From Cellulomonas sp. IC4_254 (GTDB taxonomy: Bacteria > Actinomycetota > Actinomycetes > Actinomycetales > Cellulomonadaceae), in assembly GCF_011603975.1 (NCBI RefSeq), contig NZ_JAANNB010000005.1, positions 1 through 49,003 on the forward strand: a DNA stretch of 49,003 nucleotides. The letters run 5' to 3'. A program made the position numbers and the translations under genes. Each line of letters starts with the position of its first letter. The first letter of the stretch is position 1. Below the pieces are notes generated by a model. The model ran no database searches, was not told the origin of the DNA, and saw only the letters and a program-made list of their open reading frames with translations. This document shows positions 1-49,003 of this stretch, piece after piece.

Positions 1-127
1 GACGGCGGAGACGGGTGCGGCATGTCCCCAGGTCATCACCGGGGGCGACCCGCCCGGATCAGCCCGGGGGACCGACCTGGTCCGGCGCCGTCCCCCCGGG
101 GCACGACCCGGTGTCGGAGCCTGGTCC

Positions 128-133
128 TACGCT
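128..133 (+). promoter_or_regulatory. -10 element of a leaderless promoter
   Basis: TACGCT fits the actinobacterial TAnnnT -10 pattern. It lies 7 nt before the ATG at 141, and no Shine-Dalgarno is visible. The mRNA probably begins at or next to the start codon. The same TACGCTGCCGGGC block precedes the GTG at 35206. Confidence 0.5.
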
Positions 134-140
134 GCCGGGC

Positions 141-1241
141 ATGACGATCTCGTCGGCGCAGGCGCTGGCGTGGCGGCTCGGCCGGCAGCACCTCGTGTCC
201 GGCGCGGCGACCGCCGCCGACGTCGTGCGCCGCCTCGGCGCCGTCCCCGCGTGGTCCGGGGACCCCGACCTCGCGGTGCGCCGGCGACTGGCGGACCCGG
301 CACCGGACGCCGTCGCGGCCGCCGTCGGCTCCGGCGACCTGATCCGCACGTTCGCGCTGCGCGGTTCGACCCACCTGCTCGCGGCCGACGAGGCGGGCGT
401 GCTGCTCACCGTCCGGACCGCGAGCCGGCAGTGGGCGCTGCGCAGCTGGCAGGAGCACTACGACCTGCGGCCCGACGACTGGCCGGCACTGCTCGACGCG
501 GTCCGCGCGGCGCTCGCCGGCGGGCCGCTGGACCGGGAGGCGTTCGCCGCCGCGGTGACCGCCGTCCCCCGGTTCGCGCACCTCGGGCCGGCGCTGCTGC
601 ACCCGAGCATGACGCTGCTCAAGCCGATCGCCTGGCACGGGGAGCTCTGCTTCGGCCCGGTGCTGGACGGCCGGCCGACGCTGGCCTCACCCGCCGCGAG
701 CCCGGTGTGGGGCGGCCTGCCCGACCTCGACGACGCGGGCCGCCGCGCCGTCACCGGGTACCTGGCCGCATACGGCCCGGCCACCCGGGCGAACCTGCAC
801 TACTGGCTCGCCGAGGGCCTCAGCGCGGGCCGCCGCCGGGTCGAGCGCTGGACCGACGAGGTGCTGCGCGACGCCGCGGCCGAGGTCCCCGTGGACGGGG
901 CGCCCGCGCTCCTGCTGCGGGAGCACGTCGCGCAGGTCGAGGCCGCGGAGCCGACGGACGCGGTCACGCTGCTCGCCGGGCACGACCAGTGGGTGCTCGG
1001 CCCCGGGACGGCCGACACCCGGGTCGTGCCCGCGGCCCGCCGACCCGGGGTCACCCGCGGGGCGGCGCTCGTGCTGCAGGGCGGGGTGGTCGCGGGCACC
1101 TGGGCCGCGCGTTCGGGGGTGGTCGAGGTGACGTGGTTCCCCGAGGCCGGAACCCCGCCCGCCGGCGCGCTCGCGGCCGAGGCCGCCCGCCTGGGCGCCC
1201 TGCTCGGGCACGCGGGCGAGCTGCGGCTGACCGCGGGCTGA
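141..1241 (+). CDS. Winged-helix DNA-binding domain protein (HTH_42/AlkZ-like)
   Basis: The 366-residue protein begins MTISSAQALAWRLGRQHL, the usual opening of the crosslink-repair/HTH_42 family (AlkZ, YcaQ relatives). Other recognisable blocks are LRGSTHLLAADE near residue 75 and the C-terminal GHDQWVLGPGT segment. Characterised relatives are DNA glycosylases that unhook interstrand crosslinks or excise alkylated bases. Most actinobacterial paralogs are uncharacterised, so a repair role is inference. The reading frame stays open upstream to position 15. The ATG at 141 was chosen because the conserved N-terminus starts there and a leaderless -10 sits 7 nt upstream. It converges on the glycosidase gene that ends at 1285. 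Confidence 0.85.
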   Translation: MTISSAQALAWRLGRQHLVSGAATAADVVRRLGAVPAWSGDPDLAVRRRLADPAPDAVAAAVGSGDLIRTFALRGSTHLLAADEAGVLLTVRTASRQWALRSWQEHYDLRPDDWPALLDAVRAALAGGPLDREAFAAAVTAVPRFAHLGPALLHPSMTLLKPIAWHGELCFGPVLDGRPTLASPAASPVWGGLPDLDDAGRRAVTGYLAAYGPATRANLHYWLAEGLSAGRRRVERWTDEVLRDAAAEVPVDGAPALLLREHVAQVEAAEPTDAVTLLAGHDQWVLGPGTADTRVVPAARRPGVTRGAALVLQGGVVAGTWAARSGVVEVTWFPEAGTPPAGALAAEAARLGALLGHAGELRLTAG

Positions 1242-1284
1242 CCCGCGGACCAGGCCGCGGCCAGGCGCAGCACGCACGGCCCGG

Positions 1285-2592
1285 TCACGCCGCCCGGCGC
1301 CGCTCGACCGCCCGCGCGGCGCCGTTCGCCCGCGCGTCCATCGCCAGCGCCCGGTAGGTGTCGGCCACCGGCGTCCGCCGCCGGTCGAGCCCGCCGGCGC
1401 CGTCCTCGACCAGGTCCCACAGCCCCATGGTCAGCAGGTACTCCTCGCGCTCGGCGGTGCCGTGCCGGTACGTCCACTCGTACATGTCGAACACCGGCCA
1501 CCAGGTGTACCCGACGACGCGGTGCCCCACGGACCGCAGGGTCCGGATCGCGGCGACGGACTCGTGCAGCCACGCCACCCGGTCGGCGACGGGCGCGGTC
1601 ACGGCGGTCTCGGTCAGCATCACGGGCGCCCCGTGCCGGCGCTCGGCCTCGAGCAGCACCTCCACCAGCCCGGCCACCCCGGCGTCCTGCGCGGGGCGGG
1701 GGTCCGCGAACCCGCCGCCGTGGTGCACGCCCTCCTCGAACACCTCGGTGGAGATGCGCGGGTAGTAGTTCACGCCCATCACGTCCGGCCGCACGGCGTG
1801 GTCGGCGAACCACGCGAGCGCGTCGTCGGACGTCCCGTGCGCGCGCAGCACGCCGACCAGGGGGTGCGCGTCGTCCACGCGCCCGGTCACCAGGTCCTCG
1901 ACGAGGTGCGCCTGGTGCGTGAGCCGCTCGGCCTGCGCCCGGTGCTCCCCGTGCACGTCGCCCGCGTACCGCATGGACGCGTCGACGTGCATGAACGTCG
2001 CCCGGTCGCCCAGCACGTCCGCGATCCCGCGCTGGGTCCGGACGAAGCCCTCGCCCAGCGCGCGGACCATCGTCGTCAGCCCTGCGTCGCCCGTGAGGTA
2101 CGGCGGCCAGTAGCCGTAGACCCCGCAGAACAGCGCGTGGATCATCGGCTCGTTCACCGGCGTGTAGTCGGTGACCCGGTCGCCGTACCGCTCCGCGAAC
2201 GCGACGCCGTACTCCGCGACCACCTGCGGGTAGTCCGGGTGCGCGAACTGCCCGTCGAGCCACAGCGGCGTGCCGTAGTGCAGCAGGTCGATCACCGGCC
2301 GCAGCCCGAGCTCGCCGAACCGGTCGATCACCCGGTCCACCCAGGACCAGTCCCAGACCCCGCGCCCGGGGTTGACCCGGTGCCACGGGACGCCCCAGCG
2401 CAGGAACGTCGCGCCGGCGTCCGACGCGAGGCCGAGGTCCTCGGCGTACCTCGCGTAGTGGTCGGTGAGCGCGTACTCGTCGATCGGGCGCTCGCCCGGG
2501 CCGCCCTGCGGCACGAACGTGTCCTCGATGCCGAGCCCGAAGTGCAGCGCCCCGTCCTCGAACCAGCGACCCCCGGCCGCGACCCCGGTCAC
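1285..2592 (-). CDS. Glycoside hydrolase family 1-like (putative beta-glucosidase)
   Basis: The 435-residue cytoplasmic protein has a (beta/alpha)8-type GH1 pattern. Early residues include RWGVPWHRVNP around 65-75, and the acid/base motif TPVNEP has E148. The likely nucleophile is E328 in VMLTETA; classical GH1 enzymes have TENG here, so this is a diverged member. WWPVFDMYEW near the C-terminus resembles the GH1 aglycone-side Trp region. It starts at GTG 2592, overlapping the permease stop as GTGA, and is the last gene of the sugar operon. The inferred role is hydrolysis of an imported beta-linked di- or oligosaccharide. The true substrate is unknown. Confidence 0.82.
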   Translation of the reverse strand: MTGVAAGGRWFEDGALHFGLGIEDTFVPQGGPGERPIDEYALTDHYARYAEDLGLASDAGATFLRWGVPWHRVNPGRGVWDWSWVDRVIDRFGELGLRPVIDLLHYGTPLWLDGQFAHPDYPQVVAEYGVAFAERYGDRVTDYTPVNEPMIHALFCGVYGYWPPYLTGDAGLTTMVRALGEGFVRTQRGIADVLGDRATFMHVDASMRYAGDVHGEHRAQAERLTHQAHLVEDLVTGRVDDAHPLVGVLRAHGTSDDALAWFADHAVRPDVMGVNYYPRISTEVFEEGVHHGGGFADPRPAQDAGVAGLVEVLLEAERRHGAPVMLTETAVTAPVADRVAWLHESVAAIRTLRSVGHRVVGYTWWPVFDMYEWTYRHGTAEREEYLLTMGLWDLVEDGAGGLDRRRTPVADTYRALAMDARANGAARAVERRRAA

Positions 2593-3476
2593 TTGAGCCC
2601 CGTGGTGGCGATGGACTCGATGAACTTGCGCTGCACGAGCATGAAGGCGAGGACCAGCGGGACGACGGCGACGAGCGCGCCGGCCATCATGACGCCGTAC
2701 GGCACGATGCCGCCGGGGCCGGTGAGCTGGGTGAGTCCGGAGGTGATGGTGCCCATCTCCTGCTGCGTCGTGAAGACCAGCGGCCAGAGCAGGTCGTTCC
2801 AGTTGTTGACGAAGATGTAGATCGCCAGGGTGAGGATCGCCGGCCGGGCGTTCGGCAGGACGATCTGCCAGAACACGCGCAGCTCGGACGCGCCGTCGAT
2901 GCGGGCGGCGTTGTCGAGGTCCCGCGGCAGGCCGATGAAGAACTGCCGCAGGAAGAAGATGCCGAACGCGTCGGCGGCGCGCGGCACGATGAGGCCCGCG
3001 AAGGTGTTGACCCAGCCCAGGTCGGTGACGATCTGGTAGACGGGGATCAGGGTCGCCTGGAACGGGATCATCAGCGTCGCGATGATCGCGACCAGGAGCA
3101 CCTGCCGCCCCCGGAAGTCGATCCGGGCGAGCGCGTACGCGGCCAGGGCGTCGAACGCCACGGCGAACAGCGTGACCCCGCCGGCGAACACGAAGCTGTT
3201 CGCGATCAGCCGGGCGAACGGCAGGTCGGAGAAGATCCGCTCGAAGTTCGCCGTCGTCCAGGCGTCGGGCAGCAGCGTCGGCGGGTAGGCGTTGACCTCC
3301 GCCGTCGGCTTGAACGCCGTGAACAGGACGATGAACAGCGGCAGCAGGACGATCAGCGTGGTGACCGTGACGCCGGCCGTCATCAGGACGGTCGACACGC
3401 GGACCCGCCGGCGCCCGGCGCGCACGACGCGGGCGTGCTCGGGGGCCGAGGTCGGCGCGAGGGTGGCGGCGGACAT
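2589..3476 (-). CDS. Carbohydrate ABC transporter permease (MalG/CebG type)
   Basis: This 295-residue inner-membrane protein has about six transmembrane helices, starting at VLMTAGVTVTTLIVLLPLF. It carries the EAA loop DNAARIDGASELRVFWQIVLP around residue 190 that docks on the ATPase. FKPTAEVNAYPP after the first helix is typical of MalG-like permeases of the CUT1 family. The ATG at 3476 overlaps the preceding permease stop by one base (TGATG). Its stop overlaps the GH1 start. No ATPase is encoded nearby; CUT1 systems of this kind commonly share an MsiK-type ATPase encoded elsewhere. Confidence 0.93.
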   Translation of the reverse strand: MSAATLAPTSAPEHARVVRAGRRRVRVSTVLMTAGVTVTTLIVLLPLFIVLFTAFKPTAEVNAYPPTLLPDAWTTANFERIFSDLPFARLIANSFVFAGGVTLFAVAFDALAAYALARIDFRGRQVLLVAIIATLMIPFQATLIPVYQIVTDLGWVNTFAGLIVPRAADAFGIFFLRQFFIGLPRDLDNAARIDGASELRVFWQIVLPNARPAILTLAIYIFVNNWNDLLWPLVFTTQQEMGTITSGLTQLTGPGGIVPYGVMMAGALVAVVPLVLAFMLVQRKFIESIATTGLK

Positions 3477-4444
3477 CAGGACTCCTTCTCGCGGCGCCCG
3501 AAGAACACGAGCTGGACGACGCTCAGCACGAGCGTCGCGAGCAGCAGGACGTAGGACAGGGCGGAGGCGAACCCGAGCTCGAGCTTCCGGAAGCCGGACT
3601 CGTAGATCTCCATGACGACGGTCTGGGTGTTCCGGTAGGGGCCGCCGCCGGTCATCACGTAGATCTGGTCGAACGCCTGCAGCGCGGCGATCATCGCGAA
3701 GATCAGGACGAACGCCATGGTGTTCGACAGCATCGGCAGCGTGATGTGCCGGAACCGGGACCAGGCGCCGGCGCCGTCCATCTTGGCGGCCTCGTACAGG
3801 GAGCCGGGGATCTCCTGGAGTCCGGCCATGAAGATCACCATGTAGAAGCCGAAGTTCTTCCACACGGCGACCAGCGCGACCGCCGGCATCGCCAGCGTCG
3901 GGTCCTGCAGCACGTCGCCGAGGTCGATCCCGATCCCCCGCAGCCAGTAGTGCAGGAGCCCGACCTGCGGGTCGATCAGGTACGACCACGCCAGGGCGGC
4001 CACGGCCAGCGAGATGATGAAGGGCAGGAACAGCGACGTGCGGAACAGCCCGCGCAGCGGCAGCCGGTCGTTCGTCAGCAGCAGCGCCAGGGCGAGGGCC
4101 ACGACGACGGCCGTCGGCGTGAAGATCACCGCGTAGAGGACGGTGTTGAGCACCGCGTCGCGGATGTCGCCGTCCGTGAAGATCCGGGCGTAGTTGTCCA
4201 GCCCCACCCACTGCGCCTCGCCGAAGCCGCTGGCGTCGGTGAAGGAGAGCTGCAGCGCGGAGACCATCGGCCAGGCGACGAACACCGCCATGATGATCAG
4301 CGCCGGGGCGAGGAAGGCGAGAGCGGTGCGGTTCCGGCGCCCGCCGGTGCGCGTGCGCTGCAGGCTCCGGTCCGGTCGCCCGCCGAGGGGGGCGGGGGCA
4401 CGGTAGGCCCGCTTGCGGGATCCCGTCACGTGCGCGGTGGTCAT
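3476..4444 (-). CDS. Carbohydrate ABC transporter permease (MalF/CebF type)
   Basis: This 322-residue permease has a basic cytoplasmic N-terminus of about 40 residues. The first helix is ALAFLAPALIIMAVFVAWPM, followed by a SFTDASGFG segment and the EAA loop YEAAKMDGAGAWSRFRHITLP around residue 215. It pairs with the downstream MalG-type permease to form the channel of a CUT1 sugar importer. The ATG at 4444 has GAGAGG about 10 nt upstream. A long GC-rich hairpin separates it from the binding-protein gene, which can set a higher expression level for the binding protein than for the membrane subunits. Confidence 0.93.
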   Translation of the reverse strand: MTTAHVTGSRKRAYRAPAPLGGRPDRSLQRTRTGGRRNRTALAFLAPALIIMAVFVAWPMVSALQLSFTDASGFGEAQWVGLDNYARIFTDGDIRDAVLNTVLYAVIFTPTAVVVALALALLLTNDRLPLRGLFRTSLFLPFIISLAVAALAWSYLIDPQVGLLHYWLRGIGIDLGDVLQDPTLAMPAVALVAVWKNFGFYMVIFMAGLQEIPGSLYEAAKMDGAGAWSRFRHITLPMLSNTMAFVLIFAMIAALQAFDQIYVMTGGGPYRNTQTVVMEIYESGFRKLELGFASALSYVLLLATLVLSVVQLVFFGRREKES

Positions 4445-4467
4445 GGGGCTGTGCCTCTCGGGAGGGA

Positions 4468-4501
4468 GGCCGTCCCCGGGGTCGCTGCCCCGGGGACGGC
4501 C
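4468..4501 (-). terminator. Intra-operon hairpin (processing/attenuation stem)
   Basis: A perfect 14-bp GC stem (4468-4481 with 4488-4501) has a 6-nt loop. It lies between the binding-protein stop and the permease start. There is no U tract. Its position matches the stabilising or attenuating stems seen after malE-type genes in sugar operons. Confidence 0.6.
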
Positions 4502-4517
4502 GGTCCGGGTGGGTCGG

Positions 4518-5777
4518 TCAGTCGTCGAGCGCGGCCTGGATCGCGGTCTGCGCCTGGGCGAGCAGGTCGTCGACCGGCTCGCCGGCCATCGCCCGCTGGG
4601 TCAGGTCGTCGACGGCCGTGAGCACGTCGGTGCTGTTCACGACGCCGGGCAGCAGCGGGCGGCCCAGCTCGGCCTGCTCGGTCAGCGCCGCCACGACCGG
4701 GTTCTCGTCGACCTCGTCCGCGGCGATGTCGGTGCGCAGCGGGGGCCAGCCGGAGCCGAGTGCCCAGTCGACGGACTCCTCGCGGGACAGGAAGTAGGAG
4801 AAGAACTCCTGCGCGGCCTGCTGCTGCGCCTGGTCCGCCTGACGGGTCAGCGCCATCGAGACGCCGATCGCGGACGCCGCCTGCTCCTGGGGCCCGGCCG
4901 GGATCGGCGCGATGCCGTAGTCGATCCCGTTCTCCTCGGAGACGGTCGCCATCCACGGGCCGCCGATGTACATCGCGACGCGGCCGCTGCTGAACAGGCT
5001 GTCGCCGCTCACGCCGTCGACGCCGGTCGGGCTGATCTTCCCGGCGGTGATCGCGTCGTGCCAGAACTCGAGCGTCTCGGCGTTCTCCGGGGAGTCGATG
5101 ACGGCCTCGCCGTCCTCCACGATCGCGCCGCCGTTGCCGTAGAACAGCGACGGCCAGACGCCGTTGCCGACCGTGGCGTGGTCGGCGAGGGCGAGGCCGT
5201 ACTGCTCGGGAGTGCCGTCGCCGTTCTCGTCGATCGTGAGCGCCTCGGCGGCGGTGACCCACTCGTCCCAGGTCGTCGGGACCGCGACCCCCGCGGCGTC
5301 GAACAGGGCCTGGTTGTAGAACATCGTCAGCGGCACGAAGCCGGTCGGGACGCCGTAGGCGGTGCCGTCGACCGTCACCATGTCGAGCGCGCCGGCGTTG
5401 AGGTCCGGCGTGGCCTCGTCGTCGGCGTAGAAGTCGTCCAGGTCGACGAACGCGCCGCGGTCGGCGTAGACCGGCAGCCGCTCGGCCGGCATCGCGACGA
5501 TCTCGGGGCCGTTGTCCGCCGACAGGGCCGGCAGGAACGTGTCGTCGATGACGTCCCAGGGGTTCACCTGCGTGGTGATCGTGATCTCGCCGTCGTGGGC
5601 GGCGTTGAAGTCGTCGACGATCTGCTGGAGCACGTCCCCGTCGGCCTCGGTGTACCCGTGCCAGAAGGTCAGCTCGACGGGGCCGGCGGAGTCGGAGGAA
5701 CCGCCGCCGCCGGAGCAGGCGGCGAGGGCGAGCGCCAGGCAGACCGGCGCGACGACGAGGGCGGGGGTGCGCTTCAT
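4518..5777 (-). CDS. Extracellular solute-binding lipoprotein (sugar ABC transporter)
   Basis: This 419-residue family-1 solute-binding protein has a lipoprotein signal peptide MKRTPALVVAPVCLALALAAC, with the lipobox LAAC and a Gly/Ser linker after the Cys. VELTFWHGYTEADG opens the mature domain, and YGVPTGFVPLTMFYNQALF is a hallmark of CUT1 binding proteins. The ATG at 5777 has AAAGGA 9 nt upstream; an in-frame ATG 16 codons earlier would lie inside the operator and was rejected. It is the first gene of the sugar operon. The sugar cannot be read from sequence; the GH1-like partner suggests a beta-glucoside. Confidence 0.95.
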   Translation of the reverse strand: MKRTPALVVAPVCLALALAACSGGGGSSDSAGPVELTFWHGYTEADGDVLQQIVDDFNAAHDGEITITTQVNPWDVIDDTFLPALSADNGPEIVAMPAERLPVYADRGAFVDLDDFYADDEATPDLNAGALDMVTVDGTAYGVPTGFVPLTMFYNQALFDAAGVAVPTTWDEWVTAAEALTIDENGDGTPEQYGLALADHATVGNGVWPSLFYGNGGAIVEDGEAVIDSPENAETLEFWHDAITAGKISPTGVDGVSGDSLFSSGRVAMYIGGPWMATVSEENGIDYGIAPIPAGPQEQAASAIGVSMALTRQADQAQQQAAQEFFSYFLSREESVDWALGSGWPPLRTDIAADEVDENPVVAALTEQAELGRPLLPGVVNSTDVLTAVDDLTQRAMAGEPVDDLLAQAQTAIQAALDD

Positions 5778-5806
5778 TGCGTGGTGTCCTTTCGGGATGG
5801 GCCCGC

Positions 5807-5833
5807 TTACAACGTTGTAAGACAACGTTGTAA
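5807..5833 (-). promoter_or_regulatory. Tandem LacI-family operators of the sugar operon
   Basis: TTACAACGTTGTAA (5807-5820) is a perfect 14-bp palindrome. A second copy of the ACAACGTTGT core sits at 5822-5831, 13 bp centre to centre. They cover the region just downstream of the predicted -10, so a bound repressor would block initiation. The same core recurs in front of the lacI gene at 6993-7010. Confidence 0.88.
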
Positions 5834-5838
5834 GTGCG

Positions 5839-5868
5839 ATCTTGCGGCCCCAGGTGGCGGCGTGTCAA
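5839..5868 (-). promoter_or_regulatory. Promoter of the sugar ABC/GH1 operon
   Basis: On the minus strand the -35 is a perfect TTGACA (5863-5868). It is followed after 18 bp by CAAGAT (5839-5844), a partial -10. The operators begin within 5 bp of the -10, over the expected start site. Confidence 0.65.
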
Positions 5869-5947
5869 CCCGGGGGGCGGGTGACCCGGCGGGCGACCGC
5901 GCGCGTCCGCGGCGGGCGCGCGGCGGCCGGCGGCGCGGAGCCGCGGG

Positions 5948-6985
5948 TCAGGCGCCCGTCGACTCCCGGACGACCAGCCGGAACCCGGGCGCGATCACGC
6001 GCGGCTCGAGCTCGCCGCGGGCCCGGTCGTCGATCCGCTCGCGCAGCAGCCGGACGGCCTCCCGGGCGATGGCGTGCCGCCCGGGCTCGACGGTCGTGAG
6101 GCTGGGGAACGTGTACCGGCCGTCGGCGACGTCGTCGAACCCGACCAGCGCGACGTCCGCCGGGACCGCCACCCCGCGCTCCTGCAGCGAGCGCAACGCG
6201 CCGAGCGCGAGGTCGTCGTTCATCGCGAACACCGCGTCCATCCGCACGCCGGCGTCCAGCACCCGCGCCATCGCGTCCGCCCCGCTGCTGCGGTCCCACG
6301 TCTCGACGGGCACCACGAGCGCGTCGTCGAGCCGGAGCCCGGCCGCCTCGACCGCGGCCCGGTACCCCGCGTACCGCAGCGCGGCCACGCCCGTCTCCTC
6401 CGTGGCGTGGGCGCCGAGCAGCATCACGCGCCGCCGGCCGAGCCCGAGCAGGTGCTCCGTCGCGGCGCGCGCGGCCGCCTCGTGCTGCATCGTCACGTGG
6501 TCGACCGGGCCGGGGAACAGCGGCTCGCCCAGCACGACCAGCGGCCGCCCCGCCGGGTCCGGCGTGATGTCCTCGCGGGTCAGCCCGAGGGGGGCGAGCA
6601 GCAGGCCGTCGGTCAGCGACAGCCGCGGATTCCGCAGCGCCTCGAGCTCGCGCTCGCGCAGCCCGCCCGTCTGCTCGACCAGCACGACCAGGTCCTGCTC
6701 CGCGGCCACCCGGATCACCTCGTCGGCGAGCTGGGCGAAGAACGCCTGACTCAGCTCCGGGACCGCGAGCCCGATGACGCCGCTGCGCCCGAGCCGCAGG
6801 TTCCGCGCGGCGAGGTTCGGCCGGTACCCGACCTGCTCGACCGCCGCGAGCACCCTGGCCCGGGTCGCCTCCCGCACCTGCGGGTGGTCGTTGAGCACGT
6901 TGGACACGGTCTTGAACGACACGCCCGCCACCTGCGCGACGTCGCGCAGCGTCGGGGCGGCCCTGCCCTCGGGTTCGATCGCCAC
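5948..6985 (-). CDS. LacI family transcriptional repressor
   Basis: The 345-residue protein has an N-terminal HTH (TLRDVAQVAGVSFKTVSNVLN, residues 12-32) with the hinge-helix stretch YRPNLAARNLRLGRS. A periplasmic-binding-protein-like effector domain follows, including the late VALVGFDDVADGRYTFPSLTTV motif. The gene sits directly upstream of the sugar operon on the same strand, and the family's palindromic site occurs twice before the operon and once before its own start. It is therefore the likely local, autoregulated repressor, relieved by a sugar ligand. GTG 6985 is used; the transcript appears leaderless. Confidence 0.94.
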   Translation of the reverse strand: MAIEPEGRAAPTLRDVAQVAGVSFKTVSNVLNDHPQVREATRARVLAAVEQVGYRPNLAARNLRLGRSGVIGLAVPELSQAFFAQLADEVIRVAAEQDLVVLVEQTGGLRERELEALRNPRLSLTDGLLLAPLGLTREDITPDPAGRPLVVLGEPLFPGPVDHVTMQHEAAARAATEHLLGLGRRRVMLLGAHATEETGVAALRYAGYRAAVEAAGLRLDDALVVPVETWDRSSGADAMARVLDAGVRMDAVFAMNDDLALGALRSLQERGVAVPADVALVGFDDVADGRYTFPSLTTVEPGRHAIAREAVRLLRERIDDRARGELEPRVIAPGFRLVVRESTGA

Positions 6986-6991
6986 GGTGTG

Positions 6992-7010
6992 AGGTTACAA
7001 CGTTGCAACC
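6992..7010 (-). promoter_or_regulatory. lacI promoter -10 overlapped by operator
   Basis: GGTTACAACGTTGCAACC (6993-7010) is a near-perfect 18-bp palindrome sharing the CAACGTTG core with the operon operators. On the minus strand the overlapping TAACCT (6992-6997) is a -10 element exactly 6 nt before the GTG at 6985. This implies a leaderless, autorepressed transcript. Confidence 0.75.
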
Positions 7011-7033
7011 AAAGCATGGGCGTTCTGCTCGCG

Positions 7034-7204
7034 TCAGCGTTCGCGCTTCGGCGCGGTGATCGCGGTGTACGCGTGGGCGACCGCCACCGCCGTGGCGAGC
7101 ACCGCCATCACGAGGTCGAGCGTCCCGCCGCGCAGCACGAACGTCACCGCCAGGCAGGCGAAGACGACGGCGCCGATCGCGCCGATCACCCGCGTGCGTC
7201 TCAT
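7034..7204 (-). CDS. Small membrane protein, function unknown
   Basis: This is a 56-residue protein with two predicted transmembrane helices (about residues 6-24 and 30-50), separated by RGG and ending in a basic APKRER tail. It has no recognised family. The ATG at 7204 was chosen because the frame upstream of it loses hydrophobic, protein-like character. It lies between the lacI promoter and the divergent acylase gene, and nothing ties it to either. It could be a spurious ORF, though a two-helix hydrophobic pattern is a fair argument for a real one. Confidence 0.55.
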   Translation of the reverse strand: MRRTRVIGAIGAVVFACLAVTFVLRGGTLDLVMAVLATAVAVAHAYTAITAPKRER

Positions 7205-7487
7205 GGGCACCACTGTGGCGAACCGCGCGGTCCTGCGCAGGCGATCCGCGGACGGTCCGGCTGTCCGCGCTCGCCTAGACCCGCGGGCCGCGGGCGGTGC
7301 GGGGCACGAGGTGCCGGCGGGCTGATCGCGCGGGAGCGCCCGCGATTGCCCGCGGCACCCGTCCGCGGGATGCTCGACGCGCACGCCCGGGCGGTACGCA
7401 GGGGGCTCGGGCGCCGACGACGAGCGAGCCCGACCGCGGCCGCGAGGCGCTCCGGTCGAGGTGCCGCTCCAGCAGGGGGGCAGCGAC
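7205..7487. other. Intergenic region, no gene recognised
   Basis: This 283-bp gap lies between the divergent small membrane gene and the Ntn-hydrolase gene. Translations here look like GC-rich shadow frames. Apart from the Shine-Dalgarno-like GGGGGG just before 7488, no clear promoter or structured element was seen. Confidence 0.5.
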
Positions 7488-8435
7488 ATGTGCACAGGAA
7501 TCCGGTTCTCGGACGGCCAGGGACATCTCTACCTGGCGCGCAATCTCGACTGGACCAGCGGCTACGGCGAGCGCGTGGTGGTGACGCCGACGGGGTACCG
7601 CCCGCGGTCGCCGTTCGGCGCCGTCGCGGAGGTCCGGCACGCGGTCATCGGCATGGGGATCGTGGAGGCGGGCACGCCGCTGTACTTCGACTGCGGCAAC
7701 GACGCCGGGCTGGCCGTCGCGGGCCTCAACTTCCCGGGGTACGCGCAGTACGCGCCCGGACCGGTCGACGGCGCGACCAACGTCGCCGCCTTCGAGGTGC
7801 CGTTCTGGGTGGCCGCGCAGTTCTCCTCGATCGACGAGGTCGAGGCGGCGCTCCGCGACGTCGTGATCGTGGACCGGCCGATCGACGAGCGGTACCCGAG
7901 CTCGCTGCTGCACTGGGTCGTCGGCGACGCGGACCGCGCGATCGTCCTCGAGCAGACGGCCGACGGCCTGCGCGTCTTCGACGACGACGTCGACGTGCTG
8001 GCGAACCAGCCGGGCTTCGGCTGGCACCACGAGAACCTCCGGAACTACCTGAACGTCTCGCCGGAGTTCCCCGAGGAGACCGTGCTCGGGCGGGCCAAGC
8101 TCGCCCCGTTCGGCTCGGGGTCGCACATGCGCGGGGTCCCGGGCGACTACTCCTCGCCGTCGCGGTTCGTCCGCGCGGCCTACGTGAACACCCACTACCC
8201 GGAGAAGGCCACGGAGGAGGAGAACGTCAGCCGCGCCTTCCACACGCTGCAGCAGGTGGCGATGGTGGACGGCTGCGCGGCGATGGCGTCCGGCGAGTTC
8301 GAGCGGACGATCTACACCGGGCTGTTCTCGTCGCGGACCTCGACGTACTACTGGAACACGTACGAGGACCCGGCGATCCGCAGCGTGGCGCTGGGCGACC
8401 AGCCGACCGACGGGGCGGACCTGGTCGAGGTCTGA
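7488..8435 (+). CDS. Choloylglycine hydrolase / penicillin V acylase family protein
   Basis: This 315-residue Ntn-hydrolase starts Met-Cys-Thr, so removal of Met exposes the catalytic Cys2. Family catalytic residues are in register: R18 and D21 (ARNLDW), N81 (GLNFPG), N173 (VLANQPGF) and R226 (SPSRFVRAAY). The family cleaves linear amide bonds: bile salts, penicillin V and, in some members, acyl-homoserine lactones. No signal peptide is present. ATG 7488 has a GGGGGG stretch upstream, and the mechanism requires this start. The substrate cannot be predicted; for a non-gut actinobacterium an acylase or quorum-quenching role is as likely as bile salt hydrolysis. Confidence 0.92.
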   Translation: MCTGIRFSDGQGHLYLARNLDWTSGYGERVVVTPTGYRPRSPFGAVAEVRHAVIGMGIVEAGTPLYFDCGNDAGLAVAGLNFPGYAQYAPGPVDGATNVAAFEVPFWVAAQFSSIDEVEAALRDVVIVDRPIDERYPSSLLHWVVGDADRAIVLEQTADGLRVFDDDVDVLANQPGFGWHHENLRNYLNVSPEFPEETVLGRAKLAPFGSGSHMRGVPGDYSSPSRFVRAAYVNTHYPEKATEEENVSRAFHTLQQVAMVDGCAAMASGEFERTIYTGLFSSRTSTYYWNTYEDPAIRSVALGDQPTDGADLVEV

Positions 8436-8474
8436 CCCCGTGGCGTGACCCTCCGGCCGGCAGGACTCGCGCCC

Positions 8475-9416
8475 TCAGGCCCCCTCGGCCCGCCCCTCGC
8501 GCCAGTACCCCATGAACGCCACGGCCTTCCGGTCCACCCCGCAGGTCCCGACGAGGTGCCGCCGCAGCGTCTTGATCGCCCCGGCCTCCCCCGCGAGCCA
8601 CGCGTACAGCGCGGCGGACTGGCGCAGCGGCTCACCGGTGGCGTGGTCCACGGGGACCTCCCACAGGATGCCGGAGTCGATGTCGACGTCCTCGAGCTCC
8701 ATGCCCTCGGGCAGCGGGGCGTCGTGCGGCATGAGGCGCTTGCACGCGGCCTGGACGGCCGGGACCAGCAGCGAGCCGTGCGCGGCGCCGTCGCGCGGCA
8801 GCCAGCGGACGGTCACGCCGGCCGGGGCGTCGACGGGGATCGCGTCGCCGGTGACCGGGACCTCGATCAGGGCCTCGCCGCGGGCGTCGCGGGGCAGTCG
8901 CTCGAGGATGCCGGCGATGGCCGGGGCGGCGGTCTCGTCGCCGGCGAGCAGCAGCCGGTCGGCGTGCGCCGGCGGGACGAAGTCGACGCCGCCGGTCGGG
9001 CCCTGGTGCTCGCGGTTGGGGCCGAGGACGACGAGCGAGTCGCCGACCTGGGCGCAGCCGGCCCACGCGGACGCCGGTCCGCCGTCGCCGTGCAGGACCA
9101 TGTCGACGTCGAGCTCGCGCAGGTCGTTGCGGGCGGTCCGCGCGGTGTAGGTGCGGATCGGGTGCCGGAGCTCGTCCGGCAGCTCGCGCCACTGCAGGTA
9201 CCAGGACTCGCCGGTCGGGACGACGTCGTAGCCGCAGGGCAGCGGGAGCAGCAGCTTGATGCGCTGGTCGAAGCCGTTGTCGGCGAACTGGTCGAGGTCC
9301 TCGCCGGTGAACGTGAACCGGCGGAACGACGGGCTGAGGTCCACGATCCGCGACACCCGGACGTCGAAGAACCGGAACGGCGTGGTGACGGCCGGCGCGG
9401 CGGTGGACGCTGTCAT
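8475..9416 (-). CDS. Siderophore-interacting protein (FAD ferric-siderophore reductase)
   Basis: This 313-residue protein is of the SIP/ViuB family. A flavin-binding beta-barrel carries PIRTYTAR around residue 87, followed by an NAD(P)H-domain. The C-terminal signature is [18 protein letters not shown] near residue 275. Such enzymes reduce Fe(III)-siderophores in the cytoplasm to release iron. ATG 9416 is preferred over an in-frame start 8 codons upstream, because a -10 and a DtxR-type box lie immediately before 9416. The upstream gene on the same strand is a VIT1-type metal transporter, giving an iron-related pair. Confidence 0.93.
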
Positions 9417-9422
9417 GCCGTC

Positions 9423-9451
9423 ACCGTAACCCGAAGGCAAGGCTTACCTCA
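9423..9451 (-). promoter_or_regulatory. DtxR/IdeR-type iron box and leaderless -10 of the SIP gene
   Basis: GAAGGCAAGGCTTACCTCA (9433-9451) matches about 13 of 19 positions of the DtxR/IdeR consensus, including the AGG..AG.CT..CCT core. On the minus strand TACGGT (9423-9428) is a -10 element 6 nt before the ATG. The box would cover the -35/spacer, so iron-loaded regulator should repress. Confidence 0.7.
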
Positions 9452-9493
9452 CCCCCCGTGTGACACATCCCACAGAGTGGACGGATCGGGGCC

Positions 9494-10624
9494 TCAGGCC
9501 GCCGACGTCCCGAACGCGAGCCCCAGCAGGTACGTCGCCGCGGCGGCGCCGAACCCGATCGCCAGCTGCCGCAGCGCGCGCTTCGCCGGCGAGGACCCCG
9601 ACAGCACGCCGACGGTCGCCCCGGTGCCGAGCAGCGCGATGCCGACGAGGCCGGAGGCCAGCGCCACGGCGGCCCAGCCCTCCAGGCCGATCAGGTACGG
9701 CACCACGGGCACGATCGCGCCGCCGGCGAAGAAGCAGAACGAGGCCAGCGCGGCGCCCACGGCGCTGCCGACGGTCTCGTGCTCGTCGACCTCCTCGCCG
9801 GCGCTCGCCGCCTCCTGCGCGGGCAGCGCGGCGGACGCCCCGCCGACCGCCGACAGGTCCGCCAGCACCGTGGCCGCGCGGACCTGCGCCTCGTCGGCGC
9901 CCATGCCGCGCGCCCGGTAGACGAGCGCGAGCTCGTTGGCGTCGAGGTCGAGGTGCGGGAGCGCGTCCCGCGCCTGGGCGCTCGGCCGCGAGGCCTCCAG
10001 CAGCTCGCGCTGCGACCGCACGGAGACGTACTCGCCCGCGCCCATCGACAGCGCCCCGGCGAGCAGGCCGGCGAGGCCGGTCAGCAGGACGGTCGACGTG
10101 GCGACGCCGCTCGCGCCGATGCCGAGCACCAGGGCGAGGTTGCTCACCAGGCCGTCGTTGGCGCCGAACACCGCGGCGCGGAACGTGCCGGACATCCGGC
10201 TGCGCCCGCGCATCGCGAGGCTGCGCACGACCTCCTCGTGGATCCGCTCGTCCGCGGCCATCGTGGGCGTCGCGTCGACGTCCTCGCCGTAGGTCGACCG
10301 GGCCTCGGCGCGCTGCGCGAGCGCGAGGACGAACACGCCGCCGAACCTCCGGGCGAGCGCGCCCAGCACCCGGGACCGGATGTCGCCGGGCAGCGGGCGG
10401 CCGACCTTGTCGCCCAGCAGGTCGAGCCAGTGCTGCTCGTGCCGCTTCTCCGCGTCGGCGAGCGCGAGCAGGATCGCGCGCTCCTCGCCGGTGCGGCGCG
10501 AGGCGAGGTCGCGGTAGGCGGCGGCCTCGGCGCGCTCGTCGGCGAGGTAGCGGCGCCAGCGGCGGATCTGGCGCGCGGTGGGCGCGACGGTGAGGGCCTC
10601 GGGGGCCCGGTCGGTGGGTGGCAC
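9494..10624 (-). CDS. VIT1/CCC1 family transporter with N-terminal ferritin-like domain
   Basis: The 376-residue protein joins a rubrerythrin/ferritin-like helical domain (about residues 15-120; E/H-rich YLADERAEAAAYRDLA and DAEKRHEQHW) to a CCC1/VIT1 membrane domain. That domain contains AAVFGANDGLVSNLALVLG and GALSMGAGEYVSVRSQ. The fusion type is known in bacteria, where the diiron domain is thought to feed Fe or Mn to the transporter. GTG 10624 has GGAG 5-6 nt upstream and was chosen over an in-frame GTG 8 codons earlier. The next gene downstream is the DtxR-box SIP gene, so iron handling is the likely shared theme. Confidence 0.9.
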   Translation of the reverse strand: MPPTDRAPEALTVAPTARQIRRWRRYLADERAEAAAYRDLASRRTGEERAILLALADAEKRHEQHWLDLLGDKVGRPLPGDIRSRVLGALARRFGGVFVLALAQRAEARSTYGEDVDATPTMAADERIHEEVVRSLAMRGRSRMSGTFRAAVFGANDGLVSNLALVLGIGASGVATSTVLLTGLAGLLAGALSMGAGEYVSVRSQRELLEASRPSAQARDALPHLDLDANELALVYRARGMGADEAQVRAATVLADLSAVGGASAALPAQEAASAGEEVDEHETVGSAVGAALASFCFFAGGAIVPVVPYLIGLEGWAAVALASGLVGIALLGTGATVGVLSGSSPAKRALRQLAIGFGAAAATYLLGLAFGTSAA

Positions 10625-10671
10625 GGTGCTCCATCGTGGGCGACGCACGCCCGCGAGTCACGCGTTCCGCG

Positions 10672-10693
10672 CCGATTCGGCCGCCCGAATCGG
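10672..10693. repeat. Inverted repeat CCGATTCG / CGAATCGG
   Basis: This is a perfect 8-bp inverted repeat with a 6-nt loop, between the stop at 10784 and the VIT1 start. It could be a terminator for the upstream minus-strand gene or an operator for the VIT1 gene. Its AT-containing core makes an operator plausible. Confidence 0.45.
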
Positions 10694-10783
10694 GACGTCC
10701 GCACTCCCGTCGGGCGGCGCCCCGGGAACCCCCGCGCGCGGGTGCGGTGAGGCGTCGCGCCGAGCCGGGGCCGCGGCCGGCCC

Positions 10784-11149
10784 TCAGTCCTCCCAGGGCG
10801 GCGTCTCGTCGAGCTTCGCGTAGTACTTCGCGAGGTGGCTCTTGACCCGGTCGACGTCCTTCGCCGGCAGGTCGACCCCGCCGCGCGAGCCCTGCATGAC
10901 GGCCGCCGCGGCGAACACGCCGCGCGGCACCGCGACGAGCTTCCCGCCGACCACGTCCGCGATCAGCAGCTTGTAGGCGGTGAAGTTCTGCTTGGCGTCG
11001 GCGTCGTACCAGACGTGCGCGCCGCGGTACTGCTGATTCGGCTCGTCCTCGGCGTCCGCCCACGCGCGGACGCGCTTTTCGGCGGCGGCACCGTCCCACT
11101 CGCGGTCGCGGTCGGCCAGCGGCAGGTCCTGGAACGCGGTGACGGCCAT
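10784..11149 (-). CDS. Hypothetical protein, possible phage-protease-derived domain
   Basis: This 121-residue protein starts MAVTAFQDLPLADRDREWDG. Its central YKLLIADVVGGKLVAVPRGVFAA and the final VDRVKSHLAKYYAKL stretch recall the C-terminal tail of phage prohead-protease-like proteins as I remember them; this resemblance is weak evidence. ATG 11149 has a strong GGAGG about 9 nt upstream. Hydrophobic patterning suggests a soluble alpha/beta protein. No other phage genes are nearby, so it is either a domesticated fragment or an unrelated actinobacterial family. Function unknown. Confidence 0.8.
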   Translation of the reverse strand: MAVTAFQDLPLADRDREWDGAAAEKRVRAWADAEDEPNQQYRGAHVWYDADAKQNFTAYKLLIADVVGGKLVAVPRGVFAAAAVMQGSRGGVDLPAKDVDRVKSHLAKYYAKLDETPPWED

Positions 11150-11209
11150 CGGCCGCACCTCCTCTCAACTCCTCGGGTGCGAAACCTGGCGGTTGCGCAA
11201 GCGCGCGGT

Positions 11210-12220
11210 TCAGGACGACGGCGCGGCGGCCCGGAGCTTGTCGAGCAGCGGCCCGGCGACCTCGTCGAGGAACCGCTGCTGCGCCTGGTCGCCGACCTGG
11301 ACCAGCGCGATGTCGGTGAACCCGGCCTCCCAGTACGGCTGGACCTTCGCGACGATCGCGTCGAGGTCCGGACCGCACGGGATGGTCTCCGCGACGTCGT
11401 CCGGCCGCACGAACTGGCTCGCGGCGTCGAAGGCCTCGGTCGTCGGCAGGTCGGCGTTCACGTGCCAGCCGCCGGCGAACCAGCGGAACTGCTCATGCGC
11501 GCGCTCCTTCGCCGTGGCGAGATCAGGGTCCCACGAGATCGGGATCTGGCCGATCTTGCGGGACGGCGGCGGGGTCTCGCCGCCGATCGCGTGCGCGGCC
11601 TGGGCGCGGGCCTCGTCCCAGGACGACAGCAGGTCCGCCTCGGGGTCGGTCGCCACCAGGTGGTCGGCCAGCGGCGCGAACCGGGACACCGACTGCGCGC
11701 CGGACACCGCGACGCCGATCTCGACCGGCGCGTCCGGGAGGTCCCAGAGCTGCGCGGAGTCGGTGCGGAAGTGCACGCCGTCGAAGGTCAGGCGCTCGCC
11801 GTCCAGCAGCGACCGGATGATCTCGATGGCCTCCTCGAGCATGTCGTGCCGCTCGCCGACCGCGGGCCAGCGCTCGCCGACCACGTGCTCGTTGAGGTTC
11901 TCGCCCGCCCCGAGGCCCAGGGTGAACCGGCCGTCGGACAGCACGCCGAGCGTGGCGGCCTTCTGCGCGACGACGGCCGGGTGGTACCGGACGGTCGGGC
12001 AGGTCACGTAGGTCATCAGGTCGACGCGGGACGTCACCTGCGACACCGCGCCGAGCAGCGACCAGGCGTACGGCGCGTGCCCCTGCTCGTCGACCCACGG
12101 GAAGTAGTGGTCGGAGGAGACGAGGAAGTCGAAGCCGGTCTTCTCGGCGTCGGCCGCGTACCCCACGAGCTGCTTGGGCCCGGACTGCTCGGTCATGAGG
12201 GTGTACCCGAATCGCGTCAT
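11210..12220 (-). CDS. LLM class F420-dependent oxidoreductase (G6PDH-like family)
   Basis: This 336-residue TIM-barrel protein is of the luciferase-like monooxygenase superfamily. SSDHYFPWVDEQGHAPYAWS, the TYVTCPTVRYHP block and LGLGAGENLNEHVVG match the F420-dependent glucose-6-phosphate dehydrogenase-like subfamily (TIGR03557 type). Such enzymes transfer hydride between a substrate and deazaflavin F420; the substrate here is unknown. ATG 12220 was chosen at the conserved MTRFGYTLM start, with GAGG about 10 nt upstream. The gene downstream of the QorB-like gene is co-oriented, 72 bp apart. Confidence 0.92.
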   Translation of the reverse strand: MTRFGYTLMTEQSGPKQLVGYAADAEKTGFDFLVSSDHYFPWVDEQGHAPYAWSLLGAVSQVTSRVDLMTYVTCPTVRYHPAVVAQKAATLGVLSDGRFTLGLGAGENLNEHVVGERWPAVGERHDMLEEAIEIIRSLLDGERLTFDGVHFRTDSAQLWDLPDAPVEIGVAVSGAQSVSRFAPLADHLVATDPEADLLSSWDEARAQAAHAIGGETPPPSRKIGQIPISWDPDLATAKERAHEQFRWFAGGWHVNADLPTTEAFDAASQFVRPDDVAETIPCGPDLDAIVAKVQPYWEAGFTDIALVQVGDQAQQRFLDEVAGPLLDKLRAAAPSS

Positions 12221-12292
12221 GCGATCGAGCCTCACACCGACCGGCCGCCCCGGCATCCGGAGCGGCCGGCCAGCACCGAGGAGACGGAGTCG

Positions 12293-13156
<864 letters not shown>

Positions 13157-13249
13157 GGTGGAGCTCCTCCGAGATGGGCGTGGCCGGCCGCCTGACGCGT
13201 CCGGCACCTGCACCAACGGCGGCCGCGCGGCCACCCTTCCCGGTCACCG

Positions 13250-13272
13250 GTACCCACTTTCGCGTAAGGTAC
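13250..13272. promoter_or_regulatory. Putative HxlR operator and leaderless promoter
   Basis: GTACC (13250-13254) and GGTAC (13268-13272) form an inverted repeat with a 13-bp spacer in the divergent intergenic region. TAAGGT (13265-13270) is a -10 element 6 nt before the ATG at 13277. A dimeric HxlR regulator here could control both genes. Confidence 0.5.
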
Positions 13273-13276
13273 TGGC

Positions 13277-13672
13277 ATGGCGGTAAGCATCGAGGACACA
13301 GCACCGGCGGCCCCCGGATCCGTCCTGGGCGACCTGCTCACGGACGGCGTGCTCGCCTCGGCGTGCCCGAGCCGGGTGGTCCTCGACCACGTGACCAGCA
13401 AGTGGGGCGTGCTCGTCCTGGTCGCGCTGTCCGAGCGGACGCTGCGGTGGGGCGAGCTGCGCCGGCTCGTCGAGGGCATCAGCGAGAAGATGCTCGCGTC
13501 CACCCTGCGCACGCTGGAGGCCGACGGCCTGGTGCTCCGCGAGGCCACGCCGTCCATCCCGCCGCGGGTCGACTACTCGCTGACCCCGCTCGGCCGCGGG
13601 CTCGCCGATCACCTGCTGCCCCTGATGGGCTGGATCGTGCGGCACGCGGACGCGATGGTCGCCCGGCCCTGA
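13277..13672 (+). CDS. HxlR family regulator, QorR-like redox sensor
   Basis: The 131-residue winged-helix protein carries the HxlR signatures KWGVLVLVALSERTLRWGELRRLVEGISEKML and DYSLTPLGRGL. Its only cysteine is C30 in ACPSR. This position corresponds to the conserved N-terminal Cys that QorR/YodB-type DUF24 regulators use to sense quinones and diamide. It is divergent from an NmrA/QorB-like reductase gene, 120 bp apart, so it probably represses that gene and itself. A hairpin terminator follows 7 bp after the stop. Confidence 0.92.
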   Translation: MAVSIEDTAPAAPGSVLGDLLTDGVLASACPSRVVLDHVTSKWGVLVLVALSERTLRWGELRRLVEGISEKMLASTLRTLEADGLVLREATPSIPPRVDYSLTPLGRGLADHLLPLMGWIVRHADAMVARP

Positions 13673-13678
13673 GGCCGC

Positions 13679-13701
13679 CTCCCGGGCCACCCGCCCGGGA
13701 G
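13679..13701 (+). terminator. Terminator hairpin after the HxlR gene
   Basis: A perfect 9-bp stem (CTCCCGGGC with GCCCGGGAG) closes a 5-nt loop just after the stop codon. There is no U tract, as is usual in actinobacteria. Confidence 0.65.
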
Positions 13702-13766
13702 CGTCACAGCGGGGGCGCCTACGATGGCCCACCGCAACCCCCCGCACCCGACCGAAGGACGAGCAC

Positions 13767-14696
13767 GTGCGCCGTACGGCCGCCACCCTCCTCGCCGCGT
13801 CCCTGCTGCTGCTCGCCGCGTGCAGCGACGGGGGCTCCGACGACTCCGCCTCCCCCAGCACCTCCCCGTCGGCGACGGCCGAGGCGACCGCGTCCGCCGA
13901 GGACGTCGCCGCCCTCGAGGCCGTGACCCTGACCGGCGACGCCGGGCAGGAGCCGGTCTTCGACTTCGAGCAGCCGTTCACGGTGTCGGCCCCGGTCGCG
14001 CGGGTCGTCACCCCCGGCACCGGCGACACCGTGGCCGAGGGCGACCTGGTCACCGTCAACATCGCCGCCGTGAGCGGCGAGGACGGCAGCACCCTCGGCG
14101 GCACCTACGGCGCCGAGCCGCAGCAGTACCTCGCGACCAGCGACAACCTCCCGCCCGCGCTGCTCGAGCAGCTCGTCGGCCAGCAGGCCGGCGCCCGGGT
14201 GCTGTTCGCCAACCCGGCGGACGACGTGACCTCGCTGCTCGCCGTCGAGGTCGTCAGCACCGAGGCCGTCCCGACCCGCGCCGAGGGCACCGCGGTGACG
14301 CCGCTGCCCGAGGGCCTGCCGACGGTCACGCTGGACGAGGACGGCGCGCCGTCGATCGAGCCGCTCGAGACCGACCCGCCCACGGAGCTCGTCGTGCAGC
14401 CGCTGATCCAGGGCGCCGGCGCGCCCGTCGAGGCGGGCCAGACCCTCACCGTGCAGTACAGCGGCTGGCTGTGGGACGGCACGTCGTTCGACTCGTCCTG
14501 GGACCGCGGCTCGGCCACGACCTTCCCGCTGAGCAACGTCATCCAGGGCTGGCAGCAGGGCCTGGTCGGCCAGACGGTCGGCAGCCAGGTGCTGCTGATC
14601 ATCCCGCCGGACCTGGGCTACGGCGACCAGGAGTCGGGCAGCATCCCGGCCGGCTCGACGCTGATCTTCGTGGTGGACATCCTCACCGCGTCCTGA
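13767..14696 (+). CDS. FKBP-type peptidyl-prolyl isomerase lipoprotein, two FKBP domains
   Basis: The 309-residue exported lipoprotein has signal MRRTAATLLAASLLLLAAC with lipobox LAAC, then a Ser/Thr/Ala linker (about residues 22-45). A first FKBP-like domain (about 75-165) has VTPGTGDTVAEGDLVTVN but lacks the aromatic pocket motifs and looks degenerate. The second (about 210-309) has the classic YSGWLWDGTSFDSSWDRG, VIQGWQQGLVGQTVGSQVLLIIPPDLGYG and STLIFVVDIL. It probably folds extracytoplasmic proteins. GTG 13767 has GAAGGACGAG upstream. A strong terminator hairpin follows. Confidence 0.93.
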   Translation: MRRTAATLLAASLLLLAACSDGGSDDSASPSTSPSATAEATASAEDVAALEAVTLTGDAGQEPVFDFEQPFTVSAPVARVVTPGTGDTVAEGDLVTVNIAAVSGEDGSTLGGTYGAEPQQYLATSDNLPPALLEQLVGQQAGARVLFANPADDVTSLLAVEVVSTEAVPTRAEGTAVTPLPEGLPTVTLDEDGAPSIEPLETDPPTELVVQPLIQGAGAPVEAGQTLTVQYSGWLWDGTSFDSSWDRGSATTFPLSNVIQGWQQGLVGQTVGSQVLLIIPPDLGYGDQESGSIPAGSTLIFVVDILTAS

Positions 14697-14721
14697 TCGC
14701 ACCCGGCGGGGCACGCGCAGC

Positions 14722-14759
14722 ACAGGGACCTCGGTCGCACCAGCGCCCGAGGTCCCTGT
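14722..14759 (+). terminator. Terminator hairpin after the FKBP gene
   Basis: A perfect 13-bp stem (ACAGGGACCTCGG with CCGAGGTCCCTGT) has a 12-nt loop. It lies 25 bp after the FKBP stop and 60 bp before the EF-G2 gene. Confidence 0.8.
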
Positions 14760-14821
14760 CGTTCCCGCGACCCGCGTGGTTAGCCTGGCCGTCCTGGCAC
14801 CTGATCCTCGAAGGACGTGCG

Positions 14822-16900
14822 ATGGACGCGGCAACGACGCCGACGGTCCGCAACGTGGCGCTCGTCGGCCACGCCGGATCCGGCAAGACGACACTCGCCG
14901 AGGCCCTGCTGCTGCGCGCCGGGGCGATCCCCCGCGCCGGCCGGGTCGAGGACGGCTCGACGGTCTGCGACCACGAGCCCGAGGAGGTGGCCCGCGGCTC
15001 CTCCGTGGCGCTCGGCGTCGCCGACCTCGACTGGACGTGCAGCCAGGGCCACCCGCACCGGGTCACCCTCCTGGACACCCCGGGGGCGCCCGACTTCGCC
15101 GGGGCGGTGGACGCGGCCCTCGCGGTCGCGGACCTCGCGGTGGTGGTGGTGAGCGCCGTCGACGGGGTCCAGTCCGGGACGGAGGCGGTGTGGCGCAGGT
15201 GCGACGAGGCGGGGATCCCCCGCCTCGTCGTCGTCTCCCAGGAGGACCGCGCCCGCGCCGACTTCCACCGGGTGCTCGACCAGGTCCGCGACCTCGCGGT
15301 CCGCACCGGGCACGACGCCGCCGCGGTGCTGCCGCTGGAGCTGCCGCTCGGCGAGGAGCAGGCCCTGCACGGGGTCGCCGACGTGCTGTCCGATCGGGGC
15401 CTCGACTACGGCGCCGACGGCCGGCACCGCGACTGCGACCTGCCCGCCGACGTCGCGGAGGAGGAGCACCGGCTGCACGGCGAGGTGACGGAGGAGATCG
15501 TCGCCCACGACGACGACCAGCTGGAGCGGTACCTGTCCGGCGACGAGCCCGGCCCGGCCGACCTCGAGCGCACCCTGGCCCACGAGGTCGCGGCCGGTGG
15601 TGCGGTGCCCGTCCTCGTCGCGTCCGCGGCCACGGGCGTCGGGATCGACCGGCTGGCCGACCTGGTGTGCGAGATCGGCCCGGCACCGGCCGACCGGCCC
15701 GCGCGGCTTCGGGTCGGCGGCGGACCGGACGACGGCGCGGAGACCGACCTGCCCGCCGACCCGGCCGGCGAGACGGTGCTGCACGTGTTCCGCACGGTCG
15801 CCGACCCGTTCGTCGGGCAGGTGTCGGTGTTCAAGGTGCTGTCCGGCACCGTGCGCTCCGGCGACCGGCTGACGACCACCACGGGCACCGAGGAGCGGCT
15901 GCACGGCCTGTTCCGGCTGCGCGGTCGCGAGCACCTGCCGGTCGACGCGGTCGCCGCGGGCGGGATCGCCGCGGTCGCGAAGCTCGGCTCCGCCCCGACC
16001 GGCACCCTGCTCGCGGCGCGCGCGCAGCCGGTCCGGCCCGCCACGCTGCCCGCCCGGCCGCCGGTCCTCGGCCTCGCGCTGGTGCCGGTCAGCCAGGCCG
16101 ACGACGACAAGCTGTCCGGCGCGCTCACCCGGCTCGCCGCCGAGGACCCGACGCTGGTCGTCGAGCGCACGGCGCACCAGGCGGTCCTGCGGGGGCTCGG
16201 CGACGCGCACCTCGCCGTCGCCGTCGAGCGGCTGGCCCGGGTGTTCGGCGTGCACGTCACGACCGAGCCGGTGCGGATCGCCTACCGGGAGACGATCGCC
16301 CGGCCCGCCGAGGCCGAGGGCCGGCTGAAGAAGCAGTCCGGCGGGCACGGCCAGTTCGCGGTCGTGCAGCTCCGGCTGCGCCCGCTGCCCCCGGGGTCCG
16401 GGTTCGCGTTCGTCGACTCGGTGGTCGGCGGGGCGGTACCCCGGTCGTACCTGCCCGCCGTCGAGCGCGGCGCCGCGGAGGCGCTCGCCGCCGGCGGCCC
16501 GCTCGGGCACCCCGTCGTCGACGTCCAGGTCGAGGTCTACGACGGCAAGGCGCACGCCGTCGACTCCTCCGACATGGCGTTCCGGACCGCCACCGCGGCC
16601 GGGGTCCGCGCGGCCCTCGCGTCGGCCGGCACGGTGCTGCTGGAGCCGACGCTGCGGGTCACCGTCGTGGTGCCGGGCGAGGCCCAGGGGGACGTGCTCG
16701 GCGACCTCTCCGGGCGCCGGGGGCGGATCAGCGCCAGCAGCACCACCGACGACGGGCGGGTCCGGATCGAGGCGGTCGTGCCCGAGGCCGAGGTGGTCCG
16801 GTACGCGCTCGACCTGCGGGCGCTGACCGGTGGGCGGGGCGAGGTGCTGCTGGAGCCCGGGGACTACGAGGTCCGGCCGGGGCACCTGGCCCCGGTGTGA
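14822..16900 (+). CDS. Elongation factor G-like protein EF-G2
   Basis: The 692-residue GTPase has the five-domain EF-G layout. G1 is GHAGSGKT (16-23), and G3 is DTPG (85-88). The G4 position reads SQED (139-142), not the NKxD of translational GTPases, so guanine selectivity may be altered. Later, the domain IV block LKKQSGGHGQFAVVQLRLRPL and the C-terminal RGRISASSTTDDGRVRIEA are clear. EF-G2 proteins of actinobacteria are paralogs of FusA with no proven translocase role. ATG 14822 has GAAGGACG upstream. It appears monocistronic. Confidence 0.92.
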   Translation: MDAATTPTVRNVALVGHAGSGKTTLAEALLLRAGAIPRAGRVEDGSTVCDHEPEEVARGSSVALGVADLDWTCSQGHPHRVTLLDTPGAPDFAGAVDAALAVADLAVVVVSAVDGVQSGTEAVWRRCDEAGIPRLVVVSQEDRARADFHRVLDQVRDLAVRTGHDAAAVLPLELPLGEEQALHGVADVLSDRGLDYGADGRHRDCDLPADVAEEEHRLHGEVTEEIVAHDDDQLERYLSGDEPGPADLERTLAHEVAAGGAVPVLVASAATGVGIDRLADLVCEIGPAPADRPARLRVGGGPDDGAETDLPADPAGETVLHVFRTVADPFVGQVSVFKVLSGTVRSGDRLTTTTGTEERLHGLFRLRGREHLPVDAVAAGGIAAVAKLGSAPTGTLLAARAQPVRPATLPARPPVLGLALVPVSQADDDKLSGALTRLAAEDPTLVVERTAHQAVLRGLGDAHLAVAVERLARVFGVHVTTEPVRIAYRETIARPAEAEGRLKKQSGGHGQFAVVQLRLRPLPPGSGFAFVDSVVGGAVPRSYLPAVERGAAEALAAGGPLGHPVVDVQVEVYDGKAHAVDSSDMAFRTATAAGVRAALASAGTVLLEPTLRVTVVVPGEAQGDVLGDLSGRRGRISASSTTDDGRVRIEAVVPEAEVVRYALDLRALTGGRGEVLLEPGDYEVRPGHLAPV

Positions 16901-16938
16901 CGCCGGGAGGGCGCATCCGTGGACGAGCAGCGGACGGG

Positions 16939-17026
16939 GCGACGGGCTGTCGCGTAGGGACGCGACGATCTGTAGCGTAGGCAGGCGACGATCTGTAGCG
17001 TAGTGGCGCGACGACCTGTAGTGTGC
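16939..17026 (+). repeat. Four tandem 23-bp direct repeats upstream of the DUF4143 ATPase
   Basis: A 19-nt unit, GCGACGATCTGTAGCGTAG, starts at 16962 and exactly again at 16985. A 16/19 copy starts at 16939 and a more diverged copy at 17008. The period is 23 bp throughout, and one more period lands on the GTG at 17031. The third and fourth units contain TAnnnT elements; TAGTGT (17019-17024) is a leaderless -10 six nt before the start. This looks like an array of operator sites on a promoter. Confidence 0.85.
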
Positions 17027-17030
17027 CGTC

Positions 17031-18323
17031 GTGCACACCCCCGCGGCACCCCTCCCGTCGTATCGGCGGCGCGTGGTGGACGACGAGCTCGACGACCTGG
17101 TCACCGGTGTCGCGGCCCTGGCGATCGAGGGCGCCAAGGGCGTCGGCAAGACCGCCACCGCGACCGCCCGCGCCGCGACCGCGCACCGGCTCGACGACCC
17201 GACGACCCGCGCCGTGCTCGGAGGCGACCCGGCCCGGGTGCTGCAGGGCCGGTCGCCCGTCCTCCTGGACGAGTGGCAGCTGATGCCGCAGACGTGGGAC
17301 CTCGTGCGGCGGGATGTCGACCGCGATCCGACTCCGGGCCGCTTCCTCCTCACCGGGTCCGCCTCGCCCCGGACCCCGGGGACGCACTCCGGCGCGGGGC
17401 GCATCGTCCAGGTGCGGATGCGACCGATGAGCCTCGCCGAACGAGGCTTCGCACCGTCCGTCAGCCTCGCGGAGCTGCTGCGGGGCGGACGACCGCCGAT
17501 CTCCGGGTCCACGAGCTCGGCGCTGTCCGACTACGTGCGGGAGATCGTGGGCGGCGGTTTCCCCGGGCTGCGCGGCCTCCCCCGCCGGGCGCTGCGCGCG
17601 CAGCTCGACGGGTACCTCGCCCGCGTCGTCGACCGCGACTTCGCCGACCTCGGGCAGGAGGTGCGCCGACCGGACGCCCTGCGCCGCTGGATGGCGGCGT
17701 ACGCGGCGGCGACGGCGACCACCGCGAGCTACGAGACGATCCGCGACGCGGCGACGTCCGGCGAGGGGGACAAGCCCGCGAGGACCACGACCGGGCCCTA
17801 CCGGGACACCCTGGGACGACTCTGGCTGCTCGATCCCGTCCCCGCCTGGTCTCCGTCCGCCAACCACCTGAAGCGACTCGGGTCCGCGCCCAAGCACCAC
17901 CTCGCGGACCCCGCGCTCGCGTGCCGCCTGCTGGGGGTCAGCGAGGAGATGCTCCTCGACGGACGGGAGGCCGGCCCGGTGGTCCCGAGGGACGGGACCC
18001 TCCTCGGAGCGCTCTTCGAGTCGCTCGTCACGCTCGGCGTGCGGGTGTTCGCGCAGAACGCGGAGGCCTCGGTCGGCCACCTGCGGACCAAGGGCGGTGA
18101 GCGTGAGGTCGACCTCGTCGTGAGCCGCGACGACGGCCACGTCGTCGCCGTGGAGGTGAAGCTGGCAGCCGAGGTCGGGGAGCACGACGTCCGCCACCTG
18201 CACTGGCTCCGGGAGCAGCTCGGCGCGCGGCTGCTCGACGCCGTGATCGTGACGACCGGGCGCGAGGCCTACCGGCGACCGGACGGCGTGGCCGTGGTGC
18301 CCGCGGCGCTGCTCGGGCCGTGA
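17031..18323 (+). CDS. AAA ATPase with DUF4143 / nuclease-like C-terminal domain
   Basis: The 430-residue protein has Walker A GAKGVGKT (34-41), Walker B PVLLDEWQ (76-83) and sensor RFLLTGSASP (around 105), as in the AAA_14 family. The DUF4143 region follows, with LPRRALRAQLDGYLARVVDRDF and GALFESLVTLGVRVFAQ. The end has EREVDLVVSRDDGHVVAVEVKL, a D...ExK pattern of PD-(D/E)xK-fold proteins. Members are common orphan genes in bacteria with no settled function; a defence or stress role is often guessed. GTG 17031 is the only start that respects the repeat/promoter geometry. Confidence 0.88.
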   Translation: MHTPAAPLPSYRRRVVDDELDDLVTGVAALAIEGAKGVGKTATATARAATAHRLDDPTTRAVLGGDPARVLQGRSPVLLDEWQLMPQTWDLVRRDVDRDPTPGRFLLTGSASPRTPGTHSGAGRIVQVRMRPMSLAERGFAPSVSLAELLRGGRPPISGSTSSALSDYVREIVGGGFPGLRGLPRRALRAQLDGYLARVVDRDFADLGQEVRRPDALRRWMAAYAAATATTASYETIRDAATSGEGDKPARTTTGPYRDTLGRLWLLDPVPAWSPSANHLKRLGSAPKHHLADPALACRLLGVSEEMLLDGREAGPVVPRDGTLLGALFESLVTLGVRVFAQNAEASVGHLRTKGGEREVDLVVSRDDGHVVAVEVKLAAEVGEHDVRHLHWLREQLGARLLDAVIVTTGREAYRRPDGVAVVPAALLGP

Positions 18324-18345
18324 CGCCCGCGACGGCGGCGCGCGG

Positions 18346-18768
18346 TCAGCCCGCGGCCGCCTCCGGCACCGGCGTCCCCGACGCGAGCCGCCCGGCGTAG
18401 ACGTCGATCTTCATCTCGATCGCCGCCAGGTGCTCGGTCACCTCGGCCAGCTGCGCCCGCACCGCGTCCCGGTGCGCCTGCAGCAGCGCCATCCGCTCCG
18501 GCTCGGTGCCCTCGCCCTGCCGGACCAGGTCGGCGTACTCGCGGATCTCCCGGATCGGCATGCCGGTGGCGCGCAGCCGGGTCAGCAGGTGGATCCAGCC
18601 GAGGTCCCGCTCGGTGTACCGCCGGTGCCCCGAGGACGCGCGCTCCACCGCGTCGAGCAGCAGCCCGTCACGCTCGTAGTAGCGGAGCGTGTACGGGGTC
18701 AGGCCGGTCGCCGCGGCGGCCTCGGCGATGGTGAGGGTCCGGCTCTCCTCGGTCACGCCCCTCAGCAT
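18346..18768 (-). CDS. MerR family transcriptional regulator
   Basis: The 140-residue protein has the MerR HTH near the N-terminus (TIAEAAAATGLTPYTLRYYERDGLL, residues 13-37) and the wing SSGHRRYTERDLGWI. A coiled-coil dimerisation helix (about 85-125) and a short C-terminal tail without metal-binding Cys residues follow. It belongs to the NmlR/AdhR-like branch that responds to aldehydes or redox stress. It starts 8 bp after the aldo-keto reductase stop and is probably co-transcribed with it. A GTG at 18756 preceded by GAGGGG is an alternative start. The palindrome upstream of the reductase is the expected binding site. Confidence 0.9.
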   Translation of the reverse strand: MLRGVTEESRTLTIAEAAAATGLTPYTLRYYERDGLLLDAVERASSGHRRYTERDLGWIHLLTRLRATGMPIREIREYADLVRQGEGTEPERMALLQAHRDAVRAQLAEVTEHLAAIEMKIDVYAGRLASGTPVPEAAAG

Positions 18769-18775
18769 GCGCCGC

Positions 18776-19798
18776 TCACCGCCCGATGGTCGACATGTCG
18801 GGGTACCGGTCGCCGACGACGGCCTGCGGCGGCACGGCGTCCGCGAGCGCCGCGAGGTCCTCCGCGCCGAGCCGGACGTCGGCGGCACCGACGTTCTGCT
18901 CCAGGTAGCGGACCCGCCGGGTGCCCGGGATCGGCACGACGTCCTCGCCCTGGGCGAGCACCCACGCGAGGGCGAGCTGCGCCGCCGTGACGCCCCGGTC
19001 GGCCGCGAGCGCCTGCACCCGCTCGACCAGCGCGCGGTTGGCGTCGAACGCCTCGCCGGCGAACCGCGGGTTGGCCCGCCGGAAGTCGTCGGCCGCGAGG
19101 TCGTCGGCCGCGGTGATCGCGCCGGTGAGCATCCCGCGGCCGAGCGGCGAGTACGGCACCAGGCCGATGCCGAGCTCGCGGAGCGTCGGCAGCACCTCGG
19201 CCTCGACGTCCCGGGTCCACAGCGAGTACTCGGTCTGGACGGCGGTGATCGGGTGCACGGCGTGCGCGCGGCGGATCGTCGCCGGGCCGGCCTCGGACAG
19301 CCCGAGGTGCCGGACCTTGCCCGCCTGCACGGCCTCGGCGAGCGCGCCCACCGTGTCCTCGACGGGGACCTTCGGGTCCATGCGGTGCATGTAGTAGAGG
19401 TCCACGTGGTCAACCCCCAGCCGCTGCAGGCTCGCGTCGAGCGCCGCGCGGACGTACTCGGGGCGGCCGTCGACGCCGCGGGTCGTCACGGTCGGGTCGG
19501 GGTCCCGGACGATGCCGAACTTGGTCGCCAGCACCACCTCGTCCCGGCGGCCGGCGATCGCCCGGCCGACCAGGCGCTCGTTGGTGTGCGGGCCGTAGAT
19601 GTCGGCGGTGTCGAGCAGCGTGACGCCGAGGTCGAGCGCGCGGTGGATCGTCGCGACCGACTCGCGCTCCTGGTCGGAGCCGGGAGCGGACGTCGCCCCG
19701 TAGAACTCGGACATGCCCATGCAGCCGAGCCCGAGGGCGGAGACGGTGAGGGCGGTGCCGTTCGTGGCGCTGCCGAGGGTGCGGGTGGAGAGGCTCAT
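18776..19798 (-). CDS. Aldo/keto reductase
   Basis: The 340-residue NADPH-dependent (alpha/beta)8-barrel enzyme has tetrad residues in [16 protein letters not shown] (Asp and Tyr), VVLATKFG (Lys) and DLYYMHRMD (His). [11 protein letters not shown] and [18 protein letters not shown] are the cofactor motifs. It belongs to the AKR group that reduces aldehydes and methylglyoxal-like compounds; the exact substrate is unknown. ATG 19798 lies 7 nt after the predicted -10 element. A MerR regulator follows in the same transcript, and a canonical MerR promoter precedes, indicating induction by electrophiles. Confidence 0.94.
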
Positions 19799-19814
19799 GG
19801 CGACGACGCTCCAC

Positions 19815-19836
19815 CTTGGAGCGCGCTCCAAGTCAA
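19815..19836 (-). promoter_or_regulatory. MerR-type promoter of the aldo/keto reductase-merR operon
   Basis: CTTGGAGCGCGCTCCAAG (19815-19832) is a perfect 18-bp palindrome. It overlaps a -35 TTGACT (minus strand, 19831-19836). A 19-bp spacer then leads to GAGCGT and, 7 nt later, the ATG. The over-long spacer containing a dyad is the hallmark of MerR-activated promoters. The sequence resembles NmlR/AdhR sites. Confidence 0.85.
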
Positions 19837-19906
19837 CCCGTCGCGCTGCGGGCCCGGGCGCCCGGTCGTAGCGTCGAGCCCACACCCCGCTCCCCGAGGA
19901 GGACGC

Positions 19907-20371
19907 GTGAAGCTCCGCCACCTGCCGCTGCGTCTCGGCGCCGGCGCCTACATCCTGAACTCCGGCCTCGACAAGCTCGGTGCCGACGAGGAGACCGCGA
20001 AGGGCCTGCACGGCACCGCGGCCGGCGCGTACCCGTTCCTGTCCGGCGTGGACCCGAAGACGTTCACCACGGCGCTCGGCGCCACCGAGGTGAGCCTCGG
20101 CACGGCCCTGCTCGTGCCCGTGCTCCCCCGGGTCGCGGTCGCCACCGGGTTCACCGCGTTCTCCGCCGCGCTCGTCGGCCTGTACCTGCGCACCCCGGCG
20201 CTGCACCGCGGCGAGGGCGACCCGCGGCCCAACCCGGACGGCGTCGGCATCGCGAAGGACGTCGTCATCCTGGGCGCCGCCGCGTCGTACCTGATCGACA
20301 CCCTGACGTCGTCGGCCAAGAAGGCGGGCACGAAGGCGGCGAAGAAGGCCGCGAAGGCCGTCCACCGCTGA
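19907..20371 (+). CDS. DoxX-like membrane protein
   Basis: The 154-residue protein has about four hydrophobic segments and the opening [21 protein letters not shown], typical of DoxX/DoxD-like proteins in actinobacteria. It ends in a lysine-rich amphipathic tail ([18 protein letters not shown]) that may bind membrane or nucleic acid. GTG 19907 follows GAGGAGGA. A possible -10 TAGCGT lies at 19869-19874. The DoxX family is linked loosely to thiosulfate/quinone or redox stress; no specific function can be assigned. Confidence 0.82.
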
Positions 20372-20373
20372 CG

Positions 20374-20395
20374 CCCGCCGGTCCCGGACGGCGGG
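20374..20395 (+). terminator. Possible terminator hairpin
   Basis: CCCGCCG (20374-20380) pairs with CGGCGGG (20389-20395) across an 8-nt loop directly after the DoxX-like stop. GC-rich chance pairing cannot be excluded. Confidence 0.4.
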
Positions 20396-20448
20396 GCGGC
20401 CCGGGCCCTAGGCTCGGGCCGTCGTCAGCCGCCGTCCCGAGGAGCGTC

Positions 20449-21048
20449 ATGCGCCGGCCCACCCGCTGGGAGCAGATCGGCCAGCAGAACCCCGACCGGT
20501 CCGCCTGGTACGTCGAGCGGTTCCGCAGCATGGCGGCGGAGGGCGCCGACCTGGCCGGCGAGGCCCGGCTGGTCGACGCCATGCTGCCGCGCGGGTCGCG
20601 GGTCCTGGACGCCGGCTGCGGCCCGGGCCGGGTCGGCGGCGAGCTCGCGCGACGCGGGCACACGGTCGTCGGGGTCGACGTCGACCCGCTGCTGGTCGAG
20701 GCGGCGCGCGCCGACCACCCGGCCGGCGACTGGCACGTCGGCGACCTGGCGGAGCTGGACCTGCCGGCGGCGGGGGTCGCCGAGCCGTTCGACCTCGCCG
20801 TGATGGCGGGCAACGTGCTGACGTTCGTCGCGCCGGGCACCGAGGCCGAGGTGCTGCGCCGCATCCGGGCGCACCTGGTCCCGGACGGCCGGCTGGTCGT
20901 CGGGTTCGGGGCCGGGCGCGGGTACGCGTTCGACGCGCTCGACGCCGACGCCGCGGCCGCCGGGTTCGTCGTGCAGCACCGCTTCGCGACCTGGGACCTG
21001 CGGCCGTTCGGGCCGGACGCGGACTTCCTGGTCGCGGTCCTGGGCTGA
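20449..21048 (+). CDS. Class I SAM-dependent methyltransferase
   Basis: The 199-residue Rossmann-fold methyltransferase has motif I VLDAGCGPGRVGGELARRGH (52-71). It continues with VVGVDVDPLLVEAARADHP (acidic residue for ribose binding), FDLAVMAGNVLTF and a late VPDGRLVVGF. The substrate is not evident. ATG 20449 is preceded by GAGGAGCG and a -10-like TAGGCT at 20409-20414. It stands alone between the DoxX-like and YrdC/YciO genes on the same strand. Confidence 0.92.
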   Translation: MRRPTRWEQIGQQNPDRSAWYVERFRSMAAEGADLAGEARLVDAMLPRGSRVLDAGCGPGRVGGELARRGHTVVGVDVDPLLVEAARADHPAGDWHVGDLAELDLPAAGVAEPFDLAVMAGNVLTFVAPGTEAEVLRRIRAHLVPDGRLVVGFGAGRGYAFDALDADAAAAGFVVQHRFATWDLRPFGPDADFLVAVLG

Positions 21049-21106
21049 GCCCCGGCCGGTGGTCCCGGGCTGGTCCGGCCGCGCGGGCCGTGCCACCCTC
21101 GACCGC

Positions 21107-21727
21107 ATGGCCCGGTTCTTCGACGTCCACCCCCACGACCCGCAGGCCCGGTCGATCGGCCAGGTCGTTCAGCTGCTGCGCGACGACGCCCTGATCGCCT
21201 ACCCCACCGACTCCGGGTACGCGCTCGGCTGCCGCATGGAGAGCCACACCGGCGCCGACCGCATCCGCGCGATCCGGCACCTGACCGACAAGCACCACTT
21301 CACGCTCATGTGCACGGACTTCGCCCAGCTCGGGCAGCTCGTGCGGCTGGACAACGCGCCGTTCCGGGCGATCAAGGCCGCCACCCCGGGGCCGTACACG
21401 TTCATCCTGCCGGCGACCAAGGAGGTCCCCCGGCGGCTGGCGCACCCCAAGAAGAAGACCGTCGGCGTGCGGATCCCGGACTCGCGGGTGGTGCAGGCGA
21501 TCCTGCGCGAGCTCGGCGAGCCGCTGCTGTCCTCGACGCTGATCCTCCCGGGCGACACCGAGCCGCAGACCGACGGCTGGACGGTCAAGGAGGAGCTCGA
21601 CCACGTGGTCGACGCCGTGCTCGAGGCGGGCGAGGTGTCCGCGGAGCCGACGACGGTCGTGGACTGGTCCGAGGGCTTCCCGGAGGTGGTCCGCGTCGGC
21701 GCGGGCGACCCGGACCGGTTCGCCTGA
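21107..21727 (+). CDS. Sua5/YciO/YrdC/YwlC family protein (YciO-like)
   Basis: This 206-residue protein is a single YrdC domain: ALIAYPTDSGYALGC (residues 27-41), KHHFTLMCTDFAQL, PGPYTFILPATKEVPRRL, KTVGVRIPDSRVVQAIL and PLLSSTLILPG. The lack of a C-terminal Sua5 domain and the HPKKKTVGVRIP segment are YciO-like. The family makes threonylcarbamoyl-AMP for tRNA t6A; YciO members are weak or specialised versions, so the exact role is open. ATG 21107 was chosen at the conserved MARFFDVHP start. Confidence 0.9.
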   Translation: MARFFDVHPHDPQARSIGQVVQLLRDDALIAYPTDSGYALGCRMESHTGADRIRAIRHLTDKHHFTLMCTDFAQLGQLVRLDNAPFRAIKAATPGPYTFILPATKEVPRRLAHPKKKTVGVRIPDSRVVQAILRELGEPLLSSTLILPGDTEPQTDGWTVKEELDHVVDAVLEAGEVSAEPTTVVDWSEGFPEVVRVGAGDPDRFA

Positions 21728-21752
21728 GTCCGTCGGGACGGATGTCAGACAC

Positions 21753-21764
21753 ACGTAGTACGTT
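21753..21764 (+). promoter_or_regulatory. vapBC operator/promoter
   Basis: ACGTA-G-TACGT (21753-21763) is an inverted repeat overlapping the -10 element TACGTT (21759-21764). The -10 lies exactly 6 nt before the antitoxin ATG. It is a likely antitoxin autoregulation site on a leaderless transcript. Confidence 0.6.
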
Positions 21765-21770
21765 GGCAGC

Positions 21771-22049
21771 ATGGAGACGGTCACCAAGCGCGAGCTGAAC
21801 CAGCACACCGCCACCGTCCTCGCGCGGGTCGACGGTGGCGTGGAGGTCGTCGTCACCGAGCGCGGGCTCCCGCGGTGGCGGGTGTCCGGCTACACCGAGC
21901 CGTCCGGGGGGCTCGACCGGCTGCACCGCGAGGGGCGGTACACGCCTCCGGCCGGCGCGGCCGTCGCCTGGCCGCAGCACGGCGCGGGTGACCCGATCTC
22001 CAGCGACCGCGTGGACGAGCTGCTCGCCGAAGCCCGGGGCGAGCACTGA
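21771..22049 (+). CDS. Antitoxin, Phd/YefM-like (VapB partner)
   Basis: The 92-residue protein begins METVTKRELNQHTATVLARVDGG, the Phd/YefM DNA-binding fold, followed by VEVVVTERGLPRWRVSGY. The C-terminal half (SSDRVDELLAEARGEH) would wrap the toxin. The gene ends 2 nt before a PIN-domain toxin, which fixes the module as type II toxin-antitoxin. It would repress its own promoter through the 21753-21763 palindrome. Confidence 0.9.
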   Translation: METVTKRELNQHTATVLARVDGGVEVVVTERGLPRWRVSGYTEPSGGLDRLHREGRYTPPAGAAVAWPQHGAGDPISSDRVDELLAEARGEH

Positions 22050-22051
22050 CC

Positions 22052-22438
22052 ATGACGTACTACCTGGACTCGTCGGTCGCGCTGCGCGCCGTCCTGGAGG
22101 TGCCCGAGCGGCCGCGGGTCCTGCGGTGGCTCGACGACCGCGCCGGCCAGCTCGTCTCGTCCCGCCTGCTCCGCACCGAGATCGTGCGGGTCCTGCGTCG
22201 CGAGCAGCTCCCGGTCTCGGCGGCGGCTGCGCTGCTGTCCCGGGTGGGACTGATCTCGCTCTCGGACGAGGTCGCGTCCGTCGCGGAGTCCATCGAGCGC
22301 CACGTCAAGACGCTCGACGCCCTGCACCTCGCCACGGCGCTGGTCATCGGCGACCCGGTGGTCGTCGTGACCCACGACGCCGGCATGGCCGCGGTCGCCG
22401 GACACCTCGGGCTCGACGTCGAGGACCCGGTGGCATGA
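22052..22438 (+). CDS. vapC: VapC-type PIN-domain ribonuclease toxin
   Basis: The 128-residue PIN domain has the acidic metal-binding set in place: D6 (YYLDSSV), E43 (LRTEIVR), D89 (VKTLDALHLATAL) and D109 (VVTHDAGMA). Such toxins cleave tRNA or rRNA when released from antitoxin; the target here is unknown. All catalytic positions are kept, so it should be active. The stop overlaps the ATG of a uracil-DNA glycosylase gene (ATGA), an unusual third gene for this module. Confidence 0.93.
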   Translation: MTYYLDSSVALRAVLEVPERPRVLRWLDDRAGQLVSSRLLRTEIVRVLRREQLPVSAAAALLSRVGLISLSDEVASVAESIERHVKTLDALHLATALVIGDPVVVVTHDAGMAAVAGHLGLDVEDPVA

Positions 22439-23184
22439 CGGTGCCCGCCCTGCCCGACGACCCCGGGTTCCCCGCGGCGACCGCGCCCGGCGCGCGCGAC
22501 CTCGCCGAGCTCGACGGCGCCGTGGTCGAGTGCCGCGCCTGCCCGCGGCTCGTCGCGTGGCGCGAGCACGTCGCGACCGTGAAGCGCGCCGCCTACCGGG
22601 ACCAGGAGTACTGGGCCCGCCCGGCGCCGGGGTTCGGCGACCCGGACGCGTCCGTCCTCGTGGTCGGCCTCGCCCCCGCCGCGCACGGCGCCAACCGCAC
22701 GGGCCGGATGTTCACCGGCGACCGGTCGGGCGACTTCCTGTTCGCGGCCATGCACCGGGTGGGGATGGCGTCCCAGCCGACGTCCACGCACGCCGGCGAC
22801 GGGCTGACGCTCACCGGCGTCCGGATCACGGCGCCGGTGCACTGCGCGCCGCCGGACAACAAGCCGCTGCCCGAGGAGCGGCACCGCTGCGGGCCGTGGC
22901 TGGCGCGGGAGCTCAACATCGTGCGGCCGCGGGTCGCGCTCGTGCTGGGGGCGTTCGGCTGGGACGCGCTGCTGCGCACGCTCGGCGAGCAGGGCTGGGC
23001 GGTGCCGCGTCCGCGCCCCCGGTTCGGGCACGGCGCCGAGGTGGTGCTGGACCACCCCGGCACCGGCGAGCGCCTGACCCTGCTGGGCTGCTTCCACGTC
23101 AGCCAGCAGAACACCTTCACCGGCCGTCTGACGCCGGAGATGCTCGACGCGGTCCTGCTCCGCGCCCGCGCCCTCGCGGGCTGA
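22435..23184 (+). CDS. Uracil-DNA glycosylase, family 5 (UdgB type)
   Basis: The 249-residue protein has the motif VVGLAPAAHGANRTGRMFTGDRSGDFL (residues 76-102), the family-5 active-site region. Cys residues C33, C36, C137 and C152 can ligate the 4Fe-4S cluster of this family. GCFHVSQQNTFTGRLT near the end is the DNA-intercalation region. It removes uracil, and in this family often other deaminated bases, from DNA. ATG 22435 overlaps the vapC stop as ATGA, so translation is coupled to the toxin gene. A structured repeat follows the stop. Confidence 0.93.
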   Translation: MTVPALPDDPGFPAATAPGARDLAELDGAVVECRACPRLVAWREHVATVKRAAYRDQEYWARPAPGFGDPDASVLVVGLAPAAHGANRTGRMFTGDRSGDFLFAAMHRVGMASQPTSTHAGDGLTLTGVRITAPVHCAPPDNKPLPEERHRCGPWLARELNIVRPRVALVLGAFGWDALLRTLGEQGWAVPRPRPRFGHGAEVVLDHPGTGERLTLLGCFHVSQQNTFTGRLTPEMLDAVLLRARALAG

Positions 23185-23186
23185 CC

Positions 23187-23258
23187 CCGAGTTCGGCACT
23201 CCGCTGCCGAGGTCGGCAGCTGGAGGTGCCGAACTCGGCGCGGGAGTGCCGAACTCGG
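23187..23258. repeat. Convergent-gene element with four copies of a CCGAGTTCGGCAC word
   Basis: Words at 23187-23202 and 23207-23220 are in plus orientation. Inverted copies lie at 23224-23240 and 23243-23258. The outermost pair is a perfect 16-bp inverted repeat (CCGAGTTCGGCACTCC / GGAGTGCCGAACTCGG). GCTGCCGAGGTCGGCAGC (23203-23220) forms an inner hairpin. It fills the gap between the convergent UDG and SDR genes and may be a bidirectional terminator or a protein-binding array. A second element of the same layout lies at 46351-46424. Confidence 0.85.
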
Positions 23259-23265
23259 CGGGGGC

Positions 23266-24159
23266 TCAGGCCAGCGGGCGGCCGCCCGTGACGCCGATGC
23301 GCTCGCCCGTGATGTAGCTGCTCTCCTGGCTCGCGAAGAACACGTACGCCGGGGCGAGCTCCGCCGGCTGGCCCGCGCGGCCCAGCGGGGTGTCGGCGCC
23401 GAACTCCTTGACCTTCTCGGCCGGCATCGTCGCGGGGATGAGCGGGGTCCAGATCGGCCCCGGCGCCACCGCGTTGACCCGGATGCCCTGCTCGGCGACC
23501 TGCTGCGCGAGCGCCTTCGTGAAGTTGAGGATCCCGGCCTTGGTGGTGGCGTAGTCGATGAGCTGCGGGCTCGGCTCGTAGGCCTGGACCGACGTGGTGT
23601 TGATGATGCTCGACCCCGGCTGCAGGTGCGGGAGCGCGGCCTTGGTGATCCAGAACATCGCGTACAGGTTGGTCTTGAACGTGCGGTCGAGCTGCTCGGT
23701 GGTCAGGTCCAGCAGCCCGTTCTCCTGGGACATCTGGAACGCCGCGTTGTTGACGAGCACGTCCAGCCCGCCGAGCTCGGACACCGTGCGCTCGACGATC
23801 TCGGAGCAGAACGCCTCGTCGCGGATGTCGCCGGGCAGGGTCAGCGCGCGGCGGCCGGCGGCCTCGACGAGCCGCACCGTCTCCTGGGCGTCCTCCTCCT
23901 CGTCGGGGAGGTACACGATCGCGACGTCCGCGCCCTCCCGGGCGAACGCCAGGGCGACGGCGCGGCCGATGCCGGAGTCGCCGCCGGTGATGAGGGTGCG
24001 CTTGCCCTCGAGCCGGCCGGAGCCGACGTACGACTCCTCGCCGTGGTCGGGCTGCTGCCGCATGTCGTCCGTGAGGCCGGGGTGCGGGATCCTCTGCGCC
24101 GGCTGCTCGGGCTCCGGGTGCTGGGTCTGGGGGTCCTGGGGCGTGGTCTGGTCGCTCAT
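23266..24159 (-). CDS. SDR family oxidoreductase (YhdF/YghA-like)
   Basis: The 297-residue classical short-chain dehydrogenase has an N-terminal Gln/Pro-rich extension of about 45 residues (MSDQTTPQDPQTQHPEPEQP). It has the cofactor motif ITGGDSGIGRAVALAFA, NNAAFQMSQ, catalytic Ser in INTTSV, and YATTK with Tyr and Lys. The extension plus PLGRAGQPAELAPAYVFFAS mark the YhdF/YghA/general stress group. The substrate is unknown; reduction of aldehydes or sugars is known in relatives. ATG 24159 has GGGTGAG just upstream. Confidence 0.93.
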   Translation of the reverse strand: MSDQTTPQDPQTQHPEPEQPAQRIPHPGLTDDMRQQPDHGEESYVGSGRLEGKRTLITGGDSGIGRAVALAFAREGADVAIVYLPDEEEDAQETVRLVEAAGRRALTLPGDIRDEAFCSEIVERTVSELGGLDVLVNNAAFQMSQENGLLDLTTEQLDRTFKTNLYAMFWITKAALPHLQPGSSIINTTSVQAYEPSPQLIDYATTKAGILNFTKALAQQVAEQGIRVNAVAPGPIWTPLIPATMPAEKVKEFGADTPLGRAGQPAELAPAYVFFASQESSYITGERIGVTGGRPLA

Positions 24160-24355
24160 GCTCACCCATCGTCCGCGCCCGTCGGCGAGCCGCCACCGGA
24201 GCGGGTGAACCGTCGGCGTGTCGGCTCCCGGCGCGTCGCCCCGAGTTGCCCCGTCGGGCCAGGTCACCCCACAGTGGCGGTCGGCCACCGCGCTCCGACC
24301 CGCACGTCCACGTCGCGCGCACAACCGCCGCACAGCCTCCCCGCAGGGGACGTCC

Positions 24356-24361
24356 TAGGGT
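24356..24361 (+). promoter_or_regulatory. -10 element upstream of the small membrane gene
   Basis: TAGGGT fits TAnnnT and would start transcription near 24368, leaving an 18-nt leader with GAGGAGG. It lies in the 226-bp divergent gap 24160-24385, which holds no other recognised element. Confidence 0.4.
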
Positions 24362-24385
24362 GGCGGTCCGGACCTGAGGAGGAAC

Positions 24386-24646
24386 GTGAGCCAAGCCGAC
24401 GAGCAGTACGTCGAGATCTGGGGCGACCGCGTGTCGATGCGCGACCTGCTCCTGGCGCTCGCGGTCACCGCCGCCGCGACGGTCGGCGCCGTCGTGATCG
24501 GCCGGGCGCTCGGCTCGTCCGAGTTCTTCTGGGGCCTCGGCGGCTCCGTCGTCGGGTTCGTCGCCGCGGTCGCGCTGATCCGGCCGAAGCGGGACGTGCG
24601 GGTCGTGGCCGACGAGGACGTGGACGCGGGGCCGCCACCGGCCTGA
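24386..24646 (+). CDS. Small two-helix membrane protein
   Basis: This 86-residue protein has a short polar N-terminus (MSQADEQYVEIWGDRVSM), two hydrophobic helices (about 19-42 and 46-66) joined by SSEFFW, and an acidic C-terminal tail. GTG 24386 follows a near-perfect GAGGAGGAAC ribosome site. No family is recognised. It lies 92 bp upstream of the TctA-like permease on the same strand. It could be a small accessory subunit, although it is shorter than a typical four-helix TctB; this is speculation. Confidence 0.8.
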   Translation: MSQADEQYVEIWGDRVSMRDLLLALAVTAAATVGAVVIGRALGSSEFFWGLGGSVVGFVAAVALIRPKRDVRVVADEDVDAGPPPA

Positions 24647-24738
24647 CGCCGCCCGTCCTCCGTGGCGCGCACCCCCCGCGCCAGCCGCCGCACCCGCCGC
24701 CACCCATCCGGGCGGGCGCCCCGCACCGAAAGACCTCC

Positions 24739-26091
24739 GTGGACCTCTCCCTGCTGCTGCCGATGGTCGCCGCCGCTCTCGCGGCCGTCGCGCTGTACAC
24801 GCTGATCGGGTTCATCCCGGGCACCGACGAGACGTCGGTGCTGCTGCCCGTGACGCTCGCGCTCGTGCTGGCGGGCACCGACCCGCAGGTGGTGCTGGCG
24901 TTCTTCATCGCCGCCGTCGTGACGCTGAACCTGACCAACTCGATCCCGACCGCCCTCGTCGGCCTGCCCGGCGGGGTGCTGTCCGCGCCGATGATCGACC
25001 ACGCGCTGCTGCTCAAGCGGGAGGGCCGGGCCGCGGAGACGATCCGCAAGATGGCCGCCGGGTCCGTGGTCGGCACGCTGATCTCGGTGCCGCTCGCGCT
25101 GCTCATCGCGAGCGCCATCACGCCGTTCGCGGACCAGCTGCGGGAGTACGGGTCGCTGCTGTTCGTCGGCGGCGCGGTGGTCCTGGCGCTGATCGGGAAG
25201 AACAAGGTGCTGTCGCTGCTGGCGATCATCCCGCTCGGCCTGCTGTTCCAGGGCGTGCAGGCGCTGTACCGGCAGACGGGCGTGCTGCCCGAGGACGGCA
25301 CGATCACGGTGTCGTTCTTCCTGTCGATCACCGCCGGCCCGCTCCTGCTCAGCCTGGCGACGCTGCTCAACCCCACGCTGCGCGCCGCGCTCCCCCGCGC
25401 CGGCCGCACGCCCGTGGTCATCACGCGGTCCGAGCTGAAGGGTGCGCCGCTCAGCCCGCGCCGGCTGCTGACCCGTGCGGAGCTCGGCGCCTCGGCCACG
25501 GTGTCCGCCGCCTCCACGCCGCTGTTCTTCCTCAGCCCCGTCGCGCTGACGCTGCTCATGGGCGAGGCGTCCGGCGCCCGCGCCCAGCAGCCCGTCGAGC
25601 GGTCGTCCCGGGCGATCACGTCGATGGCGGCGCTCGCGCACTCGACCTACCTGGCCGGCGTGATCATCCCGCTGCTCGCCGTCGGGCTGCCGCTGTCGCC
25701 GGTCGCCGTCGGGCCCGCGAACGCGCTGTTCAACGCGCCGCCGGTGCTCACCCTCGACAACAACCTGCACCAGCTGCTGACGACGTCGCAGTTCGTGCTC
25801 GCCGTCGTCGTCGGCGGGGCGCTCGCGCTGGTGCTGTCCTACGTGCTCGCGGTCCGGTACTCGTTCCGGCTCACCGCGCTGGTGACCCGCTACGTGCCGC
25901 ACGAGGCCGTGCTCGCGCTGTTCATCGTGTTCGTCCTGCTCCTCGCGTACCTGGACGCAGGGCTCGTCAACGTCTTCGCCGTGCTGCTGGTCGGGCTGAC
26001 CTGCGGCACGCTGAACCGGTTGGGCGTCAACTTCGGGGTGCAGTTCATGTCGCTGTACGCGGCCCCGTGGTTCGTGGCGCACCTGATGTGA
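24739..26091 (+). CDS. TctA-like (tripartite tricarboxylate type) permease
   Basis: The 450-residue protein has about ten or more membrane helices. LIGFIPGTDETSVLLPVTLAL near the N-terminus and SIPTALVGLPGGVLSAPMIDHALLLKREGRAAETI match the TctA permease fold, where paired Gly/Pro-rich segments line the carboxylate site. No TctC-type binding-protein gene is nearby. GTG 24739 gives a short N-terminus before helix 1. Its stop overlaps the start region of mevalonate kinase, so the two are co-transcribed. The inferred cargo is a small carboxylate, with mevalonate the most attractive guess. Confidence 0.82.
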   Translation: MDLSLLLPMVAAALAAVALYTLIGFIPGTDETSVLLPVTLALVLAGTDPQVVLAFFIAAVVTLNLTNSIPTALVGLPGGVLSAPMIDHALLLKREGRAAETIRKMAAGSVVGTLISVPLALLIASAITPFADQLREYGSLLFVGGAVVLALIGKNKVLSLLAIIPLGLLFQGVQALYRQTGVLPEDGTITVSFFLSITAGPLLLSLATLLNPTLRAALPRAGRTPVVITRSELKGAPLSPRRLLTRAELGASATVSAASTPLFFLSPVALTLLMGEASGARAQQPVERSSRAITSMAALAHSTYLAGVIIPLLAVGLPLSPVAVGPANALFNAPPVLTLDNNLHQLLTTSQFVLAVVVGGALALVLSYVLAVRYSFRLTALVTRYVPHEAVLALFIVFVLLLAYLDAGLVNVFAVLLVGLTCGTLNRLGVNFGVQFMSLYAAPWFVAHLM

Positions 26092-27110
26092 GGAGTCGGA
26101 CCATCTCGAGCACGAACCCGCGCAGCACCGGCCCGGGCGCGCCGCGCGCCACCGGGACGGGGCACACCCGCGCGAAGGCGATCCTGGTCGGCGAGCACGC
26201 CGTCGTGTACGGCGAGCCCGCGATCGCGCTGCCCCTCGCCAGCCTCCCGATGCGCGCCGTCGCGCGGCGGGAGGAGGGCCCGCTGTCGCTCGAGTCGGTC
26301 CTGTACTCCGGCCGGCTGGCCGACGCCCCGGAGCAGCTGGCCGCCCCGGTCGCCGCCGTCGAGGCCACGCTCGACCACCTCGGCCTGCCGCACCGCGACA
26401 TCGTGCTGGCGACCGAGTCGACGATCCCCGCCGCGCGCGGCCTCGGCTCCAGCGCCGCCACCGCCGGGGCGCTCGCGCTCGCGCTGGCCGACCTCGCCGG
26501 CCGGACCCTGACCGCCCAGGAGCACTTCGACCTCGTGCAGGTCGGCGAGCGGGTCGCGCACGGCAACCCCAGCGGGCTCGACGCCCGGACGACCGCCTCG
26601 ACCGAGCCGGTGTGGTTCCAGGCCGGGGAGATCCGGCCGCTCGACCTCGCGCTGCGCGCGCACCTCGTCGTCGCCGACACCGGCGTGCACGGGCGGACCC
26701 GGGTCGCGGTCGCGGACGTCCGCTCGTTCCGGGACCGGCACCCCGCACGCGGGGCCGAGCTGATCGCGGAGCTCGGGGCCATCACGCGGGACGTGGTCGA
26801 CGACCTGGCCCTGGACCGGCCCGCGGAGCTGGGCGCGCGGATGACCCGCGCGCACGGCGCCCTCGCCGAGCTCGGCGTCTCCTCCCCGGAGCTCGACCGG
26901 CTGGTCGGCGCGGCGCTCGCCGCCGGCGCCCTCGGCGCCAAGCTCACCGGCGGTGGCCAGGGCGGATGCCTGCTGGCGCTCGCGGACGACGCGGCGTCCG
27001 CTGGTACGATCGCCGCTGCCCTGCGCCGCGCGGGAGCGGCGCGCACGTGGCTGCACCGGACCGACGCGCGGCGACCCGCCGCCCCCTCCGCCCAGGTGCC
27101 CCTCGGATGA
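26088..27110 (+). CDS. mvaK1: Mevalonate kinase
   Basis: This is a GHMP-family kinase, 340 residues from GTG 26088. It shows AKAILVGEHAVVYGEPAIALPL near the N-terminus (29-50), the phosphate loop GLGSSAA (118-124), and the C-terminal motif KLTGGGQGG (285-293). It phosphorylates mevalonate at O5, the first step of the lower mevalonate pathway. The start is uncertain. GTG 26088 overlaps the permease stop but lacks a ribosome site, while AGGAG (26091-26095) sits 7 nt before an in-frame ATC at 26103. The stop overlaps mvaD (ATGA). Confidence 0.94.
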   Translation: MRSRTISSTNPRSTGPGAPRATGTGHTRAKAILVGEHAVVYGEPAIALPLASLPMRAVARREEGPLSLESVLYSGRLADAPEQLAAPVAAVEATLDHLGLPHRDIVLATESTIPAARGLGSSAATAGALALALADLAGRTLTAQEHFDLVQVGERVAHGNPSGLDARTTASTEPVWFQAGEIRPLDLALRAHLVVADTGVHGRTRVAVADVRSFRDRHPARGAELIAELGAITRDVVDDLALDRPAELGARMTRAHGALAELGVSSPELDRLVGAALAAGALGAKLTGGGQGGCLLALADDAASAGTIAAALRRAGAARTWLHRTDARRPAAPSAQVPLG

Positions 27111-28102
27111 CTGACTCCGCGACCGCCGTCGCGCACGCGAACATCGCGCTCGCCAAGTACTGGGGCAAGCGCGACGAGGCCCTGGCGCTGCCCGCGACGT
27201 CCAGCCTGTCGCTCACGCTCGACGCGTTCCACGCGACGACGACCGTCAAGCTCGACCCGGCGGCGACCGACGACTCCGGCACGCTGGACGGCCGGCCGAT
27301 GTCCGACGCCGAGGTGACCCGGGTCCGGCGGTTCCTCGACCTCGTCCGGTCGCTGGCCGGCTCGTCGGTGCACGCCGCGGTCACCTCCGTGTCCACGGTG
27401 CCGACCGGCGCGGGCCTCGCGTCGTCGGCGAGCGGGTTCGCCGCGCTCGCCGGTGCCGCGGCCGCCGCGTACGGCCTCGACCTCGACCCGCGGGCGCTGT
27501 CCCGGCTGGCGCGGCGCGGCTCCGGGTCGGCGGCGCGCTCCGTGTTCGGCGGCCTGGTCGTCTGGCACGCGGGCACCGACGACGCCACGTCGTTCGCCGA
27601 GCCGGTGCCCGGCGGCGAGGCCGGCGGTCCGCTCGACCCGGCGATGGCCGTGGTCGTGCTCGACGCCGGACCCAAGTCGATCTCGTCCCGCGAGGCCATG
27701 CGCCGCACCGTCGAGACTTCCCCGTTCTTCCCGGCCTGGACCGAGTCGACCGAGGCGGACGTCGCGCTCATGCTCGACGCCGTGCGCGCCGGAGACCTGC
27801 CCACGCTCGGCGCGCTCGCCGAGTCCAACGCCCTGCGGATGCACGCCACGATGCTCGGCGCCCGGCCCCCGGTCCGGTACTGGACCGCGCACACCGTGGG
27901 CGTGCTGGACCAGGTGCAGGCGCTGCGCGCCGACGGCCTGCCGTGCTGGGCGACCATCGACGCCGGGCCCAACGTCAAGGTGCTGTGCGCCGGCCGGGAC
28001 CTGCCCGCCGTCGCCGAGGCGCTGTCCGAGGGCCGCACCCGCCGCGTGGTCACCGCCCGCCCCGGGCCGGACCTGCGCGTGACCGCGGGGGGTGCCGCGT
28101 GA
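27107..28102 (+). CDS. mvaD: Diphosphomevalonate decarboxylase
   Basis: The 331-residue GHMP-family protein has the ANIALAKYWGKRDEALALP signature (11-29) diagnostic of MvaD and the loop LASSASGFAAL (104-114). FGGLVVWHAG, MRRTVETSPFF, and WATIDAGPNVKVLC near the end are conserved with characterised MvaD. It converts mevalonate diphosphate to isopentenyl diphosphate using ATP. The ATG overlaps the mvaK1 stop (ATGA) and the stop overlaps the mvaK2 GTG, as in a tightly coupled operon. Confidence 0.96.
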   Translation: MTDSATAVAHANIALAKYWGKRDEALALPATSSLSLTLDAFHATTTVKLDPAATDDSGTLDGRPMSDAEVTRVRRFLDLVRSLAGSSVHAAVTSVSTVPTGAGLASSASGFAALAGAAAAAYGLDLDPRALSRLARRGSGSAARSVFGGLVVWHAGTDDATSFAEPVPGGEAGGPLDPAMAVVVLDAGPKSISSREAMRRTVETSPFFPAWTESTEADVALMLDAVRAGDLPTLGALAESNALRMHATMLGARPPVRYWTAHTVGVLDQVQALRADGLPCWATIDAGPNVKVLCAGRDLPAVAEALSEGRTRRVVTARPGPDLRVTAGGAA

Positions 28103-29250
28103 CCGCGCCCGCCGCCGGGACCCCCGCGCCCGCCGAGGCGGCCATCGAGGTCAGCGCGCCCGGCAAGCTGTTCGTCGCCGGCGAGTACGCCGTGGTCGAG
28201 GCCGGCTACCCCGCCGTGCTCGTCGCCGTCGACCGGCACGTCACGGTGCGCCTCGCGCGCGCCGAGGGCGCCGGGTCCATCGCGTCCGACCAGTACGGCC
28301 GGCTGCCCGTGGTGTGGCGCCGCGACGGCGGCCGGGTGGTGCTGGACCACGACAGCCGCCCGTTCGACTACGTGCTCGCGGCCATCGACGTCGTCGAGCG
28401 GTTCGCCGCGGAGCAGGGGCGCGAGCTCGGCTTCTACGACATCACGATCACCTCCGAGCTCGACGACCAGTCCGGCCGGAAGTTCGGCCTCGGCTCGTCC
28501 GCCGCCGTCACCGCCGCCACCGTGCGGGCGCTCGACCGGTTCTACGCCCTCGACCTGCCGACCGAGCGCCTGCTGCGGCTCGCGCTCCTCGCCACCGTCG
28601 CGGTGAACCCGATGGGCTCCGGCGGCGACGTCGCGGCCAGCCTGTACGGCGGGTGGATCCGGTACGCGGCGCTCGACCGCGACTGGCTGCGCGCCGCCCA
28701 GGCCGCCGCCGAGTCGTCGGGCGCCGTCCGGCCGCTCTCCGCGCTGCTCGACGCCGACTGGCCCGGCCTGTCCGTCCGGCGGCTGCCGACCCCGCGCACG
28801 ATGCGGCTGGTCGTCGGCTGGACCGGCGTCCCCGCCTCGACCACCCGCCTGGTCGAGCGGATGCAGTCCCGCAAGGGCGCCGCCGAGGCGCACTACCCGG
28901 ACTTCCTCGCCGCCTCCCGGGAGTGCGTGGACGCGCTGGCCGAGGCCATCGAGCGCGACGACGCCCCCGCCGCCAAGGCCCAGATCCACCGGGCGCGCGG
29001 CCTGCTCACCTCGCTGGCCCGCGCCGCCGGCGTCGACATCGAGACCCCGGCGCTGCGCACGCTGTGCGAGACGGCCGAGAGCGTCGGCGCGGCGGCCAAG
29101 TCGTCCGGCGCGGGCGGGGGCGACTGCGGCATCGTGCTGGTCGACGCCGACACCGACCTGGAGCCCATGCTGCGGGACTGGGCGCTGTCCGACGTGCGGC
29201 ACCTGTCGCTGCGGGTCCAGCAGCCGTGCGACGCCGAGGACGCGCGATGA
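28099..29250 (+). CDS. mvaK2: Phosphomevalonate kinase
   Basis: The 383-residue GHMP kinase has SAPGKLFVAGEYAVVEAGYPAV (19-40) with FVAGEYAVV typical of PMK, the loop KFGLGSSAAVTAA (128-140), PMGSGGDVAASLYGG in the middle, and SSGAGGGDCGIVL near the end. It phosphorylates 5-phosphomevalonate to the diphosphate. GTG 28099 overlaps the mvaD stop (GTGA). The gene order K1-D-K2-fni is that of the Streptomyces CL190 cluster, which additionally carries HMG-CoA reductase and synthase genes after fni. Confidence 0.95.
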   Translation: MTAPAAGTPAPAEAAIEVSAPGKLFVAGEYAVVEAGYPAVLVAVDRHVTVRLARAEGAGSIASDQYGRLPVVWRRDGGRVVLDHDSRPFDYVLAAIDVVERFAAEQGRELGFYDITITSELDDQSGRKFGLGSSAAVTAATVRALDRFYALDLPTERLLRLALLATVAVNPMGSGGDVAASLYGGWIRYAALDRDWLRAAQAAAESSGAVRPLSALLDADWPGLSVRRLPTPRTMRLVVGWTGVPASTTRLVERMQSRKGAAEAHYPDFLAASRECVDALAEAIERDDAPAAKAQIHRARGLLTSLARAAGVDIETPALRTLCETAESVGAAAKSSGAGGGDCGIVLVDADTDLEPMLRDWALSDVRHLSLRVQQPCDAEDAR

Positions 29251-30368
29251 CCGCCGACGACGCGCCCCTGTCAGGGCAGGACCAGCCGACGACCGACGCG
29301 ACGGCGGCCGAGCAGGACGCACGCCGCAAGGACGACCACGTCCGCCTGGCCGTCGCCCAGCACGCCGAGCCGGGCCCGAGCGACTTCGACCACGTCCGCC
29401 CGATGAACCACCCGCTCGCGGCGGGCGACCGCGCGCAGGTCTCGCTGCGCGCCACCGGCCGGGTCCTCGACTGGCCCGTGCCGCTCTACATCAACGGCAT
29501 GACGGGCGGCACGGCGCACACCGCGACGATCAACCGGGCGCTGGCGATCGCCGCCCGCGAGACGGGCGTCCCGATCGCGTCCGGCTCGACGGGGATCCTG
29601 CACCGCGAGCCCGCCGCGATCCCGTCGTTCCGGGTGCTGCGCGACCTCAACCCCGACGGGTTCGTGCTGGCGAACGTGAACCCGAACCTCACGCCCGCCC
29701 AGGCCCGGCGCTCGGTCGAGATCCTCGGCGCCGACGGCCTGCAGGTGCACGTGAACCCGGCGCAGGAGATCGTCATGCCGGAGGGCGACCGCGACTTCAC
29801 GCGCTGGGCGGACAACATCGCGGCGATCGTCGACGGCGTGGACGTCCCGGTCGTCGTCAAGGAGGTCGGCGCCGGCATGAGCCGCGGCACCGTCGAGGTC
29901 CTGCGCGACCTCGGCGTCGCGGCCGTCGACGTCTCCGGCCGGGGCGGCACCGACTTCACCGCCATCGAGTCCGCCCGCCGCACCGACGGCGGCATGGACT
30001 ACCTGGCGTCCTGGGGCCAGTCGGCCGTCGAGGGCCTGCTCGACGCCTCCTCGGTCGACGGCGTGGACCTGCTGGCGTCCGGCGGCGTCCGGCACCCGCT
30101 CGACGTCGTCCGTGCCCTCGCGCTCGGCGCGACGGCGGTCGGCGTCGCGGGCGGCTTCCTGCGCACCCTGCTCACCGACGGCGAGACGGCCCTCGTCGCC
30201 CGCATCGAGTCCTGGCTGACCCAGGTCGGCGACATCATGACGCTGCTCGGCGCCCGCACGGTCGGCGACCTGCGGCACGTGGACCTGCTGCTCACCGGGC
30301 CGGTCCGCGAGTTCTGCGACCTGCGCGGCGTCGACGCCCGCGCGTACGCCCGCCGCAGCGGCCGCTAG
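29247..30368 (+). CDS. fni: Type 2 isopentenyl-diphosphate delta-isomerase
   Basis: The 373-residue FMN/NADPH-dependent isomerase has RKDDHVRLA near residue 27, YINGMTGGTAHTATINRAL (MTGG 85-88), ASGSTGILHREP, NPAQEIVMPEGDRDF, VKEVGAGMS, and the FMN phosphate region LLASGGVRHPLDVV with GATAVGVAGGF. It interconverts IPP and DMAPP. The ATG overlaps the mvaK2 stop. It is the last gene of the operon: after 67 bp a toxin-antitoxin promoter follows, and no HMG-CoA reductase or synthase gene occurs in the window. Confidence 0.96.
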   Translation: MTADDAPLSGQDQPTTDATAAEQDARRKDDHVRLAVAQHAEPGPSDFDHVRPMNHPLAAGDRAQVSLRATGRVLDWPVPLYINGMTGGTAHTATINRALAIAARETGVPIASGSTGILHREPAAIPSFRVLRDLNPDGFVLANVNPNLTPAQARRSVEILGADGLQVHVNPAQEIVMPEGDRDFTRWADNIAAIVDGVDVPVVVKEVGAGMSRGTVEVLRDLGVAAVDVSGRGGTDFTAIESARRTDGGMDYLASWGQSAVEGLLDASSVDGVDLLASGGVRHPLDVVRALALGATAVGVAGGFLRTLLTDGETALVARIESWLTQVGDIMTLLGARTVGDLRHVDLLLTGPVREFCDLRGVDARAYARRSGR

Positions 30369-30410
30369 CCCGCCCCGCGGCGCGGCCGGGAGGTGGCCCT
30401 TCCGCGCCCC

Positions 30411-30429
30411 GGTATACCGATCGTATCCT
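30411..30429 (+). promoter_or_regulatory. Promoter/operator of the MazEF-like module
   Basis: GGTATACC (30411-30418) and CGATCG (30418-30423) are adjoining palindromes. They abut the -10 TATCCT (30424-30429), 6 nt before the ATG at 30436. This fits antitoxin autoregulation of a leaderless transcript. Confidence 0.6.
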
Positions 30430-30435
30430 CGCCGC

Positions 30436-30702
30436 ATGACCATGACGACGATCAAGATCGACTCGGACCTGCGCGACCGGCTCAACGGCGCCGCGCGCGA
30501 GCAGGGCGTCACGGCGGGGTCGTTCGTCGAGCTGCTGTTCGAACGGTGGCTGCGGGAGCAGCGGTTCGCGGCGATGCGCGAGGCGATGGCGCGGACGCCC
30601 GACGACCTCGCCGAGTCCTACCGTCGGGAGACCGCGGCGTGGGAGGCCGTGGCTACGGACGGGCTCGCGGGCGACGCGCCGTACGGCTCGGACCCCGCGT
30701 GA
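30436..30702 (+). CDS. Ribbon-helix-helix antitoxin-like protein
   Basis: This is an 88-residue protein with an N-terminal RHH fold (MTTIKIDSDLRDRLNGAAREQGVTAGSFVELLFERWL). An Arg/Glu-rich helix and an acidic tail that can neutralise a toxin follow. The stop overlaps the GTG of a MazF/PemK-like toxin (GTGA), and palindromes cover its promoter. The ATG at 30436 was chosen by the leaderless -10; an in-frame ATG two codons later is also possible. Confidence 0.88.
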   Translation: MTMTTIKIDSDLRDRLNGAAREQGVTAGSFVELLFERWLREQRFAAMREAMARTPDDLAESYRRETAAWEAVATDGLAGDAPYGSDPA

Positions 30703-31058
30703 CGGCGCTGCCCGAGGCGGACCCGCTGGCGCACGGGGAGCTCGTGTGGGCCCACCTGTCGCCCGCCGTGGGGCGCGAGCAGGACGGCCACCGGCCGGCG
30801 CTCGTCGTCGCGTCGGACCCGTACCTGCGCACGGTCACCTCGCTCGCGGTGGTCGTCCCCCTGACGTCCGTCGACCGCGGGTGGCCGAACCACGTGCGGG
30901 TCCGGGGCGCGCACCGGCTGCCGTCGCCGTCCTGGGCGATGACCGAGCAGGTGCGGACGATCGACCGGGCGCGGATCACGGGCCGGGCGGGCTACGCGGA
31001 CGCCGCCACGCTCACGGAGGTCGCGGTCTACCTCGGGGACTTCCTCGGCCTCGGATGA
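30699..31058 (+). CDS. MazF/PemK-type endoribonuclease toxin
   Basis: The 119-residue protein has the MazF-family layout: GELVWAHLSPAVGREQDGHRPALVVASD (residues 12-39), VTSLAVVVPLTSVDRGWPNHVRV, and PSWAMTEQVRTIDRARI near the end. The usual first-loop Trp/Asp pattern is only partly kept (VWAHLSP in place of VWWVDLDP), so activity is not certain. GTG 30699 overlaps the antitoxin stop. Such toxins cut mRNA at short motifs and inhibit growth. Confidence 0.9.
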   Translation: MTALPEADPLAHGELVWAHLSPAVGREQDGHRPALVVASDPYLRTVTSLAVVVPLTSVDRGWPNHVRVRGAHRLPSPSWAMTEQVRTIDRARITGRAGYADAATLTEVAVYLGDFLGLG

Positions 31059-31080
31059 CCGGGACCTCGGTCCCCGTGGA

Positions 31081-31097
31081 ATACCCCCAGGGGGTAT
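31081..31097 (+). promoter_or_regulatory. CsoR operator
   Basis: ATACCCCCAGGGGGTAT is a perfect 17-bp palindrome matching the known CsoR site (TACCCCNNNGGGGTA type). It overlaps a TATAGC -10 (31095-31100) upstream of csoR-copZ-copA. Cu(I)-bound CsoR should release it. Confidence 0.93.
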
Positions 31098-31149
31098 AGC
31101 GTTGCGGCACTGACGGGGTGCGGTCGCACCCCGCCCGGGAGGAGCGGAC

Positions 31150-31431
31150 ATGCACGGCTACAGCGGCGACAAGGACGACTACCTCAAGCGCCTCAAGCGC
31201 ATCGAGGGGCAGGTGCGCGGCATCGCGCGCATGGTTGACGAGGACGTGTACTGCATCGACGTCCTGACCCAGGTCGCCGCCGTGACCAAGGCGCTGCAGG
31301 CCGTGAGCATCGGCCTCGTCGAGGACCACCTGGGCCACTGCGTCGTCGACGCGGCCCGGCAGTCCGAGGAGGCCGGCGCCGAGAAGGTCCGCGAGGCCTC
31401 CGAGGCGATCGCCCGGCTCGTCCGCTCCTGA
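31150..31431 (+). CDS. csoR: Copper-sensing repressor CsoR
   Basis: The 93-residue four-helix DUF156 protein has all three Cu(I) ligands: C35 (VYCIDV), H60 and C64 (DHLGHC). [18 protein letters not shown] is the family signature. It is the first gene after a perfect CsoR box and precedes copZ and copA, so it is the local copper-responsive repressor of the operon. ATG 31150 follows GGGAGGAGCGG. Confidence 0.97.
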
Positions 31432-31460
31432 CCCCGACCCGCACCGCGAGAGGAAACCCC

Positions 31461-31690
31461 ATGAGCCAGACCACCAGCTTCTCCGTCGACGGCATGACCT
31501 GCGGCAACTGCGTCCGCCACGTGACCGAGGAGCTCACCGCGCTGCCGGGCGTCACCGACGTGCAGGTCGACCTGGTCGCCGGCGGGTCGTCGCCGGTCAC
31601 CGTCACCTCGGACGCGCCGCTCACCGACGAGGCGATCGCCGCCGCCGTCGACGAGGCCGGCTACGCCGTCACGCCGCGGAAGTCGCTGCT

Positions 31691-31694
<4 letters not shown>
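31461..31694 (+). CDS. copZ: Copper chaperone CopZ (heavy-metal-associated domain)
   Basis: The 77-residue HMA-domain protein has the ferredoxin-like fold and the metal motif MTCGNC (residues 12-17). It carries Cu(I) to the ATPase. AGAGGAAACCCC precedes ATG 31461. The stop overlaps copA GTG (GTGA), so chaperone and pump are translationally coupled. Confidence 0.95.
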
Positions 31695-34267
<2,573 letters not shown>

Positions 34268-34303
34268 CCGCCGCCGCGAGCGCACCCGCTCCCGGCACCG
34301 CGA

Positions 34304-34339
34304 CCGGCCCCGGGCGTCCTGTGGACGTCCCGGGGCCGG
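34304..34339 (+). terminator. Terminator of the cop operon
   Basis: CCGGCCCCGGGCGTCC (34304-34319) pairs with 34323-34339 across a 3-nt TGT loop, with one bulged T. It sits 37 bp after the copA stop. Confidence 0.8.
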
Positions 34340-34397
34340 CGCGCGCGGAGGCGCTACCGTCAGCACCGACCGCCGCCCCGCCCAGGAGGAGCAGCCC

Positions 34398-35150
34398 GTG
34401 CCGACCCGTCCCGTCCTCGAGATCGCCGTCCAGGACCTGGCGGGCTACCGCGTGGCCGCCGACGCCGGGGCCGCGCGCGTCGAGGTGTGCGCCGCGCTCG
34501 CCGCGACCGGCGGGCTGACCCCGGGCGCCGGCCTGCTCGCGGCGCTCGTGGCCGAGCGCGAGGCCCGGGCCGCCGGGGGCGCGGCACCCACCGGCGTGCA
34601 CGTCCTGGTCCGGCCGCGGCCGGGGTCGTTCGTGTACGACGCCGACGAGCTCGACGTCCAGGTCCGGGAGGTCCGCGCCGCCGTGGACCTCGGGGTGGAC
34701 GGCGTCGTGGTCGGCCCGCTGACCGCCGACGGCCGGGTGGACGAGCCGGCGCTCGCCGCTCTGGTCGCCGCCGCGGACGGCCGCGAGGTCACCTTCCACC
34801 GGGCGGTCGACTCCGTGCCCGACCCGCTCGCGGTGCTGGACGCACTGGCCGCGGCCGGCGTGACCCGGGTGCTGTCGTCGGGCGGCGAGGCCCGCAGCAT
34901 CGACGGCGTGCGCCGGCTGGCCGCGATGGTCGAGCACACCGCGGGCGCGGTGCAGGTGATGGCCGGTGGCGGCGTGCGGCCCGTCGACATCGGGGCGCTG
35001 ATCGCCGCCGGCGTGGACGCGGTGCACCTGTCCGCGAGCCGCGCGGTCGCCGGTGACGGCGGCCCGGGCGGCGGCGGATCGGCCGGCGGCCACACCGTCA
35101 CCGACCCGGAGCTGGTGGCCCAGGCGGCCGCGGCGCTCGCGCGCGCCTGA
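34398..35150 (+). CDS. cutC: CutC family protein
   Basis: The 250-residue TIM-barrel protein begins VLEIAVQDLAGYRVAADAGAARVEVCAALAATGGLTPG, the CutC signature. FVYDADELDVQVREVRAAVDLGVDGVVVGPLTADGRVD and ILSSGG-like VLSSGGEARSIDGV follow. It was historically linked to copper tolerance; the enzymatic role is unsettled. It has its own promoter (TACCGT at 34355-34360) and a Shine-Dalgarno AGGAGG before GTG 34398, so it is not part of the CsoR operon despite the neighbourhood. Confidence 0.93.
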   Translation: MPTRPVLEIAVQDLAGYRVAADAGAARVEVCAALAATGGLTPGAGLLAALVAEREARAAGGAAPTGVHVLVRPRPGSFVYDADELDVQVREVRAAVDLGVDGVVVGPLTADGRVDEPALAALVAAADGREVTFHRAVDSVPDPLAVLDALAAAGVTRVLSSGGEARSIDGVRRLAAMVEHTAGAVQVMAGGGVRPVDIGALIAAGVDAVHLSASRAVAGDGGPGGGGSAGGHTVTDPELVAQAAAALARA

Positions 35151-35192
35151 CCGGGCACAGGCGGCGTGCAGGCGCCGTCCAGCCACGGGTTC

Positions 35193-35198
35193 TACGCT
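35193..35198 (+). promoter_or_regulatory. Leaderless -10 of the CPBP protease gene
   Basis: TACGCT is followed by 7 nt and GTG 35206 with no ribosome site. Twenty-one of 23 bases from 35188 to 35210 match 123-145 in front of the winged-helix gene. Confidence 0.5.
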
Positions 35199-35205
35199 GC
35201 CGGGC

Positions 35206-36081
35206 GTGACCGCTCCCGATCCGAGCACGCAGGCGCCCCCCGCCGCCGACGACGCCGCCCCGGCCGCGTCCGGCGCACCCGCGCCCGCGCCGGCCCCGTC
35301 CGGCACCCCGCCCGTGTCGGAGCGTGCCCGGCGGCGCCGCCTGACGGCCGAGATCTGGATCGTCCTCGGCCTGTCGCTCGGCCAGTCCGCCGTGTACGCC
35401 GTGGTCAACATCGCCGCCCGGCTCACCGCCGGCACCCCGCTGGCGTCGCAGAGCGCGACGCTCAACGCCAGCCGGTCCGCCCGGCCGTACCTGGACCTGA
35501 CCTACCAGCTGCTGTCGATCGGGTTCGCCCTGGTCCCGGTCGCGCTGGCGCTGTACCTGCTGTCCGCCAACGGCCGGAGCGCCGCCCGCCGGATCGGCCT
35601 CGACGGCTCCCGGCCCGGGCGGGACGTCGGCGTGGGGTTCGGGCTCGCGGCGCTGATCGGGCTGCCGGGCCTCGCCCTGTACGTCGTCGGGCGCGCGGTC
35701 GGGATCACCGTCGAGGTGCAGGCGGCCGCGCTGAACGCCGCCTGGTGGACGGTGCCGGTGCTGATCCTGTCGGCCGTGCAGAACGCGCTGCTAGAGGAGG
35801 TGGTCGTCGTCGGCTACCTGATGGAGCGGCTGCGCGAGCTGCGCTGGCGGACGCCGGCGATCCTGGTCACGTCGGCGGTGCTGCGCGGGTCGTACCACCT
35901 CTACCAGGGCATCGGGCCGTTCGTCGGCAACGTCGTGATGGGCCTGGTGTTCGCCGAGTACTACCGGCGCAGGCGGCGCACCATGCCGCTCGTGGTGGCG
36001 CACACCGTCCTCGACGTGGTGGCGTTCGTCGGCTACGCGCTGATCCCCGTGGCGTGGCGCGAGGCGCTGGGCATCCGCTGA
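35206..36081 (+). CDS. CPBP family intramembrane metalloprotease-like protein
   Basis: The 291-residue protein has a disordered Pro/Ala-rich N-terminus of about 40 residues, then roughly eight membrane helices. ALLEEVVVVGYLMERL holds the EE motif of CPBP (Abi/CAAX) proteases. The Arg of canonical EExxxR is not kept here (EEVVVV). RGSYHLYQG and VVAHTVLDVV supply the two His motifs. Proteolytic activity is plausible but unproved, and substrates are unknown. GTG 35206 follows a leaderless -10. Confidence 0.87.
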   Translation: MTAPDPSTQAPPAADDAAPAASGAPAPAPAPSGTPPVSERARRRRLTAEIWIVLGLSLGQSAVYAVVNIAARLTAGTPLASQSATLNASRSARPYLDLTYQLLSIGFALVPVALALYLLSANGRSAARRIGLDGSRPGRDVGVGFGLAALIGLPGLALYVVGRAVGITVEVQAAALNAAWWTVPVLILSAVQNALLEEVVVVGYLMERLRELRWRTPAILVTSAVLRGSYHLYQGIGPFVGNVVMGLVFAEYYRRRRRTMPLVVAHTVLDVVAFVGYALIPVAWREALGIR

Positions 36082-36094
36082 CGCGGGCGACCGG

Positions 36095-36712
36095 TCAGCC
36101 GGCCGACGGCCCCGCCGCCGGTCCGGCCGACGCGCGCGAGCCCGCCGCGAGCTGCCGGCTCAGCGACCGGGTCGCGAACCCCGAGACCAGCATCACGACG
36201 CCCGCGACGAACGCGAACAGGCCGTACACGGTGAGGATGACGTCGACGGTGCCCTGCGGCTTGATGGCGAGCAGCAGCCCGAACAGGAACCCGATCAGCC
36301 CGAACACCAGCGTCCCGGACCAGGCGAGGTCCCGCGCCCGGTACTGCGTCACGGCCACGACCACCGCCGTGACGCCGAGCACCAGCACCCAGAGCGCGAG
36401 CAGGTAGAACAGCACCAGCGCGGTGACGTCGGGCCACAGCATGATGAGCGCGCCGAACGCGATGCTGACCAGGCCCTCGGCGACGAGCCAGCCGAACCCG
36501 GGCCGCCCGCGCGCGAGCAGCGCCTGCATCAGCACGACGGCGCCGTCGACGACCGCGAACACGCCGAACACCCAGACGAGCGCCACCAGCGTCCCGAGCG
36601 GCTCGACCAGCAGCAGCAGGCCCAGCACGATCATGAGCACGCCCCGGAGCACCGGCAGCCACCAGACCGACCGCAGCACCGCCGCGACCCGGCCCTCCAC
36701 GTCCTGAGCCAC
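36095..36712 (-). CDS. HdeD/DUF308 family membrane protein
   Basis: The 205-residue protein has six hydrophobic helices and the typical opening VWWLPVLRGVLMIVLGLLLLVEP. It has repeated ARGRPGFGWLVAEGLVSIAFGALIMLWP and an Arg/Ala-rich C-terminal tail. The family includes E. coli HdeD (acid resistance), but actinobacterial members are uncharacterised. GTG 36712 was chosen because GGGAGG lies 5 nt upstream; GTG 36775 would add 21 residues without a ribosome site. It is convergent with the CPBP gene, 13 bp apart. Confidence 0.85.
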   Translation of the reverse strand: MAQDVEGRVAAVLRSVWWLPVLRGVLMIVLGLLLLVEPLGTLVALVWVFGVFAVVDGAVVLMQALLARGRPGFGWLVAEGLVSIAFGALIMLWPDVTALVLFYLLALWVLVLGVTAVVVAVTQYRARDLAWSGTLVFGLIGFLFGLLLAIKPQGTVDVILTVYGLFAFVAGVVMLVSGFATRSLSRQLAAGSRASAGPAAGPSAG

Positions 36713-36789
36713 GTGCGCCTCCCGGTGGTCGAGCCGTCCGTCCGCCGCCCGTCCGGCGGCGTCCTCGCCGGTCACGCTAGCCCCCGGGA

Positions 36790-36833
36790 GTCATCCTCGC
36801 GACGGAGAGCCGTCCCGACGGGCGTCATCCTCG
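36790..36833. repeat. Direct repeat GTCATCCTCG, 34 bp apart
   Basis: Copies at 36790-36799 and 36824-36833 flank a GC-rich palindrome-like stretch in the divergent gap between the HdeD-like and flippase-fusion genes. This could be a pair of regulator half-sites or chance. Confidence 0.35.
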
Positions 36834-36890
36834 AGGACGGAAATACGCACGGCACGCACGCACCGGCCACCCGGGACGACCCGCGCTGCC

Positions 36891-36896
36891 TAGACT
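36891..36896 (+). promoter_or_regulatory. Leaderless -10 of the pseudokinase/flippase gene
   Basis: TAGACT is followed by 7 nt and ATG 36904 with no ribosome site. Confidence 0.5.
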
Positions 36897-36903
36897 CGCG
36901 ACC

Positions 36904-39471
36904 ATGCCCGACGCCTCGACCAGCGCGCCGGCGGCGCCCGGTCGACCCGACGGGCCCGCCGCGGCCGAGCGCAACCAGGTGCCGCTCGACGGCCTGGGCC
37001 GGCCGCAGGTCCTCGACACGCCCGCGGTCCGGGTGCACCACCCGAGCGACCTGCTCGGCGTCGTGCTCAGCCTGGTCGGGGCCGTCGCCGTCATGGCGCT
37101 GGCCACCTACGCGCACAACACGACGTCGGGCGTCGCCGAGGACGTGCAGGGCTTCGCGTCGCTGCTCCGGCAGATCCTCGTCGTGCCGGTCGCCCTGCTG
37201 GAGACCGTCGTCACGTACCTCGTGCCGATCGCCGTGCTGACCGAGCTGGCGCTGCGGCGGCTGGGGCGGCAGATGGTCGAGGCCTCGATCGCCGCGATCG
37301 TCGCCGTGCTGGCCGCGGCGGGGGTCGCCTGGCTGGTCCAGCACCTCGGCTCCGAGCAGCTGGTCGCGGGCCTGTCGGTGCGGCTGAACGGCCGGCTCAC
37401 GCTCTCGATCCCCGAGTACATCGCGCTGATCGCGGGGCTGCTGACCGCCACCGGCCCCCGCACCCGCCGGCGCACCGTCTCCTGGTCCTGGAACCTGGTC
37501 TGGGTAGCCGTCGGCGTCATGGTCATCACCGCGGGCGCGTCCCTGCCGGGCGTCGCGGTCGCGCTGCTGATCGGCCGCGCGTCCGGGCTCGCCGTCCGGT
37601 ACGTCTCCGGCGTCCGGTCGGAGCGTGCCTACGGCGCGAGCCTGGTCGCGGGCGTGCGCCGCGCCGGCTGGGAGCCGCGGGTCCTGGTCCGGGTGCCCGA
37701 CGAGGACGACGACGCCGCCGACGACGCGGACCACCGCCGGCCGGACCTCCAGGGCACGCCGGGCACCCCGGCCGTCCCCGCCAGCGCCGGCGCCCGCGCG
37801 GCCGTCCGGTACGCCGACCACCGCGCGTACGAGATGGTGACCGAGGACGGCCGCGAGCTCGACGTCCTCGTGCTCGACGGCGACCGCCAGGTCATCGGCT
37901 TCCTGAGCCGGCTGTGGCGGTCCCTGCGGCTGCGCGGCCTCGACGGCCGGTCCGTGGTCTCGCTCCGGCAGGCCGCCGAGCGCGCCGCCCTGCTGTCGTA
38001 CACCGCCACCGCCGCGGGCGTCCGCACCCCGGCGCTGCGCGGCATCGCCGAGGCGGACTCCTCGATGCTGCTCGTGCAGGACCCGGTGCCGGCGGCCACC
38101 TCGCTGGCGGACCTCGACCCCGAGGTCATCACCGACGACGTGCTGCGCGCGATCTGGGCCCAGCTCGGCACGGCGCACGAGGCCGGGCTCGCGCACCGGG
38201 CCCTCACGAGCGACGTGATCCTCGTGGCGGACGGCCCGGACGACCCGACCGTCTGGCTGGTCGGCTGGGACCAGGGCGACGTCGCGTCCTCGGAGCTCGC
38301 CCAGCGGATGGACCGCACGCAGATGGTCGCGCTGCTCGCGCTCCGCGTCGGGCCCGCCCGGGCCCTGGAGTCGGCGGTCGCCGTGCTGCCCGAGGGCGAC
38401 ATCGCGGCGATCGGCCCGCTGCTGCAGACCATCACCCTGCCCCGCCGCACCCGCGAGGAGCTGCGCGCGCACAAGGAGGTGCTGGCCGAGCTGCGGTCCG
38501 CCCTGGTGGCGCGGCTGCCCGAGGCCGACGTCGAGCCGGTGCAGCTGGTCCGGTTCGGCGCGCGCGCCGTGCTGACGATCCTGCTCACCACGGCCGCCGT
38601 CATCATCCTGCTGACCTCGATCAACCTGCAGACCATCCTCGACGCGCTGTCGACGACGGACTGGCGGCTGAGCGTCCTGGCCTTTCTGCTCGGCATGGCG
38701 ACGCTGTTCGGGGCCGCGCTGTCGCTGGTGGCGTTCTCGCCCGTGAAGCTGTCGCTGTGGCGGGCGTCCGTCGCCCAGTCGGCGTCGACGTTCGTGGCGC
38801 TCGCCGCGCCGGCCGGCATCGGGCCGGCGGCGATCAACCTGCGGCTGCTCACGCGGCGGGGCACGTCGACGTCGCTGGCGACGGCGACGGTCGCGCTCGT
38901 GCAGGTGTCGCACTTCGTGGTGACGCTGCCGATGCTGCTCGTGCTGTCGGTGGCGTCCGGGACGAACCAGCTCGAGCGGTTCACGGTCTCGCCCACCGTG
39001 GTCGTCGTGATCGGCGTCCTCGCCGCGATGATCGGCGCCGCGCTGCTCGTGCCGAAGGTGCGCCAGTGGGTGGCCGCCAAGACCCTCCCGACGGTGCAGC
39101 AGACCTGGCCCCGGCTGATCGAGGTGGTCGGGCACCCGTTCCGGCTCGCGGTCGGCCTCGCCGGCAACCTCATCACGACGTTCGGCTACATCCTCGCCTT
39201 CGAGGTGTGCCTGCTCGCGTTCAACCAGCACCTCTCGCTGGTGCAGGTCGCGATCGTCTACCTGGCCGGCAACACCGCCGGGTCGATCGCCCCGACGCCG
39301 GGCGGCATCGGCACCACCGAGATCGCGCTGGCGGGCGCGCTGACGGTCATCGGCGTGAACCCCGGCGTGGCGACCTCCGTGGCGGTGCTGTTCCGGGTGC
39401 TCACCTACTGGCTGCGCATCCCGGTCGGCTGGGCGTCGATGCGGTACATGCAGCGCGTCGGCGAGCTCTGA
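36904..39471 (+). CDS. Flippase-like protein with fused pseudokinase-like domain
   Basis: The 855-residue membrane protein has three parts. The N-terminal part (about 45-230) has around six helices. A cytoplasmic middle part (about 305-545) resembles a degenerate protein kinase: LDVLVLDGDRQVIGFLSRLWR, HEAGLAHRALTSDVILV near 424 in the catalytic-loop position (HRA, not HRD), and WLVGWDQGD near 450 in the DFG position. The C-terminal part (about 549-855) matches the lysylphosphatidylglycerol-synthase/YbhN flippase-like family, with GIGTTEIALAGALTVIGV. The inferred role is lipid or polyprenol-linked substrate translocation with a regulatory pseudokinase. The transcript looks leaderless. Confidence 0.85.
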   Translation: MPDASTSAPAAPGRPDGPAAAERNQVPLDGLGRPQVLDTPAVRVHHPSDLLGVVLSLVGAVAVMALATYAHNTTSGVAEDVQGFASLLRQILVVPVALLETVVTYLVPIAVLTELALRRLGRQMVEASIAAIVAVLAAAGVAWLVQHLGSEQLVAGLSVRLNGRLTLSIPEYIALIAGLLTATGPRTRRRTVSWSWNLVWVAVGVMVITAGASLPGVAVALLIGRASGLAVRYVSGVRSERAYGASLVAGVRRAGWEPRVLVRVPDEDDDAADDADHRRPDLQGTPGTPAVPASAGARAAVRYADHRAYEMVTEDGRELDVLVLDGDRQVIGFLSRLWRSLRLRGLDGRSVVSLRQAAERAALLSYTATAAGVRTPALRGIAEADSSMLLVQDPVPAATSLADLDPEVITDDVLRAIWAQLGTAHEAGLAHRALTSDVILVADGPDDPTVWLVGWDQGDVASSELAQRMDRTQMVALLALRVGPARALESAVAVLPEGDIAAIGPLLQTITLPRRTREELRAHKEVLAELRSALVARLPEADVEPVQLVRFGARAVLTILLTTAAVIILLTSINLQTILDALSTTDWRLSVLAFLLGMATLFGAALSLVAFSPVKLSLWRASVAQSASTFVALAAPAGIGPAAINLRLLTRRGTSTSLATATVALVQVSHFVVTLPMLLVLSVASGTNQLERFTVSPTVVVVIGVLAAMIGAALLVPKVRQWVAAKTLPTVQQTWPRLIEVVGHPFRLAVGLAGNLITTFGYILAFEVCLLAFNQHLSLVQVAIVYLAGNTAGSIAPTPGGIGTTEIALAGALTVIGVNPGVATSVAVLFRVLTYWLRIPVGWASMRYMQRVGEL

Positions 39472-39504
39472 CCCGGGCCGATCCACGCCCTGCGGGCACG
39501 CCGA

Positions 39505-39534
39505 CGGGCGCCCGGCGCGGTACGCGGGCGCCCG
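39505..39534. terminator. Bidirectional terminator hairpin
   Basis: Two CGGGCGCCCG palindromes (39505-39514 and 39525-39534) pair across a 10-nt loop. They lie between the convergent flippase-fusion gene and the riboswitch-controlled small ORF, and can end transcription from both sides. Confidence 0.65.
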
Positions 39535-39546
39535 GGGGGCGTGCGG

Positions 39547-39717
39547 TCAGGAGGCGGCGGTGCACTCGCGCTGCGCGGGGACCCGGTCCCCGTGCGTGGC
39601 GAGGGTCGCCGCGATGCGGGACCAGGAGGAGAGCCGGGTCGCGGTGCGCCCGGTCACGTCGGAGCGGAGGTCGGAGCCCTCACGCTCGGCCGGCTCGTAG
39701 AAGCCGCGCTGTTCCAT
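39547..39717 (-). CDS. 56-residue orphan protein under riboswitch control
   Basis: The protein MEQRGFYEPAEREGSDLRSD... is 56 residues long. It is polar, with a Ser/Trp patch SSWSRIAATLA that could form an amphipathic helix, and one Cys near the C-terminus. No family is recognised. ATG 39717 has GAAGG 8 nt upstream. The frame continues upstream through the riboswitch, but translation there is not protein-like. It is the only gene between the c-di-GMP-I riboswitch and the terminator at 39505-39534, so it is the probable regulated product. Confidence 0.72.
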   Translation of the reverse strand: MEQRGFYEPAEREGSDLRSDVTGRTATRLSSWSRIAATLATHGDRVPAQRECTAAS

Positions 39718-39730
39718 GGCAGATCCTTCG

Positions 39731-39808
39731 TTCGGCAGCCCGGCTGACCTGCGGGGGTCCCGTGGCTTTGCGTCCCCTCCTCGCGGAGGGTTTGCCCTTG
39801 TCGCTGAC
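39731..39808 (-). ncRNA. Cyclic di-GMP-I (GEMM) riboswitch
   Basis: Read on the minus strand, conserved GEMM-I elements occur in order: GGGCAAACC (39797-39789), a stem CTCC/GGAG capped by a GCGA GNRA tetraloop (39784-39781), GGGACGCAAAGCC (39776-39764), ACGGGACCCCCG, and AGGTCAGCCGGGCTGCC (39750-39734). The order, tetraloop and spacing match the Vc2-type aptamer. The Shine-Dalgarno of the 56-residue ORF starts 2-3 nt after it. The minus-strand -10 TACAGT (39815-39820) puts the RNA start at about 39808. Ligand choice (c-di-GMP versus cGAMP) is inferred from the retained GGG. Confidence 0.88.
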
Positions 39809-39814
39809 ACGGCG

Positions 39815-39820
39815 ACTGTA
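39815..39820 (-). promoter_or_regulatory. Promoter of the riboswitch transcript
   Basis: TACAGT on the minus strand fits TAnnnT. TTCCGC 18 bp upstream is a poor -35. The predicted start falls at the first bases of the aptamer. Confidence 0.55.
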
Positions 39821-39846
39821 GGCCCGGCGCGCGGCCGAGCGGAAGG

Positions 39847-39869
39847 GGGCGGACGCGAAACGTCCGCCC
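39847..39869 (-). terminator. Terminator after the penicillin-binding lipoprotein gene
   Basis: GGGCGGACG (39847-39855) pairs with CGTCCGCCC (39861-39869) across CGAAA. It lies 110 bp beyond the PBP stop on the minus strand and just before the riboswitch promoter. Confidence 0.65.
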
Positions 39870-39978
39870 AGAACACGCATTTCACCCACTCGGGCCAAAG
39901 CGGACAAATCGCACGGAGAGCGCGTCCCCGCCACGACGGACGGCGCTTTCCGATGAATGCGCAGGTCACACCCGCTTT

Positions 39979-41931
39979 TCAGGCCGCCGGCACCGCCACC
40001 GCCCGGAGGAACGACTCGAGCAGCGGCCCCGAGGTCGTCGAGCCGAAGTCGCCGGTCTCGACGAACACCGCGACCGCCAGGTCACCCTGCGCCGCGATCA
40101 TCCACGCGTGGTTCTGCAGGTCGGCGCCCGACCCGTACTGCGCGGTGCCGGACTTGGCGATCACCTCGGGACCGGGCACGTCCTGCAGGAGCTCGCCGCC
40201 GCCCTCGGTGACCACGGCGCGCATCATCGACCGCAGCGCGTCCGCCTCGGCCGCCGTGAGCGGCTGCTCCGGCTCCGGGGCGGCCGTCGCGGTCTCCGCG
40301 CCGCCGAGCAGGAGCCGCGGCGTGACCCGGGCGCCCGCCGCGACCGACGCCGCGACCGTCGCCATGCCGAGCGGCGTGGCCTGCACCCGCGCCTGGCCGA
40401 TCATCGACGCGGCGTGGTCGGTGCCCCCGGTGGCCTCGGCCGGCACCTCGCCCAGCGTCGCCGCGAACCCCAGGTCGGCGTCCGCGACCAGCCCCAGGGA
40501 CGCCGCCGCGGCGGCGAGCGCCTCCTGCGGCGCGGTGTCCGCCGCGGTGAGGAACGCGGTGTTGCACGACTCGGCGACCGCGGTGCGCAGGGTGATGTCG
40601 CCCAGGGCGTCCGCCGGGTACCCGGGGTAGTTCTGGAACGTCCGGCCGTCGACGGAGGCGGTCTCCGGGCAGGTGACCGTGCTGTCCGGGGTCAGGCCGG
40701 CCCGGAGCAGCGCGAGCGACGACGCGACCTTGAACGTCGACCCGGGCGCGTACAGGCCCAGCGTCGCGGTCGACATGCCCCCACCGCCCGGACCGCTGGC
40801 GGCGGCGAGGACCTCGCCGGTCGACGGCCGGATCGCCACGATCGCGCTCGCGCTGTCCGTCACCGTCGCCACCAGGTCCTCGGCGGCCTGCTGCACGCCG
40901 GGGTCGAGCGTCGTGCGCAGCGGCTCGCCGACCTGGGGTTCCACGTGGAACAGCTCGCGCTCCTGCGCGCCGCCCGCGCTCGCGACGACCGTGAGCCCGG
41001 GCTCGCCGCGCAGCTGCTCGTCGAACTGGGCCTGCAGGCCGCTCAGGCCGGCCAGGTCGCCCGCGACCACCGCGCCGTCCGAGTCCTCGACCACCTCCGC
41101 CGTGGCCGGCCCGACCGTGCCGAGCACCGGGCGCGCGAACGCACGGTTCGGCGCCAGCGGCAGCTCGGTCGCGATCATGTTGACGCCCGGCAGCAGCCCC
41201 AGCGCCCCCCGGTCGTAGCCCGCGTCGTCCGCGCGCACCACGATCGCCTCGACGAACGCCTTCTCCCCCGCCGCCGCGACCTGCGCCGCGTAGGCCTCCG
41301 GGTCCAGGCCGAGCGCCGCGGCGAGCCCCCGGGCCGCCGCGTCCGCGTCCGCCCCGGCGACCCGCGTCTTGTCGATGCCGATGCGGAACACCGGCCGGGA
41401 CTCCACCAGCACCGCGTCGCCCGCGCCGAGCACGTCCGCGCGCTCGGCCTGCACCCGGTGCACCTGCAGGCCCTCGCCGGCCGCGAGGTCCGGCGCCAGC
41501 AGCATCGTCGACCACCGGGCGCGCCACTCGCCGTCGACCTCGGCCAGGTTGGCGTGCGTGCTGTACGTCCAGGCCGTGGTGCTGCTGCCGACGTCCCAGG
41601 TGAAGGTCAGCTCGACCGAGGCGGCCGCGTCGTCGTCCGCCGCGGCCACGACATCGCCCGCGACGACCTCCGGCTGCCACGGGTCGAGGCCCTCGTAGGC
41701 GGCGGTGCGCGCCTCGACCGCCTCGGCGGCGGTCGCGCCGTCCAGCGGGACGTCCGCGAAGTCGCCGGACGCGAGCGCGTCCGCGAGGGCGTCGGCGGTC
41801 CGCTGCCGGTCGTCCGGCCCGCCCGAGCACGCCGCGAGCGCGCCGACCAGCGCGAGCACCACCCCGACGGCGACCCCGCGCCGTCCGGCGACCCGACCCC
41901 CTGCGACCCGCACCGGCCTCACACGCCTCAC
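39979..41931 (-). CDS. Penicillin-binding transpeptidase lipoprotein (NTF2-like N-terminal domain)
   Basis: The 650-residue class B-type PBP has a signal peptide and lipobox ALAAC (C35). An NTF2-like/MecA-type N-terminal domain (about 40-150), a dimerisation domain, and the transpeptidase domain follow. The catalytic motifs are STFK (398-401), SCN (455-457) and KSGT (593-596), all intact. It crosslinks peptidoglycan outside the membrane. The N-terminal domain is the type found in low-affinity MecA-like PBPs. GTG 41931 has GGAGGG directly before it; GTG 41922, three codons later, has better spacing. Confidence 0.92.
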   Translation of the reverse strand: MRRVRPVRVAGGRVAGRRGVAVGVVLALVGALAACSGGPDDRQRTADALADALASGDFADVPLDGATAAEAVEARTAAYEGLDPWQPEVVAGDVVAAADDDAAASVELTFTWDVGSSTTAWTYSTHANLAEVDGEWRARWSTMLLAPDLAAGEGLQVHRVQAERADVLGAGDAVLVESRPVFRIGIDKTRVAGADADAAARGLAAALGLDPEAYAAQVAAAGEKAFVEAIVVRADDAGYDRGALGLLPGVNMIATELPLAPNRAFARPVLGTVGPATAEVVEDSDGAVVAGDLAGLSGLQAQFDEQLRGEPGLTVVASAGGAQERELFHVEPQVGEPLRTTLDPGVQQAAEDLVATVTDSASAIVAIRPSTGEVLAAASGPGGGGMSTATLGLYAPGSTFKVASSLALLRAGLTPDSTVTCPETASVDGRTFQNYPGYPADALGDITLRTAVAESCNTAFLTAADTAPQEALAAAAASLGLVADADLGFAATLGEVPAEATGGTDHAASMIGQARVQATPLGMATVAASVAAGARVTPRLLLGGAETATAAPEPEQPLTAAEADALRSMMRAVVTEGGGELLQDVPGPEVIAKSGTAQYGSGADLQNHAWMIAAQGDLAVAVFVETGDFGSTTSGPLLESFLRAVAVPAA

Positions 41932-42086
41932 CCCTCCGCTGCCTCCCGGGGCGACGCGCCGCCGGCACGGTCAGCCTAGGGACCGCGACCTGCACCCACG
42001 GGCCGTTCCGGGCACGGATCCGAGGACGTGCTGTGCGCGTCCTGTGCGCACGGCGCCGGGTCGCGGGCCGGCGTCCCCGCCAGCGG

Positions 42087-42115
42087 TTGACGATCGCCCG
42101 CCTCGCCTCTGGAAT
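42087..42115 (+). promoter_or_regulatory. Promoter of the CNNM leader transcript
   Basis: The -35 TTGACG (42087-42092) and -10 TGGAAT (42110-42115) are separated by 17 bp. The predicted start is the ATG at 42122, 6 nt after the -10, so the leader ORF would be leaderless. Confidence 0.7.
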
Positions 42116-42121
42116 GGTGCG

Positions 42122-42220
42122 ATGTCGCCTCCTGACCAGCCCTGCAGTCCCGTGCGGCGAGCCCGCACCACCCCGGGCGGCCCGACGGCCCGCGCCGACC
42201 GCACGGGGGCTCGCCGCTGA
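42122..42220 (+). CDS. Leader peptide ORF, proline-rich, coupled to the CNNM transporter
   Basis: The 32-codon ORF begins MSPPDQPCSPVRRAR and continues with Pro/Arg/Ala/Gly residues. It starts 6 nt after a -10 element, with no Shine-Dalgarno. It ends in TGA overlapping the transporter ATG (TGATG at 42218-42222), so termination positions ribosomes on the next start. Its early PPD, then Pro-containing run, then Arg-rich segment resembles the layout of the Salmonella MgtL leader, where proline codons and Mg2+-dependent ribosome behaviour control a Mg2+ transporter. It may be regulatory, not a functional protein. Confidence 0.55.
   Translation: MSPPDQPCSPVRRARTTPGGPTARADRTGARR
42149..42217 (+). 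promoter_or_regulatory. Mutually exclusive hairpins in the CNNM leader
   Basis: One segment can pair three ways. CCCGTGCGG (42149-42157) is complementary to CCGCACGGG (42199-42207). GCGGCGAGCCC (42154-42164) is complementary to GGGCTCGCCGC (42207-42217), which covers the ribosome site of the transporter. GTGCGG (42152-42157) pairs with CCGCAC (42163-42168). Ribosome position in the leader ORF would choose among them. Confidence 0.6.
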
Positions 42221-43578
42221 TGGACTCCGAGACCTGGGGCAGCATCGGCCTCGTCCTGCTCTTCATCCTGATCGGCGGCGTGTTCGCCGGGACCGAGATC
42301 GCGCTCGTCTCGCTGCGGGAGAGCCAGATCAACCGGCTCGAGCGGCAGAGCGCCCGCGGCGCCCGGGTGGCCTCCGTGGCCCGCGACCCGAACCGGTTCC
42401 TCGCCGCCGTGCAGATCGGCGTCACCGTCGCCGGGTTCTTCTCCGCGGCCTACGGCGCCTCGACGATCGCCCCCGACTTCGCCCCCGTCATCGAGGCGCT
42501 CGGCGCCTCGGAGGCCCTGGCGCGCACCATCGCGCTCGTCGTGCTGACCCTCGTGATCGCGTACCTGTCGCTGGTCCTCGGCGAGCTCGTCCCCAAGCGC
42601 ATCGCCCTCCAGCAGTCCGCCCGGGTCGCGCTCGCCGTCGCGCCGCCGCTGGACCGGTTCGCCACCCTGATGCGCCCGGTGATCTGGCTGCTGTCCGCGT
42701 CGACGAACCTGCTCGTGCGGCTGTTCGGCGGCGACCCGCACGCGACCAGCGAGGAGATGTCCGAGGCGGAGCTCCGCGACCTCGTCATCGCGCACCAGGG
42801 GCTGCCCGAGGACGAGCGCCGCATCCTCGGCGACGTGTTCGCGGCGACCGACCGCTCCGTCGCCGAGGTGATGCGCCCGCGGCCCGAGGTGCACTTCCTC
42901 GAGGCCGACCTGACCCTCGAGGACGCCCTCGGCCGGGTGCGCGAGCAGCCCTGGTCCCGGTACCCCGTGATCGGCGAGGACTTCGACGACGTGCTCGGGT
43001 TCCTGCACATCCGCGAGCTGCTGGAGGCCACCGACCGCACCCGCGTCCGGGTCCGGGACGTCATGCGCGAGATCGTCGTGCTGCCCGGGACCAACAAGCT
43101 GCTGCCGTCGCTGTCCTCGATGCGCCGCGAGGGCGTGCACATCGCGGTCGTCGTGGACGAGTACGGCGGCACCGACGGCATCGTCACGCTCGAGGACCTG
43201 GTCGAGGAGCTCGTCGGCGACATCCGCGACGAGTACGACATGCCCGGGTCCTCCGGCGCGGAGGCCCGCGAGGGCGCGCCCGGGTCCTACGACGCCGGCA
43301 TCACCATCGAGGAGTTCACCGAGCTCACCGGGGTGCCGCTCGCCGACGGGCCGTACGAGACCGTCGCGGGCTTCGTGATCGCGCAGCTCGGGCGGCTCGG
43401 CGAGGTCGGCGACGCGGTCGAGGTCGACGGGCACCGGGTGGAGGTGACCGCCGTCGACGGGCGGCGCATCGCCCGGGTGCGGGTGGTGCCGCCGCCGGAG
43501 GAGCCGGCGACGGCGGACCCGGGCGACGCGGGCGCGGGCGAGCCCGGTGGGGGCGAGCCCGGGGACGGGCGGGGCTGA
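42220..43578 (+). CDS. CNNM/CorC family transporter with CBS domains (HlyC/CorC type)
   Basis: The 452-residue protein has an N-terminal DUF21/CNNM membrane domain with about three to four helices (VLLFILIGGVFAGTEIALVSLRESQINRL). A CBS pair (about 190-320) includes VMRPRPEVHFLEADLTLEDAL and VVVDEYGGTDGIVTLEDLVEELVGDI. The C-terminal CorC_HlyC domain (about 345-425) has PLADGPYETVAGFV. It ends in a Gly/Pro/Glu-rich tail. Characterised relatives (CNNM, MpfA, CorC) move Mg2+ or other divalent cations. ATG 42220 is preceded by GGGGG about 10 nt upstream and overlaps the leader ORF stop. Confidence 0.92.
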   Translation: MDSETWGSIGLVLLFILIGGVFAGTEIALVSLRESQINRLERQSARGARVASVARDPNRFLAAVQIGVTVAGFFSAAYGASTIAPDFAPVIEALGASEALARTIALVVLTLVIAYLSLVLGELVPKRIALQQSARVALAVAPPLDRFATLMRPVIWLLSASTNLLVRLFGGDPHATSEEMSEAELRDLVIAHQGLPEDERRILGDVFAATDRSVAEVMRPRPEVHFLEADLTLEDALGRVREQPWSRYPVIGEDFDDVLGFLHIRELLEATDRTRVRVRDVMREIVVLPGTNKLLPSLSSMRREGVHIAVVVDEYGGTDGIVTLEDLVEELVGDIRDEYDMPGSSGAEAREGAPGSYDAGITIEEFTELTGVPLADGPYETVAGFVIAQLGRLGEVGDAVEVDGHRVEVTAVDGRRIARVRVVPPPEEPATADPGDAGAGEPGGGEPGDGRG

Positions 43579-43694
43579 CGCGCGCTCGGGCGGTCCTGCC
43601 GACGGCGGCCGGCCGTTCGGGATGCGGACGCGCGTCGCCTGCCGCACCCTGGTCCCCAGTCAGCCGGGAGCAGCACCGACGGGAGGGAGCACGC

Positions 43695-44108
43695 GTGGGC
43701 CGCCGACCGCACCGCCTCGTCCTCGACCCCGAGCCCGGCTCCGTCGCGACCGGCCGCCGCTGGGCCGCGCACGAGGCCGAGCTGGGCCACGCCAGCGCCG
43801 AGGCCGCGCGCACCGTCGAGCTGCTGACCAGCGAGATCCTCACCAACGCGGTGGTGCACACCCGCGCGCACCGGCACATCGCCCTCACCGCCGAGTGCCA
43901 CGACGACTGCGTGCGCGTCGAGGTCACCGACCCCGACCCGACGCTGCCGCTGGTGAAGCCGGGGAACTCCCGCAGGATCGGCGGACACGGCATGCGGCTG
44001 GTCGACGCGCTCGCCACCGCGTGGGGCATCGAGCTGCACCCCGGCCACGGCAAGACGGTCTGGTTCGAGACCCGGGCGAGCGCGCACGGCCACCACCTGA
44101 CGGCCTGA
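43695..44108 (+). CDS. ATP-binding anti-sigma-factor-like protein (HATPase_c)
   Basis: The 137-residue protein is a lone GHKL ATPase domain of the RsbW/SpoIIAB type. It has the N-box ELLTSEILTNAVVHTRAHRHIALT (N-box Asn in ILTNAVVH), VRVEVTDPDPTLPLV (G1 region) and GGHGMRLVDALATAWGIELHPGHGKTVWFE (G2). There is no sensor or transmembrane part. In actinobacteria such genes are often regulators of sigma factors or orphan kinase-like switches; the partner is not adjacent. GTG 43695 follows GGGAGGGAG. Confidence 0.9.
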   Translation: MGRRPHRLVLDPEPGSVATGRRWAAHEAELGHASAEAARTVELLTSEILTNAVVHTRAHRHIALTAECHDDCVRVEVTDPDPTLPLVKPGNSRRIGGHGMRLVDALATAWGIELHPGHGKTVWFETRASAHGHHLTA

Positions 44109-44191
44109 CCACCCCCGGCGCCGGTGCCGGCCGGCCCGCACCGCCCGCAGCGGGCGATGCCGTCGACCCCTCGTCCCGCCACGATGGCCGG

Positions 44192-44770
44192 ATGGAGGCG
44201 CAGCCGGCCGACCCCGTACCGCCCACCGGGCCGCGAGACAGCACGCGGCCGTCCGGGCGCCGGACGCGGCTGCGCACCGCCGTCCGCACGGTCGGCAGCA
44301 CGGTCCTGCTCGTCGGGCTGTACCTGGGACGGCCGCTCGACCGCCCCACCCCGGCCACGCTCGCGCTGCTGGTGGCGGGGCTGGTGCTGCTCGTGCTGCT
44401 GCTGGGCTGGCAGATCCGCAGCGTCGTGCGGTCCCCCTACCCGGTGCTGCGCGCCATCGAGGCGTTCGTCACCGCGACCGTGCTGTTCATCGTGCTGTTC
44501 GCCGCCGGGTACACCTCGCTGTCCGAGGCGGACCCGGACGCGTTCAGCGAGCCCGTCGACCGGCTCGACGCCCTCTACTTCACGATGACCGTGCTGGCCA
44601 CGGTCGGGTTCGGCGACATCACGCCCGTCACCGGCCCGGCGCGCGTCGTCGTGACGGTGCAGATGGTGTGCGGCTTCGCGTTCGCGGCGCTCGTCGGGCG
44701 GGAGTTCCTCGCGGCGGTGCGCCGGGCCCAGGACGGGGACCAGGGCGACGGCGCGACCGCCGGCCGGTGA
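44192..44770 (+). CDS. Two-helix potassium channel
   Basis: The 192-residue ion-channel-2-type protein has an N-terminal pair of helices (about 33-75), a further helix, the selectivity filter TVGFGD (137-142), and the pore-lining last helix ending in VGREFLAAVRRAQDG. It contains no RCK domain. The filter TVGFGD is a standard K+ filter. Without a regulatory domain the gating cue is unknown. The ATG at 44192 has no good ribosome site, but a weak -10-like CACGAT lies 6 nt upstream. Confidence 0.85.
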   Translation: MEAQPADPVPPTGPRDSTRPSGRRTRLRTAVRTVGSTVLLVGLYLGRPLDRPTPATLALLVAGLVLLVLLLGWQIRSVVRSPYPVLRAIEAFVTATVLFIVLFAAGYTSLSEADPDAFSEPVDRLDALYFTMTVLATVGFGDITPVTGPARVVVTVQMVCGFAFAALVGREFLAAVRRAQDGDQGDGATAGR

Positions 44771-44771
44771 C

Positions 44772-45218
44772 TCAGGCCGGGGCCCGGTGCGCGCCCGTCC
44801 CGTCCGGCTCCGGCGCGACAGCGCGGGCCTGCCCCAGCGCGTGGTCCTTGAGGGCGGTGAACTCCTCCGCGGTGATCGCACCCTCGTCGAGCAGCGCCTT
44901 GGCCTGCGCGATCTGCTGGCCCGGCGACCCGGACCCGGCGACCTCCCGGATGTACGCGTCCCCCGCCCGGCGCGCCGACACCGCCGCGCGGGTGCTGCGC
45001 TCGGCCATCCCCCGCCCGCGGGCGATCAGGTAGACCAGGGCGGTGACGAACGGCAGCACGAGCAGGAAGATCAGCCACACCGCCTTCCACCAGCCGCTGA
45101 GGTCCCGGTCGCGGAACAGGTCCGTGATGATCGAGAACAGCGCGAACAGGTAGGCGATGAACACGAAAGCCCAGACGAACCACCAGATGATGTCCCAGAA
45201 GTCGGTCCAGAACTCCAC
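44772..45218 (-). CDS. SHOCT-domain membrane protein
   Basis: The 148-residue protein begins VEFWTDFWDIIWWFVWAFVFIAYLFALF, the phospholipase-D-nuclease N-terminal (PLDNc_N) two-helix segment common in actinobacteria. LFRDRDLSGWWKAVWLIFLLVLPFVTALVYLIARG follows. The C-terminal SHOCT motif is IAQAKALLDEGAITAEEFTALKDHAL. The function is unknown. GTG 45218 was chosen for the conserved start and the GGGAGGAG about 10 nt upstream. It converges with the K+ channel gene, with only one base between the stops. Confidence 0.9.
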   Translation of the reverse strand: MEFWTDFWDIIWWFVWAFVFIAYLFALFSIITDLFRDRDLSGWWKAVWLIFLLVLPFVTALVYLIARGRGMAERSTRAAVSARRAGDAYIREVAGSGSPGQQIAQAKALLDEGAITAEEFTALKDHALGQARAVAPEPDGTGAHRAPA

Positions 45219-45396
45219 GGCGACCACGCTCCTCCCCCGCCCGGCGGGCGCCTCCCGCCCGGGCACCGGGCGCTCGTGGGTCGCCCCGCCCTCCGGACGC
45301 TAGGCGGGCCCGCGCCGGCCCGGACCACCCGGTCGGGATGAGCGCCCGTCCGCGGAGGCATGGAATGCGACGGCACGCGGGCCGGTTCGCACCGGT

Positions 45397-46320
45397 ATGA
45401 GAGCTGTCGTGTACGAGGAGTTCGGCGGGGCCGACGTGCTCCGGGTCGTGGACCGTCCGGAGCCGCACATCGGGGCGGACGCCGCGGTCGTGAAGGTCGC
45501 CGCCGCGTCGCTGAACCCGGTCGACTACAAGATCCGCGAGGGGTACCTGCGCGGCCTGATGGACGTGCTCTTCCCGGCCGTCCCCGGGTGGGACGTGTCC
45601 GGCACCGTCGTCAAGGCCGGGCTCGACACCCCGGAGCTGCAGGTCGGCGACGAGGTGCTGGCGTACGTCCGCAAGGACGTGGTGCAGGACGGCACCCTCG
45701 CCGAGTACGTCGCCGTGCCGGTGCGCACCGCCGCCAAGAAGCCGGCCGGGCTGTCCTTCGAGGAGGCCGCCGCGCTGCCGCTGGCCGGGCTCACCGCCCT
45801 GCAGAGCATCCGCCGCGCCGGGCTGACCGAGGGCTCCACCGTCCTGGTGCACGCCGCGGCCGGCGGCGTCGGGTCGATCGCGGTGCAGCTGGCCGTGCAC
45901 GCCGGCGCCCGCGTCGTCGGCACCGCCTCGGCCGGCAACCACGACTACCTGCGCTCGCTGGGCGCGGAGCCGGTCGCGTACGGCGACGGCCTCGTCGAGG
46001 CGGCCCGGGGCCTGGTCCCGGACGGCTTCGACGTGATCCTGGACTACGTCGGCGGCCAGGCGATCGAGACCGCGCCCGCGCTGCTGCGCCCGGGCGGCAC
46101 GATCGCGTCGATCACCGACGCCCGCGCCCGTGACGAGCTCGGCGGCCAGTACGTGTGGGTCCGCCCCGACAGCGCCGACCTCGCGGAGCTGGCCGAGCTC
46201 GCCGCCCGCGGCGTCGTCAAGGTCGAGATCGCCGGGACGTACCCGCTCGAGGAGGCCGCCGAGGCGTACCGCGCCCTGGAGACCGGCCACACCCGCGGCA
46301 AGATCGTCGTCACGGTCTGA
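45397..46320 (+). CDS. NADPH:quinone reductase-like MDR family oxidoreductase
   Basis: This 307-residue medium-chain dehydrogenase/reductase has no catalytic zinc ligands. VVKVAAASLNPVDYKIREGYLRG is typical of quinone oxidoreductases, and VLVHAAAGGVGSIAVQLAVHAGARVVGTAS is the NADPH-binding Rossmann region (about 149-180). The C-terminal ALETGHTRGKIVVTV is conserved. It probably reduces quinones or enones; the substrate is unspecified. ATG 45397 has no clear Shine-Dalgarno. A structured repeat between this gene and the convergent ABC ATPase gene follows. Confidence 0.92.
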   Translation: MRAVVYEEFGGADVLRVVDRPEPHIGADAAVVKVAAASLNPVDYKIREGYLRGLMDVLFPAVPGWDVSGTVVKAGLDTPELQVGDEVLAYVRKDVVQDGTLAEYVAVPVRTAAKKPAGLSFEEAAALPLAGLTALQSIRRAGLTEGSTVLVHAAAGGVGSIAVQLAVHAGARVVGTASAGNHDYLRSLGAEPVAYGDGLVEAARGLVPDGFDVILDYVGGQAIETAPALLRPGGTIASITDARARDELGGQYVWVRPDSADLAELAELAARGVVKVEIAGTYPLEEAAEAYRALETGHTRGKIVVTV

Positions 46321-46350
46321 CCCTCTCTCCCCTCGCCGCCCCGCCCCTCT

Positions 46351-46424
46351 CGCCGAGATAGGACCCGCGGCGCGAGATAGGACCGTCTACGGCCCTATCT
46401 CGGCCCGACGGTCCTATCTCGGCG
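46351..46424. repeat. Convergent-gene element with four copies of a CCGAGATAGGACC word
   Basis: CGCCGAGATAGGACC occurs at 46351-46365 and a near copy at 46371-46384. Inverted copies lie at 46391-46405 and 46410-46424. The outer pair is a perfect 15-bp inverted repeat; the inner pair nests inside. It lies between the convergent quinone reductase and ABC ATPase genes and mirrors the layout at 23187-23258, with the shared prefix CCGAG. Transcription terminator and protein-binding array are both possible. Confidence 0.85.
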
Positions 46425-46449
46425 ACCGGCAGGGTCGGGCGCGCGGGGG

Positions 46450-48157
46450 TCAAACCGCTCGGGCGGCCAGGAGGTCGCGGGTCACCGGGTGGGCCGGGGC
46501 GCCGAAGACGTCCGGGACCGTGCCCTGCTCCACCACGCGGCCGCCGCTCATGACGAGCACCCGGTCGCACACCCGCCGGACCACCCCGAGGTCGTGCGAG
46601 ACGAGCACCATCGCGACGCCGGTGTCCCGCCGCAGCTCCACGAGCAGGTCGAGGATCGCCGCCTGCACCTGCACGTCGAGCGCGGACACCGGCTCGTCGA
46701 GCAGCAGCACCCGGGGGTCCGAGGCGAGCGCCCGGGCGATCGCGACCCGCTGCCGCTGACCGCCGGACAGCGTGCGGGGCCGCCGGTCGAGCACCTCCGT
46801 CGGCAGGTGCACCCGCGCGAGCAGCGCGGCGGCCGCGGCGTCCCGGTCGGCCCGGGCAGGCGGGCGCGGCCCGGTGGCCAGCGCCGCGCGCAGGACCGCG
46901 CGCACGGTCAGCCGGGGGTCGACGGTGCCCAGCGGGTCCTGCGGCACGAGCCGGATCCCGGACCGCAGCGCGCGGCGGTCGCGTTCCGGCAGCGCCGACC
47001 AGGGCATGCCGTCGAGCAGCACCTCGCCCGCGTCGGGCGTGTCGGCGGCGAGCAGCAGCCGGGCCAGCGTGGTCTTGCCGGACCCCGACTCCCCCACCAG
47101 CCCGACGGCCTCGCCCGCGCGCACCGTGACGTCGAGCCCGTCGACCGCCGTCACCGACTCGCCGCCGGGCAGCGCGAACACCCGGCGCAGCCCGCGGCCC
47201 TCCAGCACCGGCACACCGGGCTCCGGCACGGCGCCCGGACCCTCGCCGAGCCGCGCCGCGGCGACGAGCTCGCGGGTGTACTCCTCGCGGGGCGCGCCGA
47301 GCACCCGGGCCGTCGGACCCTCCTCCACGACCCGGCCGTCCCGGAGGACGACCACCCGGTCCGCCACCCGGGCGACCGCGCCGAGGTCGTGGGTGACCAG
47401 GACGACCGCGGTCCCCGCGTCGCGCAGGTTGCCGAGCAGGCCGAGCACCCGCGCCGCGACCGTGGCGTCCAGCGCCGTCGTCGGCTCGTCAGCGACCAGC
47501 AGCGGCGGCCGCGCGACCACGGCGGACGCGATCAGCGCGCGCTGCCGCATGCCGCCCGACAGCTCGCCGGGTCGCTGCCGCGCGCGGACGGCGGGGTCGG
47601 GCAGGCCGGCCTCGTCGAGCGCCGCGAGCACCCGCTCGGCGCGCTCGACCCGCGCCCGCGTCGCCGGACCCGCGCGGACGGCGCACCGCGAGCGCCTCGC
47701 CCACCTCGGCCCCGACGGTGCGCAGCGGGTCCAGCGACCCCAGCGCGTCCTGCAGCACGAGGCCGACGTCCCGCCCGCGCGCCGCGCGCCAGTCCCGCTC
47801 CGAGAACCGCAGCGCGTCCCGGCCGAGCAGGACGAGCCGGTCCGCCCGCACGTCGGCGCGCGCCCCCTCGCCCGCCAGCCCGACGAGCGTCCGCGCCAGC
47901 ACCGACTTGCCCGCGCCCGAGCCGCCGACGACCGCGACGCACTCCCCCGCGGCCACCCGCAGGTCCACGCCGTGCAGCACCTCGCCGCCGCCCGGGAACG
48001 CGACCCGCAGTCCGACGACGTCGAGCACCGCCGCGCCGCCATCCGGCGCACCGGCCGCGCCCGCGCCGTCGACCGTGCGCTCACCGGCCGCGCCCCCGCC
48101 GTCGGACGGACGCCCACCGGCGGCGCCGCCGGCCACACCCGGCTCCCGTCCGGTCAC
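46450..48157 (-). pseudogene. Tandem ABC ATPase (DppD-DppF type), interrupted by a frameshift
   Basis: Two ATPase domains are fused. The first has Walker A GGSGAGKS, signature LSGGMRQR and Walker B LLVADEPTTALD. The second has GESGSGKTT, LSGGQRQR and VLLLDEPVSALD. The N-terminal part (GTG 48157 to about 47690) and the rest are in different frames: GEALAVR switches to VRAGPATRARVERAERVLAALDEAGLP near 47675-47695. The total length, 3n+1, fits one extra base, either a real mutation or a homopolymer/GC sequencing error. The start overlaps the permease stop (GTGA). It would power peptide or nickel uptake. Confidence 0.78.
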
Positions 48158-49003
48158 GACGCCACCGTCCCGACCCGCCGGCCGAGCACCGTCAGCGCCG
48201 CCGCGGTCACCGTGATCGCCAGGCCCGGGAACACCGTCAGCCACCACGCCGTGTCGATGTAGACCCGCCCGGCGTTGAGCATCGCCCCCCACTCCGGCGA
48301 CGGCGGCAGCGTCCCCAGGCCGAGGAAGCTCAGCGCGCACACCCACACCACGGCCTGCCCGATCCCGAGCGTCGCGACCGACACCAGCGGCCACAGCGTG
48401 TTCGGCACGACGTGCCGGCGCAGCACCGTCAGCGGCGGGTGCCCCTCGAGCCGCGCGGACTCGACGTAGCCGCTGGTCGCGACCGAGCGCACCCGGGCGC
48501 GCAGCATCCGGGCGTACCCGGGGGCGGTGGCCGCGCCGACGGCCAGCACCGACGCCTCGACGCCCGCGTCGAGCACCGCGACCAGCAGCAGCGCCAGCAC
48601 CAGCGTCGGCAGGGCGAACAGCACCTCGAGCACCCGCCCGATCGCCGCGTCGAGCCACCGGGGCCCGAGCCCGGCGGCGAAGCCGAGCACGAGGCCCGCG
48701 CCGACGCCGATCGCGGTCGCCGCCGCCCCGATCCCGAGCGACGCCGCCGCGCCGTGCACCACGCGGGTGTAGACGTCGCGCCCCGACTCGTCGGTGCCGA
48801 ACCAGTGCCCGGGCTCCGGCGCGGTGAACGCCGCGCGCGTGTCGATGGCGTTCGGGTCACCCGGGGCCAGCAGGTCGGGCCGCAGCACGGCGACGGCCAT
48901 CCAGAGCACCGCGAGCGCGGCCAGCACGCCGGGCACCCCGAGGCCGCGCAGCGCCCGCCCGGCGCCGGCCGCGGCCCGCGCACCGGCACCCGCGACCCCG
49001 CCG
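48154..49003 (-). CDS. ABC transporter permease, DppC type (5' end outside the window)
   Basis: At least 283 residues are present, and the frame is open to the window edge. VPGVLAALAVLWMAVAVLRPDLLAPGDPN is the first helix region, then GTDESGRDVYTRVVHGAAASLGIG (periplasmic motif of DppC permeases). The EAA loop is YVESARLEGHPPLTVLRRHVVPNTL, and SFLGLGTLPPSPEWGAML is a diagnostic DppC motif. It pairs with a DppB-type permease and a binding protein expected beyond 49003. The stop overlaps the GTG of the fused ATPase gene. Confidence 0.92.
   Translation of the reverse strand, partial: GGVAGAGARAAAGAGRALRGLGVPGVLAALAVLWMAVAVLRPDLLAPGDPNAIDTRAAFTAPEPGHWFGTDESGRDVYTRVVHGAAASLGIGAAATAIGVGAGLVLGFAAGLGPRWLDAAIGRVLEVLFALPTLVLALLLVAVLDAGVEASVLAVGAATAPGYARMLRARVRSVATSGYVESARLEGHPPLTVLRRHVVPNTLWPLVSVATLGIGQAVVWVCALSFLGLGTLPPSPEWGAMLNAGRVYIDTAWWLTVFPGLAITVTAAALTVLGRRVGTVAS

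Follow-up and report, generated by a model that had tools for sequence, protein, structure and literature searches.

A short upstream open reading frame (uORF) that overlaps the start codon of the next gene, together with a hairpin that joins this uORF to the ribosome-binding site (RBS) of that gene, precedes a CNNM-type transporter gene in Cellulomonas sp. IC4_254. In kind, the leader would be a leader-peptide translational switch, and leader and RBS hairpin probably help to decide whether the CNNM transporter is made. Predicted leaders of this type recur before CNNM genes in many actinobacteria, though they are far from universal. Comparison between loci supports the candidate uORF, its leaderless geometry, its junction with the CNNM gene, the hairpin, the acidic/proline N-terminus of the peptide, and the near-restriction of the leader to CNNM genes. 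An earlier interpretation of the same DNA as a Mg2+-responsive leader (hereafter, the original prediction) is thereby supported in part.

Layout of the leader in the window

The window is the whole stretch of 49,003 nucleotides that was analysed, and all features described here lie on its forward (+) strand. A -35 element, TTGACG (42087..42092), and a -10-like hexamer, TGGAAT (42110..42115), can be read from the sequence; the spacer between them is 17 nt, and a further 6 nt separate TGGAAT from the ATG at 42122, the A of which is the predicted transcription start. This ATG opens a predicted leaderless uORF of 32 codons (42122..42220), which encodes MSPPDQPCSPVRRARTTPGGPTARADRTGARR and ends at TGA 42218-42220. 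Its codons 2-5 specify SPPD (42125..42136), an early proline/acidic stretch in the place taken by D-D-P in other genera. The codon pair AGT-CCC (42146..42151), which appears as AGTMCC in many leaders, follows, and 8 nt further on, still within the uORF, GCGGCGAGCCC (42154..42164) makes up the 5' arm of the RBS hairpin. The 3' arm, GGGCTCGCCGC (42207..42217), stands just 5' of the CNNM start and is perfectly complementary to the 5' arm; it takes in part of GGGGG (42205..42209), a Shine-Dalgarno-like stretch that would serve the CNNM gene. A second complementarity, between CCCGTGCGG (42149-42157) and CCGCACGGG (42199-42207), can likewise be read from the sequence. At TGATG (42218..42222), for which we propose a role in reinitiation, the uORF stop and the CNNM start (ATG 42220-42222) share an A. 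The uORF, the junction, and the pairing had all been described in the original prediction, and these observations are confirmed.

The downstream gene (42220..43578) encodes a CNNM/CorC-family membrane protein of 452 aa with Pfam matches to CNNM (1.7e-42), CBS (5.2e-15), and CorC_HlyC (1.8e-19), in agreement with the CNNM type that had been assigned to it; solved relatives are 4hg0 (named CorC), 7m1t (a hemolysin with CBS domains), and 9y9f (CNNM4). Family membership alone would place the leader before a Mg2+-transport gene. Bacterial CNNM/CorC proteins have been linked to Mg2+ efflux (PMC12421838), a tie that is also described for MpfA (PMC8844918), and corC and mgpA of Salmonella are reported to be induced by high Mg2+ (PMC12421838). 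For animal CNNMs, the direction of transport is described as disputed (PMC5830416, PMC8726484). Mg2+ export may also be the task of the CNNM protein of the window.

A consensus promoter scan gave no match at the leader (TGGAAT has no A at position 2); we base the promoter claim on the conserved geometry of -10 element and uORF. No intrinsic-terminator-like site was found by a scan of 41900-42400. Rfam 15, at gathering score, gave no match at the leader, the sole match in the window being 39730-39805; among 15 relatives, the same threshold returned small SRP RNA and tRNA only, neither of them at the leader. In-frame GTG starts are present upstream of 42122.

Conservation in close relatives and across the class

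The close set consists of 14 loci, namely the window and 13 close loci with the AGTCCC motif; the close relatives are mostly Cellulomonas, the rest being other genomes of the same genus, and the loci are not independent, several coming from near-identical strains. TTGACG is present in 12 of the 14, with a spacer of 17 or 18, and TGGAAT is kept in 12. The uORF, with its frame, and the TGATG junction are found in 14/14. The distance from AGT to TGATG takes seven values between 42 and 75 nt, and that from the leaderless ATG to AGT takes five values between 21 and 36 nt; every one of these is a multiple of three, which argues for translation in the uORF frame and suggests that the uORF is indeed translated. 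TGATG also occurs at L049 and L050, close loci with a CNNM protein 83% identical, where the uORFs have 7 and 9 codons and neither the AGTCCC motif nor the hairpin is present. In other genera the overlap takes the form TGATG, GTGA, or ATGA. Such a stop/start overlap is characteristic of termination-reinitiation pairs.

For the wider survey, upstream regions of CNNM orthologues were gathered from genus, family, and class by searches that gave matches in 43/81, 116/221, and 164/296 genomes. After removal of 15 duplicates and 8 distant paralogues or remote loci, 207 loci were retained among the matches listed, and redundant leaders (above 0.8 similarity) were removed before counts were made. Leaders were called in more than one way. 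A peptide-blind set was called by promoter and overlap alone: 90 of the 207 loci among the matches listed carry a uORF on this basis, and 59 of these leaders are non-redundant. A promoter-blind set was picked without promoter information, by a uORF over the CNNM start, an acidic codon 2 or 3, and AGT, AGA, or TGT at codons 5-9; this describes 57 of the 207 among the matches listed, and the 44 non-redundant leaders all come from other genera, the clade of the window being absent from them. A looser criterion, a uORF with an acidic N-terminus and an in-frame AG[TA][AC]C anywhere in the 180 upstream nt, selects 56 of the 207 among the matches listed; the reverse strand gave 3, and shuffles 1.8%. 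Leaders related to the window uORF are thus present in other families of the class, and TTGAC recurs widely among the other leaders of the family. The leaders of family f26, whose genomes are large and perhaps Streptomyces-like, are short (e.g. MNDSTPGRHSVQGSLR and VSDRHTSAGPGS). No such uORF was found in genus g5 of the family (e.g. L067, L069-L076), where a -10-like TTGGAT lies just 5' of the CNNM start, nor a leader with these features at L060-L065, which belong to the same genus as the window.

In place of the consensus promoter scan, a spacing profile of the promoter-blind leaders was used. In 33 of the 44 (13 + 20, among the matches listed), 6-7 nt separate T....T from the uORF start, and each other spacing accounts for 0 to 5 leaders. 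TA...T lies at 6-8 nt in 20/44, with a total of 1 at the remaining spacings between 0 and 25. Comparison across genera thus supports a -10 spacing matching that of a leaderless ORF. The original prediction had placed a promoter start at ATG 42122; the TTGACG/TGGAAT geometry upholds this placement, and the consensus scan does not.

In the peptide-blind set, an acidic residue is found at codon 2 in 34/59 and at codon 3 in 32/59 leaders (among the matches listed); the count falls to 2/59 at codon 4, where Pro occupies 26/59. The peptides would thus resemble MgtL-type leaders in being acidic and proline-containing early on. The early PPD that had been singled out as a ribosome-stalling motif was seen only in the clade of the window, the form shared across genera being M-D-D-P. 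At Asp codons 2-3 of the promoter-blind leaders, both GAC and GAT are in use and the residue is constant, a pattern that one would predict were the residue important. A different preference appears slightly later: of the 46 Ser codons found at codons 5-9 in the peptide-blind set, 27 are AGT, as opposed to 1 of the 58 from codon 10 onwards (Fisher p 1.4e-11). Most leaders have Ser at the motif codon, others Arg (AGA) or Cys (UGU). Sensing of a single amino acid (Ser or Cys) was considered and is thought unlikely, since the motif codon may be AGT, AGA, or TGT, in a set chosen for these codons.

As to specificity, the stricter pattern ATGGAYGAYNNNNNNAGTMCC (MDD/AGTMCC) gave 21 matches in 220 family genomes and 5 in a reversed control (our own tally). 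Nineteen of the 21 lie just before a window-type CNNM gene, the position of one of them, G209, having been extrapolated from a partial match; of the other two, one lies before a second CNNM paralogue and one elsewhere. This pattern thus appears to be nearly confined to CNNM genes. A looser class-wide pattern gave 17 matches in 394 genomes against 19 in the reversed control (again our own tally), hence no enrichment, and 6 of the 17 are at CNNM genes.

The genome of the window has a second CNNM gene on another contig, which stands behind MDGDSSTDPLRPYETATGGEI and its stop codon, again with TGATG. We collected 30 second-paralogue loci by protein search, with the query's own locus included and the pattern-found L248 and L262 excluded. 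An acidic-N-terminal uORF with an in-frame AG[TA][AC]C is present in 15/30, compared with 0/32 loci on the reverse strand and 2.6% of shuffles. Inspected by eye, several of them do not look leaderless, their start being preceded by a Shine-Dalgarno-like stretch, and some have a local hairpin after the motif.

The hairpin over the ribosome-binding site

Single-sequence folding is of little use at about 74-79% GC, and we therefore relied on arm swapping. For the leader in the window, the predicted fold does not surpass those of its shuffles (z -0.65), and relatives gave z values of -2.14 (L038), -0.43 (L044), and -1.05 (L043). In the arm-swap test, the helix that the uORF can form with the last 26 nt ahead of the CNNM start is scored with a locus's own arms and with arms swapped between loci, a procedure that keeps composition. 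Leaders too short for these tests were dropped, so that 43 and 30 of 57 leaders were kept in two of them, along with 25 of the pooled promoter-blind and peptide-blind leaders in a motif-anchored version.

Each version favoured the locus's own arms. The contiguous-helix score was 21.0 for own and 15.9 for swapped arms (n=30, z 8.4, 0/20000 permutations), rising to 23.3 against 16.2 when the 5' window was anchored at the motif codon (n=25, z 9.8, 0/20000), and duplex energies were -23.5 kcal/mol for own and -20.4 kcal/mol for swapped arms (n=43, z -5.4, 0/20000). A helix score of at least 21 was reached by 15/30 leaders as opposed to 9.4% of swapped pairs. The arms themselves can be unrelated from locus to locus, as in the pairs ACCGTTCACCC/GGGTGAACGGT (L149), GCGCCCACC/GGTGGGCGC (L085), and CAGCCCCTCGC/GTGAGGGGCTG (L106). 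The position of the 5' arm is also regular: of the 18 loci that score at least 18, 14 have an arm that begins 7-9 nt past the motif codon, compared with 40 of 197 swapped pairs. Among close relatives, the exact RBS arm is present in 12/14; of the two exceptions, L048 has both arms changed together into a different yet complementary pair, and L040 retains, by eye, a partial pairing. In family f26, the duplex-energy test showed no own-arm preference for L148 and L147 (ranks 34/43 and 40/43). These comparisons point to a hairpin of uORF and RBS that is kept by compensatory change across genera, with a strong helix in some leaders and not in every one.

According to the original prediction, segment 42149-42164 could pair in either of two ways, in the manner of the choice between hairpins made by mgtL. 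Both complementarities do exist and the RBS pairing is conserved; the alternative pairing with CCGCACGGG is exact in only 3/14 close motif-bearing loci. The two-hairpin choice is therefore not supported: two mutually exclusive conserved hairpins of the MgtL type were not found among these loci, and the RBS hairpin is the only one with compensatory changes. A local hairpin at 42152-42168 was also considered and set aside; it is present in 12/14, shows no compensatory change, and is broken in L046 and L048. Alignment of related genomes, which had been proposed as a check, thus upholds the uORF, TGATG, and the RBS pairing, and does not uphold the pairing with CCGCACGGG or, beyond the clade of the window, PPD.

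Proposed mechanism, alternatives, and known systems

With a confidence that falls somewhat short of even, we propose a translational switch operated by the leaderless uORF, in which passage of the ribosome would open the hairpin, reinitiation would take place on CNNM, and Mg2+-dependent early drop-off would keep the gene off. Transcription would begin at the A of ATG 42122, so that a ribosome would begin directly on the uORF. Were the uORF not translated, 42154-42164 would pair with 42207-42217 and the CNNM ribosome site would be hidden. Because the uORF includes the 5' arm and the uORF stop overlaps the CNNM start, a translating ribosome should open the hairpin and end at the CNNM start; having melted the hairpin, it would terminate at TGATG and re-initiate on CNNM. 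M-D-D-P in many genera, or M-S-P-P-D in the window, would be the weak spot, where the nascent chain would destabilize the ribosome at low Mg2+. With early drop-off, the hairpin would stay closed and the exporter would be off; at ample Mg2+, ribosomes would pass and the exporter would be on. The distance from the P site to the leading edge of the ribosome is usually 15-16 nt, and uORF nt 23-25 is where most 5' arms of the M-D-D-P group begin. The leading edge of a ribosome positioned on codons 2-3 would fall just short of the arm, so that the hairpin would indeed stay closed after early drop-off. We propose the polarity (on at high Mg2+, off at low Mg2+) because bacterial CNNM/CorC proteins are tied to efflux and high Mg2+ is reported to induce corC and mgpA in Salmonella.

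In peptide and proposed sensor, the leader resembles mgtL-mgtA of enterobacteria, where the leader peptide is also short, has an acidic/proline N-terminus (EPDP), and precedes a Mg2+-transport gene (PMC11282234). Ribosomes are reported to drop off MgtL at EPDP in low Mg2+, and toeprints with EttA to put Pro3 in the P site (PMC11282234); drop-off is thus the sensor there, as we propose for the window leader. Unlike the latter, mgtL acts by Rho-dependent transcription termination, and its importer is on at low Mg2+. The window leader, in turn, is predicted to be leaderless, overlaps its gene, has its hairpin on the ribosome site, and precedes an efflux-linked CNNM-type gene; given the link of bacterial CNNM/CorC proteins to Mg2+ efflux, a polarity opposite to that of mgtL is likely. 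In E. coli, two acidic residues alone are described as insufficient for a clear EttA-dependent effect, with DPEE as the minimum (PMC11282234), and D-D-P may therefore be too weak. The S-P-P-D of the window's clade, in place of D-D-P, is a further point against drop-off.

A broader form of the proposal, which we consider possible but on balance doubtful, is that these leaders belong to an old, class-wide actinobacterial Mg2+ sensor that works through the stability of the elongating ribosome. Ribosomes would fall off a leaderless M-D-D-P uORF at low Mg2+, with the RBS hairpin just ahead of the vulnerable ribosome, and the CNNM exporter would be made only at ample Mg2+, in a sense opposite to MgtL; the sensor would serve at least two CNNM paralogues and would have originated independently of mgtL.

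A plainer explanation, unlikely in our view though not to be taken lightly, is constitutive coupling, in which the leaderless uORF would merely load ribosomes on a GC-rich message and hand them over to CNNM with no sensing at all. NUGA stop/start overlaps are reported as common to hundreds of adjacent M. tuberculosis ORFs (PMC11260477), L049 and L050 have a short uORF free of motif and hairpin, and genus g5, with its TTGGAT just before the CNNM start, has no such uORF; yet the compensatory RBS hairpin and the preferences for acidic residues and AGU would be superfluous for plain loading, and the stricter pattern is near-confined to CNNM genes. The preferred AGU codon is not explained by drop-off either; a programmed pause would suit it equally well or better. 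In erm and cat attenuators, an RBS-sequestering hairpin is opened by a ribosome in the leader ORF, where stalling is drug-induced; the window leader is like them in its RBS hairpin and unlike them in that its leader ORF overlaps the next start codon. Attenuation of this stalling type, with a pause at AGU-[C/A]CC that would cover the 5' arm, free the CNNM ribosome site, and itself be the signal, strikes us as improbable. The 5' arm does begin 7-9 nt past the motif codon in 14/18 loci despite varying codon number, so that a ribosome paused there would cover it, and AGU is rare later in the uORFs (1/58 Ser codons); but a codon that can be Ser, Arg (AGA), or Cys (UGU), in a set chosen for these codons, makes one-amino-acid sensing unlikely, and the preference for D-D-P would be left unexplained.

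The use of AGT over its synonyms at codons 5-9 could also mean that the letters count rather than the residue, and AGUMCC and the hairpin would then bind a protein, a small RNA, or a cation, the peptide being incidental. The local hairpin seen by eye after the motif in some second-paralogue leaders would suit such an RNA-level sensor. We nevertheless think it very improbable: GAC and GAT both serve for Asp at codons 2-3 and the residue stays, length changes keep the frame, and Rfam gave no match at the leader. Hardly credible, finally, is the use of a longer uORF or an upstream promoter that would leave nothing special about the start at 42122; in-frame GTG starts 5' of it and the lack of a consensus promoter in the scan would allow this, but the -10-like box 6-7 nt before the start in 33/44 promoter-blind leaders argues against it.

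If the switch with early drop-off is correct, actinobacteria would control a Mg2+-linked transporter via ribosome stability, read through a leader peptide encoded at the extreme 5' end of the mRNA, as an inverted-output counterpart of the enterobacterial mgtL system. It would also give a regulator to a transporter family whose control by a leader we did not find described for actinobacteria in the open-access literature, and supply a compact, testable system that joins leaderless initiation, early nascent-chain instability, and re-initiation; the leader motif shared by two CNNM paralogues would be a natural control. Nor did our searches of the open-access literature show any account of this particular leader, which agrees with the earlier suggestion that the arrangement may be undescribed.

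Individual parts of the arrangement do have parallels. In yoaL-mgpA (yoaE) of enterobacteria, a small leader ORF overlaps a CorC-domain gene for Mg2+ protection, and changing the yoaL start codon to a stop is reported to lower MgpA translation (PMC12421838); unlike that of the window protein, the membrane domain of MgpA is TerC, not CNNM, and the two systems are likened here by their layout. The mycobacterial uPPE2-ppe2 pair is an actinobacterial example of a uORF with a stop/start overlap (AUGA), where ppe2 is described as depending on uPPE2 translation, mostly by re-initiation (PMC11260477); unlike the window uORF, uPPE2 is leadered and under a B12 riboswitch (PMC11260477). The 5' region of E. 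coli corA, finally, is another region upstream of a Mg2+ transporter gene, with folds that are said to resemble known ones (PMC11552253), and differs from the window gene in gene family and organism.

Codon choice in the leader ORF

In many genera, codon 6 of the upstream ORF, the predicted leaderless leader ORF that precedes the CNNM gene (window 42122-42220 and 42220-43578, respectively, both on the + strand), shows a strong preference for AGU, with AGA or UGU in some; its window counterpart is codon 9 (42146-42148). Further along the same ORFs, AGU is nearly absent (1 of 58 serine codons).

Departures from the window arrangement

By visual inspection, loci of g5, one genus of the window's family, carry the first (window-type) CNNM gene without this upstream ORF, and a TTGGAT box lies a few nucleotides 5' of the CNNM ATG (e.g. 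L067 and L069-L076 for both features). With the box so near the ATG, the g5 CNNM gene itself looks as if it were leaderless. In a close relative (L050), the upstream ORF, likewise read by eye, has nine codons (MPPTPRRTL*) and ends in TGATG as in the window; at this locus, the AGTCCC motif (window 42146-42151) is absent and the ORF leaves no space for the hairpin over the CNNM ribosome site (window 42154-42164/42207-42217).

Leaders and the second CNNM paralogue

Two genomes of the same family (L082 and L090) have the order leader, short ORF, first CNNM gene. The L082 leader peptide starts MDTDSRPSTQ (by eye), and the short ORF starts MTWVLLP, which resembles how the second CNNM paralogue begins (in L248, MTWVLSLLLG). 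This arrangement may have been left behind when the CNNM paralogues exchanged a leader. Separately, ORFs upstream of the second CNNM gene in L279, L280, and L282 were seen by eye to start with basic, not acidic, residues (MRRAKRKYRQP-like and MKRASRICRQP-like).

A riboswitch elsewhere in the window

An Rfam search of the window matched a predicted c-di-GMP-I-GGC riboswitch (39730-39805, - strand; 68.5 bits), located 3' of a penicillin-binding-protein gene (39979-41931, - strand) and facing the end of an ORF (36904-39471, + strand).
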